Part shown: in pieces, positions 1-64,000 of the stretch
How positions within the stretch are numbered: the first letter of the stretch is position 1
How the letters are laid out: the number at the start of each line of letters is the position of its first letter
NCBI RefSeq assembly: GCF_035083965.1
Contig: NC_089739.1
Location: 5,524,198 to 5,588,197, forward strand
From: Branchiostoma lanceolatum
Lineage: Eukaryota > Chordata > Leptocardii > Amphioxiformes > Branchiostomatidae
Reading direction: 5' to 3'
DNA length: 64,000 nt
Translations under genes and position numbers: made by a program
The notes under the pieces: model-generated
What the model saw: only the letters and a program-made list of their open reading frames with translations
Told to the model about the DNA's origin: nothing
The model's database searches: none

Positions 1-1774
1 GTTACATGTTATATCGTGAACAACCTTGGACAAACTTCAACTTGGCGACTTGACTTGAATTAAAAATTACATTTTCAATGTGTTTCTGGATACTTGTTTG
101 TCAAATTATAGCCTTAGTAAATGTTTTTTCCACTTGCTTTGGGTCAAAATTAGACTTTCATCTTAGTCAAACATCCCATTGATACCCATACTTTTAAAGA
201 CTTGAAAAAAGGGCCCTTCCAAAAATGCGCTCTTAGGATATCTAGTCTGATGTTGAAAATAATGTTTATAGTGTTTGTGTGAATATTTATTCATCAATTT
301 CCACCCTTTAACAACTTAAGTCTTCTATTGCCTTGGCCCAAAAACTGACCTGGAACTTCAGCAATTATCCCATAAGAACCAGTACTTAAGGGATGATTCC
401 CATCATACATCACACCCCATGGGTCTGCATGAAGGGGCACTACTCAATTCCTGGATTATAAATGGTTCATTTATTTGTTCATCTGTAAATAATTTTTACC
501 AACTTGGTTGATTTTGTATTTATAAAGATGTGGTCTATTACAAATCACACCTGCTTCTGTTTTTTTCTGGGGTTGCCTATATGCATGTATACATGCATCT
601 GTCTGTACTGTATCTATAGCTGATGCCCAGCATGTACCTGCGAAGCTGGTGTGTTACGCTTACGAGTGGTTATACTGACTGTACAGATACAGATACGGAA
701 CTGAGTAGTATCTTGATCAACATGCAAATTAAGATTTCTGATTCTAGATTCATAAGAAATTAATCCTTTTTTAAAGCACATTCATTTATGTATTTTACGC
801 TTGTGTTTGCAGTGTCAGTGGTATGAAGGACCTAAGCTGAGGGATTTCCTGTTGGGATGTGAGCCTGAGAAGACTACTCTTCAAGCAGAGGTTGTAAGGG
901 AGATCATGACTTAACTCAAGACTACTCTCCAAGTAGAGGTTGGAGGGGGGGAAATGCTATATTCTCCTGTTTACAGGTTCCAATCACAAGAAGGTATAAT
1001 CAGGCCTTTAGTTGAAAACCAAAGGAGACCAACTGCAGATTGAAAGTCTATCAACTACCAATCTAATCCAGATTTTTGAAGGAGTTGAGAAGAGTGCTGC
1101 CAGTAATGTAGTTACACTTTTAGCATGACACAAATGTGAAGCTTGAAGTCTAAATTTAATGAGATAAGATTAAGCGACAGATCTGTATTTTATGTGGAAG
1201 ATTCTAATGGAACACATAATTCACTACAAGCTGATAGTTTTGTTTATTAATCCAATCACAAGATCATTTTCCAGTGTCTGATGTTCATATGACACACCAA
1301 TTCCTCTAATCTGTGCCCATCAAGGCTTTAAAATGAATGGGTTCAGAAGCTTTATGACAGGATTTGCCAAACATTCAGAAAAATTATAAATCAATCACTG
1401 CTGAACATTGGTGCACAAACACAAAGACATGTACTACAGAAATATAGAAAAGGCTCAAAAGTACCTCATAAAGCAATCTCTGGCACAACTCTCACGTACT
1501 CTATCATCAAAGTGTTTGTATATTAGGACACAACAATTTGTTGTTTTTTCCTTCAAAAATTTGCTCACTCCATTGCTTTTCAATTGCATATTGTCCTTGT
1601 CTTCCTAGTTTCTACAGTTTCCCAAAATGTGTTGTCCATAGAAATGATATATTTGATGTGGTCGTAAATGGGTCTATCAAACTTTGATTTATGGATTTTT
1701 GATTTTGACGCACCAGATTTTATTTGTACCCATTGTATGTTGTCCGCTTCCGTTCTACTGCCAAGCTGTAACAC

Positions 1775-1895
1775 GTATTGTGATTATTGCCTGTGCATAT
1801 ATTATACTGGGCCCCAATGGAAATCAGGTATCCTAGCTGTTTGGGCTACCCAGGAGTCTCAAGATGAAATAAATAAATAAATAAATAAATAAACT
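1775..1895 (+). mobile_element. Retroelement 3' tail-like remnant with (AAAT)n end
   Basis: A unique stretch ends in TGAAATAAATAAATAAATAAATA-like repeats. A short conserved 3' end followed by a tetranucleotide repeat is typical of non-LTR retrotransposon or SINE 3' termini. No open reading frame remains, and the family is not identified. Confidence 0.35.
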
Positions 1896-2799
1896 GTTTT
1901 CTTATTTTGTCTTACCAGTTTCTCCCAGTTGTATGTCCGTTTAACTTTGTTTTCCTAAATAGTCTAAGAACAAAGAAATTAAATCAGTAAGACTGCAATC
2001 AGTTTTGTATAGTTATGGTTAATGCGTGGAAACAAGTGATGCGTTGTTTATCCCTACAGAGGTTATGAAATATACAGTATGTATGTGTATGTATGTGCTT
2101 CAAAGATTTGTATGTCATCTGACGTGCTTTGTATTTATTGAAGGGTCTATTTCTGATTGAATGAGTCTCTTGCTGCATTTCCTTGATTCTCACTTTAGTA
2201 ACTAGATACGGGCAAACATACATCAAAGCTTGGGATAGACAACGGTTAGTCGTTTTAAGTTGTATAAATACAAATGCCCTTCCCCCTCTCGGCCCGATAG
2301 GTTGATATTCAAGGTGACCTAAGTCAGGTCTAGTAGACACGACACGTCCAGTGTATCATTGGTATCAATACACATCTCTGTATGTAGGTGTGAAAGAGGT
2401 CCCCGTTGAGTTAATCCTCTACGCAGTTTAAGATAAGGAGTTAATCCTCGCAGGTTAAAAGCCCGACGCAGTGTAAAGCCCCAACGAAGTTTCAGTTCCG
2501 ACGCAGGTTAAGTTCCGACGTACGTATTTTAAGAGTTCATCCATGTTTATATAGTTAACCCCATCCTGTCCCCTCCTAACTTAAGTCCTTTGAGTGGTTG
2601 CGGAATCCAGGTTTGACTCTACTTTGCGTTCGTAAATTATAACATTAAAAAAGGCTAATGTGTCCAATTAACGGAGATGTGCCTAACTATAGTCGATTAT
2701 TTGCGCCCTCCGGTGGCCTATAACCATTAGGTGTTAAGAAGGTGTGAAGTGAACGAGGTGCTACATGTAATTAGGCTCCCGTGGAGTTAATCCTCGACC

Positions 2800-3032
2800 G
2801 TTTTTTTAAGGTTCGGTTGCTGTTTTAAAAACTCGACTGTTGTTTTAAATACTCGACTGCTGTTTTAAAACTCGATTGCGATTTAAGAACTCGATTGCGG
2901 TGTCAAGGCCTCGGTTGCGATGTAGCGACTCGAATGTGATGTAAGGACTCGATTGCGATGTAAAGACTCGATTGCTGCGATATGTAAAGATAGCGATGTC
3001 GGTTGCAGTGTTATGATCGGTTGCGATGTAAG
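2800..3032. repeat. Diverged short tandem repeat, unit about 18 bp
   Basis: The motif ACTCGATTGCGATGTAA recurs about ten times with substitutions (ACTCGACTGCTGTTTTAAA, ACTCGATTGCGATTTAAG, and so on). An older related block lies at about 2405-2525 (GTTAATCCTCGCAG, CCGACGCAG). The unit is not coding: all frames contain stops. Confidence 0.7.
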
Positions 3033-4200
3033 GTAAGTGTTGTCGTTAACGACAGCTAAATCGCGGTCGAAATCCAAACGCCGTCATGGCAATGACATCG
3101 ACTCTAGTTTTGACGCATCGCCGTGCAGCCTTGTTATCGAACCGAAAAAAGGACTTGTTAGACCGCCAACTTTACATTAGCCAAAAAATGCTTAGACAAA
3201 TTTATGTCTTTAGCAGTCACTACCGTTTTTAGTAGAATAAACCACGACAACAACTGCATTCCTTAATACTTTGTAAACAAAACAACTACTCGACAACCTT
3301 CCATATTGCAACATCGCAACAAGTTGAATAATCAGTAGTTTTAGCTTAGCTACAGACCAATAAAGCTTGGGTGGAATCTATGAAACGCTACCTATGTTTG
3401 CTAATCAAGGCGAGAATATTACCTGTTGCAATAGAAATCTGTGACACGCCTGAATATGTTTGGGTAGCTTTCAGCTTTAGGTTACAAAGTGAGGCTTTGA
3501 AATGAGCTTTGTTGCTCAATGAATAATGAAAATTAGTCAGAATTTAGTCTTTGAAACTACAAGTAGGGGATATAATTTCCTTCTGTGTTTGTTCGAAAGA
3601 GAATAACATACATCTTAAAGATATGCATATTATGAAACATATAAGAACTCTTCATCCTAATCCATGATAAAATTCTATATCTTTAGCACCCAAGAAAGAA
3701 AGAAACAGCATCTGCTTTAGAAAAGTGATGAGCGGCAAAATAATTTTGAGGAGTATACTTCTCGCGGAAATTGGTTACGCCGCCACAAAAATGCCGTCGG
3801 TCTCAGTGCTACGGGCGGTTCTTTAGAATTTTGTATCATCGGGACTAGAGAAGTATAGTAACGTGTATAGCATCAGTGACAAAGGTAATCAATGACATTG
3901 GCATGTAACAGAAAGAAAGAAAGGATGGCTTATCATATAGTTTTGAAAAAATTGCTGTCAATTGATTCATACCAGAAATCGTGGCAGATAATGGTAAACT
4001 AGCGTTGAAATATATTGAAAAATAAAACAACTCAATGAAATAAAATGAAGATAAAACAACTCAATGAAAAATAAAACGTTAGACACATTGTTGTAAACAG
4101 TTCAGTAGTTGCGTTACAGCCATAGTATTAAAAAAATGAATAAATAAATGAATCAAATAATGTTAAAATGGCATTGATGTTATGGTGCCAAAAGACGTAC

Positions 4201-4297
4201 CGTTTCTAGGCTGAATATCACAAGCCTGTTCATAAACTCCATCGGGATAGCTTGGAGAATCTGGCGGCACCCAAGGATCCTCATACCCGTCCGCCAT
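4201..4297 (-). CDS. Putative first coding exon of a divergently transcribed gene (hypothetical)
   Basis: Reading the minus strand, ATG at 4297-4295 opens 32 codons (starting MADGYEDPWVPPDSP) rich in Pro, Asp and Tyr. They run into a strong 5' splice site, ACG|GTACGT, with the exon ending at 4201. Codon use looks like coding DNA and differs from the A+T-rich surroundings. The protein is not recognised. No second exon was found in the 4.2 kb to the left, so the remainder would lie outside the window. The gene would point away from the OATP cluster. It could be a chance ORF; the donor site and composition are the only support. Confidence 0.45.
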
Positions 4298-4440
4298 CCC
4301 TTGATTTTGGCGGGAAACGTGTTGTCTCAACTGTCGTCTGACGAGCTCACTTACTGCGAGTCTCTCAGGGTTTTTCCGGCCTCAAGTGTACCAGACTGGA
4401 AATAAAATGGCGTACAAAGTGTCGCCTGTCAAGGACGTAG

Positions 4441-4458
4441 CTCATGAATATTCATGAG
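4441..4458. promoter_or_regulatory. Perfect 18-bp palindrome (POU-type site candidate)
   Basis: CTCATGAATATTCATGAG is a perfect inverted repeat about 145 bp upstream of the putative minus-strand start codon. Its core, ATGAATATTCAT, contains two opposed TATTCAT half-sites of the kind bound by Pit-1/POU factors. Function is an inference from position and motif only. Confidence 0.3.
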
Positions 4459-7400
4459 TACACATGGCTGTTTTCGTAACAATAAGTTGTAGTTATTTTG
4501 AAGTTATACAACTCGGGACCCTCGGAGAGAAGAAGTACCATTTCCTGTCGGATCACATATATAAGTGATACTTCTCTTCTTCCCATGTAATTTAATCCCA
4601 GCTTTGTTCCTCCCACAACCATCGTCCACATTCTATGGCGATCGAATGGTCGGCTGGCTATTACATTTCTAACATCACAAAGAGACCAAAAGAAGCCGAA
4701 CCTATGAATTAGAGTAGTCTTAGAACCATTGTTTTCAGATTGGTATTAGAAATCCTGTCAGTGTCATTATATGAACGTTACCATGTATTTTTGTATCTGT
4801 ATGCTTGTACTTAGCCCGATAGGGCATGAACGTTCAAAAAAGGTTATCATTATTATTATTATTGTTATTATTATTATTATTATAAAGCTAGAGGTAAAAG
4901 GCGGTGGAAGGAGAGGGTTGGGCTCCGCTTACAAATACCTTGCCCTAGACACACTGGGTAACAGCTAACTGCCCATACGGCCTAAAAAGACTATGGAACT
5001 ACCTTTATATTTCATTCTATCACTTTTGATCTACTATCAGCAACGGGATGACTTTTTGAGCAGTCATTTTTTCATGGGAAAGAATATAGAGTACAATGTG
5101 ACCTATTTGCTTGCAAATGTAACGTCCTTTTTGCTGTTCAACCATGTCTTTGTCTTCAAAATCTTGAAGAAAATTGAAAAGAAACATGACCAATGAAATA
5201 TGTCAAGAACGTCTCCCCCCTTTTCAATCTTGAATACAGTCTTGTCGCTTGCTTGTTTGGTGGTGGAAGCTTCACAGAGGTAAAGGATGACACTGGCAGG
5301 TGCAGAAACAACACATTATCCTTTCATAACGTGGCACAACCTACCCACGCCCACTTCAGGTGTGCATATGAGAACATAGCGTTTCATAATCGTGTCGTCT
5401 TCGCCACAGAAGACATCGTTGCGTCTCGTACTGAGCGAAAAACCCACCACTGTATTCACGTGAGTACTTTTCTTCTTCTTCAAAGTTACGAGAAAATGGT
5501 TTTGGAATGTTAGGAACTGCTTGGATAAGGAATTTAGAAGTAGTTTTTGTTCATTAAGTGTGCCAGGTATTTTTTGACTAAGTTGTTGGCAACCATTGGA
5601 CAAAATTGCTCGCAAAAAAACAACCTTACCAACGATGGGTTGACGTGTTCGCCTCTTTTCGCTCGCTTTCCCGCATACTCAAATGATCTTTACTTGAGTT
5701 CCTCGTGCTTCTGCGATTTTTCCTTGTCACCTTTGCAGTAGAGACTAAACTACGAACGCTTATGGGGAGGGTGGTTGTTTGTTTGTTTATGGCCAATTTG
5801 TCGTCGTGTTGGTTTTTCACCCCTCGTTGAAAAAAATGAGAAAATAGAAATCAAATCTTCTCAGTGACAAAGAACATGGTTCACAGAATGTTATAGGATA
5901 CTGTGTTACTTACAAATATGGAGTACGATGAATTATTTTTCGAACGTAGTGCAGTTTATGTGAACACGCAGTATCTGTGTGGTATCTTTTATTTGTTTTT
6001 ATAGTCTGTTTTGTACGGTTTCTATGCGTTCATATCACCTACAATGTGTATCGCGTAGATAAGAACATGAAACAAGTCATCTGCTTGGAAACATATCTCT
6101 ATATATATGCGAAAGCATAAGCAAGATGGTGAAAAAACATAAAGAAATGTGTGAGGTATGGGGTGATGGAGTGGGGTGGGAAAAAGATAACAGAAACAAT
6201 GGTGTATTCTGTGTCGTTATTCTATGAATTTTATCTTCAAGCATATTGGTCGACGACTTTGTTTCTTACTCTGATTTTTAAGAAAGAGTTCCCTTGTTTC
6301 GAAAATGTATCCTTCATATCTTTATCCTCAGATCTTCAAGGTTTGCTATGTAAGATTTGTAAGTCTTTTGTACGTTTTAGCGTAGATAGGCTTGCGCAAC
6401 GCTGTATCAGTTTGGACCCGTGGGAAAGGCCGCTCTTATTGAATTTCATTAAAATACTAGCATACACCTTTATCACGCGGCGGCCATGATAGAATGAAAA
6501 CGAGGCCATTGTTGCAAACATTAGACTGATCCTAGCTGTCAATCACAATTAGTAGTTCAATCAATGATTATATATGGTGAATAGAGAATCTACTAATGAG
6601 GAAATGGCTGCATGTCTGTCAAAAATATAATCTTATTTTCAATTGTATTTCTACGTTTTGACGGAGAGGGCGGGACTATGGGATCGGTCAACGTGGTTAT
6701 AGATTGCTGCATTATTTCTGTGCATTAAGCTAGTTATGATATTGATAATTGAATATTATATTTAAAGACTAAGCGTGATTTGGAAGTAAAAAAAACTAAA
6801 TGGGAGCGGATACAGTGCATTGTTTTTGTTTCTCTGCCTCGCTGGCCTCGTCTTCATTCCATCATGTCCGCCTCGTGAGGAAGGTGTATATCACTGTCAG
6901 CCTGTCAGGCCACTTGTTCCCACCGCCAGTTGTTTTGTTGTGCTGTTTGTTTGTCTAGTTTGTTGGTTGGTTAGACAGTTAGTTAAGTGACTTTGATTGA
7001 CTGGTGAAAATATAAGATTATGAGTGGATTTTTTGTCTTTCATGGTGGGGAGGGGGGGTGGGGAGACGCTGGTCTGAGGATGTAGCGATTGAATTTGATG
7101 AAAATCTGCAACAAAATCGACTCTTTACCCCTTAAAAGGTGATATTGTGTACTAAGCGTTACCCAGGCTAAAGTGTCGTAGGTCCCCTAGTGGCCGTGTA
7201 AACCGGTACCAAGAAACGTGGTAGTCTGGCATGGAGCCATGGCGTCACTGACCGCCCGGGCCTGAAGTCATTGACCGTAAGGACAATTGTAAATTCATTC
7301 CCTAGGTATTTACTTGTACACACGTACGCGAGTGAGCTTAAGCATTTGTGTCTAACCTCCCATGTGCAGACGTCTCACCTGTGTGTTACAAGTATACCTA

Positions 7401-7730
7401 AGATACAGGTAACTTGATTTTGTTTTGTGTATTTTTCACCATCACAGCATGATGGTGTATTATTTGTTACGTATTAGACTGTTGATATTGTTTTTAGTGT
7501 GTGGGTTGACAACTTGTAAAGGTGCGCATGCCCTTGTTTTGCCCCCCCCCCCCTTCACGTTGCGATAAAGACAAGTAAAGATATAGTAGAGTACTGGTAG
7601 CTCAGGTTTAAGTTGCGAGACCTCAAATAGTCCGGCGTCATGCCAAATTTATGCCTCTGTCAATTCTTTGCCCCGACACTGCTTGTGGATTTAAAGTATA
7701 CCTGAGGGGAGAGGGTGGATGTCCGTGTAA

Positions 7731-8300
7731 GACATCACGAAATCGCCGGTATACGCACCCAGGCGCGTGCGCGCGGGGCCGTGGCGTGTCCTAGTCCGTG
7801 GCCGTGGTGTCGACGCGTGTGGGGCGTCGTCTCAGGGTCGTCAAAGACATCGCGAAATCGCCGGCATACGCACCCAGGCGCGCGGGATCGTGGTGGGCCC
7901 TCGTCCGACGCAATGGCGCTGCCGTGTGGGGCGTCGTCTCGGGGTCGTGTATAAGGGCCCTATCACACTTGTGCATATATTCAAGTGCGCATGAGTTCCA
8001 CAGTAACATTTTTTTTTTGGTTAAGTAAATTTTGCAGGAAGGAAGTTGTTTTCTATTTTGACCCACCGTTGAACAGTCTAGTTATCAAACCATGAAGAAA
8101 TTACTTCTTCGGCTGCAAACTTAACCTAAGCCAATACGCAACCCATGCGGATTTGTATATACGCACATGTGTGACAGGGGCTTAACATCACGAAATCGCC
8201 GGCATACGCACCCAGGCGCGTGGGGCCGAGGCGGGCCCTAGTCCGTGGCAGTGGCAGGCCTTTCATCGCTGCCATGAGAGGCGGAGTGTCGGGGTCAGCC
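7731..8300. repeat. GC-rich ~115-bp minisatellite, three copies, split by a hairpin element
   Basis: Copies begin at 7731, 7846 and 8185 with (G)ACATCRCGAAATCGCCGG and contain CGCACCCAGGCGCG plus a GGGCGTCGTCTC-like end. The block is CpG-rich and much higher in G+C than its surroundings. Copies 2 and 3 are separated by the element at about 7952-8184. All frames yield short Arg/Gly/Ala-rich ORFs that are composition artefacts. Confidence 0.75.
7952..8184. mobile_element. MITE-like element with ~45-bp terminal inverted repeats
   Basis: The left end (TAAGGGCCCTATCACACTTG, then TGCATATATTCAAGTGCGCATGAGT) is matched on the opposite strand by the right end (TAAGCCCCTGTCACACATG, then TGCGTATATACAAATCCGCATGGGT). 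The interior is A+T-rich and non-coding. It sits exactly between two units of the GC-rich minisatellite, so it inserted after the array formed. The TIR and TA/TAA ends suggest a non-autonomous DNA transposon; the family is not named. Confidence 0.65.
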
Positions 8301-9050
8301 GGTAGTGTGAAACTGGGTTATTCGGCGGCTGGAGGCAGCATGCCCGCTGCATCAAAATTGGCGCTGTGGGGACTTGTAGCCGGAGGGACTCTCAGCTGTG
8401 GGGTCGACCGTGCTGGGCACTGCCTCGCGCAGTGTCGACGCATTCGTCAGCCGAGAGCAAGCTCAACCAGGCGCTCGGCACTGGGCTGTAGTTCCTGTAG
8501 CAAGTGTAGTACCGCAAATCCGAACTACACCTTACAGACAGACGGCTGTAGTTCGACGTAGTTAGTGTAGCAGCGTGTGCTGAGAGGGAAAAAAGAAACC
8601 GACTACGCGATTTTGGGCTGTTCTTACATGACATCAGGTGTATGAAATTGTCCTGCTTTAACATTTTTGTACATTTCTGGTCTAATTCTATTGTCTTAGG
8701 CAGCGCTCAGTGGCGCTCATCTTCATATAAGGAACAATCGAGTAAAAAATGTGTCTCATTTTCAACATATAAGTGGTGACAGAATTTGCATGTTCTATTA
8801 TTCAGAGGGTACGGCTATGCCTGCCAGATTCTATGTGTAGGGAATGGTCACTGATGCGAAGTTTACACATCTTTCTGCGATGTTCGAAGTTTGCAATGTT
8901 TGAATGTGTTTTTCTTTCATAAATATCTTTGAATGTTTTGTAAGTCCTTAATCTGTTGCCTCGGTTTTCCCTTCGCCCTTTTACAAAATGGTTGGCGAGC
9001 CCTATGCATGTCTGCAGCCGCCATGCATCTGACACCGATGCCTGCGAACG

Positions 9051-9085
9051 ATTGATTGATTGATTGATTGATTGATTAATTGATT
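9051..9085. repeat. (GATT)n microsatellite
   Basis: About eight GATT/AATT units. The same tetranucleotide recurs at 14137-14173 (as ATCA) and 61573-61597, each time beside other repeats. Confidence 0.8.
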
Positions 9086-9840
9086 GTAAAGTACCTGGCG
9101 GGGCCCCTGTTTGCAATTGTGTACAAGACATAACATATATACATGTGTTTCTAAATCACGTGTATTAGGGTGATGTGTGGTGGCTAGCTAGGGTCTGCTA
9201 AAGATGATAACAATGGTCCTGTTTTTCCCATAGAGTAGGGATTGATTTCAGTTGTTTTGCAACACAATGTAGCGACTATCAAAACTTGTTCAACTCAGCT
9301 TAGACATGTTTGAATTTTAGAACGAGAGTTAAAAAAAAATCTTATTCACATTTGTTTATTGAGGATTAAAAAGCAGTATGCTTATATGACGTTCTCTCCT
9401 CCAGAAACGCAAATGCATGTGCAAATGCCAGACAATTGGATTGCATTGAATAAGAGCACAGCATTATATAAACATACGACATGGATAACAAAAACAAGCA
9501 AGGGGACACAAGAAAATCGGTGTACTATCAATAACGAAAATCTACCTAGATGTGTGTGAAATCAATAAAATTTGAACGATATTGAAAACGTTTACCGCTG
9601 GGTTCTGATATTTCATTTTATCTCATCAATTTTGTACAGACATGTTAGATTGTAAATATCTTCCACAAGTTCAATCTGTTTTGATTCTTAAAATGTCAAA
9701 AGTTAGCACAAACTGTCGCTGCTTTTGTTGCCATGTTTGTGATCTATAGTCGTGTTACGGTTTTGTCTGTGTTCATATCTTATGTCACCCCTCCCCCTAA
9801 AAGGATCTACAGGAGGTGAAGAGGTGACGATCAATCCGCC

Positions 9841-12800
9841 ATGTCTAAGAGCGCGCATGCGCAGGACGAGGATGTCAGCTGTGGGGTGGGCGTTTGCAAG
9901 CCAAGGTGAGTACAATTGTGACGTCATCGCTACATCACACAGCCACAGTCCTAAAACATGGATATTCATCGTTAATCCTCGCCAAAATAAGCAAATGATA
10001 ATAGTGTGTTGATGGATGGATTCGCAATGCTAAGGTTATGAATTATGTCTGTGTAGTAAAAAGATTAGAACCTTTCTTAATCTTACAAGTAAATCAAAGT
10101 TTATCACGTTCTCCACGGTTTCTGAATGTTATATATTAGTATACTTGTGTCTAGTGATAAGGTTCTTTGCCAGATTTATACATTCAATTTATAGTGACAA
10201 TGCACTGCTTTTCTCTGGGTTGGATTGTGCGGTGTATGAGTGGGGTGGGGGGGTCGTTCTGAATGACCTTTTTTTCAATCACCGGGACCCCCTTCGATTT
10301 CTTATTTGTTTATTGAGAAGTTTCTGACCTGGCGCAAGGGGTAACGCAACCCTGCTTCGCCATCTGGATCAAATTCCGTGGATCCTGGGGCCCGAGTTCG
10401 ATCCTAGGGTCGACTCCAGCTCGGACATGTTGTAATTATAAGGGGTTGCAAGCGTCAAACCTCTGCACGTAATTTAGAACCCAACACACTTATCGAGAAG
10501 ATAATAGGGTTGACCCGGTGTGCTTGGCCCAAAACGCGAGCCGTGGCAAAGCCGCATTGCATTACCACTAGCTTATTGAAAAAGCATCATGCTTCACCTC
10601 AATTGAGGATGACTGCTTATCCTCTTATTGTGTCGTTTCCAGCTGGGCTGCTCGCCTGGCCAACCCCAAGATGTTCCTGTTGTCCTGGTGTCTCGTCATC
10701 ATGACGTACCTGTCAGGGGGTGCTTACGTCGGCGGTGTGCTCACTACCCTGGAGAAACGGTAAGACAGAAGTAGGCACCTGATTCGGCTCACAATGTCCA
10801 TCTCTTATAAGGTTTCAATGCTTCTTTCTTGATAAAAGCTTAATGTCTGAAACACAGAAACTTTATTGCAACATATAGCTTTTACTCGTGAAGATTGACA
10901 TATAGAGTTCACATGGCTTTTAAAAAAGTGCGATTGTCGACACTCAACGCACAGTCTGTGACTTGATTTGTCGTCTGCAAGTGACGTCACTTCCTGTTTC
11001 AAGCCGTTCGGGAAAGATTACTCCCTCCTCAGTGGAGCGACCTTCAAAAGGTGCACATATCAAGAAAACGGTGTTTATATGGCGTGAATATGTGTGTGAA
11101 AGTAAAAGTTAAGTACTGATGTTAAGTATGACCAGACATTGTGTCACCTTCATTTTTATCCAGTCTTCAAAAGGTGCACATATCAAGAAAACGGTGTTTA
11201 TATGGCGTGAATATGTGTGTGAAAGTAAAAGTTAAGTACTGATGTTAAGTATGACCAGACATTGTGTCACCTTCATTTTTATCCAGTCTTTAAATACTAC
11301 TGTTTATTTCTTACATGATATGTATGTATGCAGTAGTTGACAACAAAGATGCTAGATTGGGAGTTTGAGAGTTTGGATCCCGACTGTTATCACTAGATAG
11401 TTGAATGTCACAGTCGAGGGATATAACTTTCAGGGCAAGGCTATGCAAACCATATGGCCTACAGGAGAGCAAAGTTCTTTGTACACAACTATTGACTGGC
11501 CATGGTTCTACTTCGCCTTGCCATGCATTAGGTGTCGCTGCAGTTGATTGTATATAGTAGTAGCAAGGGGATACACGATTAGTCAACTTTGGGACCGCAT
11601 TCTTTTCCCAGCAGCGCCTCCTAGCTGCAGTACACAGCCATAGGTATACTTTCTCACTTTTTGCAATTTTTTGTCAGATTTGGCCTTCAAAGCCAACAGC
11701 TTGGTCTGATCAGCAGCTCTGCGGACGTCGGAAGCATGTTGACGGTCTTGTTTGTCACTTACTACGGAGGCAAGCCTGGAGTCAGCCGGCCAAAGATTAT
11801 TGGTGAGAAAAACAATCTCTTACGTTGATAACCACTTTCACATTGATAATCGTATACCAAAATGTGTTTATTTTGATAGCTATAGAATTGCACTAGACGA
11901 CGATGCTGTCTTTTCTTACTGTGGCGTGATCTGGTAGCATTTAAAATGTTTACTTTCACGGAAGGGAAACATATTGTTTAGCTCCGTTTCGTCATCTTCT
12001 CCGAACAAATAAGGTCAATGACCTGGACCAGACGGCTGTCACCATGGTTACTGGTAAAGTAGCAGACACCGTGTGGTGTTCGATCATACAATGTAGCAAG
12101 TGGCAGGACAGAGTTGGAGGGGCTGGTCACCATGAACGCGATTGCTGCAGCCCTTTTGTTAGAATGTGGATGACCTTGAAATAGAGCGGGGAAATGTGTT
12201 TGAGTAAGAATAAACAGGGCAGTACCCCAAATAACAGTTACTCAAGCAACTGGATATGCTTTTGGAAACGGTCAGACGTTTAAAGTAGCATCCACTACTT
12301 TTCTTCAGTGACACTGAGCAAAATTTTGGACCACAAGTTTTTAACCACGATCTATGAAACAAAGCAGTAGTTTTTTGACTAAGGACCATGTAAAGGTAAA
12401 CATCATATATTTGCTAGCAAACCCTATACCTTATTTTATAGTTTCTATCTATATCAACGTATTAATACAATTTTGCTCATCTTGAACACAGGTGTAGGTG
12501 CGTTACTTCTGGCCGTTGCCGCCGTCCTATCCGGTGCGCCACACTTCTTCGCGCCGGCATACGACGTCAACCGTCAGAGTACAGGAAACAGCACCAGAAA
12601 GGTATGTAATCAACATTCATTACTGCATTTCAAAAACAAACAAACAAACAAACAAACAAACAGACAGACATACAGACAGACAGAAGATCAAATAGACAAA
12701 GAAACAGGTTGACTTATGTATTTTGGATTGTAATGGATTTGATATCATTTTAGATTGATAAGAAAAATCCATTTAAAGGTTGCTAAGCATCTTATTTTTA

Positions 12801-14133
12801 TGATGGTTTAATGAACACATATCTTCTGTCTTTCCTCCAAACCTTTTCATAACCAGTGTACCTTCTGCAGTACAGACTTATCAATACCTGTACGATTTAA
12901 TAATTGCTGAATAACTGAAAGTATATTTAATGCCTTTCACATGATTCACACCCAAAAAACATAACACATAGTAAGCGCTAATGTGCCATGATATTAAAAC
13001 TATATGTTGTTTCCTATATCAGTCACCAGGTACTTTATTCAATTCATCAATTACATTTTCTTAGATGGACCATGGATTATTACACAAAACATAGAGTTTG
13101 GGAAAAGGCTTTTGATCTAATTATCTTCCTGTCACCAGGACACGTGCATGGCCAATCAGACGATACCATCGTGCGGGAGGGAGGAGGCTGAGGCGGAGTC
13201 TGCCAAGATGGGGTGGCTGGCCCTGCTGCTGTTCGCACAGGTACGTCATCAGATGTACATAAGCTACTACACACATGTTGCCTACATCCTCATAAAATCT
13301 GCATTACGTACTACACACATGCTGTCTCGGTCATTATAAGCAGATGTGCCGTAATAGCCAGTACACACGTGCTGCCTACGCCATCACAAGCAGATATTGC
13401 CAACATGTTAACAACACAGATGCTACCTATGTCATCACACGCAGATGTACATCACTTACCACACACATGTTGCCTACGTCATCACAAGCAGATGTGCATC
13501 ACTTACTACACACATGCTGCCTACGTCATCACACGCAGATGTACATCACTTACTACACCGACATGTTTCCTACGTCATCACAAGCAGATGGGCATCACAT
13601 ACTACATATATGTTGCCTACGTCATCACAAGCAGATGGGCATCACATACTACACTCATGCTGGCTACGTCATCACAAGCAGATGTGCATTACTTGATACT
13701 ACTTGAGTCTCTCAAGTTTGCAATTCCGGCGGTATTCCTGAATAACCCGTTTTTAAAAGCAATGGATATAGGTTACATCACAGGTGTAGGCGAACTACCG
13801 TTTCGAAAGCTGCTTACTTTGACGTCGTCGCAAGCAGATGTACAATAACTGTTCTACAGTCAGCAGTCCAGTCGATTGGCAAGCGTCAAAATCAAGTGTT
13901 GTCATAGCGACGTGTCAAAAGCCCAAACCACAGATGCTTATTTGCTCTCCTTTGTTCTCGTACTTAATCATGGCTACTTTTTGCACCATAGGTTATATAC
14001 GGGATTGGTGGTACGCCTGTCAGACCTCTTGGGACAACCTACATCGACGATCAGGTGTCAAGGAAAAGTGCACCTCTCTACTTTGGTGAGTGGGCGCTTC
14101 CATCTCCATATAACTCATTGCTTCTATTCATTG

Positions 14134-14174
<41 letters not shown>

Positions 14175-17100
14175 TTGGTCAACGTTAAGCTGATACCTCC
14201 ACCATATGTACGAGGGTGAGTCAAAAAGTAATGCAATTTGTATCATAGCAGATTCATTTTTTCATGAATAATTTGATATTTGGCACAAGGGTTAGGCACA
14301 TATTTTCTTGAGCCTGAAATATCGCAATTTGTTGTTCACATTTGTATGAGCGACTGTCAGTAGATTTAAAAAAAATGACCACCACCTTAGGAGTCCGTCA
14401 GAAGCAAAGATCAGTTCTCCTAGATCTGACCCACTTACAGTTTCTTTAGGGACTTGAAATTACACCTGTATGATAACAAATGTCTCGACATCAGGTCATA
14501 AAATACACAGACTCAGTCTATAGGTGCAGATACAAATACAGAGGTGTTAATGTTATGTTACCTTGTCACACTCAAGTACCGATACTTTCAATGTACTTTT
14601 ATCTTGTCCAGATTCCTTATCTATCCACATAGACCCATGCATTCATAACTCTATACCAAAAAGAAACTGTACTATTCCTAAATGAGATTTGACGAACGTT
14701 AAGTCGCAAAGTAGCCTAGAAATATGCAATTTGATATCTAGAATGGTTTCGTTTAGTTATAACTGTAGATAATATTTGACATAATAAAGTAGTAATTAGA
14801 ATTGTGGAAAAATACACATAGATTGTTAATTATGTTATCTGTACATTTCCATACATTGTCAACGTTGCAATTGTTTTGTATATAAAATCATTCATTCAAT
14901 GTTATAATCACTAGCTAAGCAGGAAAGCAATGCGATTGGACAAACTAGTGGAAATTGGCAAACAGTCCCAAACATGCCTATTTTCAAATATAGCCACGTT
15001 TCTTTACAGGAATGTCTTCTGTCGTCTTCGCTATCGGCATTCCTCTCGGCTTTATCTCGAGTGCCTTCATCATCAAGATCTACGTCGACGTCGACAAGGA
15101 CATTGACCCCGGCGACTTCGGACTGACCCCTAATAACCCCATGTGGGTCGGCGCCTGGTGGCTCGGGTTCTTCCTTATTGCAGCAGTTTTGCTGGTGGTG
15201 GCGATACCCATGTTCTTCTTTCCCGCTGGTAAGTTTTGGAAATCGATTTTCTTTGAAAATTCCTATGTGAAGGGCCATGTTATGTTTGAAGAAACCACCT
15301 GCTTTCTTTACAATACAAAAGAATGTGCACTCACCGAACTTTTGACTGAGCTTTCGTCAAGAAGAATGACACGTGATCATACACGTGACCTTTCGGAATA
15401 GCGACATCATGTGATGGATCAAAACTTCCCCATATCATATGCACATTATAATAAATTTCTCACCATTTGCGTACACAACGTAAAGCGCCTACCGTACCGA
15501 CAAGTTTTTCGACGAGTTCTCTGGTCCTTCTCAAGTTGATTCGACCAGAAGCCTTTGTCACTTGACCTGAGCGGAAGTGTGACGTTAGCAACGGGTCAAA
15601 GGTGACCGGAAGTCGGTGTCAGCCCCGTCTCGGGATGACCGATGGGCCCTATCGAATTACGAAATAGCGAGTAAATTCATTACTATGTCGATAACCGCCA
15701 CAGATAAACCTTCATACGCGTAAAAAACTAGAAACATTACACTAGCTCGTGAATCGTTGTATGTCCCAATTGTCTTGATTCCCATCCCATCCTCTCATGA
15801 AATGCTGTTCGAATTTGCCACATATCATATTTTTGCAGCAATGAAGAGGCCTGACAATGACGATGACGAAGAGGAAAAGGATGAGAAGAGCGCGAAAGGC
15901 CGGATGCTGCCAATGATGGACACTGATCGTCGGGAACCCCTTCTGGACTCCACGAGGGGGCTGGTGGAGCAACTCAAAGGTGCCAGATTATTTTGAATGT
16001 GAAGCCAATTTTCCTCACCATTTCATCTTATCATATCATATCTTATCATATCTTTTCTTATCTCATCTCATGTCATCTTTTCGAAATTTCTGTTTCTCTC
16101 TCTCGATCTCGCACTCCAAATTTTCCTGTCTCTTCACTTACTAGTGCAGCAAACACAGCGCATCTGATCAAACTCAGTATATGAGTCACCAGGACCTACG
16201 TATCCCTACCTTTTCATATTCACGGACGAACAGAAAGCCATTTTCGTTTGAAATTGCAGAACCCACACAGTATACAAAATGTGGGGGCTTTTCTTCTCCC
16301 TCTACTTCCAGAAAAGAAGTCAGACCCTTCTTGTCTAGATTTAGCCAACACTAATATATGAGTAGTCTCCTGTTGCATCAACGTCAATTCCATTGTCACT
16401 AGTGACTCTCCTATGCTTCTGCAATTAGCCTTCGGGCACGAACCGGCAAATAAAACTTTGTTGATTTTTTTCAGATATGGCCAAAAGCCTAAAGAGTATC
16501 CTGACGAACGCGACGTTCATGATGCTGTGTCTGTCCGGTGTGTGCAACACGTCCGTATCCGGGGCCTACTCCTTCATGCCTAAGTTCATGGAGGTGCAGT
16601 TTGGCATCCCCAAGTCACGAGCCAATCTGCTTGTCGGTAAGTCTTGCAATTCATTACAGTTTTGTGTAAGCAAAAGGCAATGCTGCTGTACTCTCCTGAC
16701 GCATTCGTGCCGCCATCTTGGAAATTGGGCGCCTCCATCTTGGAAATATGGGTGTCGTCATTTTTAAAATTTTGTTAGTCTCGGATGCACGCGCAAGGCC
16801 AAGAGTATATATATTTCCGGGAGCCAGGAGACATGTCCTACTCACCTCGTGCGTTTCATTATGATTCTTAGGTGACATCAAATCGAACCGCGTACACAGT
16901 GGCGTTAGCGCTGTACATGTCTGGCGGGAGCTGCTGGCCTTGTATGTGTAAATTTGAATGTTAACTCGTGTCATGTTTTCCCGAACATCTCAGCCCCCGT
17001 CGTCTTACCCACGATGATTGTCGGCTTCCTGGTGTCTGGGTACATCATCAAGCGGTTCAAACTGTCGCCAAGGCAGTGTGTCTACATGAGAGAGCTGCTG

Positions 17101-20100
17101 GCCTTGTATGTGTAAATTTGAATGTTAACTCGTGTCATGTTTTCCCGAACATCTCAGCCCCCGTCGTCTTACCCACGATGATTGTCGGCTTCCTGGTGTC
17201 TGGGTACATCATCAAGCGGTTCAAACTGTCGCCGAGGCAGTGTGTCTACATGAGTATCACCTGCACAGCCGTCTCGTCACTGGGATTCATCGGAATGTTC
17301 TTCTTCACCTGCCCAGTGCCACCCATGGCGGGTGTCACCATACCATATGGATACAGGTACATTTGAAATGTAGCAGTTATATAGCAAGTTCGAGTAGATG
17401 GCCTTTAACAACCTCTGCATTATACATATAGAAGTAAATTAAATTTTCTAAGAAATGTAATATGTTGATATTGACTTGATGTCTACTCCCTTTTTTCTAG
17501 TTCTTCTCTGTCAGCCTAAACGTTAGAAATCACACTGATAGTCTTTTGTTAGGTAGATTATGTAGCAAATGATGCCATGCGTATATCTTGAGCTATAAAG
17601 CTGATACAGTTGGGTCTAAAAGAATCTTATCGAAACTTTTGGTTCTATTGAAAGCTTTACCAAACGTCTGATGATGTAACCCTAGGTGGGTATATGTGTG
17701 CTATTATTACTTTTTAATGTTTACAGTCCATACGTACATGCCCAAGGAATGATCCACTAATATGGACACGTGACTCTACCAGCGGGTTAAAGTTGACTGG
17801 AAGCCTGTACCGCCGCCCGTCTCGTATTGTGCCATTCAGAAATACATGTACACTAAGTAAACTTTAATAGTTAAGAATTAATTTTTTTCTTCACCACAGC
17901 CCCTACATGCCCAACGCTCCGAGCCTTTCCGCCGAGGACTTCAATCTGCTCTCCCCCTGCAACACAGAGTGTAGCTGCAGCACCGAGAAGTACAGCCCGG
18001 TCTGCGGGTCGGACGGCGTCACCTACTTCTCGGGCTGCCACGCAGGCTGCACCGTCAAGCAGAGCTTCACGCACCCCATGGGATTCACCCTCGCGGTCAG
18101 TACTCTTGTAGATTTGGTGGAGAACTTCACCGTTCCAAATCTGTATGTATCATCAGTCAACGTCAAAAGCGAACAATCTGTTCATGTTTTATAACTTACG
18201 CAAGTTAGAGAAAGTGCTTAGACTGGTTGTCTGAGATACGGTATTGACACAGCAACACTTTCAAAAATAAGCATTTATTTGCATGTGTGGTAAGGTCTAT
18301 ATTGTTGATATTGCAATAATATGCATTCTCTTAATCTAATGCATGTAAATGCTTTAATCGAGGTTGAAAAAATATCATTTCTGTTCATTTTTAACCTTTT
18401 TGCACCTTTTGTATTTGCAGAATTATTCCAATTGCGCTTGCTTGGCTAAGCTACCACCAGAGGTTCTGATGAAGTTGGCCGAAAAGTTTGGGAGGGGCGG
18501 CAAGCGACCGGGCGGTAAGCCCTCTCCAGGCGGCCCGATGCAACCGGCAGCCGGAGGGATCGAACAAGAAGAAGGGCAGCCTAAAGAACCGGCAGCCGGA
18601 GGGATTGAACAAGAAGAAGGGAAGCCTAGAGAGAGGAGGAACACTACTACTCCCGGTATTCCGGACGGCCAGGATCCCGGTACCGAACCTGGAATGCCGG
18701 AATCGGGCACCCAACGTCCTGCCACTGGGCCTGGAATGCCGGATTCGGGCGGCCAGCGTCCCGGCACCGGAGATGGAATGCCGGATTCGGGCGGCCAGCG
18801 TCCGGTAAACGGAGATGGAATGCCGGATTCGGGCGGCAAGCGTCCGGGAGAAGATGGAATGCCGGATTCGGGCGGCCAGCGTCCGGGAACCGGAGATGGA
18901 ATGCCGGATTCGGGTGGCCAGCGTCCGGGAACCGGAGATGGAATGCCGGATTCGGGTGGCCAGCGTCCGGGAACCGGAGATGGAATGCCGGATTCGGGAG
19001 GCCAGCGGCCCGGCACCGGAGTTCCCGGAAAAGGACCTATGATCCCTCCCGGAATGGGCATGCCGAACTTTGCCATTGGTGCTCCTTGTCCTCAGATATG
19101 TGAACAATGGAAGTACTGGGTGGCAAGCTTTGTCACAGTTGGTTTCATCTCTTCCTTTGGATTCATCCCAAGCATTATTGCAGTTCTCAGGTAGCTATTT
19201 ACACAGATCCGATAGATATTAATTTGCTTTTCTGATGACTTCACACTGTACCTCAAGCAAATGCAAAATGGTGATATGTTGATCGAGAGACTATTGTTAT
19301 GGCCACTTACACACACTTATGGGCACATTTTGTGTTTTTTCGTCTTCTTCAGGTCATTGACTCCCGAGACGAAATCGTTTGGCATGGGGGTGCAGATTGT
19401 GTTCTATCGACTGATAGGTAAGTTTCTACATTTTCTGTTTAAAAAAAAATACTGCATCAAAAACTCACTTGGCGACTGTATCTGGTTTGCTGTCAACCCT
19501 ACGAGCAATATAAAAGACTTACTGTCCATAGATTTGATACCTGACCTGTTGCCTGATCAAGTGACGCTTATAGCTAGCGTGGTACCCAAACCTATTGAGG
19601 GGACAGAGCTTTGGATACCAGGCTAGCTTACAGCGGTCCGCCAAACATCCAGCGGCCCCCTAGAAGGAGGGTCAAATACAGCCTCGGACAGCGGAGGTTT
19701 CGTTACACAGACTAACTAACCTGGTCGGGTCTTGACATTTGGGAAGCCCAGGACCTACAAAAGACAACAACCCTTCCCAGGCCCTGTACTCCTCTCATTT
19801 CAACATATGCGTCATGCGCTATGGAGAGGTCCCTCCAGCTTTGTTATCAACAGGGTCAAATCATAAATTAATGATTTATGATAATAAGATGGCGTATTAG
19901 TGATTGTTGAGTATTTGCTTCAGGATTCATACCATCGCCCATCTACTTCGGCGCCCTGATCGACTCGACCTGTCTTCTGTGGAACACCACGTGCGGCAGG
20001 AGGGGCTCCTGTATCCTCTACGACCTGGAACGCAACCGGTACGTGGTACTTTTTTTATCAAATATTTCTGTTAGTATTTAGACAAGAGAGACGAACCCTT

Positions 20101-21261
20101 CAGGTTGATACCTTCCCGATCAGGTAGATTGTTATCTCCATTAAAAGAAGATATAGTTTTAGGTGTGTCTGTTTGTGTGTCTGTGTGTGTGTGCGTGTGT
20201 CTGTTTGTGATTCCTGACTTTCGTAGTCAGCATAACTCAAGAACCTCTGAATGAATTGTGATGATATTTAATATGTGGGTAGGTGTTGCGAAGACGAAAG
20301 TCAAGGCCGATTCTGTGCCCTTTGGTATGTGACCTTGGTACTGCAGCACAACGTCTGTGTTTTGTATCTTTTGACCTGGACATGCTATGGTCTTGATTTG
20401 TTGCTGGCAGATAGCTTGTGATGTAAGAAAGACGTGGTGTAGGTTTAGACCGCCTAGCAGCTTGTTCTGAAACTGCAGGGGCGTTTTTTAAATCAAACTT
20501 CCAAGTAGAATAACTGAACACTGGAACGACAAAATTCTATGATATTCAGTATGCAGGTAGCTTAGACAGAGATGTAAATAATGAAGTAGAAATTATGCAA
20601 ATTAGTACTTAATTTGCATAATTGATGTGGAAAATCTATAATTGCAGTGTTTACCATTATCGGATTCAAATTTATGTTACATGTAGTTTGGGGTAACAGA
20701 TACCAATTATACAAATTAGTTCCGCATTTGCACAATTAATGCAAATGTGACATAATTCTTCCAAGTGGTAAATGATTGGACTGTTAATTAACATTATGAC
20801 CTGTGTAAGTTAGTCAAAGGTGTACATGACCAAGCATAGATTATGCAAATATGGAAGTCATTTGCATGATCAAAATAGTTCATTGAGATATGAGGTCTCC
20901 GAAATCTTATTTCAATCGAGAATAGAGCCTAGTAGTTTTTGTGGGTTGCTGAGAATGTTTGAATTTTCTTCTTGCTGAATGTAGGTACTACTTCTTCGGA
21001 CTCATGGTCATGCTGAGGATGTGCAGCATCCTCTTCGAGCTCGTTGCCGCTCATCTCTTCAAGAAGCGGGAAGAATCGGACCCGAAGGATAAGAAAGTGA
21101 CAAGCGGGGACATCGCGTCTTCGCTGGGATCTCTGGCAGGGTCTATCAAGAGCCTGGACATGACCGGTCGCGACGACCACCCGAGGATGAAGGATACCGA
21201 GGACTTGAGGATGAACATCTGGAAGAAGAAGGGAGTGGAAGAAGCCAAGCCTCTAGCCTAG
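9841..21261 (+). CDS. OATP/SLCO transporter, gene 1 of tandem cluster (918 aa, repeat-bearing extracellular loop)
   Basis: Sodium-independent organic anion transporter family (SLCO/OATP), plasma membrane, 12 TM. Coding exons: 9841-9905, 10643-10759, 11678-11802, 12492-12601, 13139-13240, 13992-14085, 15010-15228, 15839-15979, 16475-16636, 17158-17356, 17900-18095, 18421-19190, 19353-19417, 19924-20038, 20985-21261. All junctions are GT-AG and in phase, total 919 codons with stop. The start is the first ATG after an in-frame gap; DVSCGVGVCKP follows, as in genes 2 and 3. Exons 2-6 encode TM1-TM5. Exon 7 (aa ~205-277) has the OATP signature as NNPMWVGAWWLGF. Exon 8 is the acidic/basic cytoplasmic loop, exons 9-10 are TM7-TM9, exon 11 plus the start of exon 12 form the Kazal-type loop, and the rest of exon 12 is a 14-aa repeat insert then TM10. 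Exons 13-15 encode TM11-TM12 and a short tail ending in KPLA. Substrates cannot be told from sequence. Confidence 0.93.
11042..11287. repeat. 123-bp tandem duplication in intron 2 of gene 1
   Basis: The segment starting CTTCAAAAGGTGCACATATC occurs at 11042 and again at 11165, almost base for base, ending in TTTTTATCCAGT. The near identity means a very recent duplication or an assembly artefact. It is intronic and has no splice site of gene 1. Confidence 0.9.
12225..12345 (-). mobile_element. Dispersed repeat copy (family shared with 29870-29985 and 44695-44800)
   Basis: The minus strand reads CGTCTGACCGTTTCCAAAAG, then ATATCCAGTTGCTTGAGTAACTG. The same block appears at 29905 (+) and 44700 (-). 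All copies are diverged and non-coding. This one lies in intron 3 of gene 1. Transposon family not identified. Confidence 0.55.
12637..12700. repeat. (CAAA)n / (CAGA)n microsatellite in intron 4 of gene 1
   Basis: A run of CAAA units is followed by CAGACAGA units starting about 40 bp after the exon-4 donor. Similar AAAC runs occur at 26157-26190 in gene 2 intron 2. Confidence 0.85.
13241..13850. repeat. Minisatellite (~57-60 bp unit) abutting the exon-5 donor of gene 1
   Basis: Units of the form CTACGTCATCACAAGCAGAT, GTGCATCACTTACTACACACATGCTGC repeat about eight to ten times. The first partial unit begins at the splice donor itself (GTACGTCATCAGATGTACAT), and a last fragment lies at about 13822-13848. 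Several reading frames are open through it, producing His/Thr-rich ORFs that are not genes because they sit in intron 5 and lack any family match. Confidence 0.85.
14137..14173. repeat. (ATCA)n microsatellite
   Basis: About nine ATCA units shortly after the exon-6 donor of gene 1. Confidence 0.9.
14206..14460 (+). mobile_element. Tc1/mariner-like 5' end fragment in intron 6 of gene 1
   Basis: CGAGGGTGAGTCAAAAAGTA after a TA dinucleotide resembles a mariner terminal inverted repeat. About 165 bp further an ATG opens MTTTLGVRQKQRSVLLDL, which resembles the N-terminus of mariner-type transposases, and stops after some 24 codons. No catalytic domain and no right TIR are seen, so this is a decayed or truncated copy. 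Confidence 0.45.
15490..15665. mobile_element. Dispersed repeat (family shared with 30070-30356) in intron 7 of gene 1
   Basis: The stretch ACCGACAAGTTTTTCGAC ... GGGTCAAAGGTGACCGGAAG, TCGGTGTC ... CCCGTCTCGG parallels the element in gene 2 intron 6. Shorter relics of the GGGTTAAAGTTGACTGGAAG, CCCGTCTCG end occur at 17755-17825 and 32520-32574. Non-coding, probably a non-autonomous DNA transposon. Confidence 0.5.
16200..16465 (+). mobile_element. Retroelement 3' end remnant in intron 8 of gene 1
   Basis: From CATATTCACGGACGAACAGA to GGGCACGAACCGGCAAATAA the sequence is a diverged copy of 42265-42545, which ends in the same GGGCATGAACTTGCAATAAA-type tail. A third tail fragment is near 4810-4885, where it runs into (ATT)n. 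A shared 3' end before an A/T-rich tail fits a LINE or SINE family. No ORF is left. Confidence 0.55.
16928..17255 (+). repeat. 164-bp tandem duplication spanning the 3' splice site and 5' part of gene 1 exon 10
   Basis: Unit 1 is 16928-17091 and unit 2 is 17092-17255; I see only one substitution (GCCAAGG versus GCCGAGG) across the exonic part. Each unit contains intron, the acceptor CATCTCAG and the first ~97 bases of exon 10. Only unit 2 continues into the rest of the exon (to 17356). Splicing to the first acceptor at 16994 would read into intronic sequence and meet an in-frame stop (TAA) after TTGTATGTG, so unit 1 is a pseudo-exon. Confidence 0.92.
17900..18095 (+). CDS. Kazal-type loop exon of gene 1 (exon 11)
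   Basis: Encodes aa ~445-510. Six cysteines in the order C-x3-C-x-C-x8-C-x10-C-x3-C are present here (SPCNTECSC, PVCGSDG, SGCHAGC), completed by two more (NCAC) at the start of exon 12 and two (PCPQIC) before TM10, giving the ten conserved cysteines of the OATP loop between TM9 and TM10. VCGSDGVTYFSGC is a clear Kazal core. In OATPs these cysteines are disulfide-bonded and needed for surface expression; protease inhibition is not established for the family. Confidence 0.9.
18544..19023 (+). repeat. In-frame coding minisatellite in gene 1 exon 12 (45-bp and 42-bp units)
   Basis: Two 15-aa units (PAAGGIEQEEG(Q/K)P(K/R)E) at about 18544-18633 are followed by about eight 14-aa units of the type DGMPDSGGQRPGTG at about 18690-19020. 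One unit is shortened by one codon (GGKRPGE). The block is extracellular, between cysteines 8 and 9 of the loop. R-E-R-R at 18628-18639 is a furin-type site followed directly by an N-T-T sequon. Long antisense ORFs here are shadows of the repeat. Confidence 0.9.
20150..20480. mobile_element. Dispersed repeat in intron 14 of gene 1 (shared with 45080-45345)
   Basis: GTGTGTCTGTGTGTGTG, then ATAACTCAAGAACCTCTGAA, TATGTGGGTAGGT, and GGACATGCTATGGTC occur in the same order at 45110-45310. The rest is diverged. Non-coding. It occupies the one intron that genes 2 and 3 lack. Confidence 0.55.
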
Positions 21262-22360
21262 TCTATTTACGCGATGGAGAACAGCACTTCTGATCTACTG
21301 TTTTTTCTCTTCAACAATTTTGCTGCTAAGAGTTAAGACTTGTATCAAATTTGTCTTTGTTATAGAGAAGGCTAGTGGATCTAAAGTTAAAGAAGAAAAG
21401 TTGGACATCATTTTCAGTATTTGGTATTGGTTCAAAAATGTTCACAACAATGCGGTTAAATGGCTGTTTGTTTTTTGGTAACCCTTTCCAATCATATCTA
21501 TAGAATAATGTTACGTCTACTTTTATATGAAATTGAGAGAGTGATAATCATAATAAGATGTAACAGACAAATGTCCACAATATATAACCTCTTTATCATA
21601 AATCATGCAGTATTTGATTGTTAGACGAATAAGACGATATCATTTAACTGATATTCAAATGTATGGCCGGCATGTGCATAAAAATTACCATTTACAATGA
21701 AGTAATAGTGAAATGTATGGAAATTGTTTGACACATATAAAGTCACCCTAGAATGGAAAATAATAATCGTATTAGAAACAAGGAAGGTAGTAGAATAGTT
21801 TTTAGCTTTTGTTGTGATAGTATTATAGTAGCATATATAGAATATGGATACAGATTACGGATTCTAATCATTTCAAGGACAAAATCGTTCCATTTGATAA
21901 TTTCTAATTTCAATATATCTTTATTGTAATATTATCAAATAATAGTATTGTCATATTACTGAAGTTCTAACTAGAACTTGCAATTTACAGTGTTTGCACT
22001 CATGTGACTATCACATCAGGTAATGCTGGATAATATTAGATAAACCAAGAAATTAGATTTATAGATATAATTACTAATTATGACATTATTCACAGTTTAT
22101 TGATATTTTTCAAGTTAACTTATTAACATGGTGGCAGTAAACACCCTTTTAACTTATTCTATTACCTCAAATTTATTCAAGTCTATAGATAGTGGACTGC
22201 ATTTTATCATCTAAATACCTTCACAGGAGATTTATTGCTGATGAATGTCATGCTAAGAAATATACATACTATATTCAATTATCTAATATATGTATCAGAA
22301 CAATTTCATCCTACGAATTTCTTGTAACTGTTAGCTAACCAAAGGTCTGCGAGCGTTGCA

Positions 22361-22366
22361 AATAAA
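22361..22366 (+). terminator. Candidate polyadenylation signal of gene 1
   Basis: AATAAA about 1.1 kb after the stop codon, followed by TGTT-rich sequence. This is the first canonical hexamer downstream; it gives a 3' UTR of about 1.1 kb if used. Confidence 0.35.
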
Positions 22367-23854
22367 TGTTCAAAGGAGAATCAAGACGTTGATTATTTTC
22401 TTAAATAATTCAGTTTAAACCAATAAATCACATTATAGTTTCTTATCTAGTACTTACACATGGCGTCACAGCCAATTATAGCCAGCAGAATACAACATTA
22501 TTGCCGGAAGTACGTTATTTTAAAAGTTTGATCTACAAAGCTATCCTTTTTTTTGGATTAGGAATCGATCTTTATTATAAAAATGGCAGACTTATCAATC
22601 TGAATTTTCTCAGTAATCACATAGTTTAGCTTCATAAGATCTGCATATAAAATCACAATTATAGCCTTTATCAAACACTGAACGGTATTTTATCGTAAAA
22701 GTGTGTTCTCAGTTACGTAACCAATGATGTACACCCTTTAAAAGCATATTGGTAAGTGCGTATATGCATACATGTAGAATTATCCACCGCTACCCTTAAT
22801 AATTTGAGCTAGCGGTTTATGTCAAAAGTTGGTCATACCTCAGTCTTTACCAGACTGTCTACGATGGCTAATATGGAGAAAGACTTACCCGGGAAGTTAG
22901 GCTACCGATAGGGGTTGACGGGGGTGGTGGGCGGTGTTGGTGGCCAATGTAACCTTACCGTGGACTGATCCGTCTGGGCCAACCATTACTTTTTTTGCCG
23001 AATTCTACGACCCGTGCTCTCGTAGGAAGGCCTGGTGGAGGCTATATAATAGTCATGTCTAGCCTCCCTTGCAGGCTCTATGAGCGGCAATTTTTGCTTG
23101 TCAGTTTTGATTCTACCCGGTTTCTTGTAAGACTCCTGATATAGCGCCTTAAAATAACTAATATACAATCAGCGATGACATACAACCAAACAGCACATTA
23201 TAAGCCAAAGAAGAATACATTCTTTGCCTTTCTGGAGGATATGTCGTATTTATTCAACAAAGCGTATGTCGTAGTCGGTGAACCTGTATAGTTCATGAAA
23301 ATTCCATATTGTTAAATAAAGACAAAATATAACAAACAATGGCGTCGCCATCGTACGATTTCGTGGCGTAACAACAGCACTGAACTCACACACACACAAA
23401 GAGGTATTCAGTTACGGCCCGGTGTGATTTGTTGTGTTTGTTAGTTTTGTTGATGCTGATGTATCTTTTAGATCGGATGTAAAGACCGCCCCCCTCCCAC
23501 GCTGTCCGCCATTTTGTTGGGCGCTGATCGATCATTTTACCTTTATGTTTGTCCGTATCGCCACGTAGGACGGAGAAGTATTATCATCTCACCGATAAGG
23601 TCAGCAAATGATTTCCTTTTCCTTTTTTTCCATATAGAATAGGAAACTCATTTTTTCCCATGTTCGAAGGGTAGTTTCTTCTCAGAAGATAAGTGGCACT
23701 TTTTTCACTGCTCCCCTCCCCCTTTTACGTGAATTATTTTGTGCCAATCAATTTGAATTTACAATTGGCCTGTTCTCCTATAAGATATTCGTATCATGTT
23801 GAAAACATAGCCTAATATCTTCACGACAAGATGATGATTATGAAAAATACAGTT

Positions 23855-24240
23855 TGAAGTTTCTATTACAGTCTAGAGTATATAACGCATAGAAGCGCTA
23901 AACGTGAGGTGTCTTGTTATTTTTTGACCCGCTCTTCTTAGTAACACGAGTAAGACACATCATAATCATTTTCGTAGCAAAGCAAATAGCATGTTTCCTA
24001 TTTACATTGTCATACCATGTTTCATATCCACATATTCCTAGTTAGAATTACAGTTTAAGGTCTGTATTACATTTTTACATTAAAAAACATGTAAAACGCA
24101 TAGAACCGTTCAGTTGTGTAGGTGTCTTGTTATTTTTTGGGCTGCTCTCCTTCGTAACACAAGTAAGACCTAACATTCCATAACCATTTTCGTATCTAAA
24201 CAAAACATGTTTCCTATTTACGTTTCCAACAACCGTAACT
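23855..24240. repeat. Diverged ~200-bp tandem duplication upstream of gene 2
   Basis: Copy 1 (about 23855-24015) and copy 2 (about 24060-24225) share ACGCATAGAA, GGTGTCTTGTTATTTTTTG, GTAACACRAGTAAGAC, ATTTTCGTA and CATGTTTCCTATTTAC in order. Copies differ by many substitutions, so the event is old. Confidence 0.8.
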
Positions 24241-24711
24241 GTAGAGACTAAGGGGTGCGTTTCATGGTGTTTGAGGTGTTTCATGGTGTTAAGAGTGCTA
24301 GCATGTCATCGGTAGAAAAGAAGATTTCCAATATTGTTGCCAAGGGTTTTCACTAGCACCCTTTTCGATATTCCCACGGCATCGTCTTCGGTGGTGATCA
24401 GAGGTGTAGATTTACACGATGTGTTTACTTCGTACCGTGTTGAAACGCCTTCCATTTACTGGAAACAGTTTGTTTCTAGAATAAGTTGCAATTTACGCAT
24501 ACGACTTCTCAAACCTTCTGATTTTGAGGTTAAATGGATAAAATGGCCTGAAATTAGATTAGATTAAAACAATGTACTAGGAGGGGGGCGCTTTGACTGT
24601 TTATTCATTGCTTGGATTATTGCCAGTTAGCGTGTATGCAGTTGGGCCACTGTAGGCGCGCTTGTATCATGGTGGTGATTCCACAAAATGGGTCAATTCT
24701 GGTTTGTTGTG

Positions 24712-24721
24712 TATATAAAAG
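24712..24721 (+). promoter_or_regulatory. Candidate TATA box of gene 2
   Basis: TATATAAAAG lies 534 bp upstream of the gene 2 ATG, with a pyrimidine-rich TTTCTTCCCTCTTT about 25 bp downstream that could hold the start site. A possible 62-nt 5' UTR intron follows (donor CAT|GTAAGTGG at 25114, acceptor TTTTTCTACAG ending at 25175). Placement is inference. Confidence 0.4.
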
Positions 24722-25202
24722 TGCAAATGTCAAATTTCTTCCCTCTTTAGGTTTAGAGTGGCTACAACTTCAGACATAGCGAAGCTGAGAGTTCCGTACG
24801 CGTTCGTCACTAATGCCATTTTGATCTAAGGGAGACTAAATAGCTTTTTCAACCCGTGCCTCACAGTGTAGAATATTATTGTCAGTTTGTATGGTTTTAT
24901 AATTGATAATATTCAGTAGGCCTAGCTCTAGATTAGATCTTTTTTTACCTACTAAGTTCTTGACGTACTACTAGAGGACCCTTCAGTAATCAAAAGTTCC
25001 CACGGTCTTTTATAAGTACATATTTAAGTGGTTTTACTTGTATCTTATATCCCGCTGTTTTTCCGAGTCAACTTAGCTGTAATTCTGCATGCACATATTC
25101 TCTACATGCACATGTAAGTGGGGATAGACGAAATCAACAGAAATAAACTTAAAATCTTCCATTCTTTTTCTACAGCGTGTTAAAGACATTTTTGACTTGT
25201 GG

Positions 25203-25231
25203 CTTGAATATCGTTTAAAGAGATATTCAAG
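25203..25231 (+). promoter_or_regulatory. 5' UTR hairpin just upstream of the gene 2 start codon
   Basis: CTTGAATATC and GATATTCAAG form a perfect 10-bp stem around a 9-nt loop (GTTTAAAGA). The 3' arm ends 14 nt before the ATG, inside the probable 5' UTR exon starting at 25176. A stem this close to the start could affect initiation; this is not shown. Confidence 0.5.
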
Positions 25232-25245
25232 TTTTTAAACGCGCC

Positions 25246-28200
25246 ATGGAAAGTGAACAGCTCTGGGTCAAAGCACCCGGAAATGGCGATCGAAACATTC
25301 CCCGCATCGTTCACCACTATCATCCGGGTCCTGTAGATGACGTCATGAACGAAACAGCACACAGCGCAGCCGCAGAAGCCCTGAGCAGCCCTGTCCCGGA
25401 AGTGAAAGTAGTAGAAGTGGGGGAAGAGGAGGATGTGAGATGCGGAGTTTTGTGTTGCAAACCAAGGTAAGAAAACGTGTATTCAGTTTTTATCATTTTG
25501 ATCAGATGTCGTCTTCTAGTTCTTCAGTTATGTTTCTCAAATCGTTTTAATTAGCATAATTTTAAACAGTATGTTTCAATTTACATCGAAGGCTGAATAA
25601 CAGTCTTCTTCAAATTATCCATCATGGTCTTTAACAGTTACGCTTGTGTAGTCTGAATACACTATGTTCAACGACAAGAAATAAGATGAAGCGGGTTCTT
25701 TAAGACTTAAAAGTCGGTACTTTAAGACTTAAAACCCCGTTTAATGAGACTGTTATCGAGACTGAAAATTGACATTGAAATATAATCATGACTACTCTTT
25801 AAACGAAAAATTGATATCATAATTTGCTTTAGACTCCGGGGGTATGTTGGTGTAAAAGGTTGATATTGGGTTTTCATTCATTTCTCTCGCGTAATTTACT
25901 ACTTTTGCTGTTTTTCTGTAGATGGGCATCATACTTTGCTAACCCGAAGCTGTTTGCCTTGGTGTGGTGCATCGGACTGCTGCTGAACTCCGGTGGAGGG
26001 AGTGGCTACCTAAACGGGGTTCTGGCCACCATTGAGAAAATGTAGATGTCTTTATATCTTTTTCGTGCTTTCATTTCAATACACTGATCGTTTTAGGACA
26101 AGCACAAAATGGTGAGACCGCATTGAGGGAGAAACATTTTGACAATAAATGAAAAAAACAAACAAACAAACAAACAAACAAACAAAGAAACAGGCCTGGG
26201 CCAAAGAATTTTAAAAGATTGATCCATTAGTTTTTAGAAACAGGTCATAATAACAGATAAGGTGGTTTTATTTTGATTACAAAATGCATCAATTCTATTT
26301 GTATATCAGAGGCAAACTGAGCAGTTTTGTTTTGCGTTCGGATCAATTGATAGATGTGTTTTCAAATAGGGAGAGGCACATGATACACCTTTAACACAAT
26401 AACAATAGGACTGTTTGGGGCTGGTTCGAAAATTGAAACAGTGAAACACGGAAAACAAGGTAGTATTTGATGAAAGAAACAGAAGAATAACTCAAAATGA
26501 AAGAAACGGAGATGATTTGGTCAACTGCGCTTTGGTACGGTTACAGAAGATTCGGATACCTCTCCGGTAAAAGCCGAAGTAATGTAACGTTACCTTTTTA
26601 TGACTCCTAAAGGGTAGTCTTGACGTGTATTATCATATTATTGCCTCTAGGTTTGAACTCAAAAGCAGCGATCTTGGCATCATTGCGGCGGCAACCGATG
26701 TGGGAAGCCTCATGGCATTGCTGTTTGTTACATACTACGGGGGGAAATCTGGAGCGAGCAGGCCAAAGTACATAGGTATGATTGTGCATTCCTTTAATTC
26801 AAACTACGGCCTTCAATAATATGACTCAGGAAAGAGGCTCTATCATATACTTCAAGATGTCAAAAATCTATTAGTAAGTGTTTTTCTGAGACTATCGTGT
26901 CAGTTAACATCACCATTGAAACACCCCCTTACACGTAGCTTTGAATTCTTGAATATGAGAGTAACACATTTTATCCTTCTTCCCTAAGGTTACCGTATTT
27001 CTTTGTTAACACAAAATGTATTATTTTATGGCGTTACTGTATTACATCTACGTCTTCATATACCAAATTTGTATTATATGTGAAAATGTATGCTTAGTTT
27101 GTTGATTTGCCATTATGTGTTATGATTTATTCGAATGCATTTTTTGTGGTCTTTGACCTATTCTAAACTTTGTGCCATATTTAGGTGTAGGTCTACTAGT
27201 CATGGCGATTGGTCAAGCCCTGTCAGGCTTGCCTCACTTCCTTGCGCCTGCGTACGACATCGATCCTCAGAGCGTAGCCAATCAGACCATGCAGACCCCC
27301 AAGGTACGAGCTCAAATCATTTTACATCCGGGCACTTAATACTGTTGCCACTGGTCTTATATAATTGGTTGTGGTCACATGATACCTGAAGATTCGTTTA
27401 ATTTCGTTCCTGAAACATTTCGACAAACGTTTGTCACGACTGATACATTTTATATCATTCATCATCACAACTTTACAAGCGGTCCCTAGGTTAATTTGTT
27501 TTATTATGATTCATTTTTCTGGAGTGATACTTCTATGTTGGCATCATTTATCTAAGACTTGTAAGAAAGTACTACTAAAGAAGGTTGCACCATACCATTT
27601 CACATATATAAGTATTTCACATAAGTATTTCCGCCTTAAGTGTGGAAATGATATAATAATTTGTATGATTTGCCAAAAAATTGGCCCTTTGTTTACCGCT
27701 ATGGTATTTCATGTGTGCGCGCGTGTGCATGTAGATGCGTGCGGGTGTGCACATGAATGTTTGTGTATGCGCGCGCGTGTGTATTTGTGTGCATCCTACA
27801 TTGTATATAACATCACAAACACTTTGAACCTTGAACATTGAACGAGGACATCTCTGATGTCATCTCGGGAGACAATGAGTCCTTCTGCACCACTCAGTCC
27901 GGTCTTCCATTAGCGATCTCAGCTCTGTTGTTGAAATGTCACTGAGCCCAGCATCCCTTTTTAGATTGTCGATGAGGGTTGTGCGTCTCCTGCCCCTTTT
28001 TCTCCTTCCCTCTGTTGGCTCCCAGAGGATAAGCTGGCTGGCTGTCAGCTCGGTATGCCGGACGCAGTGTCCAGACAGTGCCATCCAACACTTTACCTTT
28101 ATCAGAAACCATACAATATACTACTATAACTTGATAGCTCTTGTTTTCTAGGACGTTTGCCTGGTTAACGAAACGAGATCGGACTGTACACAGGAGCAGG

Positions 28201-31200
28201 CGGCAGCAGTGTCAGCCCAGGGCGGCTATTATGCTCTTCTCGTGATAGGCCAGGTACGTAGTGAGGCCAATAGGCGACACTCCAGTAATCCGCGCAGGCG
28301 CAGAAGGCCAACTATAGGATTGGTACCCTTGGTAAAAGTAGCTGTAAAGTGGATATATTGGTATTTCTGAGCTGTATGTTACAGGTAAGGGTTTCTTCCT
28401 TCTAATTGTGTTGAAAAATCAGACTTTCATCCATGTTTGTGGTGTCTGTAGGCAGTAGACTTTTGGTGTTTTTGTGTGATTATCAGGTAGAGAAGGAGGT
28501 CAAAGGTCAATTTTTGTAAACAGGGCCAGATTCGTAGGGTTTGTGCCGATTAGATTAGAAAATTATGCTCCAGATTGAAACTTTGGAGGCCTGACAGCCC
28601 TACCAATGCATGTTTTTTATGGACTAAAACTCAGGTAGGTGACTTTTGACAGCCTGTTTCTTACATGATCACCATGTATTAAGATAGAAAGCTTGATTAC
28701 GCTTCTATGGCCAACAGGGAATGCCATGATCCTTTCTTACGCAACTCTCGAGCGATCCCGCCATGCTATACTCTCGCGAGAGTTTGGTTTCAAAATGGGG
28801 TGCGAAAACGGTATGCCCTAAAAAAAGGGTTGTGTTTCCGGTTACGGTCTTGGGAAAATTCGGGTTAGTGGGGAGGGATTGCCTTTTCTTCTAAATTTCA
28901 ATTTCTTTTTATATTTCTTCCAATGTTATCCAAGTAATACAGTCTAACAATATAAAACTTAATGCATCAGGACACTGTAATTTATAAATATATATTGTAC
29001 ATGCACATATATAGTGATAAAGTATAATGTTCAATTTCTAACAATTCTGATATCGATCGAATACTGCAAATAACAAAAACGTCATATATGTAGATATTAA
29101 AGGAATTAGTCATAATGAAGATAGCACATTTTGTAACATAATTATAGTGATAAGAATGGGAGTATTCTGCGTCATATCGTTTATGAGTTGAGCAAAAGTT
29201 GAAGTGTGGATCCATCATGTATCGCTTTTCTGTACCTCTGCAGATCATTTTCGGAGCGGGCACCGCGCCTTTGTTTCCCCTGGGAACGACGTACATTGAT
29301 GATCACGTGAGGAAGGAAAGCACGGCAGTGTACTTTGGTAAGTTGGTTTTTCGTATTTCTAGGTAAAGGTAAAAGGTACTCCCATAGCCTTTTTGAGGCC
29401 ATCGGGGCAGTGGGTTGTAATCCGCTGTGCCTAGGACACGGTATCACAAGGCGGAGCCAAAACCTATCCTTCTACCGCCTTTTACCTCCAAAACCTAAGT
29501 CAGGTATCAATTTTTACACATGAATGGAGTGGGAAAAGTTGTGTGAATTGCCTTTCTCAAGGGCACAGGATCTAAAACTGGTGGCATGTCAGGATATTCT
29601 AACTCAGGACCTCACGGTTCTGGGCTAAACGCCCTTAACGTTAAGCCAACACGATGCCACTAATCGCATTTCTACCGACGTTTAAAACAGTTTTAAGCAC
29701 CGTGTTTGCATTCTTACAACATACGTCATCATAATAAAGTAGGTTATTATAAGTCATTAGGTCTAACATTAATCTTCTTTTTAAAGACTTCTTCAAGACA
29801 TCCTAAATTTTCTTTACCTCATTAACATATCTATTCAGAGTTTTGGTAAAAAACCTGGTGTTCTCAGTCCTATCGTTAGTCACTGACGAAAGACAGTGGA
29901 TACTGTCTGAAACGTCTGACTGTTTCAAAATCTTATCCAGTTGTTTGAGTAATTATTTTTGGCGTATTAGGTCTAAAATGCCATTCATGGTTTGTTTTAG
30001 AAATAACTGGAAAAAATAACAAGAAACACACAGATCAAAAGCAACACATCCGTTTTTATAAATAAACTGTTCTCCGACAAGAATTGCCTCACCGGAATTT
30101 TCGACCGAATCAATCGGCCTTGTTCAGCTATCTGACACGTCAGCATTGGGTCAAAGTCTGCCGGAAGTCGGTATCGCCCCCCCCCCCCGTCCCGGTTAAC
30201 CGGTTGAGAGAGTGTTGATGTAGATAGTCTCCGGACAAACTTTGACCCGGAGCTGACGTCACACCCGCGTAGAAAGCGCATGCCCACAGCATTACGTTAG
30301 GATCAGACAGCTGAAGAAGACCAACTGGTTCGGTCGAAAATTCCGGGTAATCAATTCTTTGAGTAGGAAAACAGGTTATTTGTCATTAATATGCAACTTA
30401 TCAACTCAGATGAACTTTCATTCATCCAGGAATAGCCTACAGCATCCTCGTCGCCGGGGGAGCGGTGGGGATGCTGATGAGCTCGTACCTGCTCAAGCTG
30501 TACGTGGACATGGACAAGGGCGTCGACCCCTCGTATCTAGGGTTGACGCCTAACAACCCTCTGTGGGTGGGTGCTTGGTGGGCTGGGTTCTTCCTCACTG
30601 GGGCCGCTATGGTGGTCACTGCCTTTAGCGTATTCTTCTTTCCAGTAGGTGGGTTGTCTCGCATTCTACAGATGTATTTGCATAGATCGTTGAGCTGTTT
30701 GTGAATTGTTTGCTCTCTGAATCTTTATTACTTTGCATTATATTACTCTTAACATTGAGCTTAATTCCTTCCAAACTTCACAGCAATGAAGAAACCACGA
30801 GAACGCGTGAACATTGATGACGATGACGGCATAGAAGAGACGAAACGTATGCTGTTAATGTCCGAGATGGAAGATGGTCCACCTGCATTGGACTCTACTC
30901 GTGGGCTCTGGGAGCAGCTCAAAGGTACCATAACCCTTCTTGTCGTTAACAATATTGTATTCTTTATGCAGCAGAAGTGATATATTGCTTAATTGCCATT
31001 GGCTTTAAATGAAAGCATATCATTTTAACCTCCGTATATCGAGAATTTATCTTAGGCCTGTCTGGATGTTTGTGTCCTTGTTATTAGAATACACTGTCAG
31101 TAGAGTGGCAGGAAGTGAGTGAATGGGAAGATGGTGTCACCGCAAAGGTCAGACTTTCGGAAGTGACAGGAAATAGAGTTCAAAGGTGGAAGAATGGGTC

Positions 31201-34200
31201 GTTTATCAGACATTCCAGGTCATGGGGTTAATTTGCATGCTTGTTTGTTTGTTTCTAAGCGCGTTGCATTGTGTACGGCAATAGAGAAATTCATTGAAAT
31301 GTTGATCACCGTCACAGTTGGACCTTCATACGAGTTTTCATGTTTGTCGTTCTTATCTAGAAATGTTCTCCAGCTTGAAAGTGATCCTGACCAACCCCAC
31401 ATTCATGTGTTCCGCTGCCTCTCTCGTAACGATGGTCAGTGGCTTGGGCGGATCCACATTTATGCCAAAATACATAGAGACTCAATTTGGAGTCCCCAAA
31501 ATGCAAGCCAACTTTCTCATTGGTAAATTATGCATTTCTACTTTCTTTACCGATTGTTTGATCTACTTTTCATTTGTACTCATTTCATGACCATCTTTGT
31601 ATTTTATCTATGTTTTCTTAATCACTGTAATTAATCATTTTGGTTTGTACTATATTTCATCATGTGTATGATTTAATCTGCATATGGTTATGGTAGCTTG
31701 CATTTTGCAGGTGGAGTATGTCCTGTATAAGAAATACTACGATCCTATTGTCGGCACCTCACAGATACTGTCTTAATGAATAGATAAATAAATAAATAAA
31801 TAAATAGATAGATTAATAAGATATGCAAGATATTTGTCCTTACGTAGGAGCAAGTCATATACATATGATATACATATGATTTGAAATTACCATGCTTGAA
31901 TTACCATGCTTGTTAACATTAGAAGCTATTTTTCAGTATCAAGGCTGATAAAGAATAATTACCTTCAACGACAGCTTAAATTTTCCTTGTCTACATTAAG
32001 TAGAGTGACAAAAGATTATGTTTGTTCATAAATAACGTAGAGTTCTTTTTTTTTTCTCTGTAGCTGTCGTCCTTCTACCGTGTACCCTGGTTGGTATTCT
32101 GGGTTCGGCAGTCATTATCAGGACGTTTAAGCTGACCGCTCGCCAGTGTCTGTACATGGCCGCACTGTGCACCGCCCTGGGTCTCATACCGGGTATCTCC
32201 TTACACTTCATCGCGTGTCCGCCGACTCCCGTGGCGGGGGTCACCATACCGTATGGTTACAGGTAACTGTGTTAGACCTCCGTGAATAATATCACCAGGT
32301 TGCAAAATCATTGGATAAGAAGGTTCTTTATTCACATCTTTATGCAATCAAAAGTCGACTATTACTTGAAATGTTGTAAGGGCAAAACTGACTTGTACTA
32401 TCTCACACTGCACTTTCATATTCTGCAAGCAAAATGTTCTTATGCGAATGTTTTAATTTGCACTACCTCAACCTCTAGATTTCCAAACAATTACCCAACA
32501 ACATTAGGCAAATTACTTTCATGACTCGTGATTCCAGAAGTAGGTCAGGGGTAGCCTGTATCGTCCTCCGTCTCGACCGGCATGTCATTTACCGTTCCAT
32601 ACCCACCCAACAGCCCCTACCTGCCGAACGCACCCCGCATCACGGACGGGGACATCAACCTGCTCTCCCCATGCAACTCGGACTGTAGCTGCAGTCTGGA
32701 GAAGTACAGTCCGGTGTGCGGTATAGATGGCGTTACCTACTTCTCGGGCTGCCACGCAGGCTGCACCGACAAGCAGACCTTCATACACCCGATGGGTATC
32801 CGTCTATCTGTGAGCACCATCTTCCTTGATATGATTTAGATAACTTGGATACCGTAACAAACGTCTTGTGTCTACGGGCAGGACGCACACTCTACTACAA
32901 ATAGATATAGAATTATCTTAACCCTCCTACACCCGATTGGCATCCGTCTATCTGTGACCACCATCTTCCTTGATATAATTCAGATAACTTAGATGCCGTA
33001 ACAAACGTTTTGTGGCTACGCGTAGGACGCACATTTTACTACCCTTAGACATAGAATTATTTCAAACAGGAGGCGCTATTCCGGTCTAATAAGCTGTTCC
33101 TGTTTAAGACAGAGTACAGAGAATCTGAAATCTTTTTGAAAAAATGTGGTTCTTCTGTAGAAATACTGAAAGAATGTTTGTCGTTCACTGTTGTCTGCAG
33201 AACTTCTCAAGTTGCAGCTGCCTTGCAAAACTGCCATTGGAAGTTCTGATGAAGATTGCTGGAAAGTCTAAAAGACCAGGACAGTCAGCTGGAGGAAAGA
33301 TGCCAGGTGGCAACCCAATGCCAGGTAGCAACCCGGTGCCAGGTAGCAACCCAATGCCAGGTGGAAACCCAATGCCAGGCGGCAACCCGATGCCAGGCGG
33401 AAATCCGATGCCAGGTGGCAACCCGATGCCAGGCGGAAACCCGATGCCAGGTGGAAACCCGATGCCAGGTGGTAACCCGATGCCAGGCGGCAACCCGATA
33501 CCAGGTGGTAACCCGATGCCAGGCGGCAACCCGACGCCAGGTGGTAACCCGATGCCAGGTGGTAACCCAATGCCAGGCGGAAACCCGATGCCAGGCGGCA
33601 ACCCGATGCCAGGCGGCAACCCAATGCCAGGTGGTAACCCAATGCCAGGTAGCAACCCGATGCCAGGTGGCAACTCGATACCAGGTGGCAACCCAGTGTC
33701 GTCAACGCCTGAAAAGAGTCCAGGAAAACCTTCAGGCGTTCCTACTGGCACCGGTCAAGGAATGCCAAATATACCGATGCCCGCCATGCCCAGTTTTGCC
33801 ATCGGAGTTCCTTGTCCACAGAGCTGCAACAAGTTGATGACTGGCTACATTCCCGCTATGGCCGCTTCAATCGTCCTTGGCGTTGGTGCATTGGTGCCCT
33901 TACTACTGGCTACTCTAAGGTGCCTTACTTTACATTGTCGGTCAGGTCTAAGACTAAAATATGCCATCTAGCGTATGCTTTGTGTTTTGTTCGCAAGTCT
34001 TCGTTAAACTGTGTACATTCGTAAGAGTAAGAAAGAACCACGATTTCAGGATTGATTGTGTTCTACCAAAGTCTAATGTTGCGGCGGATTGAATAAAGAT
34101 TCATGTTGATCTTTTGATACTTTTTTCACAATAGGTCCCTTACACCTGAGACGAAATCATTTGGGATGGGCGTGGCGATGTTAATGATGAGACTTTTGGG

Positions 34201-36269
34201 TAAGTTTTAATAATGAATTCTATACGAACCTCACGTGTGTAGAATATTGATGGCGGCCTTCTAACCACGAAAGTCACATGCTAGATAGTCTCCACCTACA
34301 AAACAACAATCCCCTCCTCCAAGTTAATGTTGTGGATGAACATCTTTGCTTATCTAGGATGCGTCCTGAATAAGCACGTCCTGGATATCAGGGACCTGTA
34401 GTCTTGCTCTCGACGCGTTCTAGATATCCAGGATGTACTTCAGAGCTTCTTATGGATAAGAGCGCTAATTGTATGCAACATGCGTTAAGAAGGGGGAGCG
34501 GGATCCGATGTGTACTGCCTCCACTGCACAAAATGGTATCTTTAAGCACACCGTAAATAATGCGTAGATGCCGTAAAGATGCGACACCATCACGCTTACT
34601 TTAATATGTGCTGAAAGATCTAACTTAAAGATTCCATGCAGAGCTCTTTATCCCCACGCTCAAACCGTTAACCATTAACTCTCTCTCACTCTATTCTTCT
34701 ACCTTTCCCACAGGCTTCATCCCATCGGGTATCTACTTTGGGGCGATGGTTGACACCACCTGCACGCTATGGGGCTCTACCTGTGGTTCTCCCGGCGCAT
34801 GTCTTCTCTACGACCATGACCAGTTCCGACACCGATTTTTCGGGCTATCGCAAGGTATCGGGGCTGCACAGATAGTTGTGACGCTAATCGCTGCATGGGT
34901 GTTCAAGCGGCGCGAGAGGAGCGATCCTGCGAGCAAGATCGGTGGACTTACGACGAGAGACATGGCGACATCCATGGGGTCTCTCGCGGTATCAATGTCA
35001 TCTTTGAGGATGGTTGGTTTGACCCACGTCAGTGCCTCTCACAAAGCTTCGGACAGCAACGTAGGTACTCCAGAGGTTGGAAAACGCTCTGAACAACCCG
35101 TAGACAAGGTCAATCACACTGAAGTAGAAATTCCAGCAGCCAGTGCAGCGGAGGTAAAAATTCCCAAAATCACTGTCGACCCACCTGCCTATTCGGATGC
35201 TCTTAAAGCTGACGGACAGTCACCACACAACGCAACTCCCAGAGGTCTCGGACAGCAACATGGGTACCTGTCACTAAGCCCAACAGCCTATCAACAGATG
35301 TCAACAAATGTCTCCAAACAAGAAGAACCCGCAGAACCCAAGGGGTTCCAAAAAGACAAAAACCTTCAAGAGATCCCCACACGCAACGAAGAGCAATCGG
35401 CCAATGAAACAAGCGAGGAGGCGAAAGCTGTAGAAGAAATGCTACAGCTTGCAGATGACCAAGTCAACGCCATGCCAACAGTAGATGTCCGTGCTCAAGG
35501 TGACAAAGAAGTCCAGGTCGCCCCTGAAGTTTTGCCAGTTGTTGACCCGGGGGTTGGTGCAGTCGACACCGGAAACCCAGAAAATGCTGTCAAATCAACT
35601 AAAGATGTAGAAGCCGAAATCCATTCCGATCACGCCACCATTCTGGATGAGAAGCAACGCGATGAAGTGAATCCGGATGAGGTGGGAAAGTGTGCTAATG
35701 GTGAAGCCGAAGTTCATCCGGATCACGCCACCGTTTCGGATGAGAAGCAACGCGATGAGGTGAATCCGGATGATGTGGGAAAGTGTGCTGATGGTGAAGT
35801 CGAAGTTCATCCGGATCACACCACCGTTCCGGACGAAAAGCAACGTGATGAAGAGAATCCGGTGAATCCGGATGAGGTGGGAAAGTGTCCTGATGGTGAA
35901 TCCGTGGTCCATCCGGATCAACCCACCAGTCCGGATGAGAAACAACCTGCTGAAAAGAATCCGGTGAAGCCGGATGAGATGGATGGATGTGCTGATGGTG
36001 AAGCCGTGGTCCATCCGGATCAACCCACCATTCCGGATGAGAAGCAACCTAATGAAGAGAATCCGGTGAATCCGGATGAGATGGGTGGGTTTGTTGATGG
36101 TGAAGCCAAAATCCATTTGGATCAACCCACCATTCCGGATGAGAAGCATAGTGACAAGGCGAATCCGGTGAGTCCGAATCAGAAGGTTGAGTCTGTGGGC
36201 GCCGGAAGTGAGCAAACCACAAGTGCTATCATACATGAGGAGAATGACGACAAAATGCCTTTTGTCTAA
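25246..36269 (+). CDS. OATP/SLCO transporter, gene 2 of tandem cluster (1345 aa, PMPGGN loop and long repeat tail)
   Basis: OATP family, 12 TM, plasma membrane. Coding exons: 25246-25466, 25922-26041, 26651-26775, 27185-27303, 28152-28253, 29244-29337, 30430-30648, 30784-30924, 31361-31522, 32064-32262, 32614-32809, 33201-33919, 34135-34199, 34714-36269. They sum to 1346 codons with the stop. The exon-2 donor is weak (AAAAT|GTAGAT) but gives the phase seen in the paralogues. The cytoplasmic N-terminus is longer than in genes 1 and 3 and ends in EEDVRCGVLCCKP. Exon 7 has NNPLWVGAWWAGF, exon 11 the Kazal core CGIDGVTYFSGC. Exon 12 carries about two dozen PMPGGN units. The last exon fuses the two terminal exons of gene 1 (TM11-TM12) and continues into a ~450-aa acidic tail with six repeats. 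Family members are usually 650-750 aa, so this one is about twice normal size through the loop insert and the tail. Confidence 0.92.
26157..26190. repeat. (AAAC)n microsatellite in intron 2 of gene 2
   Basis: About eight CAAA/AAAC units, 115 bp after the exon-2 donor. Confidence 0.85.
27838..28090 (-). mobile_element. LINE 3' coding remnant (C-terminal tail of a non-LTR retrotransposon ORF2)
   Basis: The minus strand encodes GHCVRH, LILWEPTEGRRKRGRRRTTL, IDNLKRDAGL and DRTEWCRR, ending at a stop near 27860. The order GH-x-xRH ... WEP..G.R.RGR...T..D.LK.D.G ... L...M.DR..W is the familiar C-terminal tail of LINE ORF2 proteins. Only this end is present, as expected of a 5'-truncated insertion. 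It lies in intron 4 of gene 2, opposite to the gene. Confidence 0.75.
28715..28805. repeat. Dispersed ~85-bp repeat containing TCTCGCGAGA, intron 5 of gene 2
   Basis: Shares CATGATCCT, CTCTCGAGCGATCCC, TCTCGCGAGA (28772-28781) and TTTCAAAATGGG with 50685-50768 in gene 3 intron 10. TCTCGCGAGA is a known palindromic promoter motif in vertebrates (bound by BANP and reported for Kaiso). Here it is carried by a dispersed repeat. Confidence 0.6.
29365..29668 (-). mobile_element. tRNA-derived SINE-like element, intron 6 of gene 2
   Basis: A diverged copy of the element at 48320-48640. Shared blocks on the + strand: GGTAAAGGTAAA, CCATAGCCTTTTTGAGGC, GCAGTGGGTTGTAATCC, AAGGCGG, TTTTACCTCC, AAGTCAGGTA, AAGGGCACA, GTTCTGGGC, CCAACACGATG. 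The tRNA-like head is at the right end on the minus strand but is more decayed than in the gene 3 copy. Confidence 0.65.
29870..29985 (+). mobile_element. Dispersed repeat copy (family of 12225-12345)
   Basis: CTGACGAAAGACAGTGGATA, CTGTCTGAAACGTCTGACTG, ATCTTATCCAGTTGTTTGAG define the family. Non-coding, in intron 6 of gene 2. Confidence 0.55.
30070..30356. mobile_element. MITE-like element with ~35-bp imperfect terminal inverted repeats, intron 6 of gene 2
   Basis: Left end AATTGCCTCACCGGAATTTT, CGACCGAATCAATCGG is matched in inverse by the right end CCAACTGGTTCGGTCGAAAA, TTCCGGGTAATCAATT. The interior carries GGGTCAAAGTCTGCCGGAAG and a C13 run. The element is related to 15490-15665. Confidence 0.6.
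31062..31245. mobile_element. Dispersed ~180-bp repeat, intron 8 of gene 2 (shared with 59520-59735)
   Basis: GGATGTTTGTG, GTCAGTAGAGTGGCA, GAAGTGAGTG, GGGAAGATGGYGTCACC, GTCGTTTATCAGAC and AGGTCATGGGGT occur in the same order in gene 4 intron 2. Non-coding. Confidence 0.65.
32614..32809 (+). CDS. Kazal-type loop exon of gene 2 (exon 11)
   Basis: Same length (196 bp) and phase as gene 1 exon 11. Cysteines SPCNSDCSC, PVCGIDG, SGCHAGC match position for position; exon 12 adds SSCSC and VPCPQSC for a total of ten. The exon's last ~20 bases and its donor are duplicated 144 bp downstream. Confidence 0.9.
32786..33075 (+). repeat. 144-bp tandem duplication spanning the 5' splice site of gene 2 exon 11
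   Basis: Copy 1 from about 32786 includes the exon end (CACCCGATGGGTATCCGTCT, ATCT) and donor GTGAGC. Copy 2 from about 32930 repeats it as CACCCGATTGGCATCCGTCT, ATCT with GTGACC. The following ~110 intronic bases (CACCATCTTCCTTGATAT, CCGTAACAAACGT, AGGACGCACA) are also repeated. The pseudo-exon end in copy 2 has a weaker donor and no acceptor. Confidence 0.9.
33297..33702 (+). repeat. In-frame coding minisatellite in gene 2 exon 12 (18-bp unit, PMPGGN)
   Basis: About two dozen copies of CCAGGTGGCAACCCRATG encode the hexapeptide PMPGGN with occasional S, V, I or T changes. Copies are nearly identical at the DNA level, so array length is likely to vary between individuals. The block is extracellular, between cysteines 8 and 9 of the Kazal-type loop, preceded by KSKR. 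Pro after Asn rules out N-glycosylation in the repeat. Antisense and +1 ORFs of 145-193 aa here are shadows. Confidence 0.93.
34714..36269 (+). CDS. Last coding exon of gene 2: TM11-TM12 and repeat-rich cytoplasmic tail
   Basis: Starts with FIPSGIYFGAMVDTTC, equivalent to exon 14 of gene 1, and runs without intron through the last TM (aa ~870-890, then KRRERSDP). The conserved SMGSL-x4-SSL patch follows. The tail (aa ~893-1345) is strongly acidic and low-complexity. From about 35608 to 36200 it contains six repeats of 31-34 aa with the core HPDxxTxPDEKQ...NPDExGxCxDGE. Four repeats keep the Cys; the fifth has Phe. The C-terminus is DDKMPFV. No known domain recognised. Confidence 0.88.
35608..36200 (+). 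repeat. Six-copy coding repeat (93-102 bp) in the gene 2 tail
   Basis: Units begin E(A/V)(E/V)(I/V)H(P/S)D and end NPDE(V/M)G(K/G)C(A/P)DG. Units 3-5 have an extra NPV/NPVKP triplet, so they differ in length by whole codons. DNA similarity is high (GAAGTTCATCCGGATCA, TCCGGATGAGAAGCAACGYG), pointing to recent expansion. Confidence 0.9.
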
Positions 36270-36274
36270 AAGTA

Positions 36275-36280
36275 AATAAA
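36275..36280 (+). terminator. Candidate polyadenylation signal of gene 2
   Basis: AATAAA starts only 6 nt after the TAA stop; the next is at about 36618. The first would give a very short 3' UTR, so the second may be the one used. Confidence 0.3.
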
Positions 36281-36355
36281 AGAGGTGCTGCAGTGGATAG
36301 AAATATGTTATGCGACGTGATGGTACAAAATATCAATAACAACCGTAATGGTATA

Positions 36356-36356
<1 letters not shown>

Positions 36357-36434
<78 letters not shown>
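36357..36434. repeat. (TA)n microsatellite, about 38 units
   Basis: Uninterrupted AT dinucleotides in the 3' flank of gene 2, bracketed by direct repeats CGTAATGGTATAGCATATA (about 36345) and CGTAATGGTATAACATATA (about 36441). Antisense poly(Tyr-Ile) ORF is an artefact. Confidence 0.95.
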
Positions 36435-36436
<2 letters not shown>

Positions 36437-39074
36437 TAGACGTAATGGTATAACATATAGTCAACAATATACATATTATCATTATTTCAAATTCTTGATC
36501 AATGGTAAAGTTATAAAATCAGTTGACCATGATTATCTACGAAGCGATTGTTGTATGGAATCATTTATGCAACACAAGTTTTCAGTGTTCACCGGACTAC
36601 TTAATCATGAGCATTTTAAATAAAATTTATTAGTTAATTTCATTATTCTTGTATACAATAGTTCTTCCTGATTTGCTTGAAATTAGCCTCGACTTAGCAA
36701 TTAAGTTACAAAGTTATTATCGTAAAAAGGTCTATACTGTCAATTGGACTTTATAATCATAGCTTAGTGTTTTTAAAGGATTTTCTAGTAACTATTAATA
36801 GTGATTCATATTTTGTGTCTAGGATATTCGTTAATATGCATATGCCTCATACAAAACGAAGATGACTAAATTGTGCATGCTATACATTGTATGCTGTTGG
36901 TACATGCTATTTAATCCCTTTTAACCATTATCATTGGTACGCATTATGTTTCATTATATACAAGAAATGTCGGTTCATATATCGTGACTGTCACATTTGG
37001 TTATACACACTGCGACTAAATTGAATAATTAAACCTAACTGAACAATTGAAAGATAACTGTCTATTCTAGCTTCGACCTAGGTTTTTCACACTTGCTTAA
37101 AACAGATAATGTAGTTTTCATGAATATGTTATCATAGTTTTCATTGAAATATTATCATTATTGCCAGTCAACTTAATGTATGCCGTAACAATATTTAGGT
37201 ATCGCTAATGATCCCATATCAAATTCTAATAGAATGTATGCCGAGTTTACTTTCTTTGAATTCTAATAGTTTCAAGATAAGTTTATAGAATCTATATCAG
37301 TTGAATTTCAGATTCTTGTTCATGAATGATAATAGTTTAAGCAAGGTTTATGGCATCTATACCAGATTCTGCGTAAGAAACTAATCCTGTCCTGATCAAA
37401 TTAAAGTTTATTTAAAACCAATTTAGCTCTAAATGTCACTGACTGGCTGTTGTCATTTCTCTTTAATCTCCCTTGAAATATTCACCCGGCTTGGAGCTAA
37501 ACATAACATAAACATAAGTATGCCATTAATGCAGAATTAAGGAAAACAATGTGAGTAAACTGGTGGCCTAAAACTTGCGTATCAACATACCCTCTACCCC
37601 TTCTGATTATTATCTAGACGTATGACCTTGCCTTGACGCCTAAATCCGCTAGTCGCCGTTTACATTGCATATGACAAGACTGAAGTAAGGCAGAATCTGG
37701 GATGACACACGGATGACACGACACTTAGAGGTCAAAAGTGCATGGCCTCTGAACAGCCGTCATTGATGTAGCCGCCCCATGATGGACACTTGTCCCATCC
37801 GAAATTTCTCTAATTCCCATATCACACAAAAAAACTTAAGTTGATGGCGTTGATTTTCATTTACCTTTTCATAGTGGGGCTTTTTTCATCAAAGACGTAC
37901 AATCATGCGTATAACCAGGCGTATGATAAGGCACGCACAAACAAATCTGCTTCAAACTTCTTTCCCTAAAGCGACACAAAACCGGCTGTATACACATGGT
38001 ACGAGTAGAGCCAATAAGGAAACTCACATTCACCCTCCTCCCCCCCCCCCCAAAGAAGGAGACAAAATATGTCGCGTCGAAACACAACTCTTCAAGGACA
38101 CTAGTATAAGGTTGTAGAGTTCAGCCTCTAAGTGCCTTCTTAGCCAACATCTGATATATGCGTGCCTGACTCTCTCCAGCATGTACACACGGCACAGTTC
38201 AAAAGGCCGTTCTGCTAGAGTTAGAAGCGTTTGGCTGGAAGGCATGCAGGACAGGTAACCATTGTACAGTACACGTGCGCATCTGTACATCCACAGACTA
38301 TGTGATATAACCATGAGGTCAAACATAGATCAACAACCGTATGGTCTACACGGCTCGTATATATCCTTTTGACTTATCCTGTTTCAAACTCTGCAACTAA
38401 AACGCCCCCTGCAGTTAGATAGCCCAAAGTTACGGCACATCTTTCCGACCACAAAAGCTATACACCAATCAAAGATCCTGATCATAGCTTGTTCAGAACA
38501 CAAGATACCAAAACCGCAAGTTCCACTGCAGTATCATAGAAAGCCGCTAGGGGGACCCAAAATCTAGCCGTTTCTGCCTTTTAGCCCCCACCAACATAAC
38601 AAATATAATCAAGATCCATTCACAACCTCTCGAGTTGTATTATCCTTAGACAGACAGACAGACAGACAACAGACAGATAAACGCACAGACAACAGGCAGA
38701 TAGACGACTTTCTAAGACTGGCATGCAGCCTCGCAGACCATCTTCCGACCTGTATGGATATCTTTTGACCTTATAAACGTTTAGTCATACAAGTCTGTAC
38801 CATCTTTACGCAACGTGAACTGTCCGTCCTTGAACCTTGCGCGTACACCCTTAAAATAAAAGTGACCGTAAGGGCAGTGACACTTGATTGCAAGGTTATC
38901 CTGCAAATCACGCTCTTCTTTCAGCAAGCTACATGATTCGAGTATAACAGGAACCACCTGTCACAAGAATTATGTAAAGGTAAAGACACTTAAGCGTATT
39001 CAGCGATAATGCTAGACGTCAATATTTTCTAAGCTTAGAATGTGCATATCGTCAGTGAAACGCCTATTCATAAA

Positions 39075-39084
39075 TCATCATCAC

Positions 39085-39176
<92 letters not shown>

Positions 39177-39185
39177 CCATCACCA
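39075..39185. repeat. (CAT)n microsatellite, about 35 units
   Basis: Near-perfect trinucleotide run with a few CAC interruptions at both ends. The poly-Ser frame is an artefact. A similar run lies at 61628-61707 in gene 4. Confidence 0.95.
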
Positions 39186-40689
39186 CATCAATTTGTAGAC
39201 ATATACAGAGATTTCATCAGCCTGGCAAAACCTGTGAGGTTAAAACAGTTTAAGAGAGGATCAATGTCCGTACGGACAACCAAGCAATTCACGCATCATT
39301 CCACCAGGTTAACCATTGGTTGTGCCACGCTCGAGGGTAAAGTGATAATAGTGCCAGGTGCCAACACGAGATGACACTGCACATTTCTGTGATAAACAAA
39401 GAACTCCAGTGTTGTTCTGTAACACCGTCGTGTGAGGCAGGACGTGAGTTACACAACTATTCGCAGTAGTGTCAGAGAGAGGTCATAAAGAGCCTCCTTC
39501 ACAGACTTCTTGGAGGGCCTTTGGGGCGGGGGCCGATTCGCGGTTTTCAACATGGGCTTAGGTTTCCTATGCCGGGGGAGTCAGTTTCGCCGGGCCCAGC
39601 ATTAGAGAACCTCAGCCCACGTTGGAAATCGAGAACCAGCGATCCCCCCCCCCCCAAAAAAAAAAAATATAAACGCGGGCAGTCTGCAAAGGAGGCTAGG
39701 TCACACTGCCCGAAAGTCCGTGCGGTCAAGTAGTACTTTTGTGGGCCATTTAAGCTACCTTTTAAATTTGTTTTCTTCCACATTAATTACAAAACAATTG
39801 ATAGATTTTTCATTTCTGTACTGTAGCTTTGCTATCAATTTATACGTGAGTGATTGTATTTAAAACAATAATAATGATAACAAATTCTTACACAAAGGCT
39901 GGCTGATTGCAAGTAATTCGGAAAAGATGAACACTGTAAAAGCAATGTAAAACAACTACACGTATATAACATATACCGAAAGTCGAAATGTTTACTCTAA
40001 ACTCTAACTCATTTTGTCTCCAAATGTGTAAAAATTAGGATGGAATTAAATGGCCTCTTCATTTTGAGTGCTCTTTTCTTTCGCGATCGTAGACGGGGCA
40101 GTTTGAGATAACATGTGTTTCGTCTTCCACCATATCTGACGTACTTTCGTGCACAAGCGCGAGGTATCGTCTTATACCGCCCTTTATCTATCTTAAATGG
40201 CGGGCGCTAATTCTAATTGTGCTAACAAAAGAGCTTTATTGACACGGTAGATTGCGTTTGTGTGGTGCATGACAGTAGAGAAGATAACAATTTGAGACTT
40301 TGTCTGCAATCTTCCTACAAGCAAGGATCAAACTTCAAGGACCAAATTTAATAAAGTCTGTAGCCTAATATCTTCTTTTCAAATTATATCTGATCTGATT
40401 TTTACTAAAAATCGATTCATATTTCTACGCTCACATTTTTCTGCAAAAATTATGATGCCAGTAATACAAAAGAAGCATGAAAAAAAGTGCAGACAATTTT
40501 GGTAAATGAGCTTAAGTTGGTTAAAAAGTTGAACCTTGCATTAATGATACATATGATATGTTAGTCTGTTAGAATGTAATATACTATATTGTGCTGTGTC
40601 ATGATAGTTTATGGGCATTTCAAATCACCTTCCCTAGACCAGACGGTTCGAGCCAGTGAGAAACCATTCAACCGGAATATTCAAAATGT

Positions 40690-40760
40690 TTGTGACGTCA
40701 TAAGATATGCTAATCAGCCGGACGAGCAGGTTGAACTTTGGGGTTCAGTTAGCATTTCGC
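40690..40760 (+). promoter_or_regulatory. Cluster of regulatory-type motifs (CRE, octamer-like, nuclear-receptor-like)
   Basis: TGACGTCA (40693-40700, full CRE), ATGCTAAT (about 40707) and TGAACTTTGGGGTTCA (40732-40747, two opposed TGAAC/GTTCA half-sites) lie within 60 bp. A splice-donor-like CCG|GTGAGC is at about 40809. It could be an upstream promoter/5' UTR exon of gene 3, 5.3 kb away, or chance. A LINE fragment follows immediately. Confidence 0.15.
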
Positions 40761-40899
40761 GAGACTCGTCTGTCGGAAAACCACGCAAGGCGGACACATC
40801 AAGGTACCGGTGAGCAGTTGTCTTCTTTCTTCTCGTCAACGCACACTCTTATCTTGTCTCACACACCTTTTCTACCCTCTCCGAAGGAGTAGCACGTTT

Positions 40900-40990
40900 T
40901 CAAGGGCTTCGAGACAAATTTTGTGCATACGTTGATTTAAAAAAAGCGTTTGACTCCGCAGTTGTTATGTCGAATTTTTGGCTTCGTTGA
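40900..40990 (+). mobile_element. LINE reverse-transcriptase fragment (motif A)
   Basis: GACAAATTTTGTGCATACGT, then TGATTTAAAAAAAGCGTTTG reads DKFCAYVDLKKAFDSAVV, the motif A block of non-LTR reverse transcriptases with the first catalytic Asp (YVDxxKAFD). The frame closes soon after and no motif C is found, so this is a decayed piece. Confidence 0.6.
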
Positions 40991-41711
40991 GCGTGTTGAC
41001 AGAGAGTGCAGCCAGGTAATACTAAACTTTGAACTCACAGAATGTCTCATCTTGTACTTAAGTCTGCCACAGTCAACCTTAGTGACCTATATATGTATTA
41101 GTGCTTCACAATTAAGTCTAGTTCTACTCTATGTGTGGGTTCGTTCTTATATGTTGTAACTGGGATGCTTATTTGTGGGACTCTCGATTCGGAGCTGTGT
41201 TTTAATACTCGAAAGTAGATCTTTTCGAAAACCTTGAAGCGAAAACATTTTTGTTGAAGAACGCTAGTTAGCGATTTTTTTCAATCGAGATTTGGAAGCT
41301 CTTTCTTCGTCTGACAATGTTTGTGTTTTTGTGTAGTGATGTGACATTAATGGATTCTCGTGACTATGCCTTCTTAACTCCCAATGGATTAAAATGCTGT
41401 TAAACATGTATTAACTGTTGAAATACGAATTGTACATACTACTAGTATCATTTTCTTTAGTATAGGAAACAGTTCACGTATGTCTGCATAGTACTAGTAA
41501 ACACCTAAGTTGTTTTCGTGACACTCTTGGCCTATTTCAAATGACCTTGGGTGGGGCTGCATCCTTTGTTGACTTAACAGACGTTGGTTGGTGGTGTAAA
41601 TGATTAGATCAACTTTTCTAATTTAGCAGCTGCCTTAAATGACAGTAGAAGCGGCTTTTGCTAATCCCCGTGTCACCGTCTTTCCTTAGTTTCGTTATCC
41701 TATTTAAACGA

Positions 41712-41825
41712 TCCATATAATGTCAAGCGGATTGTGTTCACGATTCATTCTTGTTGTCTACAAAGACCCGCCCCCTTGATCGTCGTATCTGATAGATTCA
41801 GATTGTGACCTGTGGCTTTCCTTAC
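41712..41825. mobile_element. Dispersed repeat (shared with 44370-44460)
   Basis: GATTGTGTTCACG, TTGTTGTCTACAAAGACCCG, CCCCCTTGATCG and TCTGATAGATTC correspond to GATTATGTTCACG, TTGTTGTGGTCTACATGTAT, AAAGGCCCCGCCCCCTTAAA and TCCGATAGATTC in the second copy. Non-coding. Confidence 0.5.
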
Positions 41826-42264
41826 CCTTGTGTTATTCTACATTATTAACGCTATGATAATACTGTTTGCTAGTGACCAACCATTCGACAGGTTGCTCAA
41901 CAAATTTCGTTTATAATTTCACAGATAAAGAACGGTCTTTTTTCACTTACAAGTCATACTTTTACATTTTGCGTCATATTCCAATCATGAAATCAAGGGT
42001 GACACAATTCCAATTCTGGTAGCTGTATGGTCCCTCAGCAATCGCCGTCTGGTGAAAAAGACAACTTACATGGTCTCTGACTAGTCTCTAGACTGCTTGC
42101 TATAAGGATAGTTTGCCAGGGGAGTTTTGCCACCATAGGGTTTCATTTGCCCGTGTAGTTATGTTACCCTTACCACTGGCTCTTTCTCCTGGCCCATTAT
42201 TTCCAAGTGTATATTTAACAGTGACGAAAGAACCGAATCATTTAAACAAGTTATCACGAAATAT

Positions 42265-42545
42265 CCCTACTTTTGCACATTCACGGATGAACAAAAAGCT
42301 ACCTTTCTCTTGAAATCACAGAACCCACAAATACTAGAAAAAGTGGGACTTTTCGTCTTCCACTGCTTCCAAAAAAGAAGTCAAACCCAGCTAATTTAGA
42401 TATAGCCAACAAATGTATATAGTACCAGTAACCTATTGTTACAGTAAAGTCAGACACAGTTTACTGACGCATGTATGTTTTTCCTATGTTTTTATCATGT
42501 ATTTGCAATTAGCCCACGGGCATGAACTTGCAATAAACTTCTCTT
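42265..42545 (+). mobile_element. Retroelement 3' end remnant (family of 16200-16465)
   Basis: CACATTCACGGATGAACAAA, AACCCACAAATACTAGAAAA, AAGAAGTCAAACCC, ATAGCCAACAAATG and GGGCATGAACTTGCAATAAA align in order with the copy in gene 1 intron 8. Confidence 0.55.
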
Positions 42546-43017
42546 AATTATTCACCTTATTTCTGCCGAATTCTAGCCGTAGCCGCATATACATACTTAA
42601 GAATAATAAATAATAATACTTTAAAAAAGTTGTACCAAAGAGTACTTGTATTCCATTCTAGTCCAGCCATCTAATGAGTCCGTCATCTAATTGGTATTCT
42701 CACTCAAACAAGGAATGTTTTGATATACAGGTACAGACACAGTAAGATATATATTTTTTCGTGTTTCCCTCATGAAATGACGATAAGATTAGGAGAATTT
42801 ACAATCTGTTTTTGATTATAATGTCTCAATGGGGGGAGGCATCTTTAGCACCTTATCTTATTTAAAGGGTGTCAATAGGACAAATAACATGGCTAAACAC
42901 GTGTTATGCCTGGGGTTATTGTATGTTCTATTTCACAGCTGAACTGAAATACTGATTGTAACAATACTTAAAAAAATTCTTAGAATGTTGTCTCAAATCT
43001 TTGTCAAGTATCCAGAA

Positions 43018-43045
43018 GAAGAAGAAGAAGAAGAAGAAGAAGAAA
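43018..43045. repeat. (GAA)n microsatellite
   Basis: About nine GAA units in the gene 2 / gene 3 spacer. Confidence 0.9.
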
Positions 43046-43989
43046 TAGCAATAGAGTATAACGTATCTTAAGTGTCCAATCTTGCAGGAGACGGTCACAG
43101 TAGACAGGTGGTCACTATAGACAGGATTTTTTGTATGCAGAGGTGGTCACTAGTACATGCCTGACTGTATTACACACACAGTTCGTTAGTTGGTCTTATG
43201 GGAAGCCTACGTTTACTTACGACGTGTTCACATTTGTTGTGGACCGTCGTACGATTTTGACGCAATAGAATTTCCAAGCCAGCTGTGGCAGAACCAACCG
43301 CCGGCAAGCATGTTAGGCAACCTTTTCCATTAAAAGCCAAAGCAGATTTTTACGACGCATTTATAAAGATATCCTCATTTGCCAAAGATTGTAGCCCTAT
43401 CCTCACGTGTGTGCTACACAATATCTGCTCTCTTCATGGCATCAAGTGATAATAGGAGAGGAATGTCACTATATTTGTACGTAGATCGTACAATGTTTGT
43501 GACTGGGCACTAGTACTTACACAATGGTATCATGTGAAACTATCCAATCATGGTCTGTCATTCTTAGATTTGTAGGAATGCCCTTTGGCAGTGTATGCTA
43601 ATTACTACCTGGAAAATGTCTATGGTGATAAGATCTATTTATAATCATAGGGGAACAATGAGTGACATATCGCCTGGAGAAACAGTGTTCCAGGTCAGTT
43701 AACACGCGTGGGAAAGAACGTTTCCTCCTTGTGTAACATCTTTAAAGGTCCTTTCATAACTCTTACATAACTCTAATACTTTTCCTTACGTAACACTTTT
43801 TATATAAGATAATTTATTAGAGTTTCATAAGCATAACTTTATCTATTTGTTTGTTGTTTATTTATTTACACAAAATATGAACAGTTAAGCTCAGTCTTTG
43901 AGTGGCCTCCAAAGTAGATCAGTTTTTATTTTGGTGACACTATTACCCACGTCATAGTTGTTCGTACAGAATCTATTAGCTAGCTCTGT

Positions 43990-44350
43990 ACCCTTTCCCG
44001 TTTATATGTGGCTTATGTCTGTCTTATACCTGTCTTATACATGTCTTATATCTCTGTCTTATACCTGTTTTATCTCTGTCTTATATCTTTGTCTTATCTT
44101 TGTCTTATATCTCTGTCTTATCTCTGTCTTATATGCATGTCTTATATATATATCTATGTCTTATATCTATGTCTTATCTATGTCTTATATCTATGTCTTA
44201 TCTCTGTCTTATATCTATGTCTTATATCTGTCTTATATCTCTGTCTTATCTCTGTCTTATATGCATGTCTTATCTCTGTCTTATATCTATGCCTTATATC
44301 TGTCTTACATGCATGTCTTATCTTTGTTTATCTGTCTCATCTCTGTGTCT
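43990..44350. repeat. Short tandem array of CTTATATCTCTGT-type units
   Basis: Units of 11-16 bp (GTCTTATATCT, GTCTTATCTCT, GTCTTATATGCAT) repeat about 27 times. All three forward frames are open and encode SYLCLI-type sequence, a composition artefact. Confidence 0.9.
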
Positions 44351-44694
44351 TAATCCTAATTACTAAAGTCAAACAGATTATGTTCACGCCTTTTGTTGTG
44401 GTCTACATGTATAAAGGCCCCGCCCCCTTAAACATATCCGATAGATTCGAATGATGATGATCCACTGTATTTTGCAGCTCAGGTAAATTTAAAAACAACT
44501 GGCTGCATTCAGTCTTTCTTCATTTCTTTCCACTGTGTCTTTTTTCCTGCAAGCTGCCGTAGTTCTCTGAGTTTCTTTGCAGATTTTAGATTCGAATTGT
44601 TGACGTAAATTGTTCCTGCCAAAAAAATCTGACGCCAAGCCCTCTTTCTTTAAACTCAATAGATACGTCGATGAAGGTTAGACATCAGATATAC

Positions 44695-44800
44695 GCCAAA
44701 TAACAGTTACTCATTTCAAGCAACTTGATAAATTTTGAAACGGCCAGACGTTTTAGAAAGCAAGACAGCGGATGCTGTCTGAAAAAAAAGAACATAACCA
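44695..44800 (-). mobile_element. Dispersed repeat copy (family of 12225-12345)
   Basis: CCAAATAACAGTTACTCATT, TCAAGCAACTTGATAAATTT, TGAAACGGCCAGACGTTTTA, then GACAGCGGATGCTGTCTG. Same order as the other two copies, inverted relative to 29870-29985. Confidence 0.55.
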
Positions 44801-45079
44801 AGGACGTATTTTGAAATTGAATATTTGAAAGTGGTTAGGGTTATCGCAACTGACAGATATGCCAAGACACGATACCTTAACCAACGCGTTGTTCTGATAA
44901 AAAGGCCAGATAAAGATGAAGCCCCGGGTGTGAGTCTGAAAAATGTTGGCGTCTTTATGGTCTGGTGATTAAGACAACACCATTGCAAGACAGTAAGGAA
45001 TCGTTGGTCTTATCACGTAGTTGCAGTCTATACAAACAGGGAAAGAATAGTTTCAAATGCTAGTATCTTATATAATTAT

Positions 45080-45345
45080 TACCTTCGCCTAGAAAGTTAT
45101 GTTTTCGCCAGCGTTCGTGTGTGTCTGTGTGTGAATACGATAACTCAAGAAAGCTGGATGGGTTGTCTTTCTACTTCGTATGTGGGCAGGTATCTATTAG
45201 ACCTAAAAATGATGTGACTTTGGGCACCCTAGCAGCTTGCTATGATATTGCAACTGAACTTTTGGCTTTGATATCTATATCTCGTGTTCTGGACATGCTA
45301 TGGTCATAATTTTTTACCCACGCATGAGGGAGTCCCTCAGTACTT
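45080..45345. mobile_element. Dispersed repeat (shared with gene 1 intron 14)
   Basis: CCTTCGCCTAGAAAGTTATG, TTTTCGCCAGCGTTCGTGTG, GATAACTCAAGAAAG, TATGTGGGCAGGT and GGACATGCTATGGTC parallel the copy at 20150-20480. Non-coding. Confidence 0.55.
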
Positions 45346-45594
45346 AAGAATATTTACGACTTGCAGCTTGTTTTAGACAGTCCAAGCAGAAAACATGGCT
45401 GCTGGCTATGTCACTATGTGTACTAAAACAAGTGGTAAGTGTCCGGAAAACTATACATTCTCTTGGAGCGAATACATTTTCAGTATTCAACCTTACAATA
45501 AGTTTTAACGCCAAAAAATAGCAATCTCACAGGTGAGCTCCTGGTTCCAATTAGTTGATAACTGGGAAAGGCATCTTGGTTGGGGCTGCACCAG

Positions 45595-46070
45595 CCATCG
45601 GAAGGGGTCCCTGTTCAAGGAGGTGTCTTGAGCACTTAAAAGGGGAAGAGCTAGTAACTACTGCCTGTAAAAGTATACCTTCTGCTGAAACATTAATAAA
45701 CCTGCTACCCTTTGTGCCACCAGGGGTCTCAGAGTACATATACACACACACATTTATATAACGGAAGGTTCTTCGATGTGCTTTGCTGGATGACTTCATT
45801 GACTGTAGTGTGAAACTGTGCTGCGATCTTTCGGTATATTTTGACATCTTGCTATTTTGTATTTGATAGTCTCACAGCCCTGTATGTACCCGTCGTAGGG
45901 GAGGTAACATAGGGATCCCGTGTTCGAGGAGTCTCGAGCACGTTAAATGAGGAGATCTAGCAACCCCTCCCTGTAAAAATATACCCTGCTACTGAAACAG
46001 CAAGGAAAAATTACTGTCCTATGTGTGCCTCACATTTCAACATCTTATCTTTTTGTTTTTGATAGGCTCG
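45595..46070 (+). repeat. Diverged tandem duplication immediately upstream of gene 3 start
   Basis: Copy A (about 45598-45880) and copy B (about 45905-46070) share, in order, GTTCAAGGAG/GTTCGAGGAG, TCTTGAGCACTTAAA/TCTCGAGCACGTTAAA, CTGTAAAAGTATACC/CTGTAAAAATATACC, GCTGAAAC/ACTGAAAC, TTTGTGCC/TGTGTGCC, CATCTTGCTATTTTGTATTT, GATAGTCTCACAGC / CATCTTATCTTTTTGTTTTT, GATAGGCTCGCAGC. Copy B's end is the probable 3' splice site before the gene 3 ATG, so copy A holds a duplicate of that acceptor. Confidence 0.75.
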
Positions 46071-46078
46071 CAGCAGAC

Positions 46079-49000
46079 ATGGCGAACGGGAATGCGAACG
46101 GCTCCGGGCCGCCTTCCTCCCATCATCCGGGCATCAAGGTCGAGGATGAAGAGATCCAGTGCGGGGTCGGCCCCTGCAAGCCTCGGTGGGCCGCCCGTCT
46201 GGCCAACTCCAAGGTGTTCGTGGCCTCCTGGTGCATCGCTATCTTTTCCAACATTCTCATCAGCGCGTATCTGCTTGGGATCCTCACAAGCTTGGAGAAG
46301 AGGTAAGGAATCAGAATATTCAAGGTCGCTCACTGTTAAAGACAAACCCTTGCAGTAGTGGGTAGAGTACTTACATTGTATTCAAGAGATCGTTTGGTTA
46401 AATTCGCGGCAGGGTCCTACCAAAATATTACACGTACTTAATACCCTTTTGCGTTTTCTGCTCAGCACTCATAAGACGCAGAGTGTGGTAGCTGAACACA
46501 CACCATGACTTAGCCCACTACTGTAGAGTTTGCACAACTGTGTGGCCAACGGAGATGGGCACCGTCCTTCACTGATATGTGTTTGAAGGATTTTAGTTTT
46601 ATCTAAGCCACCTTGAACTCAATGTAGTACACACAAGGCCTTTAACTGCGGGGCTAAGTTTCTTAAGGCCGAACGGTGGTTGAGTAAACGTTTTGTCTGC
46701 TCTATTGCAGGTTTGGATTACAGAGTAAGGACCTAGGTACGATCGCCAGCGCTGCTGATATCGGCAGTACTCTCACGGTCCTGTTTGTGACGTACTACGG
46801 CGGGAGAATGGGTGTGAACAGGCCAAGGCTCATTGGTAATGACAACTTTTGTGTCCAGCAATACATTATCGTAAATCATTAACTTCTCCTAGTGCACAAG
46901 AGGGAATGTAGTTTCGTATAGATCAGTGAATTGTTGATGTATGCCAGTGACGTCAGCGAGCAAAATGCATGCAGTTGACTAGTATGTAAATGTACGATTA
47001 GTTGCTTTGCATACGTTTCCTGTATGTAGTTGAGCTTAATATGTTTTTCTTGAAATCAGGCATAGGTGTTCTCTGTGTGGCTGTCGGCAGTTTCCTGTCT
47101 GGGATGCCACACTTCGTCACTCCCGCGTACGAGGTGGACACAGAAAGCGTGCAGAACGCCACTCAGATGAAATCACTGGTAAGGACATCACCAAGTTTAA
47201 AGTCCTGACGTCACGAATGCCGCAATCTTGGTTGCAATTTCCCAAAATGCACTGCACATTCAAAAATGCCGGCGACGACTCTATTTTTTGGGGAATACAG
47301 ACTCCACCGTACATTGAATCCACTGCAACGTATGGATTTTAAACTTTCGCGTAAAGACACACCTAAATGTAACTATACAGCGATGTCTGACGAGAAATTA
47401 TATCAATCACTTGATGTACACATAAATAAGCAGAAATAATCAAGCAATGGAATGCACCCCTGACTCGTAACAAGAAACCGTTATATGAGAGTCAACCAAT
47501 GATCGTTGTGTCAGCACTAAAAAAGTGTTTGAGTTACAATTTTTGTTTCATGTAGGATGTATGTCTTGCCAATCAAACCATGGACGACCGTTGTAACGCC
47601 AACGAAGCAACCGCGTCATCAAACAAGGGGGGCTGGTACGCACTTTTGGTGTTTGCACAGGTAAGTGGTTACATTATAGATACATGTTTATTGCTAATCA
47701 TACACAGAGGCTGATTCTTTTCAGTGTATGATGCACTGGTTTGTTGTTTTGAATCGCCAAAGTCTCTGATGGAGGTAGTGTAGTGACCTTTAGCATACTC
47801 ACCCAGGCGGATGTCTAGTGCATGCCATCACGTCTACAGCAAGTGTTCTGTTAAAGTTCTCGAGAAACGCAACACTTGGCAGAACGTAGAGTAAACTTGT
47901 AGAAGCAGGACGTGTCTGTGAGTGACTATGTGTCACACTTCAATAAGAAGATCGTACAGATACTATTGTCTGGCTGATTGTTACGGGCTGGTGGCAAAAA
48001 TTGTATCATAAGCCCGAAAAAAGGCTCACAGATACTACAGGTAGTATTCTCATAGGTCACATTTCGAGCGAACTGCCTATTTTGTCTATTGAAATTCCCT
48101 AGAATTGGTCTTTCTTCACTGTTTTCTTCCTTCGTCTCCCAAATAAATACCTGCGTTTTCTTTCAGATAATCATGGGGGTTGGCTCCACGCCCATCATGG
48201 CCCTGGGAACGACGTACATTGATGATCACGTGATGAAAAGCAGTGCGCCACTGTATATCGGTAAATATGTTTCCATCGTGAAAGCAGCCTATTGCACATT
48301 TCTTAGAACTTCTTCTACTAAGATAAAAGGTAAAGATAAACTTAAGGTAGGTCAATAGCCTTTGAGGCATTAGGAGCAGTTGGTTGTTAGCCACTGTGTC
48401 GAAGACAGTATTGAAAGGCGGCCAACCCTCTCCTTTCACCACATTTTACCTCCATCACCACATTTTACCTCCATCTCCCCAACCAAAGTCAGGTACCCAT
48501 TCTTACTTACACCTAGGCGTAGTGAGAAAAGTCGTGTAAAGCACAATTTCCAAAGGGCACAACATCGGTGGCATCTCAGTGGATTTGAACCTTGGGTTCT
48601 GGGCCAATCACTCTTACCATTACACCAACACGATACAACTTCAACTAAGGAATAGGTTTAAATCTGCATTTCCTATTCTATTTTCCCAGGGACTTCGTAC
48701 ATCGTGTTCGGCCTCGGCCCACCCCTCGGCTTCATCCTGAGCGCCTACACCGTTCAGTTTTACGTGGACTTCGACAAGAACATCGATCCCCGAACCTTCG
48801 GCCTGAGTCAAGACAACCCGCTGTGGGTGGGAGCGTGGTGGCTGGGGTACTTTCTCGGAGGAGCACTCCTCATCTTTGCGGCGCTGCCATTGTTCTTCTT
48901 CCCTTACAGTAAGGATGCCAATTGTAGTTTTACCATGTACCATATCATCTGTGTATGTATGTTGGGTAGCATGCGTTTATTAAGTAGTATGAGAACTGGA

Positions 49001-52000
49001 ATTTGATGTTGAGTAGCATGAGTATCATATGAGTATGTTCAGTAGCATGCGTATGTTGAGTAGCATGAGAGCTTGGATTTGATTTGTACCTGAATTTGTA
49101 CCATGCGAAGTTAGCAGGTCCTATGTTCAGCAGCTGTCCCCAGTCTCTAAGACTGACTGGCAGTAGCATGAGTTTACTTTACAGCGCAAATGCTGAGCTC
49201 TAGTTTTGCAATTGACATTCACTGATGAAAATTTGAAAAGCTGCACGCGTGTAAGATTTTCAATTACATGAAAAGAGATGTTTACCGTTACGTATTTTTC
49301 CATTCCTTTTTAAAAACAATTAAGAAGTCCTCTGTTTTAAGTGAAATGATTATTAATTCTAAGACAACTTCTCCTTACAGAATTGGAGGCGCCACCAGAG
49401 GAAGACGAGACTCAAGTTTTGAATGCTAAGAAGAAGAGCTTCATGCCGGGAATGGGGATGGACAGCGGTCGCAAGCCGCTTCTGGATCCCGCCAGGGGGC
49501 TCTTGGAACAAATCAAAGGTAGGTACATCACGTGAACATGTCATGATGGATCACGTGGCTGCATCATGATGCATCACGTGATTGTGCGGTGATGTATTAC
49601 GTGATTGCACCGTGATGTATCACGTGGTTGTGATGTCTTGTGTTAGATTGTTTAGGCTATACAGTATTATACAGTAGGTTAAATGTGTTTCGCCTGTTAT
49701 GTTCCTTGTTGAAAATACAACGGTTATTTGTGGACTAAGCTTCAGCGTCCAACAACCAGTAGGTAACTTTTTGAGGCAAAAACGCATCCCGTAAGTCATT
49801 CGTCCATTTATTCATTCATTCATTTCTTCCATCGTTCATTCATTGAAGAGATGGTCAAGAGCCTGAAGACGATCCTGACCAACTGGACCTTCATATTGCT
49901 GGCGTTGACGGCCGTCTGTGCCGTGTCCACCATCGGCGCCTTCTCCTTCATGCCCAAGTACCTGGAAATGCAGTTCGGCATCCCCAAGTCCAAGGCCAAC
50001 TTTCTTCTAGGTGAGGCGTCTCGCTATTGCAGTAGATGCTTCTGCTATTCCCTTATTCTCTGTCCTTCTTCCAAATAACAAAGAACATCATTTTATCTAC
50101 AAAACTCGTATATTTCTTAACATTAAATGCTGTTTGTTCAAGAAGTAATATTCTCACACACTCGTATTAAAGTTGCGCTGGACTTGGGCATACCTGTTCA
50201 ACCTATATTACATTGTAGACGGAATAGCATGCAACCTTATATTAAGCACTCAATGCACAGGAAAAGGTATATAGAATAAAATCTCCCGCATGAATTACAT
50301 ACGGTTTACCCATCTAATTCGATTACGGTATCGTCATCATTTGCATTTTTTCTGTTAAACTTCCAGGTATGATATCCCTACCATCCTCGGTTTTCGGGAT
50401 TCTCGGATCTGGAATCGTCATCAAGAAGCTGAAACTGTCCCCCAAGGGCTGCATGTACTTATCCGCCCTGTCAATCATCACCTCCTCCTGCTGCACAGTG
50501 CCCCTCATGTTTATCAACTGCCCTCAGTCTCCAATGGCGGGCGTGACTGTCCCGTATGGATACAAGTAAGTTCTGTTCTTGCCAAAGGTAACTTTCTAAT
50601 ACCTTAAGCACACTGAAGTAGCCATTTTCAATATGTTAAAGAGTTAGGCAGCATGGAGAAGGTTAAATTCTATCAAATCGTACACAAATCCCATGATCCT
50701 CTCGCATTCAACTCTCGCGCGATCCCAACAGCGTATATTCTCGCGAGAACTAGCTTTCAAAATGGGCCATCAAAAGCTTTTTGTGTCTTTTAAATGACAC
50801 CTGTGCACATTTTATTCGTTAACCAGGCCAGGGTGAAGATGATAATCCTATACCAGAAGATAAGCTTTAAACGTAGATGTTATAGGATCAACTTGAAGCA
50901 ATTTTGTAACATAGTCCTTATTAGCCTGACAATATTCAAAATGATGTTTGCTTATTTTGGATGTCCTTTCTTGTAGCCCGAATAATCCAAGCGAGGCAAC
51001 GACGCTACAAGGCATAGGCTTGATCTCATCTTGCAATTCTGCCTGCAACTGTCCGCTGGACAAGTACAAGCCTGTGTGTGGACCGGACGGTGTCACATAC
51101 TTCTCGGGCTGCCACGCAGGATGCACCGAGGAACAGATCATCAGGGGGCCGGGAAAATTCAGCTTCTCGGTAAGATGCCAATGGCTAAACATTAAGATAC
51201 TATGTGCCTTTCTACCGCATATTCTTTAATATCTTAGAGGTGGGGTCAGCTTCACATCTTTGGGGCTTGAAAAGATGCAGACCAATGACTCCATGGGTGG
51301 TAGGGAGTAATGACATTAAGTGAAATAATTTGTATAGACTGTTCTCACTCATCTCATCTGAAATGCACCTTCACCCGTAGTCCACTTTCTTACGACATAC
51401 TCACACGCCCTGATCGATAATATGAACTAACTAATGCAAACGTATCTTTCCCGAATTCATGAAGATGTCAACAAGTCACAGGCATTTTTCTATTTCATTT
51501 CATTGTTGCAGAATTTTTCGAACTGCGGATGCATGTGGACGCGTACGCCAGGCATGCCGGGAGCAGGTGGATACGTGGCCACCGCTATCCCGGGTAGACA
51601 GAAAAGAGATGCCAACGACTCAACGACTACAGCGTCCAACCCAGCAACAACACCAGACAACATAGCCTCTACCGCGTATCCTTCACAAGCAACGGATGCA
51701 ATGGAGGACGAGACGAATGGAGGAGCCCAGAACTTCGCGATATCGAAGCCATGTCGACCACCTTGTGACAAGTGGCCTGTCTTTGTCGGCATCTATTTTG
51801 TAGCGGCCTTGTCGAGATCCTTCGGCTTCATTCCAGTCATCATAGGGACACTTCGGTGAGTAGCAAAAGCAGTAAGACATGTTCAAAGGTTAGATTGGGG
51901 AATATACTATTGTATCCCCTACTTTGGTCTTTAAGGCACATGATAGAAGATGTAAAGTAAAGTAAAGTAAAGTAAAGTAAAGTAAAGTAAAGTAAGATCT

Positions 52001-53323
52001 ATTTCTGATCATAGTATGTATTACTCAAATGATACCCCCTCATGTACACACACGCACACACACACATGCGTGCACATGATACCCCTCACACACAGAGTTA
52101 TTTTGCTTAAAGTAACAATCTCTTATATTGTTTACCTCTTACAGAGCCCTGACGCCTGAAACTAAGTCCTTCGGCTTCGGTGTCCAACAGCTGATGTTAA
52201 GGCTTCTCGGTAAGTAGACTGGTAAAATACAAAGTTGCAAATACAAAGAACACATATAACAATGATAAATACAATGACATTAAGGTATATATATACATCC
52301 AATATTATGCTACATTTTAAAATCTACATGGTCCTAGTTTTGTATAACAACATTGTTGTTGAAATGAAACAGAGTATCATAATATCATACAGTGATAGTT
52401 TAAATTATTCGAGACTGTTTGTCACATGCATAGGAGAATAATTAAAAACTTTCTGGAACTACTGCTGTCCTCATCAGGTACTTTTTCCTCAGCAAAAAAA
52501 CAACTGTCCTTAAAATTAAAGCACGTAAACCCCTTTTCATTTTCAAACCTCTATTTCGCTCACCTTTGTCCCCGGGGCCCCAAAGGCTCTGTCAAGGATA
52601 TTTGTTTTAATTTTTTTAAATCAATTCATCAGAGCCTGATGTTGCCATCGATTTACGAAGAAAGGCGGCTCAATTGTTACTGTAGCAGCATCTCTTCACC
52701 CTAGGCCAGAAACATCAATGCTCAAGACAAGCATGACTTCACTGACCCATTAGGAGAAGCAGGGGTTACGAAGGCTGCTCGGGAAATTCCATACCCCATT
52801 TGATTTGATGTGTGCGTTAAATTTATTATGTTCTATGGCAGTGATATCATACAGTGATAATTTGATGGATTGGACACATTTTGTCGCAGGTTTCATCCCG
52901 AGCCCTGTGTATTTCGGCGCCATGATCGACTCGACCTGTACCCTATGGTCCTCCATGTGCGGCAAACGTGGAGCGTGCCTCCTGTACGATCTCGCCATGA
53001 ACCGGTACGTCTTCATCGGTGGACAGCTGGTTCTTCGTCTGCTCAGCTTGACCTTGGTCCTCTGCGCTGCCTACCGCTTCAAGAAGCAAGAAGAAAGGGA
53101 AGCTGGGGAAGCTAAGAAAGATGGCGCCACCTTGGGGGAGCTTGCCGTGTCCATGGGGTCGCTCACCGCATCCCATCATTCCCTGCGGGCTTCCCGGCAT
53201 TCCCTCGCCTCTTCCCGGCATTCCCTTGACGTGATTGCTGACACCAACAAGCCCATGATACCGAGGGATACTGAAGACATGCGTGCGGGATTGTGGAAGA
53301 AACATGGAGACTCCCAAATCTGA
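46079..53323 (+). CDS. OATP/SLCO transporter, gene 3 of tandem cluster (806 aa)
   Basis: OATP family, 12 TM, plasma membrane. Coding exons: 46079-46302, 46711-46835, 47060-47178, 47556-47660, 48167-48260, 48690-48908, 49381-49518, 49849-50010, 50367-50565, 50977-51169, 51512-51855, 52145-52209, 52890-53323; together 807 codons with the stop. Exon 1 fuses exons 1 and 2 of the neighbours (CKPRWAARLAN is uninterrupted), and the last exon fuses exons 14 and 15 of gene 1. The start ATG lies 13 bp after a likely 5' UTR acceptor. The N-terminus (DEEIQCGVGPCKP), signature DNPLWVGAWWLGY, and Kazal core CGPDGVTYFSGC are clear. The loop insert is short and Ser/Thr-rich with R-Q-K-R. The tail has four (R/H)HSL units and ends DSQI, a class I PDZ-type C-terminus. 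It is the least modified of the three paralogues. Confidence 0.93.
48320..48640 (-). mobile_element. tRNA-derived SINE, intron 6 of gene 3
   Basis: On the minus strand the head reads TGGTGTAATGGTAAGAG (A box, rc of 48611-48627) and about 20 nt later GGTTCAAATCC (B box, rc of 48581-48591), the two internal RNA polymerase III promoter elements of tRNA genes. The body extends to about 48320. It is not a functional tRNA, as no cloverleaf can be completed. A sister copy is in intron 6 of gene 2. Confidence 0.75.
48945..49125. repeat. Diverged TAGCATGAGTATG-type repeats in intron 6 of gene 3
   Basis: GTTGGGTAGCATGCG, GTTGAGTAGCATGAGTAT, GTTCAGTAGCATGCGTAT and GTTGAGTAGCATGAGAG recur over about 180 bp directly after the donor of the exon ending at 48908. 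Confidence 0.65.
49526..49640. repeat. ~25-32-bp repeats carrying CACGTG, just after the exon ending at 49518
   Basis: ATGATGGATCACGTGGCTG, ATGATGCATCACGTGATTG, GTGATGTATTACGTGATTG and GTGATGTATCACGTGGTTG follow one another; a further TCACGTGA lies at about 49529. Four perfect CACGTG E-boxes and one TACGTG are present. Confidence 0.8.
50685..50768. repeat. Dispersed repeat with TCTCGCGAGA, in the gene 3 intron before the Kazal exon
   Basis: Second copy of the block at 28715-28805. The motif is at 50739-50748. Confidence 0.6.
50977..51169 (+). CDS. Kazal-type loop exon of gene 3
   Basis: One codon shorter than in genes 1 and 2. Cysteines SSCNSACNC, PVCGPDG, SGCHAGC are followed by NCGC and KPCRPPC in the next exon, giving the same ten. 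Confidence 0.9.
51512..51855 (+). CDS. Gene 3 loop-insert exon with furin-type site
   Basis: Encodes NFSNCGC (cysteines 7-8), a ~85-aa insert, KPCRPPC (cysteines 9-10) and TM10 (VFVGIYFVAAL...). The insert has R-Q-K-R (51596-51607, aa 555-558), then an N-D-S sequon and a Ser/Thr/Ala/Pro-rich mucin-like stretch, not a repeat array. Genes 1 and 2 have minisatellites in the same place. Confidence 0.88.
51954..51996. repeat. (AAGTA)n microsatellite in a gene 3 intron
   Basis: About eight copies of the pentanucleotide GTAAA, about 100 bp after a donor of gene 3. Confidence 0.9.
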
Positions 53324-54110
53324 GTAGACTCATACGGTGGGCCTTTTTTGTCTTCGGGGCCTAATGACGTCAAACGTTTACAATTTGACCCGTTTGTTGG
53401 ACATGTACGAAAGTAGGAGGGGTAGCATGAGGGCAATGTTTATTTCCCGGTTGCTATTTGTTTCTATGAAAAGGACTAGTAGAATTTTCATCTGGATTGA
53501 ACCTAAAAGTCTTAAAGTAAGACCTACCCCTTTTGAAGAAATATTGGAAGAATGTATTTTTGTGCTCTAAACACATCTGAGTCGAGGTAGTTTGTTTGCA
53601 TTTTAAGCATTGCCGAAAACAGCCATGGAAGCTGAAAATTGTTTAAGTTCAGATTCTAGCTTAAGCAGCCTGATTAAGGGCCAGTAGAAATACCTTTTAG
53701 CAAGTTCATCAAGTTATTTCAGAATACAGAGAAAAGTGTTCAATATGAATATGGTGTAATCAAGATTTTATAACAGGGTATAAATATAATTGGTTCGTAA
53801 TGAGGAGAAAATTGGTAAAAAATGTATCTATACTTTCTTTATACAATATTTGTCATACTGTGCAAAAAGGAATCTAGGTTGAGATGTCATCTTACGTAAT
53901 AGATGAACGTCATGTAAGTAAAATTGTATCTTTATTTTTAACAGTGTATACAGCAAAGTCTATACCAGCAATTACGTATAAATATTACAGACGCTTGGAC
54001 CTATGATATTTTAACTTCTATATTATTATACAATATGTCTTCTTATGCTATGCAAGTAGGTTTTTGGTCTATACAAAACCATTGTTTTGTCAAACTTCCA
54101 TCTTTGGTGT

Positions 54111-54125
54111 AATAAAATCAATAAA
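54111..54125 (+). terminator. Candidate polyadenylation signals of gene 3
   Basis: AATAAAATCAATAAA holds two overlapping-class hexamers about 790 bp after the stop codon, followed by a GT-containing stretch. Confidence 0.4.
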
Positions 54126-54227
54126 ATTCACTTCTGTAAGTGGTATAATTTCTGCATGTACGTTCAAAGATATGGAACGATATGAATGCAGCCTATTGTA
54201 AAGGAAGATGAAAACTTCGTGTTTATG

Positions 54228-54526
54228 CATTCGGTTTAATTTAAAAAAAGTGACAGTCCTTTTAAGTGGTAACATGTACCGTATACATGCATTCAGTTAA
54301 ATGAAAAAAAGTGCCAGACATTTCAAGTTGTAGCATGTACTGTATACATGCATTCGGTTAAATAAAAAGAAGTGCCAGTCCTTTTAAGTGGTAACATGTG
54401 CCGTATACATGCATTCGGTGAAATCAAAAGAAGTACCAGCCCTTTTAAGTGGTAACATGTACCGTACACATGTATTCGCTTAAATCAAAGGAAGTGTCAG
54501 TCCTTTGAAGTGGTTTCAGAAACATG
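54228..54526. repeat. 61-bp tandem repeat, about five copies
   Basis: Units start at 54228, 54290, 54351, 54412 and 54473 with (C/T)ATTCGGTTAAAT and contain AGTGCCAGTCCTTTTAAGTG and ACATGTACCGTATACATG. The last part is a near-palindrome, so each unit can fold. Confidence 0.9.
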
Positions 54527-57500
54527 TAATTAGCATGGAAACACACGTTTTAACTTAATGTATGTAAGGTTAGCATTGGCAACAGGTAAAAACGACCACC
54601 AATGTTTCGTTTGCCCGAAAAATACAGGTCGACATCCTATCGGTTGATAATCGTTAACTACAAAAAATGTTTGGGCACGTGTCGAAAACAAATGGCTGCT
54701 TAGGCCCTATTTGTTTGTCGTTAAAGTGAGACCTTTTGAGTGTGGCCCTTTAAAAATGGTGGTGTTTTTGGACAAATAAAAGACATGTGGTCGTGTTTTC
54801 ACAGTCAGCGATTGCTGTCGACGCCATGTATTGAGTATCAAGCATGTACATGTATGTGCATACTATGAGAACTACTTAAAAGGATTGCCGACTATTTTGG
54901 TGTAAATAAAGACATAAAGGTGCTACTTAGTAAGAATAACTTCTTCCATATGCATGAAGGTGCGAGAACTCTTCTTGGCAGCTTGACCGATTCGTGAAAT
55001 ATTAGTATGTTTGATGACGCAATTCAACCTGTTCCATTTCATTCAAAAGAATAGTGAAAGTCAGTAACTTTCTCAGTCTCTAACCTATACTAGTAGTATT
55101 TGAATGCAAAGTTTGCTATGAATTCGAACAAGTAGACTACCCTCCCCATGTTACTTATATGTCACTTCCCCAATGTCCAATAGAAAACTATCGACAATTT
55201 GAAGAAATGGTTTACAAATTAATTCTAAGCACTTTTTTAAAGATGTCATTTGTACCAATTTTAATACCTTTATTGGATTTCCATACAAGATAATCATACA
55301 ATCTATAAGATACAGCACACTTTACGTCTAACTTCTTACGGCAAAACCTTTGTGCTTCATGAATGACCTCTATTAGAATACCTGACAGCACACCGAAGCA
55401 CAGTTCAATCTTGGGCCAAATGTCAGCACACATGTAACCGATACGGTCCCTTTTACCCATTCGCGTTCGTGGGAAACTGCCCGAAGCTTCACAGGTGTCT
55501 TACAAAAAGGGACAGTGGTCCGTCTTTGTCAGGTAGCGTGCTACCCGGAGGGGTTTGAACATGTCAAGATGTATCGCATCACTGACAGGATATGCTAAGG
55601 CACGACCATGCAACAAGGGGTCGACTATGTATATCTGTAGTGCTAAACGCAAACGAGGCTCGTTTTAATATCATATACTAGCATATTCTCATGGTTTGTA
55701 CAGGCTCAATAAGGGAATATATGGTCGAGAACGTAAGAAGCTCCCACAAATGAGTGTAGAGTTGTAGGATGTGATCCTGTTTTGAGCCCAGGTGAAATAG
55801 GTGTGATTGATATGAAGAAGCCTGGAGCACATCTTGGTGAGTTTAATGATAAATGACCCGTACTGACACCCATTGTCAATCATGTCTTCACAAATATCCC
55901 GAAGAAAGGACAGCGAAGTTTCCTATGAAATAGTGAGGACACTTAATTTATCGTTTCTAAAAGACAAACCACGGAGCTACATTCCCAACGACACCCCCTC
56001 CACACACACACACGTTAGTACAAGTAAGATTTATTAAGTAGGAGTAACAAAAATTACAACCAATGACGATACTATTCCACTGGCTAATATTGTATAGTCT
56101 TCACTATTCCACGTCACCCACTGCACTCTTATAATATCCCTCCTTGTGTCAGTAGTTACTACAACACTTTGGAGGTCGAAAACCGTCCCGAAAATTTTTC
56201 TCCGCAAACTAGGCTAATAAAAAAACTAGAAGTGACCAGTAGGACGTTGACCTTGAGTTCACAGGTGTTCTCAACTTACAGGTCAAACAGTCGTAGCTAG
56301 CAGTTGAATGTTGATTGACGGATGTTACCCGATCATTGTACAATACTATCATAATACCTATATGTTAGTATATAGTTTTGGAATTAGGGATAAATCATTG
56401 ATTCGTATTTCAAGATTCAATTGAGAGTCTACTTGTCAGACAAAATGTACTTTTCAGTAAGACTTAAAGTTTTCAAAGTTGATAAAGCTTGGATGAAGAG
56501 ATAAACGGCTTTGTGAGAATAATGTTTTCAATCTCACAATCGACTGTCACATTAGTCGTACGACTGGTCTACAACAGAACTTTAGGACATTCGTAGAATA
56601 GTCGTGAATGTGTCTTACAACTGTCTTTTGGCGAACCAAGTGCGTTTTAAATCCTTGCCATGGCCTCTGCCACCTTTACCAAGTGCTAGGAGTTAAAAAG
56701 GGACGATGTCGCGTTTTGTGAACGATGCAACCGGTTGCAACGGGCACAGCTTTAAACCAAGGACGACGAAAAGCTATTTGTGGACTCCATGCATGGACAC
56801 AAAGGTCACCAAAAAGTCAGGGCCCTTTAACAGAATAAATTTAACATACTTTCAACGCGGGCGCTGATGGTACTTTCAAAGCAGATTTAGTATGTGAATA
56901 GAATTGTAAGAAAACTTCCTAAAGGGATCGGAAGGACATTGCAATTTTATCGTTTTCATAGGGATCTTGTCTTTTTAACCTAAATATTTTTTGACAATAG
57001 AAAAAGATACATACCAATATGCGTGGCTCTGTCTGTCTGTCAAAACTCTTGTATATGATATACCGATATATATATAACTTTATGCGATTCTGAAATCTCA
57101 GTGTCGCTCGAACTTTGATTTAGGAATTCTTACCACGCGGTATACATGGTCCTACGTTGCTAATTATTTGTGCTGAGCGTTGCACAAGAGGAAGCCTATG
57201 TCTGTCACAAATGACAGAGTATCTTTGACCTATGCCATGTCCCGAATAGTAAACACACTCTGCCTAAAGGCGACCGTGTCAACACGCGACCACACATTCC
57301 GTGTTCTACAGCCAGGCTGCCAACAGGTGTAAAAGGTACGAACCTTTTTTCAAATTTCTTTTACTCGAATCTTATGATATTAGAAAGTTGAGAACAATTG
57401 ATGAGGAAAAAACAATTACTTCCACCATTCCATTTTGCGAAAAAACATTTATTCGAGTTCGCTGACCAAACGATCAAAGAGGTATCGGAAGGTTTAATGA

Positions 57501-58448
57501 GTTTTTTTGGGAAAACATTAACACAAGATTATAGTTGGATCAAATTTATTTGGAAATGTCTTGCACCAGAAATAAAAAAAATGTGTCGTTTCAAATGCTA
57601 GCGTCTGGAACGAATTCTCCTCATTCTTTGTAGCAGTCCACACTGATTTGTAAAGGCCGATCATATCCTCGATTCTACAGTATATGTATCAAATTCCGCA
57701 CCGTCATATATCATATTTTCTTTCATGTGAGGTTGCAAAATGTCGTTTAAGGGCTAATGGCAACCCTTGTCGTAAAATCGCCGTACGATCGCAAACTGAA
57801 GACCTTCTAGAGACAGTCATGAATTTGCAATACAAAGTTCAGCTGTCTTAGTACTCTCCAAGCAGAGATAAAAATGTCACAATATTCTCCACCAACCTCT
57901 GTTCTCTTGTCGGCGGTTGATTTTGTTACAGACTGCTTGGAAATTTTACGGCATCAAAACCGTAAGACAACCCACGAAAAATGTGAGGGCCGTTCCTTCT
58001 CCAAAGAATTGAAATTTACTGCGGTTTAAACGCCTATTAACCTATCTCAGAAACTTTAGTATGATTCCTGCGATTAGTAACTACCTGTATTTCAAATCGT
58101 TGATTGACTGGCAGTTTCAGTAACCGTGGCCAGCATGCTAATGAACGGAGAGCATAGACTATCTATTGTTTCTGATAAGATGATTGCACATCTACTTACG
58201 TAGCTTTGTTTTGTCTTAGCCTCTAAGCCATGTTTAGAGTATCGGATTGCGAAATAACTTAGTCAAAGGGCCCTACTTTAGTTCTCTCAGCTTGCCCATA
58301 TGTTCTTCAATATAGTCTACAATGCAGTGTAAAAGCAATTTTATCTCATAAACGATTCTTAAAAAATACCCACTGCCTATTAATAAATTACTAAATATCA
58401 TTATAATCTGAAACATTGATCATAACTGATGATTACATTGCATTCATG

Positions 58449-58456
58449 TATAAAGA
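58449..58456 (+). promoter_or_regulatory. Candidate TATA box of gene 4
   Basis: TATAAAGA 96 bp upstream of the gene 4 ATG. Alternatively the ATG follows a 3' splice site (ACTTTTCCAG ending at 58542), in which case the promoter is further away. Confidence 0.25.
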
Positions 58457-58544
58457 CCCTCCCCTACGAGATCACTGAAACCAACCTGCGATATTTGTGC
58501 CATGATTTGATGTAAAATCTCCGTCTTCGATCACTTTTCCAGAC

Positions 58545-61500
58545 ATGTCCATGTTCAGCAGTTTGCCCGACCTCCGCCAGCTGGCGCACCAACAAAATGG
58601 CCGCCCCCTGCTTGACGTCACCCCTCGATACGAGCCCTTTAAGACGACGGCTGAAATTCAGGAGGAAAAGAAGAAAAAAATTCGGTTCGGCTGGTTCGGC
58701 TTCACTCCCGGTTTCCTCCAAGTCTTCAACACTTCAAGATGGCTGCTGTTCTTCGTGGGCGTTGCTGGTGCCCTTGAGGTAGTTTTCCTTGTTAGTTTAG
58801 GTGTTCTCCGCAAGGTGGCGCAGAATCAAAATGGCGGCAGAATCAAAATGGCGGATAAACGGAAACTACCCGGTAGATACTAGTAATTACATAACGGCTA
58901 GGCCAGGGAAACCCGCCAGGTATCGAATAATACATTGAGATCTAAGATTGATATGTTGGCAATCAATTCCTCATCTTTAATTATAATTCTCTCACACTTT
59001 TTGTTGTCTTACAAGCCATTAGTAAGTTTCTTCAGAATCTTAATCAAATCTTGCGTATTATTACTTTTTTTCCGGTAGTGCATGTCAAATTACGGATTCA
59101 TGCCCGGCATCATATCTACCTTGGAGCGACGCTTCGAGATGTCCAGCTCCAAGAGTGGCTTCATCGTCAGTTCCTACCAGATCTTTGCCCTCGTCACGGT
59201 GCCATTCATCACACACATCGCCGGGAAAACGCATAAGGTAGGAGCAGTGACAAAAAACAATCAACAGTATGTAGCTGTTTCTGTTTGTTGCCCCTGTGTA
59301 CGGATCCTGCATGAAATGGCCTCAGATCCCGGCGGATACGTACAGGGATTCCTCCGGAAATATTCCAAAGACCCTGCGGATTTAGTCGGATCCGTTAGTT
59401 ACGTTAGATCCGTCAGGATCCGTCAGTATCCGCACGGGCTTTGGAATATTTCCGGAGGAATCCTTTTACGTATCCGCCGGGATCCGAGGCCATTTCGTGC
59501 AGTGGAAGGTTTCGCTTTCGATGTGCTTGGATGTTTGTGCTCTTGTAATGTTCGTAGCTATTTCATTACATCGTCAGTAGAGTGGCACGAAGTGAGTGGG
59601 AAGATGGCGTCACCACAATTACAAAGGCCAGACTTGCGGGAGGGAAAGGAGATGAAGTTCAGCGGTGGTAGAACGAGTCGTTTATCAGACGTCTAGACTT
59701 GACAGGTCATGGGGTCAATGGAAGAGCCTACTAAATCACAGGCTCTGGCCATTAGTTTGTTTGTTTGTTTGTTTATGTTTATTTGTTGAATGCAAGTCAC
59801 TTTCAGGACAGAAGTGGTGTGATCAATGGATACATACAATCAACGCCTTATTTGCATAATTAATGAGCTACAATCAAACATACGAGAAACCACGAGCATT
59901 TCACGGAGTCGTGAGAACTTCGAAGTCTTATTTTTCAGGGAAAGTGGCTCGGTGCGGTTACACTTCTATACGGGATCGGTTGTTTTCTTTTCGCCTCGCC
60001 CCACTTCCTAACAGGTAAATGGCTTTCAGTCTTTACATAAACTGTGTTGGATATATCACCCCGACCAATAGATCGCTTTAAAACTCAGATTCGAATCAGC
60101 CATGACCCGACAAATTGCTTTCTAAGTTGCCTTAACGACTAAATCTGGCAAAACAAACTCGCCAGTGAGATGCTGGAAGGTGTCAGCTTTTAAAAGGTGG
60201 CAATGTGAAAACATATTTCTAAAGCTGACAACTTCCAGCATCTCATTGGCGAGTTTGTTTTGCTATATGTTACCATGCTATTAGGAAGGTTTTCTAATTG
60301 TATAAGGTTAAAGAAGAAAATATGATAGACTTTCTAAGAAGTTTAAGCTATTCACACACATTGTACATCAACCTATCGCATGATCTTCTTCGGCAATACT
60401 GGCCCACTCATCTTTCACACGTGACCTTATGGTAATTTGACGCTTTGTTTTCTAACCAGGGCGTTACGAACCACCCGGCAGTTATGCAACAAACGTGACC
60501 TCTTCCCAGACGACCAACACTCTGTGTCAGTCCTCAAACAACGATAGTTTCACTGAACAATGCACCACCGAAACCACCCAAAGGTCAATAACTACACTTT
60601 TTCGATTGTGATTTGAAAAATGAATAACATGTCGAGTTATGTATTTCTAATTGCAATCTTTGCACGTTTGATGATAATTCATGCTGGTGGATTTTTTTTC
60701 TATTTTGGTGGAGAACGGTGCACTCTATTAACCCGAAACTGTATCAGTTATGTTTTTGCATAGTTATTTGTGTACGTATAGCTCTTAATCGAACTATATA
60801 ACCTTTACTACTTCAGCGCTGCTATATCTGGTAAGCTCATAGATCTTTATGTGGAGAAGGATGTCTTTTTGTTTTGGCAACGACCAATATATAAAGGTAT
60901 CGTTGAAAATAATTCAGAATTGAAAACAAAATAATTCTTCCTTATGATTTTACAGCTTCAGCGAACTCAGCAACTACCTGTACGTGTTCGTCGTCGCCCA
61001 GTTTTTTCTGAGTCAGTGTGGAGGTTCCCTGTTCACTGTTGGGATCGCCTATATGGACGAGAACGTCAAGAAAAAAGTTTCAGGCCTCTACGTGGGTACG
61101 TTGTGCGAAGGCCCACACTGACAAGAAGCGAAAGTTGTCATTGTGGTCCTTCGTAAAGCCGATATCACATCCTGTCAGCATTTCTCATGATCTACGCTTT
61201 GTCTTAATTTCTTACTTTTAGGCAGTGTGTTGCGTTGTGTGCGAGAGTCACAAAGGCGTCAGAATTTGGAAATGGCCATTTGTCCCTGGCTGCAAAAGAG
61301 AACATCTCCCTCCACTTTACATTTGCCATTGTTCCTACTCTCGTTGTTTCTCTTGTACTTTGGAGGAAACTTTACAGTCATCAAATCAGTTATGTGTTCT
61401 GTCTGTTTACATTTCCAACTGTAATGTACACAACCGTGTGCATTGGCCCAACCCTCGGGTACGTACTGATTGGCAGACTTCTGAGCCTGTATGTGGAGTG

Positions 61501-61623
61501 GCCAGACGAGAACGGATACTCGTAAGTAATGATCATTAGAGTAACAGTAGTAACGATGTAGCTTCACTAATCGATTGATTGATTGATTGATTGATTACCT
61601 CCGTTCTGTTTTTGGTGTTTTTG

Positions 61624-61707
<84 letters not shown>

Positions 61708-63906
61708 CCAATTTCATCTGTCGCTTCCATCTGTCACGTTTACCGTAGACTTAATGATCTTTCCGTCACGCTACGCCATAGAGTGTCAGAAAGTGCATTG
61801 AAACATTCATTCGTACAATCTTTGTTTGGATCCAGGGCCGGCCTGACGCCATGGGACCCGCGGTGGATCGGAAACTGGTGGTTGGGGTTCCCTGTGTTGG
61901 GTTTACTCGGGGTCCTGGTGGCGATTCCACTGTTTGGGTTTCCGCGCAAGCTACCAGGTAAGACTACCAGGTCTTTCCCAAAGACTGCCCGGCCGGGCCC
62001 CGGATTGGAAATGTGACCCTAGCATTAGTTGCTAGCGCCGAGAATCTCTTTATTATCCGAACATAGGTTATCAATAACTGCTGCCCTAAATCAATAATCA
62101 TTCCTTCATCTTTCGTTTAAAATTTGTACTCAATGTCATAGGCGTGTAGATAGTTTTCCCTCCTTTCATTTCCACTGATTCGTCTCTCTTGCTGTATGTA
62201 TTTGATCATTTTCCGAAAGGGTCCGAAGAATTGCACGACGACGAGGCACAGCTGCCGACGAAAAAAGCCGAGGGTGACGTCACAAAGGCCGAAGAAGCCG
62301 GTGAACATGTACGAAACACACCAATCATCGATAGGATCCGAGGAGCTCTGAAAGACCTGCTGAAGTCGCTGATGGACCTAGGGAGGTCTTACTCTTACGT
62401 GTTGCTGACTCTGGCAGGTATGACACCAGTCAGTACTTTATCTCAAGGGAGTGAGATATTAATTGCTGTTTTAGCTTGTTCGCCTCTCTCTCTCTTCCTC
62501 TCTATGTATTTGTGTGTGTGTGTGTGTTTGTGTTTCTGTCTATGTATCTGTATGCATGTGTTTATGTGTCCCACTGTGTGAACTATGTGTGTAAACTTGT
62601 ATGTGTATGTGTGGGCAGGTATGTGTGTATGTGTGTTCGTGTGTGTTTGTGTTTGAGTCTGTTTTTCTGCGAAATCAAACACTGTCATGCCGATTCCTCC
62701 ATTGTTCATGAAGATCAAAACTACATTGCGCATATATTTTTGTTCGATATCATTTTATTTTATGTTGCAGTTTCCTTTGATGGAATGTCGAGCTCTGGTA
62801 TTTTCGCCTTTGCACCGAAAGTTTGCGAGATACTTTTTGGCCTGCCAGTGACGTCATCAGCCCTGTACTTTGGTACGCACCTTTTCTCGTATTTTGTGAT
62901 TTCAGTCTTCATATCATAAGTTATAAAACAACTGATCTTTTAACAGAATTATGCCATATATTTGTGCCATACATTATCTTGTTTTATAAGATTAATTGCT
63001 TTCTTCGGAGCAGTAGTGGTGTCTTTGCGTTTCGATTGGACTGCCGCCATTTTGGATCCATGTTTTAAAGTCATTACGGCACTCCGTTAATGCCGGTTCA
63101 TGTTTTCAACTGCGCATGCACATTAAGATGCACTATGTATATCAAAATAAAGCACCCTGAGATGAGACGTGAACAAAACACGTCTGAACATGGTATCAAG
63201 CGTGGGCTAGTCAAGAACTTCACCTTTGGCCTCACGCATGCGCAGTTCCAACCGTAAACTGGCTTATGGTATTAACCATATATGAAACAAGTTTTACTTA
63301 ATAGTTAAAAAAAGTTAAAGTGACCCGGGCGTCTTGAAAAGACGCATAAGGGTGGCGCCCAACTGTAATAGCCAACACAAAAATTGGACTTACCCAAATT
63401 TTCGACTGTCTTTGTCAATGAGTAATCCACCGCTTAGATGACGTCACGTTATGCAGATGAGACACGTGACTCGGTGAGCAGTGGATCATAAGTTGCTCAC
63501 CGAGTCACGTGTCTCATCTGCATAACGTGACGTCATCTCATCGGTGGATTGTTTATTCCTTGAAAAAAAGACTTGGTGCTATACAGTCGAAAATTTGGGT
63601 ATTAACTACTAAGTACAATTTTTGTGTTGGCTATTACAGTTAAAACTTGTTTCAGAATGACTTCTACCAACATAGATGAACTTTCAGGCTTACCATATAT
63701 ATGATTGTTTTTAAAGGGTTGTCCATGATCCCCGGCTTTGCGATCGGTTCTTTGATGGGCGGCTGGATTAGCAAGAAAATTGGAGTAGACTGCAAAAAAC
63801 TGCTACGATGGATCCTCACTATGTACATGGTCTCGGGAATGGCGATTTTCGTTTATCTCATGTACTGCAAGGAGCCTCCGAGGGCTTATGAAGAACTAAA
63901 CAACGG
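58545..63906 (+). CDS. OATP/SLCO transporter, gene 4 (partial, diverged subfamily; 3' end beyond window)
   Basis: OATP family, N-terminal ~481 aa. Exons: 58545-58778, 59079-59237, 59939-60014, 60460-60583, 60956-61095, 61422-61521 (acceptor atypical), 61836-61957, 62220-62417, 62771-62872, 63717-63906. Exon 1 encodes a cytoplasmic N-terminus with KKKKIRFGWFGFTP, then LQVFNTSRWLLFF (TM1), resembling the FTPxCLQxFNTxxW start of OATP4-type proteins. Exon 2 has LERRFEMSSSKSGFIVSSY and exon 5 AYMDENVKKK. Exon 7 has the canonical signature DPRWIGNWWLGF. Exon 4 encodes a Cys- and Asn/Thr-rich extracellular loop. Introns differ from genes 1-3: the boundary after TM6 lies within TM7 (LTLAG|VSFDGM). 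The last exon in view ends GG|GTGTGT in the phase that precedes the Kazal exon in the paralogues. Subfamily assignment is tentative. Confidence 0.85.
59308..59501. mobile_element. Foldback element, intron 2 of gene 4
   Basis: Left arm TGCATGAAATGGCCTCAGAT, CCCGGCGGATACGT ... TCCGGAAATATTCCAAAG pairs with right arm CTTTGGAATATTTCCGGAGG ... ACGTATCCGCCGGGATC, CGAGGCCATTTCGTGCA. Arms of about 85 bp surround a centre rich in GGATCCGT. Typical of hairpin MITEs. Confidence 0.8.
59520..59735. mobile_element. Dispersed repeat (family of 31062-31245), intron 2 of gene 4
   Basis: Second copy of the family seen in gene 2 intron 8; it lies directly after the foldback element. Confidence 0.65.
60149..60262. 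mobile_element. Small hairpin MITE-like element, intron 3 of gene 4
   Basis: CAAAACAAACTCGCCAGTGA, GATGCTGGAAGGTGTCAGCTTT is mirrored by AAAGCTGACAACTTCCAGCA, TCTCATTGGCGAGTTTGTTTTG. Arms are about 42 bp with few mismatches; the loop is about 28 nt. No coding capacity. Confidence 0.8.
61573..61597. repeat. (GATT)n microsatellite in gene 4
   Basis: Six ATTG units shortly after the donor at 61522 and just before the (CAT)n run. Confidence 0.85.
61628..61707. repeat. (CAT)n microsatellite, about 26 units, intron 6 of gene 4
   Basis: Uninterrupted CAT run ending in CAC, 130 bp before exon 7. Poly-Ser and antisense poly-Asp ORFs are artefacts. Confidence 0.95.
62509..62660. repeat. (TG)-rich low-complexity stretch, intron 8 of gene 4
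   Basis: Repeated TGTGTG, TATGTG and TGTTTG with TATGTATCTG interruptions. The Cys/Val-rich forward ORF across it is an artefact, although the ORF later enters the true exon 9. Confidence 0.8.
63361..63651. mobile_element. Large foldback (hairpin) element, intron 9 of gene 4
   Basis: Outer ends AACTGTAATAGCCAACACAA, AAATTG and CAATTTTTGTGTTGGCTATT, ACAGTT are perfect inverses. The inner arms 63437-63480 and 63494-63537 are a perfect 44-bp inverted repeat around a 13-nt loop, including GATGACGTCACGTTATGCAG and GACACGTGACTCGGTGAGCA. Non-coding; a hairpin-type MITE. Confidence 0.9.
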
Positions 63907-64000
63907 GTGTGTATGAATAGCTGTGCGTAGTATTTCAAACTGTACTGATGTTACATTCTGTGTATTCTTTTTTGACAACTCCTCAGGGGCGGATGCATCT

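Follow-up and report, generated by a model that had tools for sequence, protein, structure and literature searches.

Introduction

In OATP1B1 and OATP1B3 the Kazal domain sits above the C-bundle (PMC10507018), where it adjoins an electropositive entrance and is tied by a disulfide to EL3-4 (PMC10709409), and passages of both OATP1B structure papers state that its function is not known (PMC10507018, PMC10709409). A 64,000-nucleotide stretch of the genome of the lancelet Branchiostoma lanceolatum (contig NC_089739.1), here called the window, holds three neighbouring genes in which the chain leading from this domain to TM10 is many times longer than in three OATPs of known structure, and in two of which it contains tandem repeats. 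The locus raises the question of whether these segments belong to the proteins, how they arose and what they might do for the transporter. The reading that we put forward, with a probability of roughly one half, is that they form a long coding linker, constrained and disordered, which was amplified from an ancestral linker and acts as a bristle or shield at the extracellular entrance.

Three tandem OATP genes

Judged from their sequences, genes 1, 2 and 3 are tandem OATP (SLCO) paralogues, organic-anion transport itself being a prediction. Five consecutive exons of each gene, beginning at TM9 and in gene 1 stopping short of its last part, were joined and read through 447, 910 and 410 residues respectively without a stop. 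The parts from TM9 on that were searched (447, 469 and 410 residues) score 168.8, 154.6 and 176.3 bits against the Pfam OATP profile (PF03137), for which the cut-off is 25.8, and the best phmmer match to the solved OATPs, with gene 3, has an E-value of 5.8e-35. Kazal_2 is found above the Pfam cut-off in the TM9-TM10 loop of all three genes, and each loop contains ten cysteines, spaced by 3, 1, 8, 10, 3, 19, 1, 215/197/73 (genes 1/2/3) and 3 residues. The exons concerned are:

17158..17356, + strand, gene 1 TM9 exon, its start being copy 2 of a tandem duplication
17900..18095, + strand, gene 1 Kazal exon with loop Cys1-Cys6 (joined exons, Pfam)
18421..19190, + strand, gene 1 insert exon with Cys7-Cys8, the insert, Cys9-Cys10 and TM10 (splice sites, frame)
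32614..32809, + strand, gene 2 Kazal exon (joined exons, Pfam)
33201..33919, + strand, gene 2 insert exon (splice sites, frame)
50977..51169, + strand, gene 3 Kazal exon (joined exons, Pfam)
51512..51855, + strand, gene 3 insert exon (splice sites, frame)

In each of the three genes the insert exon is preceded by AG and followed by GT, starts in phase 0 and ends in phase 2. The framework around the insert is likewise kept throughout, with N-x-S-x-C-x-C upstream and P-C-x-x-x-C and TM10 downstream. A first-pass annotation of this DNA had placed the inserts in the corresponding exon of the three genes within just such a framework, and both points are borne out.

The family signature near TM6 is D-x-RW-(I/V)-GAWW-x-G-(F/L)-L (PMC10507018), from which the genes of the window depart at several positions. 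Open reading frames in the TM6 region read NPMWVGAWWLGFF, NPLWVGAWWAGFF and NPLWVGAWWLGYF; they keep the core WVGAWWxG but differ at the D, the R and the last position, and match 8, 8 and 7 of the 11 fixed positions when counted by eye.

A fourth OATP-like gene, at 63680-64000, seems to leave the window at an apparent TM9 exon, before any loop exon. Lancelet gene models are described as prone to error (PMC4967905).

Two tandem duplications lie across exon-intron borders at this locus. One of 164 bp with 2 mismatches (16928-17255) spans the end of an intron and the start of the gene 1 TM9 exon, and one of 144 bp with 21 mismatches (32777-33064) spans the end and the donor site of the gene 2 Kazal exon. 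They resemble the amphioxus 'mirage' minisatellites in crossing such borders and are near the sizes reported for these in globin genes, 150-160 and 157 bp (PMC3087553). The mirages, as far as that account describes them, cross splice borders, whereas the OATP inserts lie wholly within exons.

A long Kazal-TM10 linker

The Cys8-Cys9 segments of the three genes are:

18442..19086, + strand, gene 1, 215 residues, Gly+Pro 43.7%
33222..33812, + strand, gene 2, 197 residues, Gly+Pro 53.3%
51533..51751, + strand, gene 3, 73 residues, Ala/Thr-rich, without a tandem array

The range of roughly 90-220 residues first proposed for this spacing thus suits genes 1 and 2, while gene 3 falls short of it. As the Kazal_2 match ends at Cys8 (residue 138) in genes 1 and 2, and two residues earlier in gene 3, the insert forms the connection between that module and TM10 and lies outside the Kazal fold.

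Human OATP1B1, OATP1C1 and OATP2A1 share with the lancelet genes the Pfam OATP and Kazal_2 domains, the ten loop cysteines and a linker at the same place. In OATP2A1, as here, Cys9 and Cys10 are separated by 3 residues (P-C-x-x-x-C), unlike OATP1B1 and OATP1C1, where the gap is 5. Counted on the phmmer alignments, the linker has 17 residues in OATP1B1, 17 in OATP1C1 and 12 in OATP2A1, against 73-215 here, where the linkers of genes 1 and 2 also hold tandem arrays. The comparison covers solved vertebrate OATPs and, with invertebrate OATPs outside the set, does not gauge the rarity of such lengths. The short spacing that the first-pass annotation gave for known OATPs holds in these three vertebrate proteins. 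OATP 1B3 and 6C1 were also matched without a large gap, the residues displayed stopping short of Cys9. What the three genes show is a genuine lengthening of a linker already known in this family, within open coding exons, and gene 2 carries a clear sign of selection on the protein.

Glycans are reported on N503 and N516 of OATP1B (PMC10709409); by our own count on the alignment, N516 of OATP1B1 lies within the Cys8-Cys9 linker. Among the matches listed in the literature search, none dealt with Cys8-Cys9 inserts or with furin cutting of an OATP. The gene 1 and gene 2 inserts matched no distinct sequence in the PDB at an E-value of 0.01. A scan with the Kazal-exon alignment gave 28 pattern matches in prokaryote contigs and 87 in viral contigs, none of them a relative by tblastn, although the absence of relatives from collections of prokaryotes and viruses says little.

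Tandem repeats within the linkers

The features found within the inserts, together with a second coding array in gene 2, are:

18457..18492, + strand, gene 1, short predicted helix PEVLMKLAEKFG directly after the Kazal module, its sequence common with gene 2 (AlphaFold2, alignment)
18508..18552, + strand, gene 1, suggestive single gene-2-like unit left of the array (codon shuffles)
18542..18632, + strand, gene 1, in-frame 45-bp duplication, 2 copies (Tandem Repeats Finder)
18628..18639, + strand, gene 1, furin-type motif RERR, then N-glycosylation sequon NTT (motif scan)
18653..19021, + strand, gene 1, 42-bp array (GMPDSGGQRPGTGD), 8.8 copies (Tandem Repeats Finder)
33300..33695, + strand, gene 2, 18-bp array (MPGGNP), 22 units, apparently under purifying selection (Tandem Repeats Finder, pN/pS)
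33723..33766, + strand, gene 2, suggestive single gene-1-like unit right of the array (codon shuffles)
35622..36221, + strand, gene 2, cytoplasmic-tail array of acidic units of ~34 residues, the last degenerate (in-gene control)
51596..51607, + strand, gene 3, furin-type motif RQKR, then DA, the sequon NDS and TTT (motif scan)

Of the tandem units in genes 1 and 2 and the Ser/Thr-rich stretch in gene 3 described at first, the 42-bp and 18-bp arrays stand. The gene 3 segment proved to be Ala/Thr-rich (Ala 16.4%, Thr 15.1%, Ser 6.8%), and Tandem Repeats Finder detected no array in it, so that an array within an exon with a unit that is a multiple of three is seen in genes 1 and 2 but not in gene 3. 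A mucin-like linker in gene 3 was considered and set aside, its Ser+Thr content (16 of 73 residues) being judged too low against the threshold for such a call. Nor do the arrays lie at one point of the loop, as they begin ~70 residues past Cys8 in gene 1 and 26 in gene 2.

In other respects the repeats behave as coding minisatellites do, with units of a multiple of three (18, 42, 45 and ~102 bp), synonymous drift and an in-frame change of unit length, the sole length change in the gene 1 array being 39 instead of 42 bp. They differ in that two different arrays occupy one loop interval of neighbouring paralogues.

Signs of selection on the arrays

The gene 2 array looks, from the pattern of its substitutions, to be translated and held in its amino-acid sequence by selection. 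Over its 22 units 26 of 34 differences from the consensus are synonymous, where 25% would be expected. With runs collapsed, so that adjacent units sharing a variant count as one, the figure is 19 of 26 (P = 3.6e-7); with each distinct variant counted once it is 5 of 10 (P = 0.08). Mismatches fall 5, 1 and 27 times at the three codon positions (p = 1.8e-8). The contrast between 7 synonymous CA changes and no non-synonymous TG changes at CpG in the 22 units means that CpG hot spots alone do not account for the synonymous bias. Three minisatellites outside the identified exons served as controls and gave codon-phase p-values of 0.53, 0.88 and 0.078:

13250-13694, unit 47 bp
44002-44346, unit ~24 bp
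54225-54514, unit 61 bp

In the gene 1 array the constraint is weakly indicated in the same direction. Its codon-phase p-value is 0.053 and its pN/pS, from 7 of 8 units, 0.30 (0.05-0.49); P is 0.02 for run-collapsed events and 0.07 for distinct variants. When the first and last units are dropped (units 2-7) the events give P = 0.29, and the constraint is not significant.

A rival explanation, less likely but to be taken seriously, is tolerated slippage, in which in-frame minisatellites grow and shrink in a permissive disordered linker, the insert has no positive role, and selection removes only frameshifts and residues that harm folding. Consistent with this, tandem repeats abound in the window (57 rows in Tandem Repeats Finder, many of them overlapping), the paralogues differ in unit sequence and length, the gene 1 array taken alone is little constrained, and a coding array arose in the cytoplasmic tail of gene 2 as well. 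This tail array, however, tells against mere tolerance. The gene 2 loop array has a mean pN/pS of 0.14 (bootstrap 0.05-0.26), whereas the six units of the tail give 0.70 (0.50-0.88), or 0.68 (0.37-0.98) without the degenerate last unit and 0.62 (0.28-0.90) over the first 22 columns, with a pS of 0.37 in the loop array against 0.23-0.33 in the tail; mere tolerance does not predict such a difference, though avoidance of harmful residues might yield the constraint on the loop array. The codon-phase test of the tail array gave p = 0.9, its gapped alignment blurring the phase. Of the tolerated or selected stalk first suggested, selection is thus the part that finds support, in gene 2 (pN/pS 0.14) and weakly in gene 1 (0.30).

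History of the linkers

Genes 1 and 2 share 58% identity outside the insert, with a dS of about 1.4 between them, against 52-53% for the more distant gene 3. Within-array pS (0.37 and 0.27 in the two loop arrays) is far below this between-gene dS; as the array units are less diverged than the genes, the arrays are either younger or homogenised. The linkers themselves, on the other hand, share both ends in genes 1 and 2. A common segment near Cys8, LAKLPxEVLMKxA, was equalled by none of 2000 shuffles, and one near Cys9, FAIGxPCPQ, by 5 of 2000; taken by itself, the Gly/Pro-rich part of this left segment is of marginal significance (94 of 2000). A linker with such ends therefore probably predates the arrays. 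Near Cys9 the NFAI of gene 3 is common with gene 1 (4 of 2000) and not clearly with gene 2 (205 of 2000). Gene 3 was also considered as a third array and rejected: it has none, and the left part of its insert is matched by 1170 and 267 of 2000 shuffles in comparison with inserts 1 and 2.

Single units of each gene may also survive beside the array of the other. A copy of the gene 1 unit to the right of the gene 2 array was matched by 12 of 1000 codon shuffles and by 7 of 3084 other windows, and a copy of the gene 2 unit to the left of the gene 1 array by 38 of 1000 and 17 of 3064. On the wrong sides the counts were 574 of 1000 (gene 1 unit, left flank of gene 2) and 144 of 1000 (gene 2 unit, right flank of gene 1), and in the gene 3 exon the two units showed no similarity (285 and 75 of 1000). 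As six such tests were made these relic units are only suggestive; they hint that amplification started from different ends of a single ancestral linker in the two genes.

The first-pass annotation had spoken of unrelated inserts and of independent minisatellite births. The units do differ and are less diverged than the genes, and the left part of the gene 3 insert shows no significant similarity to the others; the ends common to genes 1 and 2 speak against unrelated linkers and wholly independent births, and 'minisatellite birth' fits two of the three genes only, gene 3 being without an array.

Furin-type sites in two of the linkers

In the parts examined, genes 1 and 3 each have exactly one R-x-[KR]-R motif, both inside the insert and each with an N-glycosylation sequon and a run of Thr after it, and gene 2 has none. 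We infer from OATP topology that these motifs face the outside of the cell. Composition shuffles produced such a site by chance in 5% of cases for gene 1 and 0.3% for gene 3, and in at least two of the three inserts in 2 of 20000. The similarity of the surroundings of the two sites is not significant (343 of 2000 shuffles) and the motif was picked after looking, so the sites are only a lead.

The lead would be to a transporter whose mature form is cut in the loop by a convertase into one chain of TM1-9 plus the Kazal module and another of TM10-12, the cut activating or re-targeting the protein or trimming its loop, as in ENaC and Dispatched. Such precedents exist in ENaC, for which the motif is defined and an extracellular segment is cut by convertases (PMC8791634), and in Dispatched, which is cut in its first extracellular loop (PMC5811216). 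The ENaC GRIP domain and Dispatched are extracellular parts of membrane proteins that, like the linkers, bear a furin-type motif, a likeness of working that is a lead only. They belong to unrelated families with known cutting, whereas cutting of the linkers is conjectured from the motif. The paired motifs, each with its sequon and Thr run, and their rarity across the shuffled inserts speak for a convertase switch. We nevertheless regard it as doubtful, given a motif chosen post hoc, a gene 1 site that arises in 5% of shuffles, surroundings that are not significantly alike, the want of a site in gene 2 and a scan that covered the joined parts from TM9 on, short of the end of gene 1. Somewhat more doubtful is the fuller version, in which the Kazal-TM10 linker would be a convertase-cut tether, tunable in length by its repeats, cut in genes 1 and 3 and uncut in gene 2. 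If it were true, the cut tether would control surface maturation or would gate the transport entrance, and the paralogues would differ in their regulation.

Spacing from the membrane and splicing

The first-pass annotation also suggested that the insert spaces the Kazal domain from the membrane, and on one form of this idea it would raise the domain toward a partner. Length alone speaks for this, the contour at 0.36 nm per residue being about 77 nm in gene 1 and 71 nm in gene 2. The TM9 side, however, is near normal, with 25, 25 and 24 residues from AGVT to Cys1 in genes 1, 2 and 3 against 19 in OATP1B1 and OATP1C1. With only the TM10-side linker long, the Kazal module could not lift far and the extra chain would have to bulge, which makes a membrane spacer very improbable.

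That the repeats are instead an unspliced or alternatively removed intron (an exitron), missing from the main protein, is harder still to credit. Acceptor-like sequences do end at 19095 in gene 1 and 33821 in gene 2, and once the thresholds are lowered to match the weakest real sites, one in-frame pair covers the entire gene 1 array (18515-19138; donor 4.0, acceptor 0.1) and four in-frame pairs occur in gene 3. Yet no donor-like site exceeds the first threshold in the three exons, none of the 38 pairs of gene 2 is in frame even at the lowered threshold, the gene 1 pair would delete Cys9 and Cys10, and the constraint in gene 2 is codon-phased. The first-threshold donor test is itself weak, since it also misses 7 of the 13 inferred real donors. 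Taken together, splicing-out of the gene 2 array is unlikely, and that of the gene 1 or gene 3 insert is conceivable.

A proposed flexible linker beside the entrance

AlphaFold2, run on the three exon translations with an alignment of 3 sequences, gave a mean pLDDT of 50.1. In gene 1 a helix is predicted at exon residues 13-24 (pLDDT 72 for residues 11-20 and 55 for residues 21-30), followed by coil at block pLDDT values of 42-55 until the TM10 helix; with so shallow an alignment, such low confidence is weak evidence of disorder. By the Uversky formula the gene 1 insert falls in the disordered region, that of gene 2 on the boundary line and that of gene 3 just beside it. The net charge per residue is about 0.03 in all three inserts.

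The proposal of a coding linker shielding the entrance may be set out as follows. Before genes 1 and 2 split, an ancestral linker with the ends now common to both, probably Gly/Pro-rich, would have been present, and in-frame repeat duplication would later have amplified one stretch of it in one gene and another in the other. The linker is presumably unstructured. The short linker on the TM9 side would keep the Kazal module seated over the C-terminal helix bundle, while the extra chain bulges out next to the extracellular entrance, a bristle both flexible and nearly neutral in charge. There it may act as an entropic shield or spacer, and between paralogues composition and length would count for more than the exact order of residues. 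We infer a shielding or spacing function; the binding of partners, which the first-pass annotation also named, is conceivable.

Within gene 2, the contrast between the constrained loop array and the freely changing tail array illustrates cleanly that selection on coding repeats depends on where they lie. For the OATP family, the same module with a linker of 73, 197 or 215 residues in three paralogues makes a natural series, in which the role of the loop could be probed by trimming or exchanging linkers.
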